The notes beneath the pieces were generated by a model that had not been told where the DNA came from, did not search any database, and saw only the letters and a program-made list of their open reading frames with translations. 64,000 nucleotides of DNA, taken from positions 62,001 through 126,000 of the forward strand of contig NZ_JAAGPD010000022.1 of the NCBI RefSeq assembly GCF_017104565.1, in the 5' to 3' direction. A program made the translations under genes and the position numbers. This DNA is from Paraburkholderia sp. Tr-20389 (lineage in GTDB: Bacteria; Pseudomonadota; Gammaproteobacteria; Burkholderiales; Burkholderiaceae). This document shows positions 1-64,000 of this stretch, in pieces. How positions within the stretch are numbered: position 1 is the stretch's first letter; each line of letters starts with the position of its first letter.

Positions 1-557
1 TCCCCGTGCTGATGCTGTTCGGCCTCGGCAAGGTGCCCGCGATCCTCGCGACGATCATCTACGCGCTGCCGCCGCTGATCCGCCTGACCGATCTCGGCAT
101 TCGCCACGTCGACGCCGACGTCGTCGAAGCGGCGCGCGCGTTCGGCACGACGCGCTGGCAGTTGCTCGTCAACGTGCAGTTGCCGCTCGCGCGGCCGAGC
201 ATCATGGCGGGCATCAACCAGACGACGATGATGGCGCTGTCGATGGTCGTGATCGCGTCGATGATCGGCTCGCGCGGACTCGGCGAAGACGTGCTCGCCG
301 GCATCCAGACGCTCGACATCGGCAAGGGTATGCAGGCGGGCATTGCGATCGTGATTCTCGCGATCGTCATCGACCGGATCAGCCAGGGCTACGGGCAGGA
401 TCGCCGCACGCGACGCCTCGTCGCGCAACGCCGCAAGGCGAAGGCAGCATCGCGCATTCCCTATCGCAATGCAGGCACGGCGCGCGACGAAGAGCCGGCG
501 GCAGCAGGCACCGGAAACGCAACGCAGAGCGGCCTCGAAACCCGCACGGCGGACTGA
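1..557 (+). CDS. Glycine betaine/choline ABC transporter permease, ProW/OpuAB type (5' end missing)
   Basis: Inner-membrane permease of an osmoprotectant importer. Only the last 184 or so codons are in the window; the reading frame enters at base 3. The visible part holds the EAA loop ([12 protein letters not shown]...G), which docks on the ATPase, then hydrophobic segments ([27 protein letters not shown]) and a basic, Ala/Arg-rich tail of about 50 residues that looks disordered. It ends 8 bases before the ATPase gene, so the two are one operon. Whether the substrate is betaine, choline or proline cannot be told without the binding protein, which must lie upstream of the window. Confidence 0.88.
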
Positions 558-565
558 CGGAGGGC

Positions 566-1393
566 ATGGACATGTCATCGATCGAAGTCAAGAACGTGTA
601 CAAGCTGTTCGGCCCGGAGGCCGGCCACCGCCGCGTGCTCGACCTGCTGAAGAGCGGCAGAAGCAAGGCCGAAGTGCTCGCCCAGACGGGCTGCAACGTC
701 GGCCTGAACAACGTGAGCCTGCACATCGGCTCGGGCGAAATCTACGTGATCATGGGCCTGTCGGGCTCGGGCAAGTCGACGCTCGTGCGTCACTTCAACC
801 GGCTGATCGAGCCGACGGCGGGCGAGATCGTCATCGACGGCTCGGACGTCATCAAGCTCGACGCGCATGGTCTGCGCGAGTTGCGCCGCTACAAGGTGAG
901 CATGGTATTCCAGAACTTCGGACTGCTGCCGCATCAGACCGTGCTCGACAACACCGCGTATGCGCTGCGCACGCGCGGCGAAGGCAAGGCCGAAGCCAAC
1001 GAGAAAGCACGCACCTGGCTCGGCAAGGTCGGGCTCGACGGCTATGGCGATCACTATCCCGACGAACTCTCGGGCGGCATGCGTCAGCGCGTCGGCCTTG
1101 CCCGCGCGCTCGCCGCCGACACCGACGTGCTGCTGATGGACGAAGCGTTCTCCGCGCTCGATCCATTGATCCGCACGGAAATGCAGGACCAGCTGCTGCA
1201 GCTGCAGGCGACGCTCAACAAGACCATCGTGTTCATCACGCACGATCTGGACGAGGCGCTGCGCATCGGCAACCGCATTGCGATCCTGCGCGACGGCACG
1301 CTGGTCCAGGAAGGCACGCCGGACGAAATTCTCACGAAGCCCGCCGACGATTACGTCGCGCGTTTCGTCGAGCGGCGCTCCGGCGCGCACTGA
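566..1393 (+). CDS. Glycine betaine/proline ABC transporter ATP-binding protein, ProV/OpuAA type
   Basis: Cytoplasmic ATPase of the importer whose permease ends just upstream. 275 aa. Walker [10 protein letters not shown] is at about residues 64-72, signature LSGGMRQR near 168, Walker [13 protein letters not shown] near 188, and the switch His in FITHDLDEA near 221. The long insert before Walker A is typical of the ProV/OpuAA branch. The C-terminal tandem CBS domains of E. coli ProV are absent: the protein stops about 20 residues after the regular ABC fold, so ionic-strength sensing through CBS is not expected. A second ATG two codons in (572) is an equally possible start. Confidence 0.93.
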
Positions 1394-1437
1394 GCCTGGG
1401 CGGACAGGTCCGCGCGGCAGGTAAAATGCAGGCGATG

Positions 1438-1469
1438 AAGGCGTTCTTCGGAGTATCGGAGAACGCCTT
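1438..1469 (+). terminator. Hairpin after the betaine transporter operon
   Basis: Ten-base-pair inverted repeat (AAGGCGTTCT / AGAACGCCTT) with a 12-nt loop, 45 nt after the ATPase stop codon. The T-run after it is short (ACGTTTTG), so it is a weak intrinsic terminator at best. Confidence 0.45.
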
Positions 1470-1513
1470 CAACGTTTTGATGCCGCTTGCTTGCGGCTTG
1501 CCTTCCGCTCCCA

Positions 1514-2218
1514 ATGAATCTCGAAAGCGTTCTCTTCTCTCAAGGCTTCGGATCGCGCCGCCAGTGCCGCGCGATGATCGCGGACGGCCGCGTGTCGATC
1601 GACGGCGCAACCTTCAACGACGCCGACACCGATGTCGATACGAAGGCGCTGGTGTTCGAAGTCGACGGCACGGCCTGGCCGTATCACGAGCGTGCATATG
1701 TGCTGCTCAACAAGCCTGCCGGCTATGAATGCTCGCGCGATCCGCAGCATCATCTGAGCGTCTTCAACCTGCTGCCGGCGCAGTTCGCGACGCGCGGCAT
1801 CCAGTGCGTCGGCCGACTCGATCAGGATACGACGGGCCTGCTGCTCCTTTCCGACGACGGCCAGTTCGTCCACGCGTACACCTCGCCGAAGCGCAAGGTG
1901 CCGAAGCTTTACGTGGCGACGACCCGCCATCCGCTCGACGACGCGCAACTCGCCGCGTTGCGCGAAGGCGTGCTGCTGCATGGCGAACCCAAGCCGATTG
2001 CCGCCGTCGCCGCTATTGCGCGCAGCGCTCACGAACTCGAACTGACCGTGCTCGAAGGCAAATACCATCAGGTGAAGCGGATGGTGGCGGCGGCGGGCAA
2101 TCGCGTCGAAGCGCTGCACCGCGAGCGGGTCGGCGGGCTCGCATTGCCGGCGGCACTCGCCGAGGGCGCGTGGCAATGGCTCGATGAAGCCGACCTGGGC
2201 GCACTACGGAGCGGGTAA
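1514..2218 (+). CDS. rsuA: 16S rRNA pseudouridine synthase, RsuA family
   Basis: Pseudouridylates small-subunit rRNA (U516 in E. coli RsuA). 234 aa from ATG 1514. The N-terminal S4-like RNA-binding region is present (SQGFGSRRQCRAMIADGRV), then the catalytic motif VGRLDQDTTGLLLLSDDG with the nucleophilic Asp in RLDQDT, and the RsuA-type end motif EGKYHQVKRMVAAAGN. An upstream in-frame ATG (1487) would add nine hydrophobic residues; the start at 1514 matches the family N-terminus (MNLESVLFSQGF). It is a single gene after the transporter hairpin. Confidence 0.93.
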   Translation: MNLESVLFSQGFGSRRQCRAMIADGRVSIDGATFNDADTDVDTKALVFEVDGTAWPYHERAYVLLNKPAGYECSRDPQHHLSVFNLLPAQFATRGIQCVGRLDQDTTGLLLLSDDGQFVHAYTSPKRKVPKLYVATTRHPLDDAQLAALREGVLLHGEPKPIAAVAAIARSAHELELTVLEGKYHQVKRMVAAAGNRVEALHRERVGGLALPAALAEGAWQWLDEADLGALRSG

Positions 2219-2383
2219 ACGACGAGCGCGACGCCCTGCCCGTCTCAAGTCTTTGAGACTACGTTGGATTCCGAACAAAAGCGCGACAAAAACCTTTCGA
2301 AACGCTGCGACGCAGCATGCTTGCCCCGAACGCCCGTCCTATACTCGTATTAACAAAGATTACAAAGCAGGCAAGGAGGCGCC

Positions 2384-2572
2384 ATGTTCACCTACGGCAA
2401 CCTGGCGATGTCATACGGCATGATTGCGTTCATCGGTCTCTCGCTTCTGCTGATCGGCGGCGTCGTGGCCATCATGCACCTTCGGCACCGATACGAGCCG
2501 AACCTGATCGCTGCATTGATCGGCGCGTTCTGCTGCTTCCTGCTGCTGGAAGCGCTACCGGCCCTTACCTGA
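2384..2572 (+). CDS. Small two-helix membrane protein, unknown function
   Basis: 62 aa. Two hydrophobic stretches are visible (about residues 8-31, MIAFIGLSLLLIGGVVAIMH, and 42-59, LIAALIGAFCCFLLLEALPA) separated by a short charged loop (RHRYEPN). A very strong ribosome binding site (AAGGAGG, 7 nt before ATG) and a -10-like TATACT at 2340-2345 argue that it is a real gene. I do not recognise a family. It is monocistronic, between rsuA and a convergent SDR gene. Confidence 0.72.
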   Translation: MFTYGNLAMSYGMIAFIGLSLLLIGGVVAIMHLRHRYEPNLIAALIGAFCCFLLLEALPALT

Positions 2573-2595
2573 TCACCTGCTAGTTTCGCTTTCCG

Positions 2596-3648
2596 TCACG
2601 GCTTGCTCGCGCCCGGTTGCATCCTGGGCTGGGTTGTCGCTGTGCGCAGAAAGTCGTCGACGTGCGGATAGCGCAACTGCATCCGCAGTTCGCGCTTCAG
2701 ACGCGTGTTGATCAGACGCCGCGATTCGCGCATGAACGACAGCATCATCTCGCCGAGCTGCTGTTCGGCTTCGTCGCGCGAGATGCGCGGCGCGCGTTCG
2801 ACGCCGAACGCATCCGCCACGCGATCGAAGTACTCGCCCATTTTCAGCGTCGTGTCGTCGGACGCGTGGATCACACGCGACGGCCGACCATGCCTCGCCA
2901 TCCGCAGCAGGATCGCGGCGAGGTCGTCGGCATGGATGTGATTCGTGTAGACGTCGTCTTCGTCGACGAGTGCGGGCGTGCGCTTCTCCAGCCGCGCGAG
3001 GGGCAGCCGGTTGCCCGCATAGATGCCCGGAATGCGCGCGATGCTCGCGGTGAGCATCCGACGCGCCGCCGCGCGCCGCAATTGGGTTTCGGCCGATACG
3101 CGACGTTTCGCGCGCTCATTGGCGGGCGCGACGGGACGCGTTTCATCGAGCCATGCGCCGCCGCAATCGCCATACACGCCTGTCGTGCTCGCATAGACGA
3201 CCCGCAAACGCCTGCCCGCGTCATGGCCAGCCCGGAGAGACGGGCTAACCCCGTCGGGTACAATACCGGATGTTTTGCGGGCACGAATGGCGTGCTGCGC
3301 GCGTCTGAGACGCGACGTCGCAACATGACGGGCATGGCGGATGCGCGGCGCCGTCAACGTGGCGATCAGCGAACGCGTGCGCGTGTCCGCGTCGCCGTTT
3401 TTTTGCGGAGGCGCGAGATGCAGCACGGTCGGCGCGAGACGGGCAATGCGCAAGAGGCTCGCGCGCACGTCGAGATCGCCGACGATCGGCGTGACGCCCG
3501 CCGCGCGCAGTTCGTCGCGGCGCCCGGCGTGACTCGTGAGCGCATAGAGGCGCGCGCGTCGTTGCAGTTGCCGCACGCAGCGCATGCCGACATCGCCGCA
3601 ACCGACGATCAGCACGCGCGGCCTGCGCAAATTTCGTGTCGCTTTCAT
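2596..3648 (-). CDS. SDR-family NAD(P)-dependent epimerase/reductase-like protein (YeeZ-like)
   Basis: Atypical or extended short-chain dehydrogenase fold. 350 aa from the inner ATG at 3648; a longer frame to 3684 adds 12 unlikely residues. The Rossmann motif VLIVGCGDVG is at residues 12-21, the YASTTGVYGDCGG motif at about 152-164, followed by PGIYAGNRLPL and the HADDLA motif. The substrate is unknown. Odd: residues about 100-147, between LATL-like and VYAST, are Arg-rich and lack the usual spacing, as if an insertion had been tolerated or a frame changed there. It converges on the small membrane protein gene and its start faces the reductase gene at 3722. Confidence 0.75.
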   Translation of the reverse strand: MKATRNLRRPRVLIVGCGDVGMRCVRQLQRRARLYALTSHAGRRDELRAAGVTPIVGDLDVRASLLRIARLAPTVLHLAPPQKNGDADTRTRSLIATLTAPRIRHARHVATSRLRRAQHAIRARKTSGIVPDGVSPSLRAGHDAGRRLRVVYASTTGVYGDCGGAWLDETRPVAPANERAKRRVSAETQLRRAAARRMLTASIARIPGIYAGNRLPLARLEKRTPALVDEDDVYTNHIHADDLAAILLRMARHGRPSRVIHASDDTTLKMGEYFDRVADAFGVERAPRISRDEAEQQLGEMMLSFMRESRRLINTRLKRELRMQLRYPHVDDFLRTATTQPRMQPGASKP

Positions 3649-3721
3649 CGTGGACGCATTGTAGCTGCGATCCACGACACGCATTGGTTACCGACTCCTT
3701 GTATTCGAAGATTGAACGCAT

Positions 3722-4753
3722 ATGGCATTTAACGTAACGCTCCGGCAAAGCGGCCGGCAGTTTCAGGTGGAACCCGACGAACCCGTGCTGACGGCCGCCC
3801 TTCGCCAGGGCATCGGCCTGCCGTATGGCTGCAAGAACGGCGCATGCGGCTCGTGCAAGGGCAAGGTCGTCGGCGGAGAAGTCGAGCAGCGTGCGCATTC
3901 GTCGTCGGCGCTGTCGAACGACGAAAAAACGCGCGGCATGGCGCTGCTGTGCTGCGCGACTGCGTGCACCGACCTCGAAATCGAGATCCGCGAAGTGACG
4001 GGCATCGGCGACGTGCAGATCAAGAAGCTGCCGTGCCGCGTGAATGCGATCGAGCGCATGGCCGACGACGTCGTCGTGCTCAAGCTGCAACTGCCCGCGA
4101 ACGAGCGTCTGCAATACATGGCGGGCCAGTACCTCGAGTTCATCCTGAAGGACGGCAAGCGCCGCAGCTATTCGATGGCGAATGCGCCGCACACGGAAGG
4201 CCCGATCGAACTGCACATCCGCCACATGCCGGGCGGCGCGTTCACGGACCACGTCTTCAACACGATGAAGGAGCGCGACATCCTGCGCTTCGAGGCGCCC
4301 CTCGGCACCTTCTTCCTGCGCGAAGAATCGGACAAGCCGATCGTGCTGCTCGCATCGGGCACGGGCTTCGCGCCGCTGAAGGCGATCGTCGAGCATGCCG
4401 CGTTCAAGAACATCACGCGTCCGATGACGCTCTACTGGGGTGCGCGTCGCAAGAAGGATCTGTACATGATGGAGCTCGCCGAGCAATGGGCGCGCGAGAT
4501 CCCGAACTTCAAGTTCGTGCCCGTGCTGTCCGAGCCTGACGCGGACGACGCATGGACGGGCCGCACGGGCTTCGTTCATCGGGCCGTCATCGAAGATCTG
4601 CCAGACTTGTCGGCGTATCAGGTGTATGCGTGCGGCGCTCCTGTGATGGTCGAGTCGGCGCAGCGCGATTTCACGCAGCATCATCGCCTGCCGGAAGATG
4701 AGTTCTATGCGGATTCGTTCACGAGCGCGGCCGATCTCGCGAATCCCGTCTGA
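3722..4753 (+). CDS. Ferredoxin-fused NAD(P)H oxidoreductase (CDP-6-deoxy-delta-3,4-glucoseen reductase-like)
   Basis: 343-aa electron-transfer flavoprotein. Residues 1-90 are a plant-type [2Fe-2S] ferredoxin with Cys ligands in YGCKNGACGSCKG and CCATAC. Then comes an FAD-binding barrel with RRSYSMAN (about 140) and an NAD-binding domain with LLASGTGFAPLK (about 210) and a C-terminal YACGAP motif. This layout is shared by AscD, phenol/toluene oxygenase reductases and methane-monooxygenase reductases. No oxygenase or sugar-dehydratase partner lies nearby, so the acceptor is unknown; AscD is a common automatic name rather than a supported function here. Confidence 0.85.
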   Translation: MAFNVTLRQSGRQFQVEPDEPVLTAALRQGIGLPYGCKNGACGSCKGKVVGGEVEQRAHSSSALSNDEKTRGMALLCCATACTDLEIEIREVTGIGDVQIKKLPCRVNAIERMADDVVVLKLQLPANERLQYMAGQYLEFILKDGKRRSYSMANAPHTEGPIELHIRHMPGGAFTDHVFNTMKERDILRFEAPLGTFFLREESDKPIVLLASGTGFAPLKAIVEHAAFKNITRPMTLYWGARRKKDLYMMELAEQWAREIPNFKFVPVLSEPDADDAWTGRTGFVHRAVIEDLPDLSAYQVYACGAPVMVESAQRDFTQHHRLPEDEFYADSFTSAADLANPV

Positions 4754-4837
4754 TCGTTGCGCAGTCATCCGCATCGACTGGAGAATGTGAAACCGACCGG
4801 CGAGCATGAGAAAGCGTGAAGACATGCAAATTGCAGG

Positions 4838-4867
4838 TTTACACGGGCGCCGGCATTGTCGTATTCT
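4838..4867 (+). promoter_or_regulatory. Candidate sigma-70 promoter upstream of the leader peptide
   Basis: TTTACA (4838-4843), 18-bp spacer, TATTCT (4862-4867). Transcription would start near 4873-4875, immediately at the leader ATG, so the leader peptide would be leaderless or nearly so. Confidence 0.45.
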
Positions 4868-4874
4868 TTCGCGC

Positions 4875-4925
4875 ATGAACCGCATCCTGTCCGAACTTCG
4901 ACGTCGCCGCTCGCCGCTCCCCTAG
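4875..4925 (+). CDS. Candidate Arg-rich leader peptide (16 aa)
   Basis: ATG-to-TAG frame encoding MNRILSELRRRRSPLP. Four consecutive Arg codons (CGA CGT CGC CGC, 4899-4910) include CGA, which is rare in this GC-rich genome. No Shine-Dalgarno sequence is visible, but the promoter position predicts a leaderless mRNA. It lies upstream of a terminator-like hairpin and an arginine-pathway aminotransferase. Inference: it senses charged tRNA-Arg by attenuation. It could also be chance. Confidence 0.42.
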   Translation: MNRILSELRRRRSPLP

Positions 4926-5012
4926 GGGCGCCGCTGGCTTCGTCACGGATTCGCGCGAACAACGCGCACGCAGTTCGAATCATGAAAGCCACGGCATGCC
5001 GTGGCTTTTTGT
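4916..5012 (+). promoter_or_regulatory. Candidate transcription attenuator (alternative stems) before argD-like gene
   Basis: Stem 1:2 is built on the palindrome CCCCTAGGGG (4919-4928) over the leader stop codon. Stem 2:3 pairs GCCGCTGGCTT (4930-4940) with AAGCCACGGC (4986-4995) with one bulged C. Stem 3:4 is the perfect palindrome at 4985-5008, followed by TTTTTGTATTT, a terminator. Region 3 cannot be in both. A ribosome stalled on the Arg codons would favour 2:3 (read-through); one at the stop codon would cover region 2 and favour 3:4 (termination). The hairpin could instead simply end the transcript of the upstream reductase. Confidence 0.45.
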
Positions 5013-5096
5013 ATTTCTGGCGTTCTCTTTCTTTCCGTTGCTGGGCCATGTTGTCCGAGGCGGTTTTTTATCCCTGTTTGCCTGGAGCCTGTAGCC

Positions 5097-6281
5097 ATGA
5101 ACTTCAATGAGTATCCGATCGATTCGCTGATGTACATCACGAACCGGCCCGAAATCGTTTTCACGCACGGCAAGGGCTCGTGGCTCTACGACAACACCGG
5201 CAAGCGATATCTGGATTTCATTCAGGGCTGGGCCGTGAACAGCCTCGGTCATTGCAACGACGGCGTGATCGAAGCGATGGCGCAGCAGGCGCGCACGCTG
5301 ATCAACCCGTCGCCGGCGTTCTATAACGAGCCGATGGCGAAACTCGCCGGCCTGCTCACGCAGCATAGCTGCTTCGACAAGGTGTTCTTCACGAACAGCG
5401 GCGCCGAAGCGAACGAAGGCGCGATCAAGCTCGCGCGCAAGTACGGCAAGAAGTTCAAGAACGGTGCGTACGAGATCATCACGTTCGATCACGGCTTCCA
5501 TGGCCGCACGCTGGCGACGATGTCGGCAAGCGGCAAGCCGGGCTGGGATACGATCTATGCACCGCAAGTGCCGGGCTTCCCGAAAGCTGAACTGAACGAC
5601 ATCGCGTCCGTCGAGAAGCTGATCACCGACAAGACCATTGCCGTGATGCTCGAGCCGATCCAGGGCGAAGGCGGCGTGATTCCCGCCACGCGCGAATTCA
5701 TGCAGCAGCTGCGCGAACTGACGACGAAGCACAACCTGCTGCTGATCGTCGACGAAGTGCAAAGCGGCTGCGGCCGTGCGGGGACGCTGTTCGCGTACGA
5801 GTTGTCGGGCATCGAGCCGGACGTGATGACGCTGGCGAAGGGTATCGGCAGCGGCGTGCCGCTTGGCGCGCTGTTGTGCAAGAAGCATGTCGAGGTGTTC
5901 GAGGCGGGCGACCAGGGCGGCACGTACAACGGCAATCCGCTGATGACGGCAGCCGGCTATTCGGTGATCTCGCAACTGACGGCACCGGGGTTTCTCGAAG
6001 GCGTGCGGGCGCGTGGCGACTATCTGCGCACGAAGCTGCTCGAGCTGTCGGCGGAGCGCGGCTTCGAGGGCGAGCGTGGCGAAGGTCTGCTGCGTGCGCT
6101 GCTGCTCGGCAAGGACATCGGCAACCAGATCGTCGAGAAGGCTCGGCTGATGCAACCGGACGGCCTGCTGCTTAACGCTGCGCGTCCGAACCTGCTGCGC
6201 TTCATGCCTGCGTTGAACGTGACGACGGAAGAGATCGACCAGATGATGTCGATGCTGCGTTCGATTCTGGACACGCTGTGA
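5097..6281 (+). CDS. argD: Acetylornithine aminotransferase family protein (class III, PLP)
   Basis: Pyridoxal-phosphate class III transaminase, 394 aa; the closest activity is N-acetylornithine/succinyl-DAP transamination in arginine or lysine synthesis. Visible family motifs: NSGAEANEGAIKLARKYG (about 101-118), FHGRTLATMSASG, EPIQGEGGV (about 186), DEVQSGCGRAGT with the cofactor-binding Asp (about 217), and the Schiff-base Lys in TLAKGIGSGVPLGAL (about 245). Start ATG 5097 was chosen because the sequence before it (from 5001) shows no family similarity. It overlaps the next gene by four bases (GTGA). Some relatives use other omega-amino donors, so the argD name is probable rather than certain. 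Confidence 0.85.
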   Translation: MNFNEYPIDSLMYITNRPEIVFTHGKGSWLYDNTGKRYLDFIQGWAVNSLGHCNDGVIEAMAQQARTLINPSPAFYNEPMAKLAGLLTQHSCFDKVFFTNSGAEANEGAIKLARKYGKKFKNGAYEIITFDHGFHGRTLATMSASGKPGWDTIYAPQVPGFPKAELNDIASVEKLITDKTIAVMLEPIQGEGGVIPATREFMQQLRELTTKHNLLLIVDEVQSGCGRAGTLFAYELSGIEPDVMTLAKGIGSGVPLGALLCKKHVEVFEAGDQGGTYNGNPLMTAAGYSVISQLTAPGFLEGVRARGDYLRTKLLELSAERGFEGERGEGLLRALLLGKDIGNQIVEKARLMQPDGLLLNAARPNLLRFMPALNVTTEEIDQMMSMLRSILDTL

Positions 6282-6739
6282 TCGACTTTTCTTCCGTATC
6301 GATTCGCGTGTTCGACGCGGCCGATACCGATGCCGTGATTGCGTTGTGGCTCGAAGCGTTTCCTGAGTATGGGGACGCTAGCAGGCCGCAGCGCAATCCG
6401 CGTCTTTCCATTGCCAACAAGCTAGCGACGCAGCCTGAGCTTTTCTTTGTCGCTGTGCGGGAGGGGCGCATCGTTGGCACGGTGATGGCTGGTTATGACG
6501 GGCATCGGGGATGGATGTATTCGCTCGCCGTCGATCTTGCTTGCCGGCGGCATGGAATTGGGACACGGCTCGTGAAGCACGCCGAGGCCGCGCTCGCGGC
6601 GCGCGGTTGTCCGAAGGTCAATCTTCAGGTGCTCAGCGCTAAAGTCGATGTGCGTGGCTTTTATGAGGCGCTTGGGTATCGGGTCGATGAGGTTGTGAGT
6701 CTGGGGAAGCGGTTGGATTTTGTCTGCGACGCTGGGTGA
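6278..6739 (+). CDS. GNAT-family N-acetyltransferase
   Basis: 153 aa from GTG 6278, which overlaps the aminotransferase stop (GTGA), implying translational coupling. The acetyl-CoA-binding signature follows the usual layout: VGTVMAGYDGHRGWMYSLAVDLACRRHGIGTRLVKHAE, split here as VGTVMAG, SLAVDL and RRHGIGTRL (the Q/RxxGxG/A loop, about residues 90-96), and a C-terminal FYEALGYR motif. YpeA-like. The substrate is unknown. Third-position GC is lower than in neighbouring genes towards its 3' end, just before the repeat element. Confidence 0.86.
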   Translation: MIDFSSVSIRVFDAADTDAVIALWLEAFPEYGDASRPQRNPRLSIANKLATQPELFFVAVREGRIVGTVMAGYDGHRGWMYSLAVDLACRRHGIGTRLVKHAEAALAARGCPKVNLQVLSAKVDVRGFYEALGYRVDEVVSLGKRLDFVCDAG

Positions 6740-6780
6740 AGGTTTGGTTTGGTTTGGTTTTGTTTTGTTGCTGTCGCTAT

Positions 6781-7430
6781 TGCTGGCATCCGCGATTTGC
6801 CTTCGTAGTTCAGGCGTTGCCCCTGTGCGGGGCGGCACTTACTTTCTTTGCCGCCGCAAAGAAAGTAAGCAAAGAAAGCGGGCTCACACCGCCAGTGCTA
6901 GTGCTTGCCTGCGGGCCCCCAACGGGTCCCGCACTCCAAGCGGCAATCTTCTATTTCAGGCGCGTTGCCAGCTTGCTAACTCACGCATCACCCACGTCAA
7001 ATTCCCGCGTCACGGTTTGCGTTACCAGACGTTCACCGCCGCCCAGGTGGCAAACTATATGTAGGCTGTCTCGGCGTCAATGCACCACTCCGGACTAAAA
7101 AGCGGATCGGTGTCGTAGGATCGCCAACGCGTACGGCGCGACAAGATACACACAGTTTGCCACCTGGGCGGCGCAGACGATTCGCTGCCGCCGGCTGCAC
7201 TACGGGTGACTGGAGCGGGTAATGCGCCTGTTCAACGCGCTGGCAACGGGCGCAAAACAATGTGTTGCCGTATGGAGTGCGGGACCCGTTGGGGGCCCGC
7301 AGGCAAGAACACGGGCTGGCGGTGTGAGCCCGCTTTCTTTGCTTACTTTCTTTGCGGCGGCAAAGAAAGTAAGTGCCGCCCCGCACAGGGGCAACGCATG
7401 AACTACGAAGGCAAATCGCGGATGCCAGCA
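6781..7430. repeat. 650-bp palindromic dispersed repeat, copy 1
   Basis: Two long arms in inverted orientation. The left arm (from 6781, TGCTGGCATCCGCGATTTGC, through GGGGCGGCACTTACTTTCTT near 6830) reappears as its reverse complement ending at 7430. Inner features are also mirrored: the GGGCCCCCAACGGGTCCC block and the pair GGTGGCAAACT (7047) / AGTTTGCCACC (7154). Copy 2 lies at 44524-45166 in the opposite orientation. Several frames are open through the arms because of their composition, and they give similar hypothetical peptides (AALTFFAAAKKVSKES), but no start signal supports a gene and no transposase is encoded. A (TTTGG)n run at 6741-6768 precedes it. Confidence 0.85.
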
Positions 7431-7524
7431 ACAACAACAGCAACAGCACCCCCACCACCAACCCAAAAAGCAAAAAAGGCCACATGTTCATCACATGCAG
7501 CCTTCGCTCCCAGACGAGAGCGGC

Positions 7525-7552
7525 GAAAAAATAAGCCGCCCTGCAAGGGCAA
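7525..7552 (-). terminator. Weak intrinsic terminator after livF
   Basis: Read on the minus strand, a GCCC...GGGC stem (7538-7550) is followed by CGGCTTATTTTTTC. It sits immediately after the livF stop codon. Confidence 0.5.
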
Positions 7553-7553
7553 A

Positions 7554-8270
7554 TTACTCACCCAGATAAGCAGCCCGCACCTTCGGATCATCAAGCATCT
7601 GCTTGGCGTCGCCAGACATCGTAACCGTACCCGAATCCATCACGTAACCACGGTCAGCAGCCTGCAAGGCAAGTCGAGCATTCTGCTCAACCAGCATCAC
7701 GGTAATGCCTTCCTTCGAGATCTCCCGCACCACTTCGAAGATCTTCTCGACCATGATCGGCGACAAACCCATCGACGGCTCGTCGAGCAGCAACAGCTTC
7801 GGCTTCGAAATAACAGCACGCGCCATCGCCAGCATCTGCTGTTCGCCGCCCGAGAGCGTGCCGGCGAGCTGCGTTGCACGTTCCTTCAGACGCGGGAAGA
7901 AGCCGAACATGCGCTCAACGTCTTTCTTGATGCCTTCGTTATCGCTGCGCAGATACGCACCCATCTGCATGTTCTCGACGATCGACATGCGCGCAAAAAT
8001 GCCGCGCCCTTCCGGCACCATCGCGAGACCGCGCTTGAGCAGTTCATGCGGCGGCACGCCCTTGATCGACTGGCCCATGTACTCGATGTCGCCCGCCGAG
8101 TACGGCTTCAGACCCGTGATCGCCTTCATCGTCGTGGTCTTGCCCGCGCCGTTCGCGCCGATCAGCGTGACCAGTTCGCCCTGCGCGATCTCGAGGTCGA
8201 CACCCTTCACGGCCTGAATGCCGCCGTAGTTGACCTGAAGGCCCTTGATTTTCAACATTGCCGTAGCCAT
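7554..8270 (-). CDS. livF: Branched-chain amino acid ABC transporter ATP-binding protein LivF
   Basis: Second ATPase of a Liv/HAAT importer, 238 aa. Walker A IGANGAGKTTT (about 37-47), signature LSGGEQQML (about 138), Walker B LLLLDEPSMGLSP (about 157) and VEQNARLAL with the LivF-type Gln after the switch position. The LivF-specific MVPEGRGIF motif is present. Start ATG 8270 overlaps the livG stop codon by one base (TGATG). The 38 extra codons of the longer frame are livG in another frame. Last gene of livHMGF. Confidence 0.96.
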   Translation of the reverse strand: MATAMLKIKGLQVNYGGIQAVKGVDLEIAQGELVTLIGANGAGKTTTMKAITGLKPYSAGDIEYMGQSIKGVPPHELLKRGLAMVPEGRGIFARMSIVENMQMGAYLRSDNEGIKKDVERMFGFFPRLKERATQLAGTLSGGEQQMLAMARAVISKPKLLLLDEPSMGLSPIMVEKIFEVVREISKEGITVMLVEQNARLALQAADRGYVMDSGTVTMSGDAKQMLDDPKVRAAYLGE

Positions 8271-9046
8271 CAGTGAACCCCCGCGCCCAGATAAGCCTCG
8301 ATCACCTTCGGGTCCTTCTGCACGTCCTGCGGCAGACCTTCGGCGATCACCTTGCCATAGTCGAGCACTGTCATCCGGTTGCACAGGCCCATCACCAGTT
8401 TCACGTCGTGCTCGATCAGCAGGATCGTCTTGCCGTCCGCGCGGATCTTGTCGAGCAGCTTCGTCAGTTCGACCTTCTCCGTCGCGTTCATGCCCGCTGC
8501 CGGTTCATCGAGTGCGAGCAGCTTCGGATCGGTTGCCAGTGCACGAGCGATCTCCAGACGACGCTGGTGACCGTACGACAGGTTGCGCGACGTGTAGTCC
8601 GCGTACTGCAGCACGCCGACGTATTCGAGCAGTTCCAGCGCGCGCTCCTTGATCTCACGCTCTTCCTGACGCTCAGCCGGCGTCTGGAACACCGCGCCCA
8701 GCAGCCCGTGCTTCGTGCGCACATGACGGCCGACCATCACGTTTTCCAGCGCGGTCATGCCGCCGAACAGACGGATGTTCTGGAACGTACGCGCGATGCC
8801 AGCCTTCGCCACCTGATACACCGCCGTCGGCGTATAAGGCGTGCCGTCGAGCTTGAACTCGCCCGAGTCCGGCGTGTACAGACCAGTAATCACGTTGAAG
8901 AACGTCGTCTTGCCGGCGCCGTTCGGGCCGATCAGACCGTAGATCGTGCCTTCCTCGATCTGGAGGCCGACATCCGACAGCGCCTGCAGACCGCCGAAGC
9001 GCTTGTTCACGCCCTTCACGGACAGACGGATTTTCTTGTCGCTCAT
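8270..9046 (-). CDS. livG: Branched-chain amino acid ABC transporter ATP-binding protein LivG
   Basis: First ATPase of the importer, 258 aa from ATG 9046 with GGGAGCAG as ribosome binding site. Walker A IGPNGAGKTTF (about 40-50), the LivG-typical GIARTFQNIRLF motif (about 87), signature LSYGHQRRLEIARAL (a Y in place of the second G of LSGGQ, as is common in LivG), Walker B LLALDEPAAGMN, and IEHDVKLVM with the switch His. It sits 19 bp after livM and overlaps livF by one base. Confidence 0.96.
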   Translation of the reverse strand: MSDKKIRLSVKGVNKRFGGLQALSDVGLQIEEGTIYGLIGPNGAGKTTFFNVITGLYTPDSGEFKLDGTPYTPTAVYQVAKAGIARTFQNIRLFGGMTALENVMVGRHVRTKHGLLGAVFQTPAERQEEREIKERALELLEYVGVLQYADYTSRNLSYGHQRRLEIARALATDPKLLALDEPAAGMNATEKVELTKLLDKIRADGKTILLIEHDVKLVMGLCNRMTVLDYGKVIAEGLPQDVQKDPKVIEAYLGAGVH

Positions 9047-9065
9047 GTTTTCTGCTCCCTGTCCG

Positions 9066-10235
9066 TTACGCACGCACCGGCTTCTTGCCGTTACGCTTCG
9101 CAAGCTTCGCGATCTTGTCTTCGTGCTTCGGCGACGGCCACAAGCCTTCCGAGCGGTACAGCATGATCAGCACCATCGCGAGTGCGTACACGAGCTGACG
9201 GATCACTTCCGTATCGACGATTTCATGACCGAAGATCATGTGTTGCAGCGGACCCATCGTCGAACGCAGGAATTCGGGCAGCACGGCGAGCAGCACCGCG
9301 CCGAGAATCACGCCCGGGATGTGGCCCATGCCGCCCAGCACCACGCAGGCCAGCACGACGATCGATTCCGGCAGCGTGAACGATTCCGGCGACACGAAGC
9401 CCTGGAACGCACCGAACATCGCGCCCGACAGGCCGCCGAACGACGCGCCCATCGCGAACGCCAGCAGCTTCACGTCACGCGTGTTGATGCCCATTGCCTT
9501 CGCGGCGATTTCGTCTTCGCGGATCGCGGCCCATGCACGGCCGATACGCGAGTGCTGCAGACGCGTACACACCCAGATCACGAACAGCGCGCACAGCACG
9601 AACACGTAGTAGTACGAGTACACCGACGGAAACGTGAGGCCGAACAGCGAGTGCGTCTGCGCGAGGCTGAAGTCGCCGACGTGGATCGGATCGATACCCG
9701 TGATGCCCTTCGGGCCGTTCGTGATGTTCACCGGACGGTCGAGGTTGTTCAGGAAGATCCGGACGATTTCCCCGAAGCCCAAGGTCACGATCGCGAGGTA
9801 GTCGCCGCGCAGACGCAACGTCGGTGCACCGAGAATCACGCCGCAGATCGCCGCGATCGCCATCGCACACGGGATGATGAGGAGGAACGGCACGTGCAGC
9901 CCGTTCGGCGCGAAATGCGCGATCCATTCGAACTGCGACGACAGGTGCGGCGAGCTAAGCAAGGCTGCCGTATAGGCGCCCACCGCGTAGAACGCGATGT
10001 AGCCCAGGTCCAGCAGGCCGGCGAAACCGACCACCACATTGAGACCCAGCGCGAGCATCACATACAGCATCGCGAAGTCGAGCACGCGGACCCAGTAGTT
10101 GCCGCCTGCAGCACCGATGATCATCGGCGCAGCGATCACGAACACGGCGGTGATGATGCCCACCGTCAGCGTCTTCGTCAGGTTGCGTTCGGGGATGAGC
10201 GTCGTGGACGGCTCGATCGGTTGAATTGAGGTCAT
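9066..10235 (-). CDS. livM: Branched-chain amino acid ABC transporter permease LivM
   Basis: 389-aa inner-membrane permease with about ten hydrophobic segments. The family motif GLNVVVGFAGLLDLGYIAFYAVGAY spans residues about 64-88 (GLNVVVGFAGLLDLG is diagnostic), and the EAA-like loop RIGRAWAAIREDEIAAKAMGIN is split here as RIGRAWAAIRED and AKAMGIN. A Lys/Arg-rich tail (KLAKRNGKKPVRA) ends it. A strong ribosome binding site (AAAGGAG) precedes ATG 10235. LivH lies 18 bp upstream. Confidence 0.95.
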   Translation of the reverse strand: MTSIQPIEPSTTLIPERNLTKTLTVGIITAVFVIAAPMIIGAAGGNYWVRVLDFAMLYVMLALGLNVVVGFAGLLDLGYIAFYAVGAYTAALLSSPHLSSQFEWIAHFAPNGLHVPFLLIIPCAMAIAAICGVILGAPTLRLRGDYLAIVTLGFGEIVRIFLNNLDRPVNITNGPKGITGIDPIHVGDFSLAQTHSLFGLTFPSVYSYYYVFVLCALFVIWVCTRLQHSRIGRAWAAIREDEIAAKAMGINTRDVKLLAFAMGASFGGLSGAMFGAFQGFVSPESFTLPESIVVLACVVLGGMGHIPGVILGAVLLAVLPEFLRSTMGPLQHMIFGHEIVDTEVIRQLVYALAMVLIMLYRSEGLWPSPKHEDKIAKLAKRNGKKPVRA

Positions 10236-10253
10236 TGTATTTGCTCCTTTCCC

Positions 10254-11204
10254 TTACGCACGGTCCGCGACACGTTCGCCCAGCAGGCCCGACGGACGGA
10301 ACACCAGCACGATGATCAGCACGATGAACGCGAACACGTCCTGGTAGTTACTGCCGAACACGCCACCCGTGAGGTTGCCGATGTAGCCGGCACCCAGCTG
10401 TTCGATCAGACCGAGAATCACGCCGCCGACCATCGCGCCGCCGAGATTGCCGATACCGCCCAGCACAGCTGCCGTGAATGCCTTCAGACCAGGGATGAAG
10501 CCCATGTAGAAGTGCGCGTTACCGTACTCCGACGCGATCATCACGCCCGCCAGCGCTGCCAGCGCCGAGCCGATCATGAAAGTCGCCGAAATCACGAAGT
10601 TCGGGTTCACGCCCATCAGGGAAGCGACGCCCGGGTTCTCCGCGATCGCGCGCATTGCGCGGCCGAGCTTCGTCTTGTGCACGAGGAGCAGCAGGCCCGC
10701 CATCACGAGGAACGCGACGACGATGATCACGATTTCCGTCATCGAGATCACGGCGCCCGGCGTCGTGTCAGTGGCCTTGATCACGTTGAGCGGATCGGTC
10801 GGCAGAAGCTGCGGGAACGGCAGCGGGTTACGCGACCAGATCATCATCGCGAGGGTCTGCAGCAGGATCGACACGCCGATTGCGGTAATCAGCGGGGCGA
10901 GACGCGGAGCCTTGCGCAGCGGCCGGTAGGCGACGCGCTCGATGGTATAGCCCACCACCGCGCAAACAACAGCGGCAATCACCAGCGCTATACACAATGT
11001 CGGCACGTTGCCGAGTCCGGGGAAATGGTTCTGCAATACCCCTATGGCCGAGAGCGCAACCATCGCGCCCACCATCAGCACGTCGCCGTGCGCGAAGTTG
11101 ATGATGCCGAGAATGCCGTACACCATCGTGTAGCCCAGTGCGATGATGGCGTAGACACTGCCAAGCACCAGTCCGTTGATCACCTGCTGGATGAAAATAT
11201 CCAT
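10254..11204 (-). CDS. livH: Branched-chain amino acid ABC transporter permease LivH
   Basis: 316-aa inner-membrane permease, partner of LivM. The N-terminal family signature NGLVLGSVYAIIALGYTMVYG (as NGLVLGSVYAIIALG then YTMVYGILGIINFAHGD) is intact, and the RAMRAIAENPGVASLMGVN coupling loop lies near residue 190. First permease gene of livHMGF. A terminator-like hairpin lies between it and the binding-protein gene, so it may also have its own promoter in 11205-11380, although I could not pick one with confidence. Confidence 0.95.
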   Translation of the reverse strand: MDIFIQQVINGLVLGSVYAIIALGYTMVYGILGIINFAHGDVLMVGAMVALSAIGVLQNHFPGLGNVPTLCIALVIAAVVCAVVGYTIERVAYRPLRKAPRLAPLITAIGVSILLQTLAMMIWSRNPLPFPQLLPTDPLNVIKATDTTPGAVISMTEIVIIVVAFLVMAGLLLLVHKTKLGRAMRAIAENPGVASLMGVNPNFVISATFMIGSALAALAGVMIASEYGNAHFYMGFIPGLKAFTAAVLGGIGNLGGAMVGGVILGLIEQLGAGYIGNLTGGVFGSNYQDVFAFIVLIIVLVFRPSGLLGERVADRA

Positions 11205-11380
11205 TTAATGCTCCTTAGCCCGTGCGACTGGATTCGCGCTCTTCATCTGCCGGTTGGCGCTGATGCTTTACGGAATCGCAACGGCACTGCGGGTACTGAT
11301 ATAAAAGACCGGTAAGGGTTATCTTCGTCGAGCGCTCGTGGCCGCCGGGTTGCAGCGGCCCGCGCGCTCGACGCGGATGC

Positions 11381-11412
11381 AAAAACGGCACCGTCGGATG
11401 GTCCGGTGCCGT
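11381..11412 (-). terminator. Intrinsic terminator between the binding-protein gene and livH
   Basis: On the minus strand ACGGCACC (11412-11405) and GGTGCCGT (11392-11385) form an 8-bp stem followed by TTTTTGC. It lies 20 bp after the stop codon of the binding-protein gene and 177 bp before livH. Likely partial, giving more binding protein than transporter. Confidence 0.72.
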
Positions 11413-11431
11413 CAGGCTGTACGTCCCGTCA

Positions 11432-12631
11432 TTACATCTTCACGACGTCGAGGACCGCTTTCTTGCCGTCCTTGAAGTCGTAAAGCGTAATGGCGCCTTC
11501 TTTCAGGTCACCCTTGTCGTCGAATGCGATGTGGCCGATCACACCTGTGTAATCGGTCGAAGGCATCGCAGCGAGTACCTTGGGCGGCTCGATCGAATTG
11601 GCGCGCTTCATTGCATCGACGATCACGTATACAGCGTCATACGTGAACGGCGCATAAATCTGCACCGGCGTGTGGAAGCGTGCGTCGTACTTCTTTTCGA
11701 AGTCCGCTCCCCTTTCCATCTTCGAAAGCGCAAGGCCTGCTTCCGAACACACGAGGTTCTGGACGGCACTGCCCGCCAGCTCCCCTACCTTGTCGGTGCA
11801 CACGCCGTCGCCGCCAAGGATTTTTGCCCTGATTCCGAGCGCCGCTGCCTGTTTCGTAAACGGCCCGCCCGTTGCATCCATGCCGCCGAACATGATGGCG
11901 TCCGGCTGGGCACTTTTAATCTTTGTGAGGATGGCCCGGAAATCCGTGGCCCGGTCATTGGTCGCCTCGCGCGCAACGATCTTCGCGCCGCCCGCTTCCG
12001 CCGTCTTCGCGAATTCGTCAGCAAGACCCTTGCCATAGGCAGTTGCGTCGTCGACGACGGCGATCCGTTTCGCGCCGAGTGCTTTCGTCGCGTAGTTCGC
12101 CAGTGCCGGACCCTGCTGCGCATCGGTCGCGACGACCCGGTAGGTCGTCTTGAAACCTTGCTGCGTATAGGCCGGATTCGTCGAGGACGGCGAGATCTGC
12201 ACAATGCCCGCGTCGCTGTATATCTTCGAGGCCGGGATCGATACACCCGAATTCAGGTGCCCGACCACGGCCACCACACGATCGTCCACCAGCTTCTGCG
12301 CGACCTGCGTGCCCGTTTTCGGATCGCCCGCATCATCCTGTGCGTCGAGTTCCAGCTGGATCTTGCGGCCGTCGATGGTCAACCCCTGCGCGTTGATCTC
12401 TTCAATAGCGAGACGCGCCCCGTTTTCATTGTCCTTTCCCAGATGCGCAATGCCGCCCGTCAATGGGGCCGCATGACCGATCTTCACGACCGTCACTTCG
12501 CTTGCGGGCGCAGCCGACGCTGCCACTGCAGCCGACGCGCTCTTGTCCGCTTCGCCATCGTTCTTTTTGCCGCACGCGGTCAGCGCAACCGCGGCCGCGA
12601 TAGACACGGCACAAGCAAACTTGACTCGCAT
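11432..12631 (-). CDS. Branched-chain amino acid ABC transporter substrate-binding lipoprotein (LivJ/K type)
   Basis: 399 aa. A signal peptide with lipobox LTAC (Cys 20) means it is anchored as a lipoprotein, which is unlike the free periplasmic LivJ/K of E. coli. An Ala/Ser-rich linker (about 30-45) leads to the ligand-binding fold: KIGHAAPLTGGIAHLGKDNENGA, split here as KIGHAAPLTGG and GKDNENGARLA, then VVGHLNSGVSIPAS, ISPSSTNPAYT and a TYDAVYVIVDAM stretch. Ribosome binding site GGAGA before ATG 12631. First gene of the transporter cluster. The long 5' region holds GCAAC inverted repeats. Confidence 0.93.
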   Translation of the reverse strand: MRVKFACAVSIAAAVALTACGKKNDGEADKSASAAVAASAAPASEVTVVKIGHAAPLTGGIAHLGKDNENGARLAIEEINAQGLTIDGRKIQLELDAQDDAGDPKTGTQVAQKLVDDRVVAVVGHLNSGVSIPASKIYSDAGIVQISPSSTNPAYTQQGFKTTYRVVATDAQQGPALANYATKALGAKRIAVVDDATAYGKGLADEFAKTAEAGGAKIVAREATNDRATDFRAILTKIKSAQPDAIMFGGMDATGGPFTKQAAALGIRAKILGGDGVCTDKVGELAGSAVQNLVCSEAGLALSKMERGADFEKKYDARFHTPVQIYAPFTYDAVYVIVDAMKRANSIEPPKVLAAMPSTDYTGVIGHIAFDDKGDLKEGAITLYDFKDGKKAVLDVVKM

Positions 12632-12792
12632 TAAATAGGTCTCCTGCGCCTTGCAAAATCTGGCGTTCCAAGGCGCTCAAGCCCTGAGAACGCGCGCATT
12701 GTAACTCCAATTCTGCGACGGGCAATATTGTTGAATGCGCAGGGTTTTCCTGCATTGCAACCGCCTCCCGAGACCTTTAGCGCACATTTGTT

Positions 12793-12863
12793 GCAACCGG
12801 GTTGCGCCAGATTTTCGTGCATCAGTTGCACCATCGATGACTGCTCGCAACACCAGTTGTTGC
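12793..12863. promoter_or_regulatory. Pair of GCAAC inverted repeats, candidate operators
   Basis: GCAACC-G-GGTTGC at 12793-12805 and GCAACA-5 nt-TGTTGC at 12847-12863 share the same half-site; single half-sites also lie near 12757 and 12825. They are 160-230 bp upstream of the binding-protein start. The regulator is unknown. Confidence 0.35.
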
Positions 12864-13125
12864 AGCGACTTCCGCGACAGGCCGATGCTACGGACGTCGA
12901 CACACTTTCCTATCCCAATAATGCGCTGTACCGCTAATGCACCGACTTTGTGCGCCCGAATCGCCGTTCCGGAGATCGTCTGACGAAAAACGGGGCGCGA
13001 TCGATCACTTCAAGCCAAATTACGCTGCGAAAAACAAAAAGAATATTCGCCTCGACACCGTCACTTTCTAATTTTTATGTGATGTGGCACCGTTTTTCCA
13101 GCGTTTTACGGCGTGTCGAGGCAAT

Positions 13126-13154
13126 AAAAAAGCGCGCCGGCGGCGCGCTTTTTT
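13126..13154 (-). terminator. Bidirectional intrinsic terminator after ispH
   Basis: AAAAAAGCGCGCC / GGCGCGCTTTTTT, 13-bp arms with a 3-nt loop and T-runs on both strands, 17 bp beyond the ispH stop codon. Confidence 0.85.
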
Positions 13155-13170
13155 CGATGGGGACAGTTCG

Positions 13171-14130
13171 TCAGGCCGGCAAACCCAGCCCGCGTGGCAA
13201 CGGAAACGCGATGTTTTCCTCGATGCCTTCGAGCGCGCGCACGTTGCGCACGCCGAGTTCGCGCAGACGGCCGATGACCGCCTGAGCCAGCGCCTCGGGC
13301 GCCGATGCGCCCGCCGTCACGCCGATGCGGCGCTTGTCGGCGACCCATGCGGGATCGATCTGATCCGGCGAGTCCACCATATAGGAAGGCACGCCCAGCT
13401 TTTCGGCCAGTTCGCGCAGACGGTTCGAATTCGAGCTGTTCGGGCTGCCGACGACGATCACCACGTCGCATTGCGGCGCCATGAACTTGACGGCGTCCTG
13501 GCGGTTTTGCGTCGCGTAGCAGATGTCCTGCTTCTTCGGTTCCTTGATGTTCGGATACTTCGCTTTCAGCGCGCCGATGATCTGCGCGGCGTCGTCGACG
13601 GAAAGCGTGGTTTGCGTCACGTACGCGATGCGGTCCGGGTCGGCGAGCTGCAGCGCCTTCACGTCGTCGATGTCTTCGACGAGATACATGCCTTCGGCCG
13701 TCTGCCCCATCGTGCCTTCCACTTCAGGGTGACCCTTGTGACCGATCATCACGATGTCGAAGCCGTCCGCGCGCATCTTCGCGACTTCGATATGCACCTT
13801 GGTGACGAGAGGACACGTCGCGTCGTACACGCGCAGCCCGCGCTCATCGGCTTCGGCGCGCACGGCCTTCGACACACCGTGCGCACTGAAGATCACCGTG
13901 CTGCCCGACGGCACTTCATCCAGTTGCTCGATGAAGATCGCGCCCTTCTTGCGCAGGTCTTCGACGACATACGCGTTATGAACGATTTCGTGACGCACGT
14001 AGATCGGCGAACCGTACAGCTTGATGGCGCGTTCGACGATCTCGATCGCCCGATCGACGCCGGCGCAAAATCCGCGCGGCTGCGCAAGCAGGATTTCAGC
14101 TTCCGCGAAAGTCGTATCCGTGATGCTCAT
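13171..14130 (-). CDS. ispH: 4-hydroxy-3-methylbut-2-enyl diphosphate reductase IspH
   Basis: Last step of the MEP isoprenoid pathway: reduces HMBPP to IPP and DMAPP with a [4Fe-4S] cluster. 319 aa. The three cluster Cys are visible in QPRGFCAGV (about 22), YDATCPLV (about 105) and DICYATQNR (about 204). The catalytic Glu/Thr region FSAHGVS and HKGHPEV motifs are intact, and [12 protein letters not shown] is the C-terminal ligand loop. It starts 2 bp after the fkpB stop codon, the usual fkpB-ispH operon. Confidence 0.97.
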
Positions 14131-14132
14131 GT

Positions 14133-14588
14133 TTACAGGATCCCGATGATTTTTACTTCGAACGTCAGCGCCTGGCCGGCGAGCGGATGATTGAAATCGA
14201 AGAGAGCCGAGGTTTCGCCAACCTCTTTCAGCACGCCGGCGTAGCGACCGCCGCCCGGCGCATTGAATTCGACGAGATCGCCGGGAGAAAAATCCTCGCC
14301 GATCATGCTGTTTTCACGCAAGGTGGCGAGCGACACGCGCTGGATCAGCTCCGGATTGCGCGGGCCGAATGCCTGACCCGGTTCTAGCTGAAAGGTCGAG
14401 TGGTGACCCACCTTCAGTCCCAGCAGAATGTCTTCCAGCGGCGGCGCCAATTGGCCCGCGCCCAGCAACAGCGTGGCGGGCTTGTCGTTGAAGGTGCTGA
14501 CGATCTCGGCGCCATCGGCAAGCGAAAGCCGGTAGTGAAGCGTGACGTGCGAACCGGGTTTCACTTCGGAGATGTCGATGATGCTCAT
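14133..14588 (-). CDS. fkpB: FKBP-type peptidyl-prolyl cis-trans isomerase, SlpA/FkpB type
   Basis: 151-aa cytoplasmic prolyl isomerase/chaperone. FKBP N-strand [19 protein letters not shown], then [21 protein letters not shown], the insert-in-flap chaperone domain ([12 protein letters not shown]...), and the C-terminal [15 protein letters not shown] motif typical of SlyD/SlpA; each is read in that order. It has no His-rich metal tail, so SlpA rather than SlyD. Start ATG 14588 was chosen over the long open frame above it, which is antisense to radC. Operon with ispH. Confidence 0.93.
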
Positions 14589-14777
14589 GCGGTACTCGTT
14601 CGGTCGTGGCGCGCGGCGCATGGATGCGGCGGCGCGGGTCGCGCGCATGGCGGGCTTGTGCGAAGCCGGAGATGCCGTGCGCAAAGGCCCTATTGTAAGC
14701 CACATATCCCGAGCCGGCTGGAACGTTGCTGCGCGGCGCCTCGTCGCCGCCTCATCTGGATTTCGAAGGACGTTGCC

Positions 14778-15506
14778 ATGAACGACACGATAGTCATCCC
14801 GCTTACCGACGCGGGAAAATCCCCGATACGCCGTGCTCCGCCGTCGTGGCCGACGCGCGACATGCCACGCGAGCGACTGCTCGACGCGGGTCCCGCGGCG
14901 CTTTCGGACACCGAACTGGTCGCGCTCGTGCTCGGCTCGGGGCTGCCAGGACACAATGTGTTCGACGTCGCGCGCTCGCTGTTGCAGCGCTTCGGCTCGC
15001 TGCGCGCGATGCTCGACCGAACGCCCGAAGATTTCGACGGCGTGCGCGGCGTCGGCCCGGCCAAGCGCGCGCAATTGCTCGCGATTATGGAAATGGCGCG
15101 GCGCGCCCTCGCGGAGAAGATGCGCGAGCGGCCGCTGATCGATTCGCCCGAAGCCGTCGAAGATTACCTGCGGCTGCTGATCGGCTCGCGGCCCTACGAG
15201 GTGTTTATCTGTCTGTTTCTGGATACGCGGCACCGGCTGATCCGCTCCGAGGAAAACTCGCGCGGCTCGCTCACACGGATGGCCGTGTATCCGCGCGAGA
15301 TCGTGCGGCGCGCGCTATCCGTCAACGCGGCCAGCCTGATCGTGGCGCACAACCATCCGTCCGGCGCCGTGAAGCCGAGCGCCAGCGACCGCCAACTGAC
15401 GCGCGTGCTGCGCGATACCCTCGCCCTGATCGACGTGAAGCTGATCGATCATCTGGTGATTGGCGGAAACGAGACGTTTTCGTTCGCACGCGCCGGCTGG
15501 CCTTGA
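14778..15506 (+). CDS. radC: RadC family JAB/MPN-domain protein
   Basis: 242 aa. N-terminal helix-hairpin-helix region ([22 protein letters not shown], then [15 protein letters not shown]) and a C-terminal JAB metalloprotease-like domain with the metal motif HNHPSG...D (about 193-206) intact. Despite the historical name, RadC is not a proven DNA-repair protein; its enzymatic role is unknown. Start ATG 14778 has GAAGGA in front. The gene is divergent from fkpB-ispH. Confidence 0.93.
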
Positions 15507-15582
15507 ACCGCGACCGTCTTGGCCGGGAGCGCGTTGCACGCGCAGCCGGCCGCGCTGCTTGCTCCGCCGTCGCAAATAAGGT

Positions 15583-15612
15583 TTGATTTTTCGGCTCTTT
15601 TTCTGCTACTAT
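15583..15612 (+). promoter_or_regulatory. Candidate promoter of rpmB-rpmG
   Basis: TTGATT (15583-15588), 18-bp spacer, extended -10 TGCTACTAT (15604-15612). It predicts a 5' leader of about 140 nt before rpmB. Confidence 0.5.
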
Positions 15613-15761
15613 TTCGGTTTGCCTCTTTCCAACCCCTGTTCCGAAGCCACAAGGCCTTCTCGGAAAGCACGCGATTCAAGTCGGCTACGGCTCGGTCCTC
15701 ATGTTTTCCCGGGAAACTTCACGGCGTTCGAACTCAGAATTAGCGTATTAGGAGTGCTCTC

Positions 15762-15995
15762 ATGGCACGCGTATGCCAAGTAACTGGGAAAGCGCCGATG
15801 AGCGGCAACAACGTTTCCCACGCGAACAACAAGACCAAGCGTCGTTTTCTCCCGAATCTGCAAAACCGCCGTTTCTGGGTTGAAAGCGAAAACCGTTGGG
15901 TGCGCCTGCGCGTTTCGAACGCCGGCCTGCGCCTGATCGACAAGAACGGTATCGACTCCGTGCTCGCAGACCTGCGCGCACGTGGCGAAGCCTAA
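15762..15995 (+). CDS. rpmB: 50S ribosomal protein L28
   Basis: 77 aa, full length. Typical start [12 protein letters not shown] and the conserved [17 protein letters not shown] region. Component of the large ribosomal subunit. Ten bases separate it from rpmG, which has its own ribosome binding site AAGGAG. Confidence 0.98.
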
Positions 15996-16005
15996 GGAGT
16001 AAATC

Positions 16006-16173
16006 ATGGCCAAGGGCGCACGCGACAAGATCAAGCTGGAATCGACCGCAGGTACGGGTCACTTCTACACGACCACGAAGAACAAGCGCAACATGCCGGA
16101 AAAGATGGAGATCATGAAGTTCGATCCCGTCGCTCGCAAGCATGTGGCGTACAAGGAAACGAAGATCAAGTAA
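16006..16173 (+). CDS. rpmG: 50S ribosomal protein L33
   Basis: 55 aa, the usual length for the Cys-free (zinc-independent) L33: [20 protein letters not shown] at the N-terminus, then [12 protein letters not shown] and a [11 protein letters not shown] end. Ribosome binding site AAGGAG 6 nt before ATG 16006. Operon with rpmB, ended by the terminator at 16199-16228. Confidence 0.98.
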
Positions 16174-16198
16174 TCTCGTTTTCGGCCGTTTGACGATG

Positions 16199-16228
16199 AA
16201 AAGCCCCGCTTCTGCGGGGCTTTTTGTT
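16199..16228 (+). terminator. Intrinsic terminator after rpmG
   Basis: AAAAGCCCCGC / GCGGGGCTTTT with a TTCT loop, followed by TTTTTGTTTT. Confidence 0.9.
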
Positions 16229-16421
16229 TTTGACGCCGCCCCTGTTTCGCGTCGACCCGGCCGCCCTTGCCTTTTTCCTCATTCTTTCCCCGCGCAAAAC
16301 TGACTGCGCCGTTCGGCCAGCTTTTCCTCGCAGGCTGCAGCGCGTATGCTCTTCGGTTTCCCAATCAAAAGGCTGTGGCGGCGTTCACCGCACCAGCCGC
16401 GCAATACGACGGAGAGAGGAG

Positions 16422-18020
16422 ATGAATTTCGACGTAGCGATTGTCGGCAGCGGGCTGGCTGGTTTGAGTGTCGCGCTGAATCTCGCGCAGACGCGGCGCG
16501 TCGCCGTGATCGCCAAACGCTCGCTGACCGAAGGCGCCAGCGACTGGGCACAAGGCGGCATTGCAGCCGTGCTCGACTCGGCGGATAGCGTCGAGAATCA
16601 TGTCGACGACACGCTGGTCGCCGGCGGCGGCTTGTGCGATGAAGCCGCAACACGCTTCATCGTCGAACACGGCCGTGAAGCGATCCAGTGGCTGATCGAC
16701 CAAGGCGTGCCGTTCACGAAAGACGATGCTGCTGAGCTTGGCTTCCATCTGACACGTGAAGGCGGTCATAGCCATCGGCGCATCATTCACGCGGCCGACG
16801 CGACCGGACACGCCGTCGTTGCGACGCTGAGCGAGCGCGTGCGGCAGCATCCGAACATCACGCTGCTCGAAGATCACTACGCGATCGACCTGATCACCTC
16901 CGACCGTCTCGGGCTGCCAGGCCGTCGTTGTCACGGGCTGTACGCGCTCGATCTGGCGAGCGGGCGTACCGTCACGATCGAGGCGCCGCACACGGTTCTG
17001 GCCACAGGTGGCGCGGGCAAGGTCTACCTCTACACGACGAACCCCGATACCGCGACGGGCGACGGTATCGCGATGGCCTGGCGGGCTGGCTGCCGGGTGT
17101 CGAACATGGAGTTCATCCAGTTTCATCCGACTTGTCTGTTCCACCCCTACGCCAAGTCCTTTCTGATCTCGGAAGCAGTGAGAGGCGAAGGCGGCATTCT
17201 GAAGCTGCCTGACGGCACGCGCTTTATGCCCGCGCACGACGAACGCGCCGAACTGGCGCCGCGCGATATCGTCGCCCGTGCGATCGACTTCGAGATCAAG
17301 AAGCGCGGAATCGATTGCGTGTATCTGGACATCAGCCATCAATCCCCTGAGTTCCTGCGGGAACATTTCCCAACCATTCTTGCGCGCTGCCTGGAGTTCG
17401 GCATCGACATCACGAAAGAGCCGATTCCCGTCGTGCCTGCCGCGCACTACACGTGCGGCGGCGTCGTCACGGATCTCGCAGGGCGTACCGATCTGGCCGG
17501 GCTTTACGCCGTCGGCGAAACGTCGTGCACGGGCCTGCACGGCGCGAACCGGCTCGCGAGTAACTCGCTACTGGAGTGTCTGGTGATCGGGCGGTCGGCG
17601 GCGCAGGCGATCGAAGAGGAAGGTTTCGGCGCCGCGGTGCATGCGCCGCTGCCTGACTGGGATGAGAGCCGCGTGTCGGATCCTGACGAGGAAGTGGTCG
17701 TCGCGCACAACTGGGACGAACTGCGTCGCCTGATGTGGAATTACGTCGGCATCGTACGCACGGACAAGCGGCTCGCGCGTGCGAAGCATCGGCTCGCGCT
17801 GCTGCGCGACGAAATCCACGAGTACTACGCGAACTTCAAGGTGAGCCGCGATCTGCTCGAGTTGCGCAATCTCGTCGATGTGGCTTCGCTGATCGTCGAA
17901 GGTGCGCGCTCGCGGCGTGAGAGCCGCGGCCTGCACTACAGTCGCGACTGGCCGAATCCGTTGCCGAAGGCGCTGCCGACCGTGCTGTCGCCGGAACGCG
18001 TGCCGAACCGGAACGTGTAG
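16422..18020 (+). CDS. nadB: L-aspartate oxidase NadB
   Basis: FAD enzyme that oxidises L-aspartate to iminoaspartate for NAD synthesis. 532 aa. FAD-binding [11 protein letters not shown] (about 9-19), the active-site segment [21 protein letters not shown] with the catalytic Arg (about 115), and the substrate region [10 protein letters not shown]; the [13 protein letters not shown] motif near residue 372 closes the flavin site. The strong GGAGAGAGGAG ribosome binding site selects ATG 16422; the frame continues open upstream without family similarity. It converges on nadC-nadA, so the three de novo quinolinate genes sit together. Confidence 0.96.
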
Positions 18021-18041
18021 CCTTTCAGCGTTGCGGATTGA

Positions 18042-18078
18042 AAAAGGCCATCGCCAGTCAGACTGGCGATGGCCTTTT
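18042..18078. terminator. Bidirectional terminator between nadB and nadC
   Basis: Perfect 17-bp arms (AAAAGGCCATCGCCAGT and its complement) around a 3-nt loop, with A/T runs on both sides, between convergent genes. Confidence 0.9.
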
Positions 18079-18101
18079 CCTTGACCGGCTACGTGATTCG
18101 A

Positions 18102-19004
18102 TCAGACGATGCGCATCGAAAAATCGGTCGCGCGCACGTCCTTGGTCAGCGAACCAACCGAGACGCGATCGACGCCCGTCTCAGCAATCTGCCGGATCGT
18201 ATCGAAGTTCACGCCGCCGGACACTTCGAGCACCGCCCGCCCGGCCGTGATGCGCACCGCGTCGCGCATCATGTCGAACGAGAAATTGTCTAGCAGCACC
18301 GACTGCGCGCCATGAGCAAGCGCCGACTCGAGCTGTTCGAGCGTTTCGACCTCGATCTGGATCGACACACCCGCGTTCAGCGCAAGCGCCGCCTGCATCG
18401 CCGGGCCGACGCCGCCTGCCGCGGCGATGTGGTTCTCCTTGATGAGGATGCCGTCATAGAGCGCTAGGCGCTGATTCGCGCCGCCGCCCACGCGCACTGC
18501 GTACTTCTGCGCGAGTCGCAAGCCCGGCAGCGTCTTGCGCGTATCGAGCACGCGTGCGCGGGTATGTGCGATGGCATCGGCGAACTTGCGCGTCGCGCTC
18601 GCGACACCCGACAGCAATTGCAGGAAATTGAGCCCATTGCGCTCGGCCGTCAGCAGTGCGCGCGCGGGACCACGCAGCGTGCACACTACCGAATCCGCCG
18701 CCATACGATCGCCTTCGCGATAACGCCATTGCACCTCGATACGTTGATCGACCCGACGCATCACTTCGTTGAACCAAGGCACACCGCACAGCACCGCCTC
18801 CTCCCGCACGATGATGCGCGCGTCGCGCATCTCGTCGGCGGGGACCAGAAGGCCTGTGAGATCGCCGCTGCCTACGTCTTCCGCGAGCGCATCCGCGACG
18901 TTCCGTGTGATCGCCGCAACGAACGCGTCGCCGTACTGTTCCCGTATTTCCGCGAAAAGGGGCGACACAGCGTCCTTCAAATCCAGCGGTTCATTCGCAC
19001 CCAT
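18102..19004 (-). CDS. nadC: Nicotinate-nucleotide pyrophosphorylase (quinolinate phosphoribosyltransferase)
   Basis: Converts quinolinate and PRPP to nicotinate mononucleotide. 300 aa. Motifs: AEDVGSGDLT (about 40), GVPWFNEV, ERNGLNFLQLLSGVAS (about 121), DTRKTLPGLR with catalytic Lys (about 153), IKENHI (about 187), and EVETLEQ / LLDNFS / EVSGGVN in the barrel. Start ATG 19004 overlaps the nadA stop by one base (TGATG), so translation is coupled. Confidence 0.97.
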   Translation of the reverse strand: MGANEPLDLKDAVSPLFAEIREQYGDAFVAAITRNVADALAEDVGSGDLTGLLVPADEMRDARIIVREEAVLCGVPWFNEVMRRVDQRIEVQWRYREGDRMAADSVVCTLRGPARALLTAERNGLNFLQLLSGVASATRKFADAIAHTRARVLDTRKTLPGLRLAQKYAVRVGGGANQRLALYDGILIKENHIAAAGGVGPAMQAALALNAGVSIQIEVETLEQLESALAHGAQSVLLDNFSFDMMRDAVRITAGRAVLEVSGGVNFDTIRQIAETGVDRVSVGSLTKDVRATDFSMRIV

Positions 19005-20134
19005 CAGGCCGCTCCAACGTTCGAGAACAGCGCGGTGTCGCGCGCCAGATCGCCGCTCGCCTGCACGCGCGTCTTGTGACGCGCGGCGAAATCCAGCATA
19101 CGGTCGATCGGAAGACGTGCGCGCTCGCCGATCGCCGGATCGACGAAGATTTCGTTGTGCCCGCGCTCCAGAACTTCGGCAAGATTGCGCAGCCCGTTCA
19201 TCGCCATCCACGGACAATGCGCGCAGCTCTTGCACGTCGCGCTGTTGCCGGCCGTGGGCGCTTCGATGAACGTCTTGCCGGGCGCCGCGAGTCGCATCTT
19301 GTGCAGGATGCCGAGATCGGTCGCGACAATGAAGTGCGTCGCGCTGCTGTTCTTCGCCGCGTCGATCAGTTGCGTCGTCGAGCCAACCACATCGGCCTGT
19401 GCAACCACGCTTTCCGGTGACTCCGGATGCACGAGCACTTTTGCGTCCGGATATTCGACGCGTAGCAAATCGAGTTCGACGCCTTTGAATTCGTCGTGGA
19501 CAAGACACGAGCCCTGCCATAGCAGCATGTCGGCGCCCGTCTTCTTCTGGATGTAACCGCCGAGATGACGGTCCGGCGCCCAGATGATCTTTTCGCCACG
19601 TGCATGAAGATCGGCGACGATTTCCAGCCCGATCGACGACGTCACCATCCAGTCGGCTCGCGCCTTCACTGCCGCACTCGTATTCGCATAGACAACGACC
19701 GTGCGATCCGGATGCGCGTCGCAGAAAGCAGAGAACTCGTCGACGGGACAGCCAAGATCGAGCGAACAGGTCGCGTCCAGATCAGGCATCAGAATGCGCT
19801 TGTTCGGACTAAGAATTTTCGCCGTCTCACCCATGAAGCGCACCCCGGCGACCACCAGCGTCTGCGCGTCGTGATCGCGTCCGAACCGTGCCATCTCAAG
19901 CGAATCGGCCACGCAGCCGCCCGTCTCGTCCGCCAGTTCCTGCAACTCAGCGTCGACGTAGTAATGCGCGACTAGCACTGCTTTTTCGCGCTTGAGCAAG
20001 CCGCGAATACGCTCCTTCAACGCGAGCCGTTCCTGCGTTGACGGCGCGTCGGGCACTTTCGCCCAAGCGTGGCCGATGCTACAGGCCGTGCCTTGCGGAC
20101 GGTCGTACTCGACGCTCCTGATCGCCTGATTCAT
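19004..20134 (-). CDS. nadA: Quinolinate synthase NadA
   Basis: [4Fe-4S] enzyme that condenses iminoaspartate with dihydroxyacetone phosphate. 376 aa. [17 protein letters not shown] (about 54), [42 protein letters not shown] and the cluster-binding [10 protein letters not shown] region (about 311) are all visible. Ribosome binding site GAGGAG before ATG 20134. nadA-nadC is an operon facing nadB. Confidence 0.97.
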
Positions 20135-20204
20135 GATCTCCTCTGCCCTGCTGATTCCGCCGCCCACAGCCGATACCGCGACCCGATTCGGCGGCCCAAA
20201 AAAG

Positions 20205-20230
20205 CAAAACCCCGCCAACGCGGGGTTTTG
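20205..20230 (-). terminator. Intrinsic terminator after the desaturase gene
   Basis: CAAAACCCCG / CGGGGTTTTG stem with a 6-nt loop; on the minus strand it is followed by CTTTTTTGG. Confidence 0.85.
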
Positions 20231-20265
20231 TGACGTAACGAAAGTTTAATAGATTTCGTCGAGGA

Positions 20266-21468
20266 TCAGGCGTAGCGCCGCAGGCGCATCGCAAATTCCT
20301 GCAGGGCTTTGATGCCACTTTGTTCAGCGCGGTGACACCAATCTTGCAACTGCACCAGCAGTTGCTCGCGAGATGCATTGGAACGCTCCCACATCGCCGC
20401 GAGTTCATTGCGCAACTCGATATAAGTGCGCAACTTCTGACTGTTCGCAAAAATCTGCGGCAACTGACGACGCTGCGGCTCGTCGAGACCGGCTTCTTCC
20501 TTGTGGAACCACGTGCGCGCGCCGCGCATCACCTGATATTTCTCGCGTGCACCGACTTCCTTCAGATGCGCCAGTTCCTGACGGTAGGCACGCTTGATCG
20601 CCTTCGCGTAACGCGCCATCACTTCATAGCGATTCGCGAGAACAGCCTGCAGCGTGTCCTGATCGAGCACCAGTTTGCCCGTGGTCAGACGCGGCGTCGG
20701 TGCGATCTTCTTCACCTTGGCGAGACGGAACGCCGACATGATGCGGATGTACATCCAGCCGATGTCGAACTCGTACCACTTGTTCGAGAGCTTCGCGGAC
20801 GTCGCGTACGTGTGGTGATTGTTGTGCAGCTCTTCACCGCCGATGATGATGCCCCACGGGAACAGGTTCGTGCTCGCATCCGACGAGTTGAAGTTGCGAT
20901 AGCCCCAGAAGTGTCCGAGACCGTTGACGACGCCTGCCGCCCAGAACGGAATCCAGATCATCTGCACGGCCCATACGGTCAGGCCGACGATGCCGAACAG
21001 CGCGACGTCGATGACCATCATCAGGCTCACGCCGAGAATCGGGTACTTCGTATAAACGTTGCGCTCGAGCCAGTCATTCGGCGTGCCGTGGCTGAACTTG
21101 CGCATCGTTTCTTCGTTCTTCGCTTCGGTGCGGTAGAGTTCCGCGCCTTCGAGCAGCACCTTCCAGATGCCGCGCGTCTGCGGGCTGTGCGGATCTTCTT
21201 CGGTCTCGCACTTCGCGTGGTGCTTGCGGTGAATCGCGGCCCACTGCCCCGTCAGCATGCCCGTGCTCATCCACAGCCAGAAGCGGAAGAAGTGGCTTGC
21301 GATGGGATGCAGATCCAGTGCGCGGTGCGCCTGGCAGCGATGCAGATAGACAGTGACGCCGATAATGGTCACGTGCGTGACGGCGAGCGTCCACAACACG
21401 ATTTGCCACCACGAAAAACGCAATGCGCCGTGAGCAAGGAAATCAAGCAGGGAATTCAACAAGGCCAT
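20266..21468 (-). CDS. Acyl-CoA/acyl-lipid fatty acid desaturase
   Basis: Integral-membrane di-iron desaturase, 400 aa, probably delta-9 type, introducing a double bond into saturated acyl chains. The three His boxes are intact: HRCQAH (43-48), HRKHH (80-84) and HNNHH (about 216-220). Hydrophobic segments precede and follow the boxes. The last 150 residues are a charged, helical extension (many Lys/Arg/Glu) beyond the usual core, which is common in the proteobacterial branch. Monocistronic, with its own terminator. Confidence 0.9.
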   Translation of the reverse strand: MALLNSLLDFLAHGALRFSWWQIVLWTLAVTHVTIIGVTVYLHRCQAHRALDLHPIASHFFRFWLWMSTGMLTGQWAAIHRKHHAKCETEEDPHSPQTRGIWKVLLEGAELYRTEAKNEETMRKFSHGTPNDWLERNVYTKYPILGVSLMMVIDVALFGIVGLTVWAVQMIWIPFWAAGVVNGLGHFWGYRNFNSSDASTNLFPWGIIIGGEELHNNHHTYATSAKLSNKWYEFDIGWMYIRIMSAFRLAKVKKIAPTPRLTTGKLVLDQDTLQAVLANRYEVMARYAKAIKRAYRQELAHLKEVGAREKYQVMRGARTWFHKEEAGLDEPQRRQLPQIFANSQKLRTYIELRNELAAMWERSNASREQLLVQLQDWCHRAEQSGIKALQEFAMRLRRYA

Positions 21469-21669
21469 TTACCTACGAACGGAAAGACATTCGCGCAAGG
21501 ATACAACGGCGGATGTCAAGAAAGTGAAAGCAATTGGAGATTTAGGACATTATTTTACTCGAACGGTTCCAAGTGTCTGTAACAAAAAAGAAAATTGTTG
21601 TGTTGCATCAACCGGATATGCTCTTGATTGAGGGTCGAAACATCCATTTTCGGCACGCGGAGGCCCGTT

Positions 21670-23025
21670 TCAGGCGGCGCTGCCCGGTTCGTTCGCAGCC
21701 CGTCCGGTCACAGTTACCGACTGCGACATGATGTCGCCATTGCCCGCGACAAGGCGCACTTCGCGTTGCGCATAAGGAATCGCGATGCCGTGTTCCCTGA
21801 AGAGCCGCCAGATGTTACGGTTCACGTTCGAGCGCACGCCGGACGTGCCCATCGCCGCGTCTTCGATCCAGTAACCGAGTTCGAGATTGATGCCGTCAGG
21901 CCCGAAGCCCGCCAGATAAGGCGTCGGCGCCGGCTCCTGCAGCACGCGCTCGACGCCCGCCGTCGCCTCGACCAGCAGCGCCATCGCCTGTTCGACGTCC
22001 GTCGAATAGGCAATCTGGACCGTCGCCTTAGCGTTGCCGCGCGTCAGATACGACGACTGGTTCTGTACGACGTCGGTGATCAGCTTTTCGTTCGGAATCA
22101 GCGTTTCGATTCCGTCGAGTCCTCGCACGACGGTATAACGCGTGCGGATCTGCGTAACCTTGCCCTGCAACCCGCTCACGTTGATCGTGTCGCCGATGCG
22201 CAGCGACCGGTCAATCAGAATGATGAAGCCCGACACGTAGTTGCTCGCAATCTTCTGCAAGCCGAAGCCGAGACCCACGCCGAGCGCCCCGCCGAACACG
22301 CCGAGCACCGTGATGTCGATGCCGACCAGCGACAGACTGATCAGTACGGCCCCGAGTATCAGCAGTGCGCGGCCGACGCGCGACAGCACCACTTTCAGGT
22401 TCGCGTCGAGCGCGCCCGAGCGCATTAGCCGGTCTTCGAGCGCCGCGCCGAGCCACATCGCGACGATCATCGTCACGCACACCCACAGCAGGCCCGACAG
22501 CAGCGACAGCAGCGTCACGTGCGTGTTGGCGATGCGGAACTGCACGCTCGCCATCCACTTGAGCACGTCGTTCTGGATGCCCATCACGGTCAGCACCATG
22601 CCGACCCAGACGACCAGCGACACAACCTTTTCGACCAGCGATAACCACGTGTGCGCGCTGCCATCGCGCCCGAACACGCGCCGCGCGAGATAGAACACGA
22701 TGTAGATCAGCCCGATCCCGAACAGCGGCACCAAAGCGAGATCGAGCAGCGACGTGTGGATGAACTGTCCGGCGATCGCCCGCGCAATCCACACCAGCAC
22801 GCCGCCGAGTAGCGGAAAGAGCGCGCGATTGAGCGCCTCGGCGCCGAAACGCAGCGCGCCGTAACGGGTTTCGCGCTGCGCATCGAGCGCGCGCCGCGCG
22901 AGACGCGCGAGCAGCCACGCGAACGCCAGCGTGCCGAGCAGCACGCCGACCTGCCAGAGAATCACGGGCTGGCCGAAGTCGCGCACGACATCGCCCAGCA
23001 TGTGGAAGAAAAGATGGTTTTGCAT
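21670..23025 (-). CDS. MscS-family mechanosensitive channel
   Basis: 451 aa from ATG 23025 (a longer frame to 23061 adds 12 Pro/Ala-rich residues). Several N-terminal hydrophobic segments come first, then the pore-lining MscS helix (VFGGALGVGLGFGLQKIASN, about residues 245-264) and the beta domain (RSLRIGDTINV, GKVTQIRTRYTVVRG, LIPNEKLI). It is larger than E. coli MscS (286 aa) and belongs to the group with extra N-terminal helices. Role inferred: release of solutes on hypo-osmotic shock. Confidence 0.88.
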   Translation of the reverse strand: MQNHLFFHMLGDVVRDFGQPVILWQVGVLLGTLAFAWLLARLARRALDAQRETRYGALRFGAEALNRALFPLLGGVLVWIARAIAGQFIHTSLLDLALVPLFGIGLIYIVFYLARRVFGRDGSAHTWLSLVEKVVSLVVWVGMVLTVMGIQNDVLKWMASVQFRIANTHVTLLSLLSGLLWVCVTMIVAMWLGAALEDRLMRSGALDANLKVVLSRVGRALLILGAVLISLSLVGIDITVLGVFGGALGVGLGFGLQKIASNYVSGFIILIDRSLRIGDTINVSGLQGKVTQIRTRYTVVRGLDGIETLIPNEKLITDVVQNQSSYLTRGNAKATVQIAYSTDVEQAMALLVEATAGVERVLQEPAPTPYLAGFGPDGINLELGYWIEDAAMGTSGVRSNVNRNIWRLFREHGIAIPYAQREVRLVAGNGDIMSQSVTVTGRAANEPGSAA

Positions 23026-23112
23026 GATGTTTCCAGCAGCCGGCGCCGGCGCGCCACTCACGCAGTGTGCGCCGGCCAGACCGCACGAAGCCCGGCCGAT
23101 GCCGGGCCGCTT

Positions 23113-24372
23113 CTAGCCGCGGCGCTCCAGCACGGCTGCGAAGAAGCCGTCCGTCGAATGACGGTGCGGCCACAGCGACAGGAAGTCGCCCATTTCCAGA
23201 TCGATGCGCTGCTCGGCGAGCACGTCGCGCGCGGGCACGAGTTGGAAATCGGCATGCGCGGCGAGAAACTGCTGCACGACGCCTTCGTTTTCGGCGTCGA
23301 GAATGCTGCAGGTCGCGTACACGAGCCGTCCGCCCTTCTTCACGAGACGCGCGGCGCTTGTCAGGATCGACAGTTGCTTCGGCGTCAGTTCGGCGATCGA
23401 CTCAGGCGACTGGCGCCATTTCAGATCGGGATTGCGGCGCAGCGTGCCGAGGCCGCTGCACGGCGCGTCGACCAGCACGCGGTCGATCTTGCCCGCGAGC
23501 CGCTTGATCTTCGCGTCGTGTTCGCTGTCGATCAGCACCGGATTCACGTTCGACAGACCGCTGCGCGCCAGGCGCGGCTTGAGCTTGGCGAGGCGCCGGT
23601 CGGAGATGTCGAACGCGTACAGGCGGCCCGTCGAGCGCATCATCGCGCCGAGCGCCAGCGTCTTGCCGCCCGCGCCCGCGCAGAAATCGACGACCATCTC
23701 GCCGCGCTTGGGCGCGACCAGCGAACACAGCAACTGGCTGCCCTCGTCCTGCACTTCGAGCCAGCCGTCCTGAAACGCGTCGAGCTTCGTGAGCGGCGGC
23801 TTGCCGACCACGCGGATGCCGAACGGCGCGTAAGGCGTCGCACCCGCCTCGATCGCTGCCTTCGACAGCGCGCCCAGCACGTCGTCGCGGCTCGCCTTGA
23901 TCGGGTTCGCGCGCAGGTCCAAAGGCGCCGGATAGTTCAGCGAGGCGGCCAGGCGCGCCAATTCCTCGGCTTCGAAGCGGCTGCTGAGCGCCTGATAGAT
24001 CCAGTCGGGCAGATTCATACGGATCCGCAGCGGCAGGCTCTGCGGATCGATCTTCGCGACATGCTCGAGCCACGAGTTTTCCGCTTCCGACACGAACGGC
24101 TTCAGCGCCGTACGCCCCGCCGTCTGCATCAGTCCGAGCAGCGCAAGGCGGCGGTTCGGACTACCGGTGCCGCTTTCCGCCAGATGTGCAAATTCCATCC
24201 GGCGACGTAGCACCGCGAACACTGCTTCCGCGATCACGCCGCGCTCGCCGTGGCCGAGCTTCGGATGCGCACGGAAAAAACGGCTGGTCGCAGCATCGGC
24301 GGGGCCGGTGAACTTAAGGACGTCCGCGAGCAGCGTCTCGGTTTGTCCGATCAAAAATCCATGCAGTCTCAT
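23113..24372 (-). CDS. RsmB-type rRNA (cytosine-5-)-methyltransferase
   Basis: 419 aa SAM-dependent methyltransferase of the NOL1/NOP2/Sun (Fmu) group. SAM-binding region VVDFCAGAGGKTLALGA (about 238), DAPCSGLGTLRRNPD with the release Cys (about 315) and YATCS with the nucleophilic Cys (about 370). The N-terminal 130 residues are helical and NusB-like only in length. Start overlaps the purN stop (ATGA). Exact target base not determined from sequence. Confidence 0.88.
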   Translation of the reverse strand: MRLHGFLIGQTETLLADVLKFTGPADAATSRFFRAHPKLGHGERGVIAEAVFAVLRRRMEFAHLAESGTGSPNRRLALLGLMQTAGRTALKPFVSEAENSWLEHVAKIDPQSLPLRIRMNLPDWIYQALSSRFEAEELARLAASLNYPAPLDLRANPIKASRDDVLGALSKAAIEAGATPYAPFGIRVVGKPPLTKLDAFQDGWLEVQDEGSQLLCSLVAPKRGEMVVDFCAGAGGKTLALGAMMRSTGRLYAFDISDRRLAKLKPRLARSGLSNVNPVLIDSEHDAKIKRLAGKIDRVLVDAPCSGLGTLRRNPDLKWRQSPESIAELTPKQLSILTSAARLVKKGGRLVYATCSILDAENEGVVQQFLAAHADFQLVPARDVLAEQRIDLEMGDFLSLWPHRHSTDGFFAAVLERRG

Positions 24373-25034
24373 GCGCCCTCCCCGGCGGTGTACTTGCTTG
24401 TTGTATCAAGGAAGAGCCACTGAGGCTCGGGCGGCGTCACCGTGACGCGCAGACCGTCGACGGCAAGGCGCCCTTCGACGAACCAGCGCACTGCGCGCGG
24501 ATAAATGACGTGTTCGGTTTCGAGGACGCGCGCCGCGAGCATCGTGGCGTCGTCGCCTTGCAGCACGGGCACGGCGGATTGCAGCACGAGCGGGCCGTGA
24601 TCGAGCGTCGGCGTGACGAAATGCACGGACGCGCCATGCAGCCGCACGCCCGCGTCGAGCGCCGCCTGATGCGTCTTGAGGCCCGGAAAGCTCGGCAGCA
24701 GCGACGGATGCACGTTGATCATGCGTCCCGTATAACGGTTGACGAAAGCGTCGGTCAGCACGCGCATGAAGCCGGCCAGCACGACGAGGTCCGGCGCAAA
24801 GCCGTCGATCTCGCGGGCGAGCGCGGCGTCGAAGGTTTCGCGATCCGGAAACTGGCGGTGGTCGACGACCGCCGTAGCAATGCCTTGCGACGCTGCAAAC
24901 GCAAGCCCGGCGGCGTCGGGACGGTTGGCAATCACGGCGGCGACACGCGCCGGCCAGCCTTCGCTCGCGCACGCGCGCACAATGGCTTCCATGTTGCTGC
25001 CCCGTCCGGAAATCAGAATGACGAGATTTTTCAT
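24369..25034 (-). CDS. purN: Phosphoribosylglycinamide formyltransferase PurN
   Basis: Formyl-THF-dependent GAR transformylase of purine synthesis. 221 aa. The GAR-binding ISGRGSNM (8-15), the catalytic Asn/His region MINVHPSLLPSFPGL (about 105-119; His in VHPSLLP) and the catalytic Asp in TLDHGPL (about 144) are intact. Overlaps the rRNA methyltransferase gene by 4 bases, so the two are co-expressed although unrelated in pathway. Confidence 0.96.
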   Translation of the reverse strand: MKNLVILISGRGSNMEAIVRACASEGWPARVAAVIANRPDAAGLAFAASQGIATAVVDHRQFPDRETFDAALAREIDGFAPDLVVLAGFMRVLTDAFVNRYTGRMINVHPSLLPSFPGLKTHQAALDAGVRLHGASVHFVTPTLDHGPLVLQSAVPVLQGDDATMLAARVLETEHVIYPRAVRWFVEGRLAVDGLRVTVTPPEPQWLFLDTTSKYTAGEGA

Positions 25035-25099
25035 GCGCGGATTTTATCATTCGGCCACGCCCAATCCGCGTGCCGGCGCCGTCTAAGGCCCTGTGCGTT

Positions 25100-25105
25100 T
25101 ATAAT
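25100..25105 (+). promoter_or_regulatory. -10 box (TATAAT) upstream of ribF
   Basis: Perfect TATAAT 48 bp before the GTG start of ribF, in the gap between divergent purN and ribF. No good -35 is seen. Confidence 0.4.
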
Positions 25106-25152
25106 CGATTGTTTTGCGGCATCCGGCCCGCTCAAATCCTTCGCCCGCTATC

Positions 25153-26145
25153 GTGAGAGTCTTCCGCGGTCTTCCCAATGCCGAGAGCCGTGCGCCCTGC
25201 GCGCTGACCATCGGCAACTTCGACGGTGTCCACCGCGGGCATCAGGCATTGCTCGCCCGTGTCCGCGCCGCCGCAGACGCGCGCGGCCTGCCCGTCTGCG
25301 TGATGACCTTCGAGCCGCACCCGCGCGAGTTCTTCAATCCCGCCGGCGCGCCGCCGCGCATCGCCATGTTGCGCGACAAGCTCGAAGCGTTGCGCATGAA
25401 CGGCGTCGACCGCGTGGTCGTCGAGCATTTCAATCACACGTTCGCGAGCCAGTCGCCGGATGCATTCGTCGAGCGGATCATCGTGAACGGCCTGCACGCG
25501 CGCTGGGTGATGATCGGCGACGACTTCCGCTACGGCGCGAAGCGCGTGGGCGACTTCAATTCGCTGAAAACGGCGGGCATGGAATACGGCTTCGAAGTCG
25601 AGCAGATGGCGACAGTCGCCGATCCTTCCGGCGCGCGCATCTCCAGTTCGGGCGTGCGCACGTCGCTGATCGCGGGCGATCTGGACTCGGCTCGCGCCGC
25701 GCTCGGCCGCGACTATCTGATCAGCGGCCACGTCGTGCACGGCCTGAAGCTGGGTCGCGATCTCGGTTTTCCCACGCTGAATCTGCCCATTGCGCACAAG
25801 CGTCCCGCGCTGTCGGGCATTTTCATCGTGCAGGTGCACGGCATCGCCGACAAACCGCTGCCGGGCGTCGCGAGCCTCGGCTTGCGTCCCACCGTCGACG
25901 ATTCCGGCCGCGTGCTGCTCGAAGTGCATCTGCTCGACTGGCACGGCGATGCGTACGGCAAGCTGGTGCGCGTCGAGTTTCTCAAGAAGCTGCGCGACGA
26001 GGAAAAGTTCGTCGATCTCGAAACGCTGACGGCCGCGATCGCGCGCGACGTCGCGAACGCCCGCGCCTGGTTCGAAGCAGTCGGCGACGCGCCGGGCGGC
26101 CGTTCCACCGGATTCGCCACGTCGGCCACCGACCGAATTAGATGA
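25153..26145 (+). CDS. ribF: Bifunctional riboflavin kinase/FMN adenylyltransferase RibF
   Basis: Makes FMN and then FAD from riboflavin. 330 aa from GTG 25153 (protein begins [12 protein letters not shown], the family N-terminus); a TTG further upstream at 25114 is less likely. The adenylyltransferase domain has [15 protein letters not shown] (about 22) and the [10 protein letters not shown] motif (about 163). The kinase domain begins near 185 with [11 protein letters not shown] and contains [11 protein letters not shown] and LEVHLLDW. Upstream of ileS, as in many proteobacteria. Confidence 0.95.
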
Positions 26146-26335
26146 CCGCCGCGGTGCGTGCAGGCACTTTGGCGAAGCACGTACCGTCCGCCGCGTATCG
26201 ACGGGCGCCGCATGCAGCATCTGCAACGGCCTCGGATCGTGCGCGACGCCGGGCGCATCGCCAGACGCCTCGCCCGGCGCCACCCAGGCCTTCGCGCATG
26301 CCGCGTCCCAACATCGTATTCACCGCTACTTCATC

Positions 26336-29173
26336 ATGAGCAACAAGAAAGCCGATTCGAAACCGCAGGCCCGATATCCCGTCAACCTGCTGGACACGCC
26401 CTTCCCGATGCGCGGCGACCTGCCCAAGCGCGAGCCGCAATGGGTCAAGGACTGGCAGGAACGCAAGATCTACGAACAGATCCGCGCCGCCTCGAAGGGC
26501 CGCAAGAAGTTCATCCTGCACGACGGCCCGCCGTATGCGAACGGCGACATCCACCTCGGCCACGCGGTGAACAAGATCCTGAAGGACATGATCGTCAAGG
26601 CGCGCAACCTGGCGGGCTTCGACGCCGTCTACGTGCCCGGCTGGGACTGCCACGGCATGCCGATCGAAATCCAGATCGAGAAGCAGTTCGGCAAGTCGCT
26701 GCCCGCCGCGGAGGTGATGCAGAAGGCGCGTGCCTACGCGACCGAGCAGATCGAGAAGCAGAAGGCCGGCTTCCGCCGTCTGGGCGTGCTCGGCGACTGG
26801 GACAATCCGTACAAGACAATGAACTTCGCGAACGAAGCCGGCGAAATCCGCGCGCTCGCGAAGATCATGGAGAAGGGCTATGTGTTCCGCGGCCTGAAGC
26901 CGGTGAACTGGTGTTTCGACTGCGGCTCGGCGCTGGCCGAAGCGGAAGTCGAGTACAAGGACAAGACCGATCCGACCATCGACGTGATGTTCACGTTCGC
27001 CGAGCCGGAGAAAACGGCGCACGCGTTCGGCCTTGCCGCGCTGCCGCGCAACGAAGGCGGCGTCGTGATCTGGACGACCACGCCCTGGACGATCCCCGCC
27101 AACCAGGCGCTGAACCTGCATCCGGAAATCGTCTACGCGCTCGTCGATACGCCGCGCGGCCTGCTGATTCTCGCCGAAGAACGTGTCGAGGCCTGCCTGA
27201 AGTCGTACGGCATCGAAGGCACGGTCATCGCGACGGCGCCCGGCGCGAAGCTCGTGAACCTGCGCTTCAACCATCCGCTCGCGTCCGCGCATCCGTCCTA
27301 CAAGCGCACGTCACCCGTCTACCTCGGCGACTACGTCACGACGGAAACGGGTACGGGCATCGTGCACTCGTCGCCGGCGTACGGCGTCGAAGACTTTGTC
27401 TCGTGCAAGGCGCACGGTATGGCCGACTCCGACATCATCAGCCCGGTGATGGGCGACGGACGCTACATCGAATCGCTCGCGCTGTTCGGCGGCCTGTCGA
27501 TCTGGGACGCAAACCCGAAGATCGTCGAAGCCCTCGACGAAGCAGGCACGCTGCTGCGCACCGAAAAGTACCTGCACAGCTACATGCACTGCTGGCGTCA
27601 CAAAACGCCGATCATCTATCGCGCTACTTCGCAGTGGTTCGCCGGCATGGACGTCAAGCCGAACGACAGCGACAAGACGCTGCGCGAGACGGCGCTCGAA
27701 GGCATCGAGGCGACGGCGTTCTATCCGTCGTGGGGCAAGCAGCGCCTGTTCGCGATGATCGCGAACCGCCCCGACTGGACGCTGTCGCGTCAACGTCAGT
27801 GGGGCGTGCCGATGGCGTTCTTCGTGCACAAGGAAACGGGCGAGCTGCATCCGCGTACGCCCGAACTGCTCGAAGAAGTCGCGAAGCGCGTCGAAGTGTC
27901 GGGCATCGAGGCATGGCAGACGCTCGATCCGCGCGAGCTGATCGGCGACGACGCGAACCTGTACGAGAAGAACCGCGACACGCTCGACGTGTGGTTCGAT
28001 TCGGGCACGACGCACTGGCACGTGCTGCGCGGCTCGCACAAGGACGAACTGCAGTTCCCGGCCGACCTGTATCTGGAAGGCTCGGACCAGCATCGCGGCT
28101 GGTTCCACTCGTCGCTGCTGACCGCGTCGATGCTCGATGGCCGCCCGCCGTACAACGCGCTGCTGACGCACGGTTTCACCGTCGACGGCGAAGGCCGCAA
28201 GATGTCGAAGTCGCTCGGCAACGGTATCGACCCGCATGAGGTGTCGAACCGTCTGGGCGCGGAGATCATCCGCCTGTGGATCGCGTCGACCGACTACTCG
28301 GGCGAGCTGGCCATCTCCGAGGAAATTCTCAAGCGCGTGACGGAAAGCTATCGACGCATCCGCAACACGCTGCGCTTCCTGCTCGCGAACCTGTCGGACT
28401 TCGATTTCGGGAAGCATGCGCGCCCCGTCAGCGAGTGGCTGGAGATCGACCGTTATGCCGTCGCGCTGACCGCGAATCTGCAAGCGGACATCCTGTCGCA
28501 CTACGACCGCTACGAGTTCCACCCGGTCGTCGCGAAGCTGCAGACGTTCTGCTCGGAAGACCTGGGCGGCTTCTATCTCGACGTGCTGAAAGACCGCCTG
28601 TACACGACGGCGCCCGACTCGAACGCGCGCCGGTCGGCCCAGACCGCGCTGTATCACATCGCGCACGGCCTGCTGCGCCTGATGGCGCCGTTCCTGTCGT
28701 TCACGGCGGAAGAAGCGTGGAAGGTGTTCCAGCCGAACAACGAAACCATCTACACCGAGACGTACCACGCCTATCCGGAAGTGCCGGAAGCATCGACGCT
28801 GCTCGACAAGTGGACGCTGTTGCGCGCGGTGCGCAGCGACGTGACGAAGGCGCTGGAAGAAGCGCGCGTCGCGAACCAGATCGGTTCGTCGCTGCAGGCG
28901 GAAGTCGAGATCCGCGCAGCCGGCGCGCGTCACGATGCGCTCGCGAGCCTCGGCGCCGATCTCAAGTTCGTGCTGATCACGTCGGGCGCGACGGTCGTGA
29001 AGGTGGACAACGTCGAGGAAGAAGGCGTCGACGTGATCACGTCGAAGTATCTGAAGTGCGAGCGCTGCTGGCACTATCGCAAGGAAGTGGGCGAAAACGC
29101 CGAGCATCCCACGCTCTGCGGCCGCTGCATCAGCAATCTGTTCGGCAACGGCGAAACGAGGAGCGCGGCATAA
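26336..29173 (+). CDS. ileS: Isoleucyl-tRNA synthetase
   Basis: 945-aa class I synthetase charging tRNA-Ile. HIGH motif as HLGH (73-76) in [13 protein letters not shown], editing (CP1) domain with [13 protein letters not shown] (about 250), KMSKS motif at about 622-626, anticodon-binding domain after that, and a C-terminal zinc finger (CERCWHYR...CGRC, about 904-935). It overlaps lspA by one base (TAATG). Confidence 0.98.
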
Positions 29174-29673
29174 TGTCCAGAACGCTGTCGAAAACGGCGG
29201 GCGGCTCGCTCGCGCCGTGGCTGGGCGTTGCGGTTATCGTGATCCTGTTCGACCAGTTGACGAAGATCGCGGTGGCGAAGGTGTTCGCGTATGGCTCGTC
29301 CCACGCCATCGCGCCGTTCTTCAACCTCGTGCTCGTCTACAACCGCGGCGCCGCGTTCAGCTTCCTCGCGATGGCGGGCGGCTGGCAGCGCTGGGTGTTC
29401 ACGGCACTGGGCGTTGCGGCGGCCATTCTGATCTGCTACCTGCTCAAGCGCCACGGCACGCAGAAGATGTTCTGTGCGGCACTCGCGCTGATCATGGGCG
29501 GCGCAATCGGCAACGTGATCGACCGCCTGCTGTACGGCCACGTGATCGACTTCCTCGATTTCCACGTCGGCGCGTGGCATTGGCCGGCGTTCAATCTCGC
29601 GGACAGCGCGATCACTGTCGGCGCGGCGCTGCTGGTGTTCGACGAACTGCGGCGCGTGCGCGGCGCGCGCTGA
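29173..29673 (+). CDS. lspA: Lipoprotein signal peptidase (signal peptidase II)
   Basis: Inner-membrane aspartyl protease that removes lipoprotein signal peptides. 166 aa, four hydrophobic segments. Conserved DQLTK (about 26), NRGAAFS (about 57) and the two catalytic Asp in GNVIDR (about 117) and FNLADS (about 143). Start ATG overlaps the ileS stop codon. Confidence 0.97.
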
Positions 29674-29824
29674 CATAACAACTCACGCGGCGCATTCAGG
29701 GCCGTATTTGCAGCGCGGGTGACAGCGGCGACGAAGCCGCGCCGCCCGCGCCCTCGCAGTCTTGCAGCACGAAGCCGGCGCGCTTCACGATGCGCCGGCC
29801 ATCACGTCTCGTCGGAGGCATCAG

Positions 29825-31036
29825 TTGGCCACAGAACTCGCCGGAAAACACATCGTACTCGGCATGACGGGCGGGATCGCCTGCTACAAGATCGCTGAAC
29901 TCACGCGCCTTCTCGTCAAGGCAGGCGCGACCGTGCAGGTCGCGATGACGGAAGCCGCGACGCAGTTCATCACGCCCGTCACGATGCAGGCGCTCTCCGG
30001 CCGCACCGTCTACACGAGCCAGTGGGACGCGCGCATCGCGAACAACATGCCGCACATCGATCTGTCGCGCGAAGCCGACGCGATCGTGATCGCCCCCGCC
30101 TCCACCGATTTCCTCGCCAAACTCGCGCACGGCCTGTGCGACGATCTGCTGTCCACGCTGTGCATCGCGCGCGACTGTCCGCTGCTGGTCGTACCGGCGA
30201 TGAACCGGCAGATGTGGATGAACCCGGCGACGCAGCGCAACGTCGCGCAGTTGCGCGCAGACGGCATCGAACTGCTCGGCCCCGATTCGGGCGCGCAGGC
30301 GTGCGGCGAAGTCGGCGACGGGCGCATGCTCGAACCGGAAGCCGTCTACGAAGCGATTGCGGCTTTCTTCACGCCGAAGATGCTGGCCGGCCGCCGCGTG
30401 CTGTTGACGGCCGGTCCGACCTTCGAGCCGCTCGACCCCGTGCGCGGCATCACGAACCGTTCGAGCGGCAAGATGGGCTTCGCGCTCGCGCGCGCGGCGC
30501 AGCAGGCAGGCGCCGATGTGCATCTCGTCGCCGGCCCCGTCGGGCTCGAGACGCCGTGGGGCGTCTACCGCGAAGACGTGCAGACGGCGCAGCAGATGCA
30601 CGACGCCGTGATGCGCGCGGTGCCCGGCTACGACATCTTCATCGGCGTCGCGGCCGTCGCGGACTGGCGCGTCGACCATGTCGCCGAACACAAGATCAAG
30701 AAGACGGCCGATCACACGATCCCGTCGTTTTCGTTCGTCGAGAATCCGGACATTCTGGCTGCCGTCGCCAGGCTGCCGCGCGCGCCGTTCTGCGTCGGCT
30801 TCGCGGCGGAAAGCGGCGATCTCGACGTGCACGGCGAAGAGAAGCGCAAGCGCAAGAACGTGCCGCTTCTGATCGGCAACCTGGGCCCGCAAACCTTCGG
30901 GCTCGACGACAACGAAGTCGTGCTGTTCGAAGCCGCCGGCACGACGCGGCTGCCGCGCGCGGACAAGCAGACGCTCGCGCGCGCGCTCATCGCCGAGATC
31001 GCCAAGCGCCTGCCGGATGCGAGCGTGACGGGTTGA
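29825..31036 (+). CDS. coaBC: Bifunctional phosphopantothenoylcysteine decarboxylase/phosphopantothenate-cysteine ligase
   Basis: Two consecutive steps of coenzyme A synthesis. 403 aa from TTG 29825, chosen because GGAGG stands 8 nt before it and the family N-terminus (ELAGKHIVLGMTGGIACYK) starts right after. CoaC (flavin) domain, residues 1 to about 185: MTGGIACYK, PHIDL with the catalytic His, VVPAMNRQMW, and ACGEVGDGRM with the conserved Cys. CoaB domain from about 190: TAGPTFEPLDPVR, NRSSGKMG, AAVADWRV and KIKK. Confidence 0.94.
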   Translation: MATELAGKHIVLGMTGGIACYKIAELTRLLVKAGATVQVAMTEAATQFITPVTMQALSGRTVYTSQWDARIANNMPHIDLSREADAIVIAPASTDFLAKLAHGLCDDLLSTLCIARDCPLLVVPAMNRQMWMNPATQRNVAQLRADGIELLGPDSGAQACGEVGDGRMLEPEAVYEAIAAFFTPKMLAGRRVLLTAGPTFEPLDPVRGITNRSSGKMGFALARAAQQAGADVHLVAGPVGLETPWGVYREDVQTAQQMHDAVMRAVPGYDIFIGVAAVADWRVDHVAEHKIKKTADHTIPSFSFVENPDILAAVARLPRAPFCVGFAAESGDLDVHGEEKRKRKNVPLLIGNLGPQTFGLDDNEVVLFEAAGTTRLPRADKQTLARALIAEIAKRLPDASVTG

Positions 31037-31109
31037 GCGCGCCGCGCTCGCCTTCCTCGGGAACGATCACGCTCGAATGGTTTTCATCAGCTAACGCTCT
31101 GGTGCTGTC

Positions 31110-32114
31110 ATGACCCTGCTCTCCGTGCTCGACCAGACGCCCGTGATCGACGGGCATAAGGTGGCCGACGCGATCGCCGCGACGGTCGAACTCGCGCAAC
31201 TCGCCGACGACCTCGGCTATACGCGTTATTGGTGCGCCGAACATCACGGGCTGTACGGCGTGTCGAATCCCTGCCCGGAAGTGATGCTCGCGCGCCTCGG
31301 CAGCGTCACCCGACGCATCCGCATCGGCTCGGGCGGCATCATGCTGCCGTACTACAGCCCATTCAAGGTTGCCGAGCAGTTCATGATGCTCGAGGCGCTG
31401 TTCCCTAACCGCGTCGATCTGGGCGTCGGGCGCGCGCCGGGCGGCGACATGCGCACGGCGCAGGCCGTCGCGGCAGGCGCCTACAATCGCGGCGAACTGT
31501 TCCCGCAACAGGTGACCGAACTGGTCGCGCTGATGAGCGGCACGCTGCCCTCCGATCACCTTGCGCACGGCGTGCTGCTTCAACCTCAGATCGACACGCG
31601 TCCGCAACTGTGGGTGCTCGGTTCCAGCGATTTCGGCGGCATGCTGGCGGCGCAACTGGGCATTCGCTTTTCATTCGCGCATTTCATCAATGCGCATTTC
31701 GGGCATGCCGTCGCACAGGCGTATCGCGAGCGCTTCAAGCCTGGTCACGAACAAAAGCCGTACCTCGCGGCGGCCGTTTTCGTGATCTGCGCGGACACAG
31801 AGCGCGAAGCCGCCGAACTCGAAAAAGCCGTCGATCTACGCCGCGTGCAGATGGCGTATGGACTGAACGCGCCGATTCCATCCGTCGCGCAAGGGCTCGC
31901 ACAGGAATATGGCGAGCGCGAGCAGCTGATCATCGACCGGGAAAAGCCGCGCAGCATCGTCGGCACGCCGGAGTCCGTGACGGAGCGGCTGCATGCGCTG
32001 CAGGAACAGTTCGACGCGGACGAACTGATCGTGCTCACCGTGGCGGGCAGTTATCGCGCGCGTTTGCGTTCTTATGAATTGCTGGCCAGCGCGTTCGATC
32101 TCGGCAAGTCATGA
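31110..32114 (+). CDS. LLM-class flavin-dependent oxidoreductase (luciferase-like)
   Basis: 334-aa TIM-barrel flavoprotein of the luciferase-like monooxygenase superfamily, MsnO8-like branch. Family motifs: the N-terminal [20 protein letters not shown] (about 43-53), [22 protein letters not shown] split here as [11 protein letters not shown] and [21 protein letters not shown] (about 107) and [12 protein letters not shown] near the C-terminus. It uses FMNH2 and O2; the substrate is unknown. It sits between coaBC and dut and has no evident link to either. Confidence 0.85.
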
Positions 32115-32178
32115 ATCGATCACGGCGCTCCGTTGCAATGACAGGCGCCGCCATTTCTTCAACCTCTCACCGAACTGC

Positions 32179-32625
32179 ATGAAACTCGACATCAAGATTC
32201 TCGACCCGCGCATGCGCGAACAACTCCCCGCCTACGCCACGACGGGCAGCGCGGGCCTCGACCTGCGCGCGTGCCTCGACGCGCCGCTGACGCTGGAACC
32301 CGGTCAAACGGTTCTGGTGCCGACCGGCCTCGCGATCCATCTCGCCGATCCCGGCTATGCGGCGCTGATCCTGCCGCGCTCGGGCATGGGCCACAAGCAC
32401 GGCATCGTGCTGGGCAACCTCGTCGGTTTGATCGACTCGGACTACCAGGGCCAGCTGATGATCTCGACGTGGAACCGCGGCACGACCACGTTCACGCTGA
32501 ATCCGATGGAACGGCTCGCGCAGTTGGTGATCGTCCCCGTCGTGCAGGCGACGTTCAATATCGTCGACGAGTTCGACACGAGCGAGCGCGGCGAAGGCGG
32601 CTTCGGCAGCACCGGCAAACACTGA
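32179..32625 (+). CDS. dut: Deoxyuridine 5'-triphosphate nucleotidohydrolase (dUTPase)
   Basis: Trimeric dUTPase, hydrolysing dUTP to dUMP and pyrophosphate. 148 aa. The five motifs can be read: AGLDLRA (about 27), [11 protein letters not shown] (about 71), GLIDSDYQG with the catalytic Asp (about 87), NRG...ERLAQLV (about 100-118) and [11 protein letters not shown] (about 136-146). Start ATG 32179 gives the family N-terminus MKLDIKILD. Confidence 0.97.
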
Positions 32626-32670
32626 GGCATTGCTCGGCTTTTTATGGCCGCTTGCTGAAGGCCAAATGAA

Positions 32671-32706
32671 AACGGCGTGGGTTTTGCAACCCACGCCGTT
32701 CTTTTA
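32671..32706. terminator. Bidirectional terminator between dut and clpA
   Basis: AACGGCGTGGGTT / AACCCACGCCGTT, 13-bp arms, 4-nt loop, flanked by A and T runs, between convergent genes. Confidence 0.88.
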
Positions 32707-32726
32707 TGCTTTGGATGATTCGACGC

Positions 32727-35027
32727 TTAGTCGACTTCCACCGCTTCCGGATTCGGATTGCGCGGCGGCGCCGAATTCTCGTCAAACGTCAGCAGCACCT
32801 TGTCGTCTGCATCGACGTCGACCGTCACGCGGCCGCCGTTCATCAGCTTGCCGAACAGCAGTTCGTCGGCCAGCGCACGACGGATCGTGTCCTGGATCAG
32901 ACGCTGCATCGGACGCGCGCCCATGAGCGGATCGAAACCGTGCTTCGCGAGATGCTTGCGCAGCGCGTCGGTGAAGAGCGCGTCGACCTTCTTCTCGTGC
33001 AGTTGATCTTCCAGCTGCATCAGGAACTTGTCGACCACGCGCATGATGATTTCTTCATCGAGCGAGCGGAAGCTGATCGTCGCGTCCAGACGGTTGCGGA
33101 ACTCAGGCGTGAACATACGCTTGATGTCGGCCATCTCGTCGCCCGTTTCGCGGCGCGTCGTGAAACCGATCGTCGACTTCTGCATCGACTCTGCGCCCGC
33201 ATTCGTCGTCATGATGATGATGACGTTGCGGAAGTCCGCCTTGCGACCGTTGTTGTCCGTCAACGTGCCGTGGTCCATCACCTGCAGCAGCACGTTGTAG
33301 ATGTCCGGATGCGCCTTCTCGATTTCGTCGAGCAGCAGCACGCAATGCGGCTTCTTCGTCACGGCTTCCGTCAGCAAACCACCCTGATCGAAACCGACGT
33401 ATCCCGGCGGCGCGCCGATCAGACGGCTCACCGCATGACGCTCCATGTACTCCGACATGTCGAAGCGGATCAGCTCGATGCCCAGCGTGAACGCCAGTTG
33501 CCGCGCCACTTCCGTCTTGCCGACGCCCGTCGGACCGGAGAACAGGAACGCGCCGATCGGCTTGTCCGTCTTGCCGAGGCCCGCACGCGCCATCTTGATC
33601 GATGCCGACAGTGCGTCGATGGCGGGATCCTGGCCGAACACGACTGCCTTCAGATCGCGGTCGAGCGTCTGGAGCTTGCTGCGGTCGTCCTGGGACACGC
33701 TTTGCGCCGGCACGCGCGCGATCTTCGAGATGATTTCCTCGATCTCGCTCTTGCCGATGGTCTTCTTCTGCTTCGACTTCGGCAGGATGCGTTGCGCCGC
33801 GCCTGCTTCGTCGATCACGTCGATGGCCTTGTCGGGCAAGTGACGATCCGTGATGAAGCGCGCCGACAGCTCAGCCGCCGCCGACAGCGCACCCGACGAA
33901 TACTTCACGCCATGGTGCTCTTCGAAGCGCGACTTCAGGCCGCGCAGGATCGCCACCGTCTGCTCGACGGTCGGCTCGGTCACGTCGATCTTCTGGAAAC
34001 GACGCGACAATGCCGCGTCCTTTTCGAAGATGCCGCGGAATTCCGTGAATGTGGTCGCGCCGATGCACTTGAGCGTGCCCGACGACAGCGCCGGCTTCAG
34101 CAGATTCGACGCGTCCAGCGTGCCGCCCGATGCGGCGCCCGCGCCGATCAGCGTATGAATTTCGTCGATGAACAGAATCGCGTTCGGACGTTCCTTCAGT
34201 TCCTTCAGGACCGTCTTCAGGCGCTGTTCGAAATCGCCGCGATACTTCGTGCCCGCGAGCAGCGCGCCCATGTCGAGCGAATAGACCTGCGCATCCACGA
34301 GGATGTCGGGCACTTCGCCGCGCGTGATGCGCCACGCGAGACCTTCCGCGATCGCAGTTTTGCCGACGCCGGCCTCGCCGACCAGCAGCGGATTGTTCTT
34401 GCGGCGGCGGCACAGCACCTGCACGACGCGCTCGACTTCCGCTTCGCGTCCGATCAACGGATCGATGCGGCCGTCCTTCGCCATCTGGTTCAGGTTCTGC
34501 GTGAATTGCGCAAGCGGTGTTTCCTTTTGCGCAGCGGCTTCGTCCGATTCCGCATTCGCATCCGTCGACTTCGCAGCTTCCGAGCTGTTCGTCTTCGCGA
34601 TGCCGTGCGAAATGAAATTGACGACGTCGAGACGCGTCACGCCCTGCTGCTGCAGGTAATACACCGCGTGAGAATCTTTCTCGCCGAAGATCGCCACGAG
34701 CACGTTCGCGCCCGTCACTTCCTTCTTGCCGTTCGACGTGGACTGGACGTGCATGATCGCGCGCTGGATCACACGCTGGAAACCCAGCGTGGGCTGCGTA
34801 TCGACGTCGTCAGTGCCCGGAACGGTCGGCGTATTGTCGTGAATGAAGTTGCGCAGGTTCTGACGCAGGTCTTCGATGTTGGCCGCGCACGCGCGCAGCA
34901 CTTCGGCCGCCGTCGGGTTGTCCAACAGCGCCAGCAAAAGATGTTCGACCGTGATGAACTCATGCCGCGCCTGGCGCGCTTCCATGAACGCCATGTGCAG
35001 GCTGACTTCCAGTTCCTGGGCAATCAT
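32727..35027 (-). CDS. clpA: ATP-dependent Clp protease ATP-binding subunit ClpA
   Basis: Unfoldase of the ClpAP protease, 766 aa. N-domain (1-145, where ClpS docks), first AAA+ module with Walker [10 protein letters not shown] (about 213), [12 protein letters not shown], and second module with GPTGVGKTE (about 495), [12 protein letters not shown] and the D2 sensor region FRNRLDA. An acidic, Ala/Ser/Glu-rich linker (about 150-170) joins N-domain and D1. It overlaps clpS by four bases (ATGA). Confidence 0.97.
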
Positions 35028-35338
35028 GCTTCCTCCATCACGCACTGCAGCGGATGCCCTGCCTGCCGCGCGTGGGTAACGACTTGCTCGACTTTGGTCG
35101 ACGCGATGTCCCGCGTGTAGACCCCACAAACTCCCCTGCCTTCGCGATGGACCTTCAACATGATCTGTGTTGCGGTCTCTCGATCTTTATTGAAATACTC
35201 TTGCACGATCATCACGACGAATTCCATCGGCGTGAAATCGTCGTTCAACAACACCACCTTGAACATGGCAGGCGGTTTCAGCTTTTGTTCCTGCCGCTCC
35301 AGTACGGTGTTGTCCTGCTTGTCCGGGATAATCGCCAT
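35024..35338 (-). CDS. clpS: ATP-dependent Clp protease adaptor ClpS
   Basis: 104-aa adaptor delivering N-end-rule substrates to ClpAP. Conserved [12 protein letters not shown] (binding pocket with the DD pair, about 31-42), [16 protein letters not shown] and KVEQV motifs. A -10-like TAGAAT (minus strand, 35350-35345) stands only 7 nt before ATG and no Shine-Dalgarno sequence is visible, so the mRNA may have almost no leader. Confidence 0.96.
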
Positions 35339-35880
35339 ACACCCATTCTAAACAACTCGGACAGGCCCGCAATCCTGTCAAAACCCGACCGGCTGGCCGG
35401 ACATCGGTTCCCTCCGGCCCTGTGGAGCGGCCTCTCGCGGGTGCGCTCTCTGCGCCGGGCCGCGTGCGGTTGGCGGCCCTCCGGTCAATCTGTGTTGCAG
35501 CATGATGACTGCAGTCGGATCGAGTATCGCACAACCCGGGCCAGCAGGCTGATGACTCGCCATCGCGCCATCCGCTTCTCACCACTGCACTGCATGTGAG
35601 TCGATTATGCGACTTTTCAAGACGCGCCGCTTGCGCCACCGCACATAAGAAAAGCGGGAAAAACCCTGGAAATTGGTTCTTTACAACGAAGAAATGGGCG
35701 TCTCAAAATTTTCTTGACACTCGAATAAAGAGACTCAACAATCAAGCTGGCACTTTTTTCAATAAGCGGTCTATACGAAAAAATGCCGTTGGTGAGCTTG
35801 TGAGGAGGGACGACTGCATCCCGTGGTCGTTGAGCTTTTCGAGGGCTCGTGGCAGCTTTTGAGTTACAGGGGAAGTTGGT
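35339..35880. other. 542-bp intergenic stretch between clpS and the cold-shock gene
   Basis: Divergent promoter region. The clpS side is GC-rich with no recognised element beyond the -10. The cspA side holds a good promoter (35714-35742) and about 130 nt of transcribed leader. Open frames here lack starts or codon bias. Confidence 0.5.
35714..35742 (+). promoter_or_regulatory. Promoter of the cold-shock gene
   Basis: Consensus TTGACA (35714-35719), 17-bp spacer, AACAAT (35737-35742). Predicts a start near 35749 and a 130-nt leader, as is usual for thermally regulated cspA-type mRNAs. Confidence 0.62.
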
Positions 35881-36087
35881 ATGGCAACTGGTACGGTCAA
35901 GTGGTTCAACGACGCGAAAGGTTTCGGATTCATTACGCCCGACGAAGGCGGTGAGGATCTGTTTGCACACTTTTCGGCTATCCAGATGAACGGTTTCAAG
36001 ACCCTCAAGGAAGGCCAGAAAGTTAGCTTCGAGGTCGTTCAAGGCCCGAAGGGCAAACAGGCATCGAACATTCAGTCCGCAGCCTGA
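35881..36087 (+). CDS. cspA: Cold-shock protein, CspA family
   Basis: 68-aa single OB-fold RNA/DNA-binding protein. RNP1 KGFGFIT (about 14-20) and RNP2 DLFAHFS (about 27-33) are intact, with the aromatic face W9, F16, F18, F28. Likely an RNA chaperone. Ribosome binding site GGGGA 9 nt before ATG. Flanked by its promoter and terminator as a single-gene unit. Confidence 0.97.
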
Positions 36088-36108
36088 TACGTTCGGTCCG
36101 CAGCCTTG

Positions 36109-36135
36109 AAAACCCGGCTTCATGCCGGGTTTTTT
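36109..36135. terminator. Terminator between cspA and the multicopper oxidase gene
   Basis: AAAACCCGGC / GCCGGGTTTT, 10-bp arms with a 5-nt loop and TTTTTT on the plus strand; usable in both directions between the convergent genes. Confidence 0.88.
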
Positions 36136-36180
36136 CGTTTCTGGCGTCGGCAATGCCTCTAACGATAACTACGGCAGCAA

Positions 36181-37812
36181 TCAGACAACCTTGAGGGTTG
36201 CCATCATGCCGAGATCCTCGTGTTCCAGTATGTGGCAATGGAACATCCGCTCGCCCGCGTCGCGCTGCACCGTCGCGATGCGCACCGTCTCGCCGGGCTG
36301 CACGTTGACGGTATCGCGCCATGCTAGATACCGCTCAGGTGCCGCGACGCCGCCCCGCTCCCGTCCGATCACCTGGAACTGCGTGCCGTGCAGATGGAAA
36401 GGATGATCCATGTCGGTGCGGTTTTCGATCGACCAGACTTCGACTTCGCCGCGCCGGCTGGTCAACGCGATGCGCGCCGGGTCGAAACTCGCGCCGTTGA
36501 TCATGAATTGCATGCCGGCCGGCAACGACATCGTCGCGCCAGGACGGTGCATGGCCGTCATGTCCATTGCTTCGGAGAAAACGACGGATTTTCGCGGCGC
36601 TTTGTCCGCTGCGTTGTCAGTGGATGACAGCAGCGGCGCGATGGGCCGCAGCGCCGGCGGCACGGCTCGGCTCGCGGACGGCGACGCCGGCGCGAAGTGC
36701 ACGTCGGCGAGGGCCTTCGACGGATCGGCGGGCAGGCTCTTGCCCTCGGTCATCGTCATCTTGCGGCGGTCGTACGCGGCGGCGGTGAGAATCGCCGTCG
36801 TGGCCTGCTCACCGGCGCGCACGATGATCTCCGCCCGCTCGCCCGGCGCGAGCAGCAGTTCCGTCAGGCCGTCGCGCGGCTTGTCGAGCAGGCCGCCATC
36901 CGTGCCGACCTGCGTGAAGATCCGGTTGCCGCCCAGCGACAATCTCAGATAGCGGGCATTGCAACCATTCCACAGACGCCAGCGCTCGTCCTGCGCGACC
37001 TCGATGCGCGGCCGGCGTGCGCCGTTCACCAGCACGAACTGGCCTTCGCGGCCGTTCATCCAGTCCATCATGTCGTTCGGCGCGATGGACGCGTCGCTTG
37101 CCAGCTTCAGATCCGAGAAGAACAGATGACGCTCCGGAAACGCGGCGATCGGATCGTCGGCGGCTCGCACGACGATCGGCCCGGCCAGGCCGCGAAACAC
37201 CTGCTCCGCCGACATCATGTGCGGATGCGGGTGATACCAGTACGTGCCCGCGCTGCCGGGCGGCAAGGTGAAGCGGTAGACCTGGGTCGCGCCGGGCGCG
37301 ACGGGGTTCATTGGATTGCCGTCCTGATCGGGCGGCACGGGCAGGCCGTGCCAGTGGATCGTCGACGGCTGCGGTAGATGGTTGACGAAGCGGATCTCGA
37401 CGGTGTCGCCTTCGCGCACGTCGATGAGCGGACCGACGATGGGCCCCTGCGCGGCATCGCCGTACAGCCACAGCGCGGTCGAATGCCCGGACATCAGCTG
37501 GCGGCGCACGGGTTGCGCGACGAGCGTCGCGCGGAACACGCCCGGCTCCTTGCTTTCGTTCGGCAGTTTGCGCAACGCGGCGAGCGGCGCGCCGGCCGGT
37601 ATCGCCGTTTCGGGCGCGAGCTTCGGAGCGGCCTGCGCGGCATGCTTGCTGTCGGCAGCATGCATCGACGACATGCCGGGCATGTCTTCCATATCGCTCA
37701 TGCCGGACATGTCGTGCGTGCCGTGCATCGAATGCTGCGCGAACACATTGCGCGTGAAGAGCGACGCAACGGCAACGCTCAACGTACGGGCGAGAAAATC
37801 CCTGCGAATCAT
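36181..37812 (-). CDS. Multicopper oxidase (CopA/CueO-like), Tat-exported
   Basis: 543-aa periplasmic laccase-type oxidase, probably oxidising Cu(I) in copper tolerance. N-terminal RRDFL twin-arginine motif and AQH cleavage region. A Met/His-rich stretch (HGTHDM, SGMSDMEDMPGM, residues about 28-50) resembles copper-scavenging segments of CopA. Three cupredoxin domains; copper ligands in TIHWHG (about 153), YWYHPHPH (about 192), HPFHLHG (about 475) and HCHILEHEDLGMM (about 527), so type 1, 2 and 3 sites are complete. It lies downstream of a small Cys/His-rich exported protein on the same strand. Confidence 0.92.
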   Translation of the reverse strand: MIRRDFLARTLSVAVASLFTRNVFAQHSMHGTHDMSGMSDMEDMPGMSSMHAADSKHAAQAAPKLAPETAIPAGAPLAALRKLPNESKEPGVFRATLVAQPVRRQLMSGHSTALWLYGDAAQGPIVGPLIDVREGDTVEIRFVNHLPQPSTIHWHGLPVPPDQDGNPMNPVAPGATQVYRFTLPPGSAGTYWYHPHPHMMSAEQVFRGLAGPIVVRAADDPIAAFPERHLFFSDLKLASDASIAPNDMMDWMNGREGQFVLVNGARRPRIEVAQDERWRLWNGCNARYLRLSLGGNRIFTQVGTDGGLLDKPRDGLTELLLAPGERAEIIVRAGEQATTAILTAAAYDRRKMTMTEGKSLPADPSKALADVHFAPASPSASRAVPPALRPIAPLLSSTDNAADKAPRKSVVFSEAMDMTAMHRPGATMSLPAGMQFMINGASFDPARIALTSRRGEVEVWSIENRTDMDHPFHLHGTQFQVIGRERGGVAAPERYLAWRDTVNVQPGETVRIATVQRDAGERMFHCHILEHEDLGMMATLKVV

Positions 37813-37948
37813 GGGTCAACCCCTTGTTGATGCGGCGCGGCGAGCCCGTTGCTCGCCACGCGCATGAAACGTGTAATGGCGCGAGCGTGAAGGTTGTTTC
37901 ACGCATCGGCTTGCTATGCGCGCCACGAGGCGCGCAGACGCGAAACGG

Positions 37949-38305
37949 TCACACGATCGGGGGACGCACAGGCGGGGCGCGCGTGACACTCGCGCGCGCA
38001 GGGTCGCTATCGATGCCCGGCAAGTCGGATGACGCAATGCGTGCCGACATGCCCATGCTCGACAGCAAAGCACTGCAATGCGCACCGCACAGGGTCAGGC
38101 AGCAAAGCGAATGCGTTCGATGACAAGGCGCCGTGGGGTCGCTCGTATCCGTCGACGTAACGCAGTGAACGACAGGTGCGGGAGCCGACGCATGCATGCT
38201 CATCGCGCGCGGCGAAACATCATGACGATGCTCGCACGCCGACGCGCCCTGCATGCCAAGCAGTGCAAGCGTCAACACGATAAGAATGCGCCACAACGAT
38301 TTCAT
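37949..38305 (-). CDS. Small exported Cys/His-rich protein, possible CopL-like copper protein
   Basis: 118 aa. Signal peptide (about 1-23, ending GASA), then a segment dense in possible metal ligands: CEHRHD, SMHAS, VVHC, PCHRTH, LCC and LCGAHC, within about 50 residues. The C-terminal third is Pro/Ala/Arg-rich without ligands. It sits 136 bp upstream of the multicopper oxidase gene on the same strand. Position and composition recall CopL of Xanthomonas, a Cys-rich protein upstream of copAB. The similarity is of layout only; I cannot show homology by eye. Confidence 0.6.
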   Translation of the reverse strand: MKSLWRILIVLTLALLGMQGASACEHRHDVSPRAMSMHASAPAPVVHCVTSTDTSDPTAPCHRTHSLCCLTLCGAHCSALLSSMGMSARIASSDLPGIDSDPARASVTRAPPVRPPIV

Positions 38306-38410
38306 GCCTGTCTGTCGATGCCGAAGCGAACGATTGCGAAATGCAGCGGAAGAAAGATCATTCGATGATAACGCAGCCGCGCTGCTGCATCGATGACGCG
38401 AAGCTCGAAA

Positions 38411-38446
38411 ACAAAACCCCGATGGGCTCGCGCTCACCGGGGTTTC
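38411..38446 (-). terminator. Intrinsic terminator after icd
   Basis: Minus strand: AAACCCCG (38445-38438) and CGGGGTTT (38421-38414) form the stem, followed by TGTTTTCG. Confidence 0.72.
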
Positions 38447-38476
38447 GTCACGACACACCGAACGCTCAAGCGGCGC

Positions 38477-39733
<1,257 letters not shown>

Positions 39734-40057
39734 GATCGGACTCCAGTGATAGCTGTACTGTGAGAACAGGTTGGAAATGCGAAACCGGGGCGCTTCTCTT
39801 GCGTGCGACGCAGCGCCACGCCGATGCAAATGCTGATGCCAGATACCGATGCAACAAGCGGCCAGGCGGGTATTCTAGCCCACGTCGGCACCTGGCCGCG
39901 CTCGGGACGTGCACGGACACGGACTCGACCGCCGCACGTCGCATGAACCTGTTTTATGTCCTATGTCTTATATAAGACTTGCGGCGTGACCGAGAGCGTT
40001 ATGCTTTAAGATCTCGCCGTTCGCTATCGACGGTCCCGCTCTTCGCCCTTTTCACGC
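39734..40057. other. 324-bp divergent promoter region between icd and rluE
   Basis: Contains a perfect 14-bp palindrome at 39965-39978. No ORF with a credible start. No further element recognised. Confidence 0.5.
39965..39978. promoter_or_regulatory. Perfect palindrome GTCTTATATAAGAC, candidate operator
   Basis: Fourteen bases identical to their own reverse complement, in the icd-rluE intergenic region, preceded by a direct TATGTC repeat. AT-rich core in GC-rich DNA. A dimeric GntR- or MerR-type repressor site is plausible; the regulator is unknown. Confidence 0.42.
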
Positions 40058-40627
40058 ATGACTCTGCTCGCACTCAACAAACCCTTCGGCACGATCTGCC
40101 AGTTTTCGCCGCACGAAACGCGCGCGTCGCTGGCCGACTGGGTGAAGGTGCCCGGCGTTTATCCTGCTGGCAGGCTCGACTCCGATAGCGAAGGTCTGCT
40201 GCTGCTCACCGACGATGGCGCGCTGCAAGCGCGCATCGCGGAGCCCCGGCACAAGCTGGTGAAGCGGTATTGGGCGCAAGTGGAAGGCGCGCCCACGGAA
40301 CAGCATCTGAAGGCGCTTGCGCGCGGCGTCGATCTCGGCGATTACGTCACGCGGCCCTGCCGCGCCGAATTCGTCGAACCGGATGACGCGCTATGGGATC
40401 GCACGCCGCCCATTCGATATCGTGCGGCGATTCCCACGACATGGATCGAACTGTCGATCACCGAAGGCAAGAACCGCCAGGTGCGCCGCATGACGGCGGC
40501 CGTCGGCTTTCCGACACTGCGTCTCGTGCGTGTCGGCGTCGGTGCGCTCGATATTTTTTCGCTGGGGCTGCAGCCCGGCGAGAGCATCGGGCTATCTCCG
40601 CGCGCGCCGTGGGATCGCATCGCGTAG
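40058..40627 (+). CDS. rluE: 23S rRNA pseudouridine synthase, RluE-like (RsuA/RluB/E/F family)
   Basis: 189 aa. Lacks the S4 domain, as RluE does. Motifs: LLALNKPFG at the start, the catalytic VYPAGRLDSDSEGLLLLTDDG (read as AGRLDSDSEGLL, Asp in RLDSDS about 41) and EGKNRQVRRMTAAVGFPTLRLVR (as EGKNRQVRRMTAA). Targets U2457 of 23S rRNA in E. coli; assumed here. Divergent from icd. Confidence 0.9.
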   Translation: MTLLALNKPFGTICQFSPHETRASLADWVKVPGVYPAGRLDSDSEGLLLLTDDGALQARIAEPRHKLVKRYWAQVEGAPTEQHLKALARGVDLGDYVTRPCRAEFVEPDDALWDRTPPIRYRAAIPTTWIELSITEGKNRQVRRMTAAVGFPTLRLVRVGVGALDIFSLGLQPGESIGLSPRAPWDRIA

Positions 40628-41067
40628 CAACTCGCGCTCCTGCAAAATGGCTGTCGATAAATCGCTAAGCCGTTGTATCGACATGCGTTTCTGCTTCGAT
40701 TGCATCATTTGAAAAACGCTGCGAATGAAGCGCAAATACTCTACAAAAGCGACGTTAAAGCGGCGCTAAATCGCGTACTCTGCGACGCGTTATCACGTTC
40801 GAAAAAATTCCTGAAAATTTTCGTCAACCGCGTCGCGCGTTCATGCGTTAGTCCACGCAGATGCCGCTAAAGCTGTCCGGCATTCAGCCTCAAGAGCCTT
40901 TGCACAAGCCGCTCCAACGACGTGTATGAAGGTGTCTGAACGCTCGCAGCCGCAAAGAAAATTTTCTTCGATGCGGATGTCAACCGAAAGGTGGATGGCA
41001 CGTTTAACGACATGACTCAATCTAACCGGGTCATTTGGTTATTTATCTAAAGCTGAGGATTCGCAAA
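40628..41067. other. 440-bp intergenic stretch, nothing coding seen
   Basis: AT-richer than average. It presumably holds the promoter of the small exported peptide gene that follows. I see a GTCAT inverted pair near 41011-41036 but no convincing promoter, RNA gene or repeat. Confidence 0.45.
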
Positions 41068-41262
41068 ATGAACAAACTGATCGCCGCTCTGGTCGCTGGC
41101 CTCTTCGCAACGGCAGCATTCGCACAAGCTTCGGCACCGGAAGCAGCTTCGGCAGCTCCGGCAGCAGCAGCTTCGTCGCACAAGGCAACGAAGAAGGTTT
41201 CGCACAAGAAGTCGCACAAGAAGGCAGCTCCGGCAGCAGCAGCTTCGGCAGCGTCGGAATAA
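41068..41262 (+). CDS. Small exported Ala/Lys/His-rich protein, Asr-like
   Basis: 64 aa. Signal peptide (MNKLIAALVAGLFATAAFA, cleavage before QA), then a mature part made almost wholly of Ala, Ser, Pro, Lys and His: SSHKATKK, VSHKKSHKK, AAPAAAAS. Composition and layout resemble the acid-shock protein Asr and related periplasmic cationic peptides. No fold or catalytic motif. Ribosome binding site TGAGGA. It has its own terminator at 41318-41349, so it is a monocistronic unit and likely well expressed. Confidence 0.72.
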   Translation: MNKLIAALVAGLFATAAFAQASAPEAASAAPAAAASSHKATKKVSHKKSHKKAAPAAAASAASE

Positions 41263-41317
41263 GTTTGTTGCAATAACGCAGTCAAGAACAAGCTGGTTTG
41301 CCGTTCTTACGGCGTTG

Positions 41318-41349
41318 AAAGGCAGAAGGCCGCAAGGCTCTCTGCCTTT
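41318..41349 (+). terminator. Intrinsic terminator after the Asr-like gene
   Basis: AAAGGCAGA / TCTGCCTTT stem with an inner GCC-GCAA-GGC hairpin, followed by TTTTTGTTTTT. Confidence 0.78.
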
Positions 41350-41406
41350 TTGTTTTTGACGCGCTCGCGTAACATTCGCGGTTCATATTCACCCAGGAGC
41401 TACGCC

Positions 41407-41922
41407 GTGCGATTTTCATTGCGCTCGTTGATCGCGCGCTTCGCGATTGCAGTTGTATTGCCTGTTGCCGCATTGTCGGCTGTGTCGTTCGCGACGATGT
41501 CTGTGCAAGATGCACGCGCGCAGCAGATGCCGCAGGGCGCGAAACAGCCCGGCGATTTCCCGCGCGCGAAACTCACGGCAGGCATGTTCGTGATCGACGC
41601 TGCCGTTGCCGCCAACGATGCGGATCGCGAGCAAGGCCTGATGTACCGTACGCAACTCGCGCCGAACGAAGGCATGCTGTTCGTGTTCGGCGAGAACGCC
41701 GTGCATTGCTTCTGGATGAAGAACACGTTGATCCCGCTGTCGATCGCATTCATGCGCGCGGACGGCACGATCACCGACATCGACGAAATGCAGGCGGAAA
41801 CCACCAACAACCATTGCCCGAAAAACAATGGCGTCTACGCGCTCGAAATGAGCAAGGGCTGGTTCACGTCGAAGGGCATCAAGCCCGGCATGAAGATTCA
41901 GGGGCTGCCGGCGCCGCAGTAG
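41407..41922 (+). CDS. DUF192 family exported protein
   Basis: 171 aa from GTG 41407 (AGGAG 8 nt upstream). N-terminal signal/anchor (about 15-35), then the DUF192 domain: [35 protein letters not shown] (read as EQGLMYR and GMLFVFG), [16 protein letters not shown] (as [10 protein letters not shown]) and a final [13 protein letters not shown] beta-barrel family of unknown biochemical role found in periplasm or membrane. Lies 267 bp upstream of fusA; whether they share a transcript is unclear. Confidence 0.88.
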
Positions 41923-42188
41923 GCGCAGGCGAGTCTCGAGGCGACAACCGCCAGGGCGGCAAAGAAGCCGGCGCAGCCGCAAGGCGCGCCGGCTTCTTTG
42001 CGTCCGCTGCACTGCAACGCCCGGCGTGTGCCTCGCCGAGGCGCTTTCTGGCAGGACGCCTGCAAAAGCGGGGCCGACACGCTATCCTTATAGTCTCACC
42101 CGCAGCACCGAGATCGTCCGGACCGCGCAGCAGCGAACCGCGGCAGGCCCGGCGCCATTCACCGGCGCGCCAACTCATGGAGGTTCAC

Positions 42189-44294
42189 GTGCCCCGCAAG
42201 ACTCCTATCGAGCGATATCGGAACATCGGTATCAGTGCTCACATCGATGCCGGCAAGACCACCACCACCGAACGCATTCTTTTCTACACCGGCGTGACTC
42301 ACAAGATCGGCGAGGTTCACGACGGCGCGGCGACGATGGACTGGATGGAACAGGAGCAGGAGCGCGGCATCACGATCACGTCGGCGGCCACGACGGCCTT
42401 CTGGAAAGGCATGGCCGGCAACTATCCGGAGCACCGCATCAACATCATCGACACGCCGGGACACGTCGACTTCACGATCGAAGTCGAACGCTCGATGCGT
42501 GTGCTCGATGGCGCGTGCATGGTCTATGACTCGGTCGGCGGCGTGCAGCCGCAGTCCGAAACCGTGTGGCGCCAGGCGAACAAGTACAAGGTGCCGCGCA
42601 TCGCGTTCGTCAACAAGATGGACCGTGTCGGTGCGGACTTCTTCCGCGTGCAGAAGCAGATCGGCGAGCGCCTGAAAGGCGTGGCCGTGCCGATCCAGAT
42701 TCCCATCGGTGCGGAAGAGCACTTCCAGGGCGTCGTCGATCTCGTGAAGATGAAGGCGATCGTGTGGGACGACGAGAGCCAGGGCATCAAGTTCACGTAC
42801 GAAGAGATCCCCGACAACCTGAAGGAACTCGCGCACGAGTGGCGCGAAAAGATGGTCGAGGCAGCGGCGGAAGCGAGCGAAGAGATGCTCGAAAAGTACC
42901 TGACCGACCACGAGAGCCTGACGGAAGAAGAGATCAAGACGGGCCTGCGCAAGCGCACCATCGCGAACGAGATCGTGCCGATGCTGTGCGGCAGCGCGTT
43001 CAAGAACAAGGGCGTGCAGGCGATGCTCGACGCCGTGATCGACTATCTTCCCTCGCCTGTCGACGTGCCCGCGATTCTCGGCCACACGGAAGACGACAAG
43101 GAAGCGGAGCGTCATCCGAGCGACGACGAGCCGTTCTCGGCGCTCGCGTTCAAGATCATGACGGACCCGTTCGTCGGCCAGTTGATCTTTTTCCGCGTGT
43201 ACTCGGGCGTCGTCGAATCGGGCGACACCGTCTACAACCCGGTGAAGGAAAAGAAAGAGCGCCTCGGCCGTATTCTTCAGATGCACGCGAACGAGCGCAA
43301 AGAAATCAAGGAAGTGCGCGCGGGCGATATCGCGGCCGCGGTCGGTCTGAAGGAAGCGACCACGGGCGACACGTTGTGCGACCCGAACAACATCATCATT
43401 CTCGAGCGGATGATCTTCCCTGAGCCGGTGATCTCGCAGGCCGTCGAGCCGAAGACGAAGGTCGACCAGGAGAAGATGGGCATCGCGTTGAACCGTCTTG
43501 CACAGGAAGACCCGTCGTTCCGCGTGCAAACGGATGAAGAATCCGGCCAGACGATCATCTCGGGCATGGGCGAGTTGCACCTGGAAATTCTCGTCGACCG
43601 GATGAAGCGCGAGTTCGGTGTCGAGGCGACGGTGGGCAAGCCGCAGGTGGCGTATCGCGAGACTGTGCGCACGAAGGTCGAAGACATCGAAGGCAAGTTC
43701 GTCAAGCAGTCGGGCGGACGCGGTCAGTACGGTCACGCTGTGATCTCGCTCGAACCCGATCCGGGCAAGGGCTACGAGTTCATCGACGCGATCAAGGGCG
43801 GCGTGATTCCACGCGAATTCATTCCTGCCGTCGACAAGGGCATTCAGGAAACGCTCAAGGCTGGAGTGCTGGCTGGGTATCCTGTCGTGGACGTGAAGGT
43901 GACGCTGACCTTCGGGTCGTACCACGATGTCGACTCGAATGAAAACGCGTTCCGCATGGCTGGATCGATGGCGTTCAAGGAGGCAATGCGCAAGGCGAAG
44001 CCGGTGCTGCTCGAGCCGATGATGGCCGTCGAAGTGGAAACGCCCGAAGACTTCATGGGCAATGTCATGGGCGATTTGTCGGGACGACGTGGGATCGTGC
44101 AGGGCATGGAGGATATCGCCGGCGGCGGCGGCAAGCTCGTTCGGGCTGAAGTGCCGCTGTCCGAGATGTTCGGATACTCCACCTCGCTACGCTCGTTGAC
44201 GCAGGGGCGTGCGACCTACACCATGGAGTTCAAGCAGTACGCCGAGACACCGAACAACGTGTCCGAGGCGATTATTAATTCGAAGTCCAAGTAA
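42189..44294 (+). CDS. fusA: Translation elongation factor G (copy outside the str operon)
   Basis: 701-aa GTPase that translocates tRNAs and mRNA on the ribosome and helps recycle subunits. Start GTG 42189 preceded by GGAGG; protein begins [17 protein letters not shown]1 AHIDAGKTT (about 17-25), G3 DTPGHVDF (about 88), G4 NKMD (about 142). Domains II-V follow with [11 protein letters not shown] (about 507) in domain IV. No rpsL, rpsG or tuf gene is near, so this is not the canonical str-operon copy; Burkholderiales often carry two. Confidence 0.95.
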
Positions 44295-44322
44295 GTTTTT
44301 TTTATCGCTCTTCGAGAGCAGG

Positions 44323-44350
44323 GGCCCGTTCTTTTGGACGGGCCTTTTTT
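44323..44350 (+). terminator. Intrinsic terminator after fusA
   Basis: GGCCCGT / ACGGGCC stem followed by TTTTTTG, 28 bp beyond the fusA stop codon. Confidence 0.82.
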
Positions 44351-44381
44351 GTTTTTTGCGGGTTGCTGTGAGGTGGCGTCT

Positions 44382-44540
44382 GCGGTTTGGCTTTTCGCTG
44401 GCATTCGCGGGTTGGCTTTTCGCTGGCATCCGCGGTTTGGCTTTTCGCTGGCATTCGCGGTTTGGCTTTTCGCTGGCATTCGCGGTTTGGCTTTTCGCTG
44501 GCATTCGCGGTTTGGCTTTTCGCTGGCATTCGCGGTTTGC
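44382..44540 (+). repeat. 25-bp tandem repeat, six full copies plus a partial one
   Basis: Unit GCGGTTTGGCTTTTCGCTGGCATTC (given here as GCGGTTTGGCTTTTC then GCTGGCATTC), at 44382, 44407, 44432, 44457, 44482 and 44507, with a truncated seventh at 44532. Only a few substitutions separate the copies. The unit contains the terminal sequence of the adjoining palindromic repeat (GCTGGCATTCGCGGTTTGC), so it looks like an expansion of the element's edge. Confidence 0.93.
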
Positions 44541-45166
44541 TTCTGGTTTGCTGGCGTTGCCCCTGTGCGGGGCGGCACTTACTTTCTTTGCCGCCGCAAA
44601 GAAAGTAAGCAAAGAAAGCGGGCTCACACCGCCAGCCCGTGTGATTGCCTGCGGGCCCCCAACGGGTCCCGCACTCCACACGGCAACACTTTGTTTTGCG
44701 CCCGTTACAGGCGCCTTGAACAGGCGCATCACCCACTCCACTCACCCGCAGGCAGCCAGCGGCAGTGACTCGTCTGCGCCGCCCAGGTGGCAAACTGTGT
44801 GTCGGTTGTCGCGCCGTATGCGTTGGCGATCCTACGACACCGATCCCGCTTTTCCGTCCGGAGTGGTGCACTTCCATCGCGACGGCCTACACACAGTTTG
44901 CCACCTGGGCGGCCGCGAACGCCTGGTAACGCGGCCCGTGACGCGAGAGTGTGAAGTGGGTGATGCGTGAGTTAGCACGCTGGCAACGGGCGGAAAGTAG
45001 CGTGTTGCCGCGTGGAGCGTAAGAACCGTCGGGGGCCCGCAGGCAACAACACGGGCTGGCGGTGTGAGCCCGCTTTCTTTGCTTACTTTCTTTGCGGCGG
45101 CAAAGAAAGTAAGTGCCGCCCCGCACAGGGGCAACGCCAGCAAACCAGAAGCAAAACGCGGATGCC
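44524..45166. repeat. 643-bp palindromic dispersed repeat, copy 2
   Basis: Same organisation as copy 1 (6781-7430) but in the opposite orientation. Outer arms GGCATTCGCGG / CGCGGATGCC, then GGCGTTGCCCCTGTGCGGGG mirrored at 45119-45137, GGGCCCCCAACGGGTCCC, and inner GGTGGCAAACT (44786) / AGTTTGCCACC (44896). The central unpaired part (GATCCTACGACACCGATC) is shared with copy 1 as its reverse complement. No ORF within has start signals. Confidence 0.85.
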
Positions 45167-45251
45167 ACTCCCGGCAATTAAAACATCAAATTTTTGACCA
45201 TGCCAGAATGGCAAAGCAAACCGCGAGAGCAAGGAGCAAAGGAGACAAGCC

Positions 45252-45740
45252 ATGTCACACGACGACCAGCGAGCCAGCACCGACTGGCGCACCAACGGCG
45301 TCAAGGTCATCAAAGCCGACCAGCTGGACACGAACACACCGCAAACGCCCGGCATGAACCGCGCAGCAGCAATCAACGCCGCCCGCGCGGGAGCGCAAAA
45401 GCTATGGGCCGGCACGGTAACCATCCACCCAAATGCAAAAACAGGCGCGCACCACCACGGCGCGCTAGAAAGCGTGATTTACGTCGTGCGCGGACATGCC
45501 CGCATGCGCTGGGGCGAACATCTGGAATTCACCGCCGAAGCCGGCCCCGGCGACTTCATCTTCGTGCCGCCCTATGTGCCGCATCAAGAAATCAACGCGA
45601 GCACCGACGATCCGCTCGAATGCGTGCTCGTGCGCAGCGACAACGAAGCCGTCGTCGTGAATCTCAACATCGATGCCGTCGAACAACCCGAGACCGTCTA
45701 CTGGGTCGACCCCATCCACAAGCATCCACACGATCACTGA
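45252..45740 (+). CDS. Cupin-domain protein
   Basis: 162-aa single-domain cupin. Metal-binding motif 1 GAHHHGALESVIYVVRG (about 66-82, with HHH and E) and motif 2 GDFIFVPPYVPHQEIN (about 99-114, with H) are complete. A His-rich C-terminus (HKHPHDH) may also bind metal. Ribosome binding site AAGGAGA. Substrate unknown. It ends 28 bp before a nickel/cobalt permease gene, so metal handling is a reasonable guess but no more. Confidence 0.86.
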   Translation: MSHDDQRASTDWRTNGVKVIKADQLDTNTPQTPGMNRAAAINAARAGAQKLWAGTVTIHPNAKTGAHHHGALESVIYVVRGHARMRWGEHLEFTAEAGPGDFIFVPPYVPHQEINASTDDPLECVLVRSDNEAVVVNLNIDAVEQPETVYWVDPIHKHPHDH

Positions 45741-45768
45741 CGCCCTCACCGTCCCTCACCACGCCCAC

Positions 45769-46788
45769 ATGACGCCGACTCTCTCCCTGCGCCCTCGCCT
45801 CGTCACGCTGTACGCCGGACTGATCGCCGCCAATCTCGCCGCGTGGGGGTGGGCGCTGATCGCGTTTCGCCACTATCCGCTGCTGCTCGGCACCGCGCTG
45901 CTCGCCTATGGATTCGGTCTGCGCCACGCCGTCGACGCCGATCACATCGCCGCGATCGACGCCGTCACGCGCAAGCTGATGCAGGAAGGCAAACGCCCGC
46001 TCGGCGTCGGGCTCGCGTTCTCGCTCGGACACTCGACCATCGTGCTCGCGGCCACGGTCGGCATCGCGTTGACGGCGCTCTCGCTGCATGGGCGCTTCGA
46101 GGCATTTCATGCCGTCGGCGGCACCATCGGCACGATCGTGTCGTCCGTCTTTCTGCTCGTGCTCGCAGGCGTGAACCTCGTCATCCTGCGCGACGTGTGG
46201 CGACGCTACCGGCACGTGCAACAAGGCGGACAACTGACGCACGACGACGCCGCGCGCAGTGCGCCCGCCGGCCTCCTGTCGCGTGCGCTCAAGCCGCTCT
46301 TCAGGCTCGTGACGAAAAGCTGGCATATGTACCCCGTCGGCGTGCTGTTCGGCCTCGGCTTCGACACGGCAACGGAAATCGGCCTGCTCGCGATCGCCGC
46401 GGCCGAAGCCGGCAAGGGTCTGCCGCTCTATTCGATCCTCGTGTTTCCCGCGCTCTTCACGGCAGGCATGACCCTGGTCGATTCCACCGATAACGTGCTG
46501 ATGGTTCACGCATACAGTTGGGCAATGGACGACCCCAAGCGCAAGCTCTACTACAACGCCAGCATCACGTTCGTGTCGGCCATCGTCGCGATCGCGATCG
46601 GCGGCATCGAGGCACTCGGTTTGCTAGCAGACAAACTGGGACTCAGCGGCAGCGCGTGGGACGCAGTGGCGGCCGTCAACGAGCGCTTCGGGATGCTGGG
46701 CTACGGCATCGTCAGCGTGTTCATGCTGTGCTGGATCGGCTCGATCCTGTTTCATCGCTGGCGCAAGCCCGCAGCGGCCAGCCATTAG
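45769..46788 (+). CDS. Nickel/cobalt permease, NiCoT family (HoxN/NixA-like)
   Basis: 339-aa inner-membrane secondary transporter for Ni2+ and/or Co2+. The NiCoT signature RHAVDADHIAAIDAVTRK (about 68-85, helix II) is intact, with LGFDTATEIGLL (about 207) and LFTAGMTLVDSTDN (about 235). Eight hydrophobic segments can be counted. Start ATG 45769 is the last in-frame ATG before the conserved core; the upstream extension overlaps the cupin gene. Metal choice (Ni or Co) cannot be settled from these motifs. Confidence 0.92.
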   Translation: MTPTLSLRPRLVTLYAGLIAANLAAWGWALIAFRHYPLLLGTALLAYGFGLRHAVDADHIAAIDAVTRKLMQEGKRPLGVGLAFSLGHSTIVLAATVGIALTALSLHGRFEAFHAVGGTIGTIVSSVFLLVLAGVNLVILRDVWRRYRHVQQGGQLTHDDAARSAPAGLLSRALKPLFRLVTKSWHMYPVGVLFGLGFDTATEIGLLAIAAAEAGKGLPLYSILVFPALFTAGMTLVDSTDNVLMVHAYSWAMDDPKRKLYYNASITFVSAIVAIAIGGIEALGLLADKLGLSGSAWDAVAAVNERFGMLGYGIVSVFMLCWIGSILFHRWRKPAAASH

Positions 46789-47035
46789 CATACCGACGCC
46801 CAGGCGCCGCAAAAGGCGCCGCAGCGCGCCACCCGACGGGCTTCGCGCGCCGCGCCGTTGTGCGTACGACACAACTCTCGCCCCGGATTCGTCTGAAGGG
46901 AACCGTGCGCCGTAGCGAATGCTCCCAATAAGGAGGCAATCGCTTACACTGAACCCGCATCGTGATCGCAGTACCACCGCAGCGCCCGCGCCTTTGCGCA
47001 CGGCGTCCCAACAGAACGGATCGGACCCACCATCG

Positions 47036-48721
47036 ATGAAGAATTCCGCGGACCCGCGTTTTGCGCCTCGCCTGGCAGAATCAGTTGACCTGGAGGCGAC
47101 GCGCGTCGGCGCCGACGCTCACGGCAACCACGCCATCGACGAATTCCTCGCAGGCCGTCTCACGCGGCGCGAACTGCTGCGCTATGCCAGCGTGATCGGG
47201 ATGTCGCTCGCGGGCGGCAGTCTGCTCACGCCACGCAGCGCGCGCGCCCAGGGCGCTGCCGGCGCCAACGCGACGATCCGCGTCGCGCATCTGACGCCCG
47301 CGGGCGCCGTCGATCCGATGACCGTCACCGATGCCGCGAGTCTCTGCCTGCTCAATCAGACGGGCGAATTCCTGATCGACGACGACGGCGAAAAGCAGAC
47401 GCTCAAGCCCGCACTCGCGCTGTCGTGGAAGCCCAACGACAAGGGCGACGTGTGGACCTTCAAGCTGCGCGAGAACGTGAAATTCCACGATGGCCAGACC
47501 TTCACCGCGAAGGACGTCGCCGCGACGTTCGACCGGCTCGCCGATCCCGCCGCCGGCTCGGCTGCGCTGTCGACCTTGAAGGGCGTGCTGTCGAAGGGCA
47601 ACACGAAGGTCGTCGACGATCACACCGTCGCGTTCCATCTCGACGCGCCCAACGGCAATTTCCCGTACTACGTCTCGTCGGACAACTACAACGCGGTGAT
47701 CCTGCCCGCGAACTACACGGGCAACTACGAGAAGACCTTCATCGGTACGGGTCCGTTCAAGCTCGAAAAGTATCAGGCGAAAGTAGGCGCGTCGTTCGTG
47801 CGCAATCCCGACTACTGGGGCGACAAGGCCTTGCCGCAGCGCGTGCAGTTCACCTTCTATGCGGACCAGCAGGCGCAGATTCTCGCGCTGCAAGGCCATC
47901 AGGCCGACGTGATGGGCACCTTCACCGTGCAGGGCGGACAGGGCCTGATGAACAACCCCGAGTTCAAGGTGATCGGCGTGAAGTCGAGTGCCCATCGGCA
48001 GATACACATGCGCGTCGACAGCCCGCAGTTCAAGGACAAGCGCGTGCGCCAGGCGCTCGCGCTGTCGCTCGATCGCGAGGTGATCGTCAAAGGTCTCTTC
48101 AAGGGCCGCGCGCAGGTCGGCAACGACAGCCCGTTCGCGCCCGCGTTTCCGTCGTCGGATGCCGGCGTGCCGCAGCGCAGGATCGATGTCGCGAAGGCGA
48201 AGCAGTTGCTCGCGCAGGCGGGCGTGCCGAACGGCTTCGACGTGACGCTCACCACCGAAAAATACATGGAGATTCCCGACCTTGCCGTCGTCGTGCAGAA
48301 CTACGCGAAGGCCGTCGGCATCCGCATCAATCTGAAGGTCGAAAGCCAGTCGCAGTACTACGGCTCGGGCACGCCGGGCAAATCGGACTGGCTCGATTCG
48401 CCGCTCGGCATCACCGACTACGGCAGCCGCGGCGTGCCGAACGTGTTCCTGAGCGCGCCTTTGACGAGCGGCGGCACGTGGAACGCCGCGCACTTCAAGA
48501 ACCCGCAATACGACAAGCTGGTTGCCGACTACGTCGCGGCGCTCGATGTCGCCGGGCAAAAGAAAGTGTCCGCGCAGATCCAGACGCTGCTGCTCGACGA
48601 AACGCCCGTGATCTTCCCGTTCTTCTACGATCAGCTGATCGCCGCGCGCAAGCAGTTGAACGGCGTGCGCTTCACGGCGATCGCGCAGTTGTATTTCGAT
48701 CGCGCGACGCTCGCGGCCTGA
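47036..48721 (+). CDS. Peptide/nickel-type ABC transporter substrate-binding protein (SBP_bac_5)
   Basis: 561-aa periplasmic receptor. A 47-residue leader region precedes a Tat-type signal (TRRELLRYASVIGMSL, about 46-61, with SARA cleavage near 75). SBP_bac_5 motifs: FKLRENVKFHDGQTFTAKDV (about 141-160), FIGTGPFKLEKY, RNPDYWGDK, KRVRQALALSLDRE (about 338) and IFPFFYDQLIA near the end. First gene of a five-domain importer. Ligand could be a di/oligopeptide or a metal chelate. Confidence 0.92.
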   Translation: MKNSADPRFAPRLAESVDLEATRVGADAHGNHAIDEFLAGRLTRRELLRYASVIGMSLAGGSLLTPRSARAQGAAGANATIRVAHLTPAGAVDPMTVTDAASLCLLNQTGEFLIDDDGEKQTLKPALALSWKPNDKGDVWTFKLRENVKFHDGQTFTAKDVAATFDRLADPAAGSAALSTLKGVLSKGNTKVVDDHTVAFHLDAPNGNFPYYVSSDNYNAVILPANYTGNYEKTFIGTGPFKLEKYQAKVGASFVRNPDYWGDKALPQRVQFTFYADQQAQILALQGHQADVMGTFTVQGGQGLMNNPEFKVIGVKSSAHRQIHMRVDSPQFKDKRVRQALALSLDREVIVKGLFKGRAQVGNDSPFAPAFPSSDAGVPQRRIDVAKAKQLLAQAGVPNGFDVTLTTEKYMEIPDLAVVVQNYAKAVGIRINLKVESQSQYYGSGTPGKSDWLDSPLGITDYGSRGVPNVFLSAPLTSGGTWNAAHFKNPQYDKLVADYVAALDVAGQKKVSAQIQTLLLDETPVIFPFFYDQLIAARKQLNGVRFTAIAQLYFDRATLAA

Positions 48722-48752
48722 TTGCGCGCGACGCGGCGAGCAAGGGATAGCG

Positions 48753-49763
48753 ATGTCGACGACGGTTTCCTCATCCGTGGCTCGCGGCTCAGGCGGCAGC
48801 GCAGCGCGTATCGCGCGCTTCGTCGCGACGCGCGTCGGCCTGTCGCTGATCACGTTGTGGCTGCTGTCGGTGATCGTGTTCGCGGGCGGCCAGTTGCTGC
48901 CGGGCGACATCGGCCGCGCGATTCTCGGCCCCCTCGCCGATGCGCGAGCCGTCGCTGCGCTCAATCATCAGCTAGGCGCGGACCGGCCGCTCCTCACGCA
49001 GTACACGCAGTGGATCACCCATTTCGTGCAGGGCGACATGGGCGTGTCGTACGTGTTCCGAGAACCCGTTGCGCAGTTCGTCGGCAGCGCGCTCGCGAAC
49101 TCGGCGAAGCTCGGCCTGCTCGCGTTCGTGGTGGTCGTGCCGCTCGGCATCGCGGGCGGCGTGTGGGCCGCGATGCACGCGGGACGCTGGCTGGATCGCA
49201 CGATCAGCATCGCCGGATTGTCGGCGACCGTCGTGCCCGAGTTCGTGTCGTCGATCGTGCTGATTCTCGTGTTCGGCGTGTGGCTGCAATGGCTGCCCAT
49301 CGATGCATCGTATCCGCCCGGCGCAGGCATCTTCACGCAACTGAAGCATCTGGTTCTGCCCGTGCTTCCGCTCGTGCTCGTGTTCTTCGGCTATATCGCG
49401 CGGATGGCGCGCGCCGGCACCGTCGAAGCGCTCGACGCCGACTACACGCGCACTGCGATCCTCAAGGGACTGCCGCCGCATATCGTCATCTTCCGGCACG
49501 TGCTGCGCAATGCACTGCTGCCGACCATCACCGTCGCCGCGACGCAGCTCGGCTACATGATCGGCGGCCTCGTCGTCGTGGAGACGCTGTTCCACTATCA
49601 GGGGATCGGCTCGCTGATCTACAACGCCGCGAAGGCTAAGGACTTTCCGATGCTCGAAGCCGGCGTACTGACGATCGGCGTCGTCTACACGCTCGCCAAT
49701 CTCGTCGCCGATGGACTGTACGTGCTGCTCAATCCGCGTCTGCGCGTGAGGAGCGCCGAATGA
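48753..49763 (+). CDS. Peptide/nickel-type ABC transporter permease, DppB-like
   Basis: 336-aa inner-membrane permease. N-terminal conserved RVGLSLITLWLLSVIVF, LLPGDIGRAILGP, then the EAA loop LDADYTRTAILKGLPPHIVIFRHVLRNALLP (read as DYTRTAILKG and FRHVLRNALLP, about 225-255) and VVETLFHYQGIG. Overlaps the next permease gene by four bases (ATGA). Confidence 0.93.
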   Translation: MSTTVSSSVARGSGGSAARIARFVATRVGLSLITLWLLSVIVFAGGQLLPGDIGRAILGPLADARAVAALNHQLGADRPLLTQYTQWITHFVQGDMGVSYVFREPVAQFVGSALANSAKLGLLAFVVVVPLGIAGGVWAAMHAGRWLDRTISIAGLSATVVPEFVSSIVLILVFGVWLQWLPIDASYPPGAGIFTQLKHLVLPVLPLVLVFFGYIARMARAGTVEALDADYTRTAILKGLPPHIVIFRHVLRNALLPTITVAATQLGYMIGGLVVVETLFHYQGIGSLIYNAAKAKDFPMLEAGVLTIGVVYTLANLVADGLYVLLNPRLRVRSAE

Positions 49764-50659
49764 GCACGAGCACGCCTTCGACGCAGCAGACACCACAGAC
49801 GCCCGCCAAGCCGTCGCCGCCGCGAGCGCATGACAGCCGCCATGACGTGCTGCGCGCGTTGCTGCGCTCGCCGACCTTCGTCGTCGGCGCGCTGATCGTG
49901 CTGTGGTGGATCGTGTGCGCGATTGCCGGCGTGTGGATCGCGCCGCTCGACCCCTATGCATCCGATCCTTTGAACTCGCTCACGCCGCCCGCGCACGACC
50001 ACTGGTTCGGCACCGATCAGCTGGGCCGCGACGTACTCTCGCGCGTGATCGTCGGCGCTCGCGACATCCTGACGATCGCCCCGCTCGCGACCTTGCTCGG
50101 CACACTCGCGGGCACGGCGCTCGGTCTCGTGGTCGGCTACTTCGACGGCTGGGTCGACAACGTGGTCGGACGCGCGATCGATGCCGTGCTCGCGCTGCCC
50201 CTCGTGATCGTCGCGCTGCTTGCGCTCGCTGCGGTGGGCGCGTCGAACTTCACGGTGATTCTCGTGATCGGCATCACGTTCACACCGATTACGGCCCGCA
50301 CGGTGCGCGCCGCCGTGTTCGCGGAACGGCATCTCGACTACGTGGCTGCTGCGCAATTGCGCGGCGAGAACGCGCTCTACATCATGTTCGCCGAGATTCT
50401 GCCGAACGTACTGCCGCCCATCATCGTCGAAGCGACGGTGCGGCTCGGTTACGCGATCTTCGCTGTCGCGACGCTGTCGTTTCTCGGCTTCGGTATCCAG
50501 CCGCCGTCCGCCGACTGGGGCCTCGCGCTGTCCGAGTCGTACACGCTGATGGCAGGTGGCGCGTGGTGGACGGTCGTGTTCGATGCCGCCGCCATTGCTT
50601 CGCTGGTGGTTGGCGTGAACCTGATCGCGGATGCCGTGCAGGGAGCCGTCGACGCATGA
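49760..50659 (+). CDS. Peptide/nickel-type ABC transporter permease, DppC-like
   Basis: 299-aa inner-membrane permease, partner of the gene before it. HWFGTDQLGRDVLSRVIVGAR (as HWFGTDQLGRDVLSRV, about 75), the EAA loop RHLDYVAAAQLRGENALYIMF (as DYVAAAQLRGE, about 195) and FLGFGIQPPSADWG (about 240) are typical. ATGA overlap with both neighbours. Confidence 0.93.
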   Translation: MSTSTPSTQQTPQTPAKPSPPRAHDSRHDVLRALLRSPTFVVGALIVLWWIVCAIAGVWIAPLDPYASDPLNSLTPPAHDHWFGTDQLGRDVLSRVIVGARDILTIAPLATLLGTLAGTALGLVVGYFDGWVDNVVGRAIDAVLALPLVIVALLALAAVGASNFTVILVIGITFTPITARTVRAAVFAERHLDYVAAAQLRGENALYIMFAEILPNVLPPIIVEATVRLGYAIFAVATLSFLGFGIQPPSADWGLALSESYTLMAGGAWWTVVFDAAAIASLVVGVNLIADAVQGAVDA

Positions 50660-52761
50660 ACGGCCCTTCTCCACCTCCGCCGCCCGCCTCGTTTCCGGCC
50701 TTCGACGTGTCGAAGAGCGAGCAGTCGGACGCGCTCACCATCGTCGGACTCACGGTTGCGTATCGCACGCGCGGACGCGAACGCGAAGTGCTGCAGGACG
50801 TGTCGTTTCGCATCAGACGCGGCGAATCGTATGGACTCGTCGGCGAATCGGGCTGCGGCAAGTCGACGGTCGCGATGGCGACGCTTCGCTATCTGGCGCG
50901 CAACGGCCGCGTGAAGGCGGGCCGCATTTCGATCGCGGGCAAGGACGTGAATGCGCTCGATGCGGGCGCGTTGCGGGCGCTGCGGGCGAACAGCATATCG
51001 ATGGTGTATCAGGATCCGTCGCGCGCACTCAATCCATCGCTGACGGTTGCGCGCCAGGTCGCCGAAGCATTCGAGGCAGCGGGCGCCGCACACGAAGACG
51101 CGCTGCGGCAAACGGCGGAGATCCTGCGCAAGGTGCGCATCGCCGAACCCGAACGCGTGATGGACAGTTATCCGCATCAGCTGTCGGGCGGCATGCAGCA
51201 GCGCGTCGTGATCGCGATGGCGCTCGCGTCGAAACCCGCGCTGCTGATTCTCGACGAACCGACTACCGGGCTCGACGCGACCGTCGAAGCGGAAGTGCTC
51301 GATCTCGTCGCGCAACTGCGCGAGGAATTCCACACGGCCGTGCTGTTCATCAGCCACAACCTCGCGGTGATCGGCAGGATGTGCGAGCGCGTCGGCGTGC
51401 TGTATGCGGGCAAGCTCGTCGAAGAAGGCGCGACGCAGGATGTGTTCGCGCGTCCACGGCATCCGTACACGGTCGGCCTGCTGCGCTGCCTGCCGACGGT
51501 CGGCCGCAGCAAGGACACCGACCGGCTCGACACGATCGCAGGCAGTCTGCCTCAGCCTGGTACCGTCACGCAGGGCTGTGTGTATCTGGAACGCTGCCGG
51601 CTCGCCGACGACCGTTGCCGGCGTGAAGCGCCGCCGCCGTATCGCGTGAGTGCGCAGCATGGCGATCAGATGTCGCGCTGCCACTATCACGAACGCGCCA
51701 TCGAGTTGCCGCGCATGACGCCCGTCGAAGCGTCGGCGAACGGGCGCATGACGTACGACGCATCGCCCGTGCTGCGCGCGGAGTACGTGTCGAAGACTTT
51801 TCACGTCAATGGCTCTGCGCTGCGCGCCGTCGACGATGTCTCGCTCGAACTCGCGAAGGGGGAAACACTCGGCCTCGTCGGCGAATCGGGCAGCGGCAAG
51901 ACGACGCTCGCGAAGCTGCTGCTCGGCCTCGTGTCGCCCGACGCGGGCAGCGTGCTCGAACTCGACGGCGCGCCGCTGCCGCCGCGCGTCACGCATCGCA
52001 ACGACGATCAGGTGAAGTCGCTGCAGATCGTGTTCCAGAACCCTGATTCGGCGCTCAATCGCGCGCATTCCGTGCGGCGGCTGATCGGGCGCGCGCTGTC
52101 GCGTCTGTCCTCGCTGCGCGGCGACGCACGCGAGGCTCGGCTGGCGTCGCTGGCGCAAGCCGTGCGGCTGCCCGACCGCTATCTGACCTCGCGCACGCGG
52201 CAACTGTCGGGGGGCCTGAAGCAGCGCGTCGCGATTGCGCGCGCATTCGCGGGCGATCCGCGTATCGTCGTGTGCGACGAACCGACCTCGGCGCTCGACG
52301 TGTCGGTGCAGGCCGCGATCCTCAATCTGCTTGCCGATCTGCAACGCGATCGGGGCGTGAGCTATGTGTTCATCTCGCACGATCTGAATGTCGTGCGCTA
52401 TCTGTCCGATCGCATCGCGGTGCTGTACGTGGGCCGCCTGCTGGAGATCGGGCCCGCGGCGGCCGTGTTCGACGGACCGCATCATCCGTATACGGAAGCA
52501 CTGCTGTCGTCGGTGCCGACGCTCGATTTGCACGACGGCGAAACGCCCGGCAACGCGCGGACGCAGCGCATCCACCTCTCCGGCGAACTGCCCAGTCCCG
52601 CCGCGCCTCCCTCGGGCTGCGTGTTTCAGACGCGCTGTCCGCGCAAGCTCGGCGCGATCTGCGAGCAACAGGATCCGCCCTACACCGATGCCGGCGACGG
52701 CCATCGCATCCGCTGCCATATCCCCGTCGACGAATTGCGCGAGCTTCAACGTCGCAACTGA
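50656..52761 (+). CDS. Peptide/nickel-type ABC transporter, fused double ATP-binding protein (DppD-DppF fusion)
   Basis: 701 aa with two complete ABC ATPases in one chain, as in YejF or GsiA. First: Walker A GESGCGKST (about 62), LSGGMQQRV (about 176), LLILDEPTTGLD (about 196), then a C-terminal oligopeptide extension with Cys motif (CVYLERCRLADDRC). Second from about 375: GESGSGKTT (about 414), LSGGLKQRV (about 516), VVCDEPTSALDVSVQ, and a second extension CVFQTRCPRKLGAIC. The Cys-bearing extensions are usual for OppD/F and hold iron-sulphur clusters in some members. Last gene of the operon. Confidence 0.94.
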   Translation: MNGPSPPPPPASFPAFDVSKSEQSDALTIVGLTVAYRTRGREREVLQDVSFRIRRGESYGLVGESGCGKSTVAMATLRYLARNGRVKAGRISIAGKDVNALDAGALRALRANSISMVYQDPSRALNPSLTVARQVAEAFEAAGAAHEDALRQTAEILRKVRIAEPERVMDSYPHQLSGGMQQRVVIAMALASKPALLILDEPTTGLDATVEAEVLDLVAQLREEFHTAVLFISHNLAVIGRMCERVGVLYAGKLVEEGATQDVFARPRHPYTVGLLRCLPTVGRSKDTDRLDTIAGSLPQPGTVTQGCVYLERCRLADDRCRREAPPPYRVSAQHGDQMSRCHYHERAIELPRMTPVEASANGRMTYDASPVLRAEYVSKTFHVNGSALRAVDDVSLELAKGETLGLVGESGSGKTTLAKLLLGLVSPDAGSVLELDGAPLPPRVTHRNDDQVKSLQIVFQNPDSALNRAHSVRRLIGRALSRLSSLRGDAREARLASLAQAVRLPDRYLTSRTRQLSGGLKQRVAIARAFAGDPRIVVCDEPTSALDVSVQAAILNLLADLQRDRGVSYVFISHDLNVVRYLSDRIAVLYVGRLLEIGPAAAVFDGPHHPYTEALLSSVPTLDLHDGETPGNARTQRIHLSGELPSPAAPPSGCVFQTRCPRKLGAICEQQDPPYTDAGDGHRIRCHIPVDELRELQRRN

Positions 52762-53277
52762 TTCCCGCTTGCCGGACCGCTCGTCCATCGCGCGTTGAAA
52801 CGAAAAACGCCGCGTTTCGACGCGTGCGTTTCAGGTCCGAAACGTTTTCATCGCGTTTCGCCGTGCGCGCAATCGGGCTGTCATGCGCATGCCATGTGCG
52901 ACGGGCGTCTGCGGCCAATGGCATGTTTATCGCTAAATGACGCTCACGCATGGGGTTGCGTCGGGATCGACAAACCCTCGGACAACGCGAATTCGCGCCG
53001 GTACACGAACGACGCAACGGCGCACAGAAAGGACAGTCGATCCGGCGTTCGACGGATGAACGTCACGCAGAAACGAGAAGCCGCAGGCAGCGGAATGGGA
53101 GGCAGGAGCGCGCGACGTGCCACGGATAACGGCACGCGCCGCTGCTCCGGAGAACAGAAAAAGCGCGCCCGCTGCCGATCGGCCCGACACGCGCATTTAC
53201 GAACGAACAGAACACGCCAATAAGCGGTGAACAAGGAATGACGGGCGCGGGGGCGTCGTTTCCTCGGGAGAGGTGCG
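52762..53277. other. 516-bp intergenic stretch, no gene seen
   Basis: Several frames are open by composition but none has a ribosome binding site, family similarity or suitable codon bias. It must contain the promoter of the glycine-rich gene. No clear terminator follows the transporter operon. Confidence 0.45.
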
Positions 53278-54081
53278 ATGAAGACCAGCACAATTGATAC
53301 GTACTACTACAAGACAAGACGGGGTGCGGCGATCCTCGTGGTCGGCGCGGGGGCTTTGATGGCGGCCCAGTTCGTTCAGGCCGCATCCACGGACGACGTG
53401 ATCCCCAAGTGGATCGTCGTAGCCGATGCGCCACTGCCTGCCAGCGGTGCATCGGCTGCGACGCAGCCTGCGTCGGGCGATGCGGCATCGACGGGTGCGG
53501 AGTCCGGTGCGACGACGGCCGCCGATGATGCTTCATCCGTCTTTCTGCCTGGTACATGTATCGGCAATTCAGCGCACTGCTCGCCCGGCGGCGGACGCGG
53601 TAGTGGTGGCGCGGGAGCGGCTGGGGCGACTGGGGCGGGATCGTCGGGCGCGGCTTCGGGCGGTGGGGGTTTTGGAGCCGCTGCAGGTCCGGGCGGTAAT
53701 TCGGGTGGTGGCAGTGGTGGCAGTGGTGGCAAGGGTGGCAAGGGTGGCAGTGGCGGAAGCGGTAACGGTGGCGGTGGTAACGGTGGCGGTGGTAACGGTG
53801 GCGGTGGCAACGGCGGCGGTGGCAACGGCGGCGGTGGCAACGGCGGCGGTGGCAACGGCGGCGGCGGCAATGGCGGCGGTGGCAGCAACAGCGGCGGTGG
53901 CAACAGCGGTGGCTGCGGTTGTGGCGGCAGCGGTCACGGCGGCCCGGGCGGACCTGGCGGCGGGTTCGGTGGTGGCTTTGGTGGTGGGTTTGGTGGCTTT
54001 GGCGGTGGCTTCGGCAAAGGCGGCGGCTACGGAGGAGGTTCCGGCTCGGGTGGCGGTCACGGTGGCGGCAACGGACATTGA
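53278..54081 (+). CDS. Exported glycine-rich repeat protein, unknown function
   Basis: 267 aa. An unusual N-terminus (TYYYKTRRG) precedes a hydrophobic signal core (AAILVVGAGALMAAQFVQA, cleavage near residue 36). An Ala/Ser/Thr/Pro linker follows, with a CIGNSAHC pair (about 95-102). From about 105 to the end the protein is Gly-rich: eight GNGGG units in a row (162-201), a GCGCGG patch, then FGGGFGG and GHGG units. Probably a structural or surface protein. Ribosome binding site GGGAGAGG. The next gene also encodes an exported protein. Confidence 0.78.
   Translation: MKTSTIDTYYYKTRRGAAILVVGAGALMAAQFVQAASTDDVIPKWIVVADAPLPASGASAATQPASGDAASTGAESGATTAADDASSVFLPGTCIGNSAHCSPGGGRGSGGAGAAGATGAGSSGAASGGGGFGAAAGPGGNSGGGSGGSGGKGGKGGSGGSGNGGGGNGGGGNGGGGNGGGGNGGGGNGGGGNGGGGNGGGGSNSGGGNSGGCGCGGSGHGGPGGPGGGFGGGFGGGFGGFGGGFGKGGGYGGGSGSGGGHGGGNGH
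53761..53880 (+). repeat. 15-bp tandem repeat, eight copies, inside the glycine-rich gene
   Basis: Unit GGTAACGGTGGCGGT, eight times in frame, drifting to GGCAACGGCGGCGGT in later copies. Encodes GNGGG. Copy number may change by slippage without breaking the frame. Confidence 0.93.
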
Positions 54082-54337
54082 GATCCGGGCGAACGCGCCG
54101 GGCAGCGATGACATTGATTACGCTACGCGGACAAACTGGTCAACGTTGGCGGTGACGCTCCGCTCCCCCGGCCGGACGTCACCGCCGGGGCCAGGAATGC
54201 ATCGACCACGTGATGGATACACGCGTCCACGGCGAAAGCACTCAGGCGCAACACGGCACACAGACACACAGACGCACCGGAACCAAACCGCCCCGCCCGC
54301 CTCCTATCTATTCCACCTTCGATATGAGGCCTCCTAC

Positions 54338-54793
54338 ATGCAACGACACTTCTCTCGCCCCGTTGCACGCATCGCGTCGAGCTTGCTGATCGCTTCGCTG
54401 CTCGGCGGCGCGTCGCTGGCTCATGCGCAGAATGCAACGCAAAACACGGCACAAACCCAGGCCGCCCCTCCCGTCGATCCCACCTTCTCCGCGTGGTCGC
54501 TCGCGCAATCCTGCCGGCAGAAGTCCGACAACGTCGCGCATGGTCAATGCGTCGGCACGATGCGCGGCATCATCCACGGCTATCAGTACGGCGTGCTGTT
54601 CCTGAGTCAGCGAACGTCGCTGCCCGCCAAGGAAACGCAGCGCGTGTCATTGTGTCTGCGCGACGTGCCCGTCTCGACGCTCGTCGACGAATTCGTTCAG
54701 GACGCGAGCCAGGTCAGCGCCGACTCGCTCAAACGCACGCCCGCCGAAGTCGCCGTGCTCGGCTCGGTGCATATGCATCACGCGTGCGACTGA
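54338..54793 (+). CDS. Exported Rap1a/Tai-like protein
   Basis: 151 aa. Signal peptide (about 1-30, cleavage after SLAHA), Gln/Thr-rich linker, then a small helical domain with four Cys: SLAQSCRQ, GQCVGTMRGIIHGYQYG, VSLCLRD and HHACD. The C-x(n)-C-x-GxxxG layout resembles the Rap1a/Tai immunity family of periplasmic proteins that neutralise type VI peptidoglycan amidases. No effector or T6SS gene lies nearby, so the immunity role is not supported by context. GAGG ribosome binding site before ATG 54338. Confidence 0.65.
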   Translation: MQRHFSRPVARIASSLLIASLLGGASLAHAQNATQNTAQTQAAPPVDPTFSAWSLAQSCRQKSDNVAHGQCVGTMRGIIHGYQYGVLFLSQRTSLPAKETQRVSLCLRDVPVSTLVDEFVQDASQVSADSLKRTPAEVAVLGSVHMHHACD

Positions 54794-54834
54794 GCCGCTG
54801 ATTCACAACCCGCGAGCACCTGGCGCTGCGCCGC

Positions 54835-55680
54835 TCAAAGCATTTCGAGCGGCCGCTTGCTGCGCGGCGGACGAAAGTGCGCATCGATCGCGGCGACGTC
54901 ATCGGCGGAAAGTTGCAGGTCGAGTGCGCGACGGTTGTCGCGCACGTGCTCGATGCGTCCTGACTTGGGAATCGCGAACACATCGGGCTGCCGCAGCACC
55001 CACGCAAGCGCGACCTGAATCACGGACACGCCCAGCCTGCCGGCGATATCGTCGAGCGGCGAGTGCTTCGGCAGGCGTGCGTGATCGACGGGGCTGTACG
55101 CCATTGCGGGCATCTTGCGGCCCGCGAGCCACGGCAGCAGATCGAACTCCGGCCCGCGCCGCGCGACGTTATAGAGAATCTGGTTCGTCGCGCAGGCATC
55201 GCCGTCCGTCACGTCGACGAGTTCTTCCATATCGTCGACGTCGAAGTTGCTCACGCCCCAGTGCCGGATCTTACCGTCGCGGCGCAGCGCCTCGAAACCC
55301 GCGACCGTCTCTTCGAGCGGCACCGAACCGCGCCAGTGCAGCAGATACAGATCGATGCGATCGGTCTTCAGGCGCCTCAACGACTGCTCGCATGCATGCT
55401 GCACGCCGCGCCGGCTCGCGTTGTGCGGATAGACCTTGCTGACGAGAAACACGTCGTCGCGCAGGCCGTGCAACGCTTCGCCAAGCAGCGATTCCGTCGC
55501 GCCTTCGCCGTACATTTCGGCTGTATCGATCAGCGTCATGCCGAGTTCGATGCCGCCGCGCAGCGCGTCGATCTCAGCCTTGCGGCGCGACGAATGCTCG
55601 CCCATCTCCCACGTGCCCTGCCCGAGTTTCGGAATGCGTTCGCCGTCGGGCAGCGTCACGCTGGCGATGTCGTTCGTCAT
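54835..55680 (-). CDS. Aldo/keto reductase
   Basis: 281-aa NADPH-dependent TIM-barrel reductase. Catalytic tetrad visible: Asp and Tyr in LIDTAEMYGEG (about 51-61), Lys in LVSKVYPHN (about 80), His in LYLLHWRG (about 113). Coenzyme site IPKSGRIEHVRDN (about 240). Start ATG 55680 with GAGGA upstream. Substrate unknown; the branch includes methylglyoxal and 2,5-diketogluconate reductases. Confidence 0.9.
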   Translation of the reverse strand: MTNDIASVTLPDGERIPKLGQGTWEMGEHSSRRKAEIDALRGGIELGMTLIDTAEMYGEGATESLLGEALHGLRDDVFLVSKVYPHNASRRGVQHACEQSLRRLKTDRIDLYLLHWRGSVPLEETVAGFEALRRDGKIRHWGVSNFDVDDMEELVDVTDGDACATNQILYNVARRGPEFDLLPWLAGRKMPAMAYSPVDHARLPKHSPLDDIAGRLGVSVIQVALAWVLRQPDVFAIPKSGRIEHVRDNRRALDLQLSADDVAAIDAHFRPPRSKRPLEML

Positions 55681-55859
55681 GGTTGCGGTCCTCGCTAGTG
55701 ATGGCGTGAAGATGCGCTGCATGGCAACGATCGATGCAGCGGCTCATGCCGCGAGTGTAGCGCCGGACGGCGACATGCATCCGCGTCCCGGCAAAACCCC
55801 GCTATAACGCCGCGCGCCAATGTCATAGAATTGCCGCTTGCCCTACTTGCGTCCGTCAC

Positions 55860-56606
55860 ATGAACCCAGTCTCGGAAGACCGTTGGCGCGATCTGCGTCC
55901 GGACCCGGAAAACGATACGCCGCTGTATCTTCAGCTCGCCCGCAAGCTCGGCACGGCCATCCACGAGAACCGCTGGAATGCAGGCGAAGCGCTGCCGTCG
56001 GAGCGCGTCTTGTCCGATGCGCTCGGCGTGTCGCGCATCACCGCGCGCAAGGCGATCGCGCTGCTCGTCGAACAGGGGCTGATTCGCCGTTCGCAAGGCG
56101 CGGGCAGTTTCATCACGCCGCGCTACGAAGATCCGCTGTCGCGTCTGTCGAGCTTCAGCGAAATGCTGCGCCGGCGCGGCTTCACGCCGAGTTCGCAATG
56201 GCTGTCGCGTGAAATCGTGCCCGCCAATCGCGATGAAGTGATCCAGCTTGGGCTGTCGCCCGCGGCCGCCGTCACGCGTTTGCGCCGCTTGCGTCTCGCG
56301 GACGGCATCGTGATGGCCGTCGAGAATTCGACCTTCCCCGCTTCCGTGATTCCCGATCCGCAGGCGATCGGCGATTCGCTGTACACGTATCTCGAACAGC
56401 GCGGGCTGACCATCGTACGTGCGTTGCAGCACTTTCGCGCCGTCAACGCGAGCGACGAGATCGCGCAGCAGATGAGCATCGCGCCGAACGACGCGCTGCT
56501 GCTGATCACGCGCGTCGGCTACACGGCCGACCAGCGTGCGATCGAACTCACGGATACGTACTGCCGCAACGACTACTACGATTTCGTCGCGGAACTGCGC
56601 AAGTAA
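55860..56606 (+). CDS. GntR-family transcriptional regulator with UTRA domain (HutC subfamily)
   Basis: 248 aa. N-terminal winged helix (PLYLQLARKLGTAIHENRW, ALPSERVLSDALGVSRITARKAIALL read as LPSERVLSDALGVSR, about 45-59; GLIRRSQGAGSFI). The C-terminal UTRA ligand domain has SFSEMLRRRGFTPSS and RLADGIVMAVENSTFP. NagR-like. Expected to bind a small sugar phosphate or amino acid derivative. Divergent from the aldo/keto reductase and convergent with the CoA-transferase; its target is unknown. Confidence 0.9.
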   Translation: MNPVSEDRWRDLRPDPENDTPLYLQLARKLGTAIHENRWNAGEALPSERVLSDALGVSRITARKAIALLVEQGLIRRSQGAGSFITPRYEDPLSRLSSFSEMLRRRGFTPSSQWLSREIVPANRDEVIQLGLSPAAAVTRLRRLRLADGIVMAVENSTFPASVIPDPQAIGDSLYTYLEQRGLTIVRALQHFRAVNASDEIAQQMSIAPNDALLLITRVGYTADQRAIELTDTYCRNDYYDFVAELRK

Positions 56607-56633
56607 GCACGCCGACTTGCCGCGCCGGCGCCT

Positions 56634-58028
56634 TCATCCTTCCCAGCGCGCCGCGTCGCTGCCGATCGGCGCGGGCGGCCGCGCATAGAACGGGGGCGTC
56701 TCCGACATCCGTTCGGCGGGCGCGGCCGCGCACACCCGCCCAAACGGCGAATCGACTTCGTGCAGACCCTCCTGCACTTCATCGAAGGTGACGTCCGGCG
56801 CGCGCCAGCCGTCCTCGATCTGTCCCATTGATTGCAGCCAGCGGCCCGTCTGCGCCAGCGACAGCCGCACATGCCAGCTGCCGCCCTCCTGCGCGCGCCG
56901 TGCGAGCGCGACCATCGCGCCGAACGCGGCGAGATAGCCCGTCGCGTGGTCGAGCGCCTGACAAGGCAGATGCTTCGGCCCGTCGACGCCCGCCGCACGG
57001 CTCTCCGTGTACGCGATGCCGCTTGCCGACTGCACGAGACTGTCGAAGCCGCGCCGCATCGCCCACGGCCCCGCATGGCCGTATGCCGAGATCGACACGC
57101 AGACGATGCCGGGCCTGACGCGCGCAAGCGTCTCGGGATCGAAGCCGCGCGCGGCGAGCGAGCCGGGGCGATACGCCTGGAGAAACACATCCGCTTCGCT
57201 GGCGAGCGCCTGCAATTGCTCGCGCGCCGCAGGCTCGCGCAGATCGAGCGTCGCGGAGCGCTTGCCACGGCCGTTGTCGATCACGAGCGGTGCGATGTTC
57301 GGCAGATGCGGACCGTTGATCAGCAGCACGTCGGCGCCATGCTGCGCAAGCGCCCGCCCCGCCACCGGACCCGCGATGATGCGCGACAGATCGAGCACGC
57401 GTGTGCCCGTAAGCGGCCGCACTGCCGTACCACGCCCTGGCGCTTCGGGCGGCGCATCGCCGATGCGCTCGATCTCGAACAGCGGCAGGTTCGCAATCGC
57501 CCTCGCCTGATCGAGCGCCGCCCATTCCCGCGGCGAGCGGATCAGCGCGGCGCAGAGGCCGGCGTCGGCGAGCGTCTGGTCGAGCGTTACGCCGTCCCAG
57601 TGGCCGATCGCAGCTGCGACTGCGTCGCGATCGCCGTCGCAGCCGAGCACCTTCAGCACGCCCTGCAGGTGATGCGGAAAGTTCGTGTGCAATTGAATCC
57701 AGCGGCCGTCGCGCGTCGCATAGAAGCCTGTCACGGGATGACGCAACTCCTGCGGCAGACCATCGTTCACACGCAGATAGCGCTCGCTGCGAAACGCGAT
57801 GAGCGCCCGCCGCACGCTCACGTCCACGTGTTGCATGCGGCCCGTGCGCAGCCGGAAGCAATCGGCGGCGGCGAGCGCCATCGCCGCGATCGACGCACTC
57901 GCCAGCGTCCCGACACGAAACACGGACGGCAACGCCGGATCGTTGCCCTCCATCGACACATGTTCGAGCAAGGCCGCATCGCAGCCTGCGATGGACCAGA
58001 GGTGATCGAGAGCGAGCTGGGGCGTCAT
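56634..58028 (-). CDS. CoA-transferase, CaiB/BaiF (class III) family
   Basis: 464 aa. The usual N-terminal block of the family (PLTGTRVLDLSRIIAGPVAGRALAQHGADV, read as LTGTRVLDLSRIIAGP and LAQHGADVLL) begins only near residue 206, followed by YRPGSLAARGFDPE, SISAYGHAGPW and the catalytic Asp region QALDHATGYLAAFGAM (about 366). The first 200 residues resemble the other half of a class III enzyme (TGFYATRDGRWIQLHTNF), so the chain looks circularly permuted relative to CaiB. Divergent from the HTH-citrate synthase gene over 112 bp. Confidence 0.87.
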   Translation of the reverse strand: MTPQLALDHLWSIAGCDAALLEHVSMEGNDPALPSVFRVGTLASASIAAMALAAADCFRLRTGRMQHVDVSVRRALIAFRSERYLRVNDGLPQELRHPVTGFYATRDGRWIQLHTNFPHHLQGVLKVLGCDGDRDAVAAAIGHWDGVTLDQTLADAGLCAALIRSPREWAALDQARAIANLPLFEIERIGDAPPEAPGRGTAVRPLTGTRVLDLSRIIAGPVAGRALAQHGADVLLINGPHLPNIAPLVIDNGRGKRSATLDLREPAAREQLQALASEADVFLQAYRPGSLAARGFDPETLARVRPGIVCVSISAYGHAGPWAMRRGFDSLVQSASGIAYTESRAAGVDGPKHLPCQALDHATGYLAAFGAMVALARRAQEGGSWHVRLSLAQTGRWLQSMGQIEDGWRAPDVTFDEVQEGLHEVDSPFGRVCAAAPAERMSETPPFYARPPAPIGSDAARWEG

Positions 58029-58084
58029 GGCAAGCTTCCTGGAGAAAGAAGACAGGACCCAGTCTAGGATTGCGCCTCGCCATG

Positions 58085-58108
58085 ATCAATCTTGATTTAT
58101 ATAATCAA
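58085..58108. promoter_or_regulatory. Overlapping palindromes in an AT-rich divergent promoter
   Basis: ATCAA-TC-TTGAT (58085-58096) and TTGATT-TATAT-AATCAA (58092-58108) share a half-site. A perfect TATAAT lies inside (58100-58105). The stretch 58082-58120 is strikingly AT-rich for this genome. A likely operator for the divergent CoA-transferase and HTH-citrate synthase genes. Confidence 0.6.
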
Positions 58109-58140
58109 TATATATTCGTTTGTTTGGGTTTCTTCCCGCT

Positions 58141-59373
58141 ATGTCCACTGCGCGTCATCTGTCCGCCGACCAAGCCGCCGCGATGCTCGGCATCAGCGTC
58201 ACGACGCTCTATGCGTATGTCAGCCGGGGCATGCTGCGCTCGGCGCCGGACGCGAACAGCAAGCGCCGCCTCTACGATGAGGACGAAGTGCGCCGCCTTG
58301 CGCGCCGCAAGGAAGACGGCAAGCGCGCGGGCAAGGTCGCGCAGAAGGTGCTGGATTGGGGCGTGCCCGTGCTCGAATCGTCGATCACACTGATCGCGGA
58401 CGGCAAGCTGCTGTATCGCGGGCGCGATGCAATGGAACTCGCGCGCACGGCCACGCTGGAAGAGGTGGCGGCGTTGCTGTGGGAATGCAGCGCGCGGCGC
58501 GTCGCCGACGCGCCCGCCGCGCCGCTTGCTGCTGCTCAATGGTCGGCATGGCTGAAGTTGTGGAGCGACAGCACACCGCTCGACCGCGCGCTCGTGCTGC
58601 TGCCCGCCGCCGCTGCGCAGATGCCGCGCATCTGGGCACTCGGCCGCGATGCGCAACTCGACAATGCGTGTGCGCTGATCCGGCTGCTGGCGGGCGCGAT
58701 GATCTCGGCGGTGCCGTCGAACGATCCGCTGCACAGACAGCTCGCCGGCGCATGGGGCGTGCGCAACCGCGCTCAGATCAATCTGTTGAGAGCGGCGCTC
58801 GTCGCGTGCGCCGACCATGAGCTGAATGCGTCGACGTTCACGGTGCGCTGCATCACGTCGACGGGCACGCATCTGTTCGGCGCGGTGGCGGGCGGGCTCG
58901 CGGCGCTATCGGGGCCGCGGCATGGCGGGGAAACGGCGCGCGTCGCCGCGTTGTTCGACGAAGCCGCACGTGCCGCCGATCTCGACCGCTATCTGGCGAC
59001 GCGCCTCGCGCACCACGAACAGGGCGCGCCGGTGCCGGTGATCTCGGGATTCGGTCATCCGCTGTATCCGGACGGCGATCCGCGCGCGCGGTTGCTGCTG
59101 GATTTGCTTGGAGAATGCGCGCCCAGCCGTTCGCCGCTTGCGGATGTGCAACGGCTAGCGCGCACCGTGCGCGACACGACGGGCGCCGAGCCGACCGTCG
59201 ACTATGCGCTGGCGGCCATCGAGCGCGTGCTCGGTCTGCCCGCCGGCGCGGCTTTCACGCTGTTCGCGGTAGGTCGCGTGACGGGCTGGATTGCGCACGC
59301 GATGGAGCAGACGAACGACGGCCGGCTGATCCGGCCACGTGCGAGGTACATCGGCGCGTATCAGGTGGACTGA
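58141..59373 (+). CDS. Citrate synthase-family protein with N-terminal HTH (MerR/excisionase-like) domain
   Basis: 410 aa from ATG 58141. Residues 1-70 form a helix-turn-helix of MerR/excisionase type (LSADQAAAMLGISVTTLYAYVSRGML, read as AAAMLGISVTTLYAYVSRG; then RRLYDEDEVRRL). Residues about 85-410 are a citrate synthase fold with catalytic residues in place: SGPRHGGE (first His, about 260), GFGHPLYPDGDPRA (second His, about 299) and PTVDYAL (Asp, about 352). So it may be both enzyme and regulator, or a citrate-synthase fold used as acyl-CoA sensor. Neighbour across the operator is a CoA-transferase. Confidence 0.9.
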   Translation: MSTARHLSADQAAAMLGISVTTLYAYVSRGMLRSAPDANSKRRLYDEDEVRRLARRKEDGKRAGKVAQKVLDWGVPVLESSITLIADGKLLYRGRDAMELARTATLEEVAALLWECSARRVADAPAAPLAAAQWSAWLKLWSDSTPLDRALVLLPAAAAQMPRIWALGRDAQLDNACALIRLLAGAMISAVPSNDPLHRQLAGAWGVRNRAQINLLRAALVACADHELNASTFTVRCITSTGTHLFGAVAGGLAALSGPRHGGETARVAALFDEAARAADLDRYLATRLAHHEQGAPVPVISGFGHPLYPDGDPRARLLLDLLGECAPSRSPLADVQRLARTVRDTTGAEPTVDYALAAIERVLGLPAGAAFTLFAVGRVTGWIAHAMEQTNDGRLIRPRARYIGAYQVD

Positions 59374-59399
59374 AAGATTGCTGATTCGCAATCGGCGCT

Positions 59400-59711
59400 T
59401 CAGGCCGTGAGCAGCCAGCGAGGCATCCACGTCCAGCGCGGCGTGCGGCGCCGTTCGACACGCACCGTATCGCCCGCGCCGCTCGTCACCGTCAGCGACA
59501 GCCGCACGCCGTCGCGTCCCGCGCTCAGCCACGCCACTGCGCCGCGCTTCAGTTCGAACGACTCGCCCGCCGCGAGCCAGTAGTCTTCGGCGTCGCCTTC
59601 GACCGTAAGCCAGAGTTCGCCCGCCAGCACGTTCACGGCGAGCGGCTGCGCGACCCGCCAGGCGCTCGCCGGCTCGCCGTGTTCGAGTTCGAAAGTACGG
59701 ATTTCACGCAT
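59400..59711 (-). CDS. DUF2917 family protein
   Basis: 103-aa small cytoplasmic protein of a family seen mostly in Burkholderiales. It reads as a compact beta fold: LAVNVLAGELWLTVEGDAEDYWL, split here as NVLAGELWLTVEGD and DYWLAAGESFEL, then KRGAVAWLSAG. This cupin-like pattern ends in a basic Trp-containing tail (RRTPRWTWMPRW). Function unknown. Divergent from the MocR gene, with shared ACAGT repeats between them. Confidence 0.84.
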   Translation of the reverse strand: MREIRTFELEHGEPASAWRVAQPLAVNVLAGELWLTVEGDAEDYWLAAGESFELKRGAVAWLSAGRDGVRLSLTVTSGAGDTVRVERRRTPRWTWMPRWLLTA

Positions 59712-59767
59712 CGCTTTGCTCCTTGAAGTGCTTTTTCGCTTGCATCCATTATTGGCGTGCGATGATG

Positions 59768-59830
59768 ACTGTCACATGCACAGTGCTGAACAGTTTCAAA
59801 AGAACTGTACAGCCAGAAAACCTGACAGTT
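59768..59830. promoter_or_regulatory. Cluster of ACAGT/ACTGT inverted repeats, candidate MocR operator
   Basis: ACTGT-7 nt-ACAGT (59768-59784), ACAGTT-7 nt-AACTGT (59790-59808) and a single ACAGTT (59825-59830). Two inverted repeats with the same 7-nt spacer and opposite polarity in the divergent DUF2917/MocR promoter region. Confidence 0.55.
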
Positions 59831-59894
59831 GCCGGTGCTTCGACCGTGACAGACCGTGACGACGGCCTGCGGAGCGCCCCGAAGGAGACACCGA

Positions 59895-61307
59895 ATGAAG
59901 CTGGACATCGACCTGAACCGCGAAACCGGCGTGCCGCTGACCGAGCAGATCGTGAGCGGGGTGCAGGAATGGATCCGCTCGCGCACCGCGCATCCCGGTG
60001 CGAAGTTGCCGTCGATCCGCCAGTTCGCCGCCGATAACGACATCAGCCGTTTCCCCGTGATCGAGGCATACGACCGGCTGGTGTCGCTCGGTTATCTGGA
60101 TTCGCGGCCGGGCTCCGGGTTCTACGTGGCGGAGCGGCAGCGCGCGTCGATGAGCGGACAGGGCGCGTCCGACCCGCGTCGCGCCGAGGGCGAATCGGTG
60201 CACATCCTGCAGCAGTTCAATCATCCCGGCGAATCGCTCAAGCTCGGCAGCGGCTTCATCCCCGAAGCCTGGCGCGACATGGACAGTCTCGCGCAGGCGA
60301 TCCGCCACGTGTCGCGCACCGACGGCGCGAGCATGATCGATTACGCGACGCCGCTCGGCAACGCGACGCTGCGCGAACATCTGCAGGCGCGCGTCTCACA
60401 GCTCGGCATCGAAGCGGAGGCCTCGCAGATCCTCATCACGATCGGCGCGAGCCAGGCGATGGACCTGCTGATGCGCTACATGCTCAAGCCCGGCGACACG
60501 ATCTTCGTCGAGGATCCCGGCTACTACAACTTCAACGGCCTGCTGAAACTGCATGGCGTGAATCTCATCGGCATTCCGCGCACGCGCACCGGCCCCGATC
60601 TCGAAGCGATGCAAAAGCAGTTGCAGCAGCATCGGCCGAAGGTGTTCTTCATCAACTCCGTGTTTCACAACCCGACGGGCACGACGATCGCGCCGCCCGT
60701 CTCGTTCCGTCTGCTGCAACTGGCGCGTGAACACAACTTCAAGATCATCGAAGACGACATCTACGCGGACTTCCAGAGCGATCCCACCGACCGCCTCGCG
60801 ACGCTCGACCAGCTCGAACACGTGATCTATATCGGCGGGCTGTCGAAGACCCTGTCGTCGTCGCTGCGCATCGGCTACGTGATTGCGGACCACGCGACCA
60901 TCAAGGATCTCGCCGACATCAAGATGTTGACGAGCATCGGCGGATCGCGCTTTGCGGAAGCCGTGACCGTCGCACTGCTCGAACGCGGGATGTACCGCAA
61001 GCATCTGGACCGGCTGCGGCGGCGCATGCGCGACGCGCTCGGCGCGACCGTGCAGACGCTCGAAATGAGCGGCTGGCAGGTGTTCGAAAATCCGCTCGGC
61101 GGCAAATTCGTGTGGGCGCGCGTGCCGCATATCGACAATGCCGAACGGCTCGTCGAATGCGGTGCGCCGCTCGGCGTGACGGTAGCGCCCGGCAGCTACT
61201 TCCGGCCGAACGGCGAGCCGAGCCCGTGGATCCGCATCAACGCCGCGTTCGCGAACGAGCCGCGTGCGCGGATGTTTTTCGAAGCGGCGGCGGGATTGAA
61301 CGCGTGA
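59895..61307 (+). CDS. MocR-type PLP-dependent transcriptional regulator (GntR HTH + aminotransferase)
   Basis: 470 aa. N-terminal GntR winged helix (LPSIRQFAADNDISRFPVIEAYDRL read as LPSIRQFAADNDISR, about 39-53; GYLDSRPGSGFYV). From about 110 a fold-type I aminotransferase domain with NSVFHNPTGT (about 258), DDIYADF (about 290) and the PLP Lys in GLSKTLSSSLRIGY (about 322). All cofactor residues look intact, so PLP binding is expected. ATG 59895 has GAAGGAGA ahead. Target probably its own promoter and the divergent DUF2917 gene. Confidence 0.92.
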   Translation: MKLDIDLNRETGVPLTEQIVSGVQEWIRSRTAHPGAKLPSIRQFAADNDISRFPVIEAYDRLVSLGYLDSRPGSGFYVAERQRASMSGQGASDPRRAEGESVHILQQFNHPGESLKLGSGFIPEAWRDMDSLAQAIRHVSRTDGASMIDYATPLGNATLREHLQARVSQLGIEAEASQILITIGASQAMDLLMRYMLKPGDTIFVEDPGYYNFNGLLKLHGVNLIGIPRTRTGPDLEAMQKQLQQHRPKVFFINSVFHNPTGTTIAPPVSFRLLQLAREHNFKIIEDDIYADFQSDPTDRLATLDQLEHVIYIGGLSKTLSSSLRIGYVIADHATIKDLADIKMLTSIGGSRFAEAVTVALLERGMYRKHLDRLRRRMRDALGATVQTLEMSGWQVFENPLGGKFVWARVPHIDNAERLVECGAPLGVTVAPGSYFRPNGEPSPWIRINAAFANEPRARMFFEAAAGLNA

Positions 61308-61314
61308 CACGGGC

Positions 61315-61632
61315 TCACTCGCCCATCATGAGCTTCTCATCGTCCTGACGCGCGGCGAATACGCCGAGAAAGGCGATGGTCCCAGCGTCTTCGTCGACCG
61401 CATACGGCAGTACCGTGTTGGCTCCTTAGTGGGTGAGCCGCAAGCCTGGCGCGAGATCGTCGCGCGGCTTTCCCCGGTAAGGGAAGCAGCTCATCGTTTC
61501 GCAGAACTCGAGCACATTTCGTTGATACCGGTCGAGGTGATGCTCAGAAGCGCCCGTCAATTCCATGAAGCTCAAAACACGGTCCAGCGAAACCATGAAT
61601 TCCGGCGAGAAGACAACTGCGTATTGCCTCAT
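61315..61632 (-). pseudogene. ParE/RelE-type toxin gene interrupted by an in-frame stop codon
   Basis: From ATG 61632 the frame gives 68 codons of a ParE-like toxin (YAVVFSPEF, LEFCETMSCFPYRGKPRDDLAPGLRL, read as FPYRGKPRDDLAPGLRL), then TAA at 61428-61426. The same frame continues without shift to 61315 as GANTVLPYAVDEDAGT, IAFLGVFAARQDDEKL, which is the C-terminal half of the family (AYRVDE, ILGVFYGGQDYE). A Tyr codon in the ...LTHY... position becoming TAA would explain it. The full frame is 105 codons, the normal toxin length. Start overlaps the antitoxin stop (ATGA). Confidence 0.8.
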
Positions 61633-61907
61633 GCGGGATGCTTCTTTCGGGCCTTGCGGCGCTCCGCGAGCTGTTTCGATACATCGTCAGCCGACATGGC
61701 GCGCGACGGATCGGCCTTGAGTCGCAGATGCGCGGGCACGACTTCCTTGCGCAGCCATTCTTCGACGGCCTGATCGCGGGCTTTGAGAAGGCGCAAGCCG
61801 TCGCGAATCACTTCGCTATCGTTGTTGTAGTCGCCTCCCTGGCTCCGCTCACGAACGAACTCGAGCAGCTCAGGCGTCAACGTGATGGTCAAACGTGTGC
61901 TTGCCAT
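61629..61907 (-). CDS. ParD-type ribbon-helix-helix antitoxin
   Basis: 92 aa from ATG 61907. N-terminal ribbon-helix-helix (TRLTITLTPELLEFVRERSQGG, read as RLTITLTPELLEF) and ParD-typical YNNDSEVIRDGLRLLKARD (as DSEVIRDGLRLL, about 34-45), then a helical C-terminus that would bind the toxin (basic tail ERRKARKKHP). It precedes the broken toxin gene with a 4-bp overlap. It has a palindromic operator just upstream (61929-61945). Confidence 0.88.
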   Translation of the reverse strand: MASTRLTITLTPELLEFVRERSQGGDYNNDSEVIRDGLRLLKARDQAVEEWLRKEVVPAHLRLKADPSRAMSADDVSKQLAERRKARKKHPA

Positions 61908-61928
61908 GATCGCTCCGCAATCGAAAGT

Positions 61929-61945
61929 GTATGACACTATCATAC
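61929..61945. promoter_or_regulatory. Palindromic operator of the parD gene
   Basis: GTATGA-CACTA-TCATAC, 6-bp arms and 5-nt spacer, 22 bp before the parD start codon. On the minus strand it includes TATGAT, a good -10 box, so antitoxin binding would block its own promoter. Confidence 0.65.
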
Positions 61946-62048
61946 GCCCGCACACCGAGGCGCGGCGCTTGCAATCGCTGAGGCGGAGCACGAACCCCGC
62001 GCTTTTTCCCTAGAATGTGGGCTCTCCCCGCCCAGCCGCCCTGCCTTC

Positions 62049-63518
62049 ATGTCCGAATCGACCGAATCCGCCTCTGCCGCCGCCGGCGACCGCCCCGAAA
62101 AGACCACGCCCACGGCCCGCTCGCTGACGGTGATGCTGTGGATCGTCGCGACCGGCTTCTTCATGCAGACGCTCGATTCGACCATCGTCAACACCGCCCT
62201 GCCCGCGATGGCGCGCAGCCTCGGCGAACTGCCGTTGCGCATGCAATCGGTCGTGATCGCGTATTCGCTGACGATGGCCGTGATGATTCCCGTCTCCGGC
62301 TGGCTCGCGGACAAGCTCGGCACGCGGCGCGTGTTCATGGCCGCGATCCTCGTCTTCACGATCGGCTCGCTGCTCTGCGCGAACGCGCAGACGCTCACGC
62401 AACTCGTGATCTATCGCGTGTTGCAGGGCGTGGGCGGCGCGATGCTGCTGCCCGTCGGCCGGCTTGCCGTGCTGCGCGTATTTCCGGCGGAACGCTACCT
62501 GCCCGCGCTGTCGTTCGTCGCGATTCCGGGGCTGATCGGACCGCTGATCGGCCCGACGCTCGGCGGCTGGCTCGTCAAGATCGCGTCGTGGCACTGGATC
62601 TTCCTGATCAACGTGCCCGTCGGCATCGTGGGCATCATCGCGACGTTCATCTTCATGCCCGACAGCCGTAACCCGGACACCGCGAAGTTCGATATCAAAG
62701 GCTACGTGCTGCTGATCGTCGGCATGGTGTCGATCTCGATGGCGCTCGACGGCCGCACCGAATTCACGATCCAGCACGCGACCGTGCTGATGCTGCTGAT
62801 CCTTTCGCTAGGCTGTTTCGTCGCCTACGGCTTGCACGCGGTGCGGGCCGCCAACCCGATCTTTTCGCTCGACCTGTTCAAGATCCACACGTTCAGCGTC
62901 GGCCTGCTCGGCAATCTGTTCGCGCGCATCGGCAGCGGCGCGATGCCGTATCTCATTCCGCTCCTGTTGCAGGTGAGCCTCGGCTACAGCGCATTCGAGG
63001 CCGGCCTGATGATGCTGCCCGTCGCGGCCGCCGGCATGTCGTCGAAGCGTCTCGTCACGCGGCTCATCATGAAGTACGGCTACCGGCGCGTGCTCGTGTC
63101 GAACACGGTGCTCGTCGGTCTCGCGATGGCGAGCTTCTCGCTGACGAGCGAGCATCAGCCCCTGTGGCTGCGTCTCGTGCAACTCGCGTTCTTCGGCGGC
63201 GTCAACTCGATGCAGTTCACCGCGATGAACACGCTGACACTGAAAGATCTCGGCACGGGCGGCGCGAGCAGCGGCAACAGCCTGTTCTCGCTCGTGCAGA
63301 TGCTCGCGATGAGCCTCGGCGTCACGGTCGCGGGCGCGTTGCTCACCACATTCACCGGCCTCATGCCGCGCGTCACCGCGGCCAACTCGCTGCCCGCCTT
63401 TCACGCGACCTTCCTGTGCGTCGGCCTGATCACCGCGGCGACGTCATGGATCTTCGCGCAACTGTCGGCGGATATCCGGCAGCCCGCGAGACGCGCCGAT
63501 CCGCAGGAGCGCACGTGA
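62049..63518 (+). CDS. MFS multidrug efflux transporter, DHA2 (EmrB/QacA) family
   Basis: 489-aa inner-membrane proton-drug antiporter with about 14 hydrophobic segments. DHA2 hallmarks: FFMQTLDSTIVNTALPAMA (read as QTLDSTIVNTALP, about 40-52, helix 1), motif A GWLADKLGTRRVF (about 84-96), and motif C region GPLIGPTLGGWL (about 165-176) followed by HWIFLINVPVG. N-terminus is short and Glu/Ser-rich, C-terminus basic. No MFP partner or regulator adjoins it, so its substrate and partners are unknown. Confidence 0.93.
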   Translation: MSESTESASAAAGDRPEKTTPTARSLTVMLWIVATGFFMQTLDSTIVNTALPAMARSLGELPLRMQSVVIAYSLTMAVMIPVSGWLADKLGTRRVFMAAILVFTIGSLLCANAQTLTQLVIYRVLQGVGGAMLLPVGRLAVLRVFPAERYLPALSFVAIPGLIGPLIGPTLGGWLVKIASWHWIFLINVPVGIVGIIATFIFMPDSRNPDTAKFDIKGYVLLIVGMVSISMALDGRTEFTIQHATVLMLLILSLGCFVAYGLHAVRAANPIFSLDLFKIHTFSVGLLGNLFARIGSGAMPYLIPLLLQVSLGYSAFEAGLMMLPVAAAGMSSKRLVTRLIMKYGYRRVLVSNTVLVGLAMASFSLTSEHQPLWLRLVQLAFFGGVNSMQFTAMNTLTLKDLGTGGASSGNSLFSLVQMLAMSLGVTVAGALLTTFTGLMPRVTAANSLPAFHATFLCVGLITAATSWIFAQLSADIRQPARRADPQERT

Positions 63519-63787
63519 GCGCGCGCACGCCGGGCACGACGACCGAACGCTAATGGGGCGCGCGGCGCACCATCGATGTGCGCTTCGCCGCTCGCGCGCA
63601 TGACAGCGTCAGCGTTCGCGGCGCACAATTGAAGGCCGGCGCGGCAAACACGGCGCAGTGCAGCCGTCGCAACGATGAACCCTGAAGCGTTTCGTCGTGC
63701 GCATGTTTCTTGCTGCCCTATCCTGTAAACTTGAAACTTTCGCGCCCACGCGCGGCCTGCTTCGCTACTCAACCGATAACCGACACG

Positions 63788-64000
63788 ATGAGCATGATCG
63801 AACTCGATCCTCCCGGCTTCCAGCCTCCACGCCCGATAGCGGGCGATGAAGGCTCGCGCCGCACCGTCCGGTATGGCGGCTACACGGTTTTCAGCGTGTT
63901 TCAGCCGGTTTTCTCGGTTTCGCACCGTCGCGCGATCGGCTATCACGCGTCGCTGCGCGCACACGACGAGAACGGCAAGCAGGTGCCGTCGGGCGAAGTC
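63788..64000 (+). CDS. EAL-domain protein, N-terminal 71 codons only, degenerate EAL motif
   Basis: The gene runs off the window end. The start of an EAL (c-di-GMP phosphodiesterase) fold can be recognised: YTVFSVFQPVFSVSHRRAIGY (read as FSVFQPVFSVSHRRAIGY), where active enzymes continue GYEALLR. Here the equivalent is GYHASLRAHD, so the Glu of EAL that binds Mg2+ is His. This predicts no phosphodiesterase activity and a role as c-di-GMP receptor or other. The N-terminus is Pro-rich. No strong Shine-Dalgarno sequence precedes ATG 63788. Confidence 0.7.
   Translation, partial: MSMIELDPPGFQPPRPIAGDEGSRRTVRYGGYTVFSVFQPVFSVSHRRAIGYHASLRAHDENGKQVPSGEV

Follow-up and report, generated by a model that had tools for sequence, protein, structure and literature searches.

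A conserved leader with consecutive arginine codons, matching the catalogued sRNA family RF02884, is a candidate transcription attenuator of an argD-type gene

Leader-peptide attenuation controls the amino acid operons trp, his, leu, ilv, phe and thr. Could a leader of the same build, with arginine as the amino acid being read, precede an acetylornithine transaminase gene in the 64,000-nucleotide stretch of Paraburkholderia DNA that we analysed (hereafter the window)? An initial annotation of these letters had proposed as much, describing a promoter, a 16-codon open reading frame (ORF) and a set of alternative RNA stems in front of an argD-like aminotransferase. Our comparison of related loci, together with folding models, makes it very probable that the segment is a ribosome-mediated transcription attenuator, which would make expression of the argD-type gene depend on how much charged tRNA-Arg is available.

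All the elements described in that proposal are present on the forward strand. The only sigma70-like site returned by a motif scan of 4600-5200 (shuffles average 0.3) is TTTACA-18-TATTCT at 4838-4867, with its boxes at 4838-4843 and 4862-4867 and an 18 nt spacer between them; the -10 region is conserved among relatives in a 30-locus genus alignment, and in 131 of 137 family loci the ATG is preceded at 5-9 nt by a -10-like box. The leader ORF (16 codons, 4875-4925) encodes MNRILSELRRRRSPLP before its stop codon and contains four Arg codons in a row, CGA CGT CGC CGC, at 4899-4910, the proposed stall site. Hairpin 1:2, the anti-antiterminator (4900-4944, -23.2 kcal/mol), spans the stop codon of the ORF. 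Strand 2, the antiterminator partner (4930-4940), pairs with strand 3 (4986-4995), a section of the terminator 5' arm, in a bulged duplex of 10 bp (4930-4933 and 4935-4940 with 4986-4995, C4934 being bulged). The intrinsic terminator that shares these bases is a hairpin with an 11-bp stem (4984-5009, -16.9 kcal/mol), inside which lies a perfect 24-nt palindrome (4985-5008); it is followed by T-rich DNA, and hairpin and T-rich tail are kept in the 30 aligned loci between the leader ORF and the argD-type gene. This gene (5097-6281, same strand; PRK03715) starts at ATG 5097, 87 nt beyond the hairpin end at 5009, and has as its top model NF002985, acetylornithine transaminase (794.7 bits vs. a cut-off of 568), so that the gene 3' of the leader is one of the pathway, as in known leader-peptide attenuators; the genome encodes several homologues, among which this copy is the closest and the next one is 39% identical. 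The terminator scan was by itself not above chance (1 found vs. 0.7 expected) and the folding of 4869-5012 was moderately better than chance (z -1.79; 8/200 shuffles equally good); because neither is convincing alone, the strength of the case lies in conservation.

While the anatomy of the segment stood, the initial annotation had missed that its transcript is already catalogued, as RF02884 / nc5U30. The Rfam covariance model RF02884 (BcKCsr7) matches 4861-5011 on the forward strand over its full length (model positions 1-157) with 140.9 bits, above the gathering cut-off of 59 bits, and is the sole gathering-level Rfam match within the 64 kb; BcKCsr7 and the window leader are the same RNA. According to a 2024 review (PMC10987360), the RNA was named Bc_KC_sr7 by Ghosh et al. 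2017, is identical with RIT34, nc5U30 and IG1_2967543, and lies at 2,967,641-2,967,787 on chromosome 1 of Burkholderia cenocepacia J2315, where nc5U30 is listed as an expressed sRNA of 147 nt; the same source has it expressed in biofilm data, lowered during Caenorhabditis elegans infection and raised under organic peroxide. The prefix of the name nc5U30 suggests membership of the class of 82 short 5'UTRs, arising by processing or attenuation, of Sass et al. 2017 (PMC5688073), the term being absent from the main text of that paper in the part available. No function for RF02884/nc5U30 was found in the literature examined, which consisted partly of excerpts. The catalogue entry is that of an sRNA gene; the descriptions examined, some of them excerpts, contain neither a peptide nor attenuation nor a link to argD, whereas these are features of the window leader as read here. 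We propose that the catalogued sRNA is the released termination product of the leader, of about 130-150 nt, which would give a conserved sRNA family a testable function and make other catalogued sRNAs ahead of biosynthetic genes worth examining as attenuation products.

The leader ATG at 4875 lies only 7 nt beyond the -10 box, and the message is therefore probably leaderless, a feature that the initial annotation did not mention. In the family loci measured, the ATG lies 6-9 nt past the -10-like box (5-9 nt were searched), so that a ribosome-binding site would have hardly any space, if any at all. Counted from the A of the ATG, the hairpin ends after 147 nt in the loci of B. anthina and B. seminalis, while three further Burkholderia loci have 140, 146 and 149 nt; the first value equals the length listed for the J2315 RNA (147 nt, PMC10987360), a match of length in relatives and not of the J2315 sequence. 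The expressed 147-nt RNA thus fits a transcription start at the leader ATG, and argues against the possibility, raised as a refutation of the attenuator, that transcription starts downstream of 5012. The trp attenuator RNA of Sinorhizobium meliloti (rnTrpL/peTrpL) is a documented precedent (PMC7298713, PMC10117765): its attenuation product, too, is known as an sRNA, and the RNA has been shown to start at the AUG of its leader ORF, as we infer for the window leader and its exact start site in the source species, the difference being that it reads tryptophan and not arginine.

The proposed mechanism is as follows. Transcription would start at, or a few bases from, the A of the leader ATG, and a ribosome would trail RNA polymerase along the 16-codon leader. 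With charged tRNA-Arg scarce, the ribosome would stall at CGA-CGU-CGC-CGC and cover strand 1, whereupon strand 2 would be free to pair with the terminator 5' arm and the polymerase would continue into argD. With arginine plentiful, the ribosome would come to rest at the stop codon beside strand 2, so that 2:3 would be blocked or 1:2 would re-form; once 2:3 pairing is prevented, the palindromic hairpin would terminate transcription and the short RNA would be released. Of the original claim of arginine attenuation, it is the comparative side that gains direct support below, while stalling, read-through and the arginine response are what we infer from it.

How widely does the leader occur, and does it keep company with argD? 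Matches to RF02884 at E <= 0.01 occurred in 128/200 family genomes and 11/25 genera (82 exceeding the cut-off), with a weak match also in 1/14 control genomes; no full-length match was obtained in two small genomes of the source genus (G015, G044). The genera referred to below are Paraburkholderia (g1), Burkholderia (g12), Caballeronia (g10), Trinickia (g25 and g14), Mycetohabitans (g8) and Ralstonia (g24), along with Pandoraea (g11) and Cupriavidus (g3), the last two assignments being guesses. Among 105 loci selected through the RNA (29 from the family-wide RF02884 search and 76 further regions), 103 are followed on the same strand by an argD-type gene; of the other two, L078 is a contig end and L129 a short match lying elsewhere. 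Linkage was also complete in a further 34 loci (34/34), but these were picked by DNA similarity covering the gene start and are not independent, because the selecting similarity includes the start of argD.

We then defined the leader as an ATG ORF of 8-45 codons containing Arg-Arg-Arg, with a terminator-like hairpin at most 170 nt further on, and found it in 129/137 family argD upstream regions vs. 2/4892 control windows (330 nt, both strands, taken from 120 pattern loci after excision of the leader, in genomes other than those of the outside-family loci). Most of the 137 family regions had been chosen through the RNA, and loci selected by the ArgD protein are therefore the fairer test: here the leader was present in 9/31 loci under the strict form (Arg-Arg-Arg) and 14/31 under a relaxed one (Arg-Arg), and outside the family in 8/28 and 13/28, vs. 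2 and 13 of the 4892 control windows. Two loci, L289 and L295, have a similar leader by eye, with imperfect hairpins; the leader was found at neither of the two g13 loci, and was missing from about half of the outside-family argD homologues examined. A genome-wide scan with the leader pattern gave at least 120 stretches; among the 120 listed, 86 have an ArgD match, in 84 cases 40-154 nt downstream of the pattern. The pattern matches listed include L210, from a Rhodocyclaceae MAG, and L220, from the alphaproteobacterium Reyranella, as well as two with an ArgD match that is not 40-154 nt downstream (L227, L228) and 34 without ArgD in the surrounding sequence examined; 13 of these 34 were viewed, of which 11 appeared chance-like by eye and the other two, L145 (Pandoraea) and L233 (Caballeronia), are leaders cut by a fragment end.

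The initial annotation had thought of an unusual attenuator in a betaproteobacterium; what emerges is a family-wide leader and not a single-species oddity, and other families and another class have counterparts of it. Eight of the loci (L295, L297, L299-L304) come from genomes of the same phylum and a different class. Upstream of argD in L300, L301 and L302, which belong to another class of the phylum, two clusters of Arg runs (e.g. MITSRTHRRAAFRRRSSDDDGLRHVRRRR) precede a terminator of the GGCCGCAC type. Only Arg-Arg is present upstream of argD in L297, L303 and L304 (e.g. within AVAMRRAHGLSVCATKK), before a terminator of the GGGTCACAG type, and the related L299 has four Arg in its leader.

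The frame of the ORF carries a coding signature. We measured from an ATG 5-9 nt past a -10-like box to the first Arg run, with no condition on frame, and obtained a distance in 131/137 family upstream regions, there being no complete ATG-to-run reading at L075, L085 (N at the start codon), L126, L128, L130 and L131. The distance is 24 nt (107 loci), 27 nt (11), 21 nt (11) or 18 nt (2), a multiple of three in 131/131; the 60 distinct ATG-to-run strings encode 45 different N-terminal peptides with no stop, vs. 59/120 shifted readings that contain one. Regulatory leader peptides are usually marked by just this combination, an N-terminus that varies and an unchanging run of a single amino acid. 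This coding signature points to the short ORF with consecutive Arg codons that is expected of a leader-peptide attenuator, and the predicted conservation of the Arg codons across relatives was borne out family-wide while the preceding codons vary, with g3 as the exception (Arg-Arg-Ser-x-Arg in place of the three-Arg run in 5/5 loci examined). A chance ORF in GC-rich DNA was rejected on the 2/4892 control windows with ORF and terminator. In the g3 loci (probably Cupriavidus; L126-L131 except L129), the terminator is kept, as is an ATG close to a promoter-like site, and the Arg run is relaxed. An altered leader stands alongside a partial or diverged argD match in L075 and L142, as expected if leader and argD depend on each other, although two cases prove little.

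A run of arginines might also halt the ribosome as a nascent peptide, or through arginine or ornithine bound by the peptide, rather than through a shortage of charged tRNA, and Arg-run peptides do control expression before arginine or polyamine genes, as ORF34 of the speF leader does in Salmonella (PMC6386406). We consider such arrest very unlikely here, since little is conserved besides the Arg run among the 45 N-terminal peptides and since in speF, according to the portion of that study available, the Arg codons sufficed whether they were rare or frequent.

The codons of the run bear on the catalogued identity of the RNA. Three or more Arg codons stand in a row in 131 leaders. The first of them is CGA (130) or CGG (1), the second CGT (108) or CGC (23), the third CGC (125), CGA (5) or CGT (1), and the fourth CGC (109), CGT (18) or a non-Arg codon (4), so that all changes are synonymous except 4/131 at the fourth codon. 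Third positions of the run are invariant within the 30-locus genus alignment and synonymously variable between genera, and on the latter ground we rejected conservation of the run for RNA reasons alone. Were the RNA a stand-alone sRNA acting in trans, as catalogued (RF02884 / Bc_KC_sr7 / RIT34), with ORF and argD incidental, its listing as an expressed sRNA (PMC10987360), the greater likeness of the RNA than of its flanks and the invariance of the third positions within the genus alignment would all be accommodated; nevertheless, the presence of argD downstream in 103/105 RNA-selected loci, a frame kept in 131/131 measured loci despite 45 different peptides, and the synonymous variation between genera make this very unlikely. 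A side function in trans is possible for the leader RNA of an attenuator.

The three codons CGU, CGC and CGA are all decoded by one tRNA, tRNA-Arg(ICG), and the Arg run would therefore sense a single tRNA pool. CGA stands first in 130/131 leaders vs. 6/116 Arg codons of six window genes, which could mean that the first CGA and the run report how fast decoding proceeds in general, or how this one tRNA is faring, and not the supply of arginine; however, the controlled gene is of an arginine biosynthetic type and leaders outside the family begin with other codons, CGT (L300, L301) or CGC (L289), and we give this alternative very little weight. That the hairpin, which sits between two same-strand genes, just ends the transcript of the upstream reductase, with the ORF there by chance, can be dismissed with near certainty, since the promoter lies between the reductase gene and the hairpin, the hairpin is conserved together with this promoter and the ORF, ORF plus terminator occurs in 2/4892 control windows, and frame and Arg codons are conserved.

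The attenuator reading calls for a terminator 5' arm that can pair in two ways, and the leader has this potential. We examined the antiterminator duplex in 33 hand-chosen representatives (16 family, 2 g3 and 15 outside the family). In 14/16 non-g3 family representatives the sequence that pairs best with the terminator 5' arm begins 16-20 nt past the Arg run (18-20 nt in 13), typically as GCCG-type and GGCU-type blocks with a bulge or small internal loop; L104 and L133 are without strand 2 at this distance. Compensatory changes in the stems had been named as a check, and complementary changes in the 2:3 arms do occur in some other families: in L283, L284, L289, L290, L295 and L301 the terminator arm has changed and strand 2 has changed complementarily (p 0.002-0.047 vs. 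shuffles). On the other hand, the duplex is singly non-significant (p > 0.1) in 21/33 representatives, because short GC-rich duplexes form easily by chance, and the combined Fisher p of 2.6e-8, which counts related loci as if they were independent, should not be read as a probability.

Folding of the alternative stems, the other proposed check, was modelled in three states at 131 loci. Pairing of the arm with upstream sequence reached genus means of 0.68-0.91 when a ribosome occupied the last Arg codon, vs. 0.05-0.52 when it stood at the stop codon and 0.16-0.76 when there was none. Shuffle controls (25/131 loci, 60 shuffles per locus) reached the observed stall pairing at most 4/60 times in 17 loci, 8/60 times in one and 11-16/60 times in seven (g11, g24, g5). 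Folding thus favours 2:3 in the stall state in most genera, and stands out against shuffles in g1, g12, g10, g25, g14 and two of three g8 loci, but in g11, g24 and g5 it is not distinguishable from them. For the window leader the model gives an arm pairing of 0.92 with a ribosome on any Arg codon and of 0.53 (12-nt footprint) or 0.15 (15 nt) with the ribosome at the stop; with no ribosome it is still 0.61, and the predicted off state is therefore unclean when the leader is untranslated.

How does this leader compare with known systems? It resembles attenuators of the trp, his and leu type, a class described in PMC2659441 and PMC7298713, in its short ORF with a run of regulatory codons, its predicted exclusive 1:2, 2:3 and 3:4 pairings and its terminator before a biosynthetic gene, and it differs in having arginine codons and argD. 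In the speF leader of Salmonella, consecutive Arg codons in the upstream ORF34 likewise make expression arginine-responsive, but through Rho and RNase G, with no intrinsic terminator, and on an inducible ornithine decarboxylase, which is not a biosynthetic gene (PMC6386406); the window leader has a conserved intrinsic-type terminator. The carAB leader of Pseudomonas belongs to an arginine-related operon, has a short 5'UTR RNA and, in P. aeruginosa, a reported leader peptide, yet the gene is a different one, attenuation is discussed there for pyrimidines, and an Arg run goes unmentioned in the portion of the paper available (PMC4997734). An attenuator of this kind for argD or arginine biosynthesis was not found in the literature searched, which covered few subscription papers and no supplementary tables. 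The argD leader would add arginine to the amino acids of a known kind of attenuator, the kind itself not being new; arginine, normally credited to repressor control, would join the amino acids read by leader peptides on a biosynthetic gene.

Our search for the ArgR repressor family PF01316, and for this family only, found it in none of 100 family genomes (25 genera) and in 9/14 control genomes; an AraC-type ArgR occurs in Pseudomonas. Attenuation by the leader would offer a plausible arginine control for a family in which PF01316 was not found. We are evenly divided on the broader proposition that arginine-codon attenuation of argD is overlooked and widespread in beta- and alphaproteobacteria without a classical ArgR, by leaderless leaders, with RF02884 as the termination product and possibly a role in trans like that of rnTrpL.

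Upstream regions of other arginine genes in the same genome (two argF-type genes, carA, argG, two argC-like genes that scored below the cut-off, and the next ArgD paralogue) yielded one unclear candidate, at an argF-type gene. About 90 nt upstream of this ornithine carbamoyltransferase-type gene (L307, G000:C15:142748-143638) lies a short ORF with a TTG start that ends in KRRRHSPASSPG and a stop codon (CGA CGG CGG), shortly past a -10-like TTTATGCT. The CGGCGG of its run is complementary to CCGCCG directly before T-rich DNA and the ATG of the gene. By its sequence, the ORF is possibly a second arginine leader.

Further downstream in the window, between an acetyltransferase gene and transporter genes, there is a pair of inverted repeats (6766-6972 / 7239-7445) of 207 nt and 90% complementarity. 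Sequence like this repeat appears, by eye, upstream of the ArgD paralogue in L264, and it may be a dispersed repeat.
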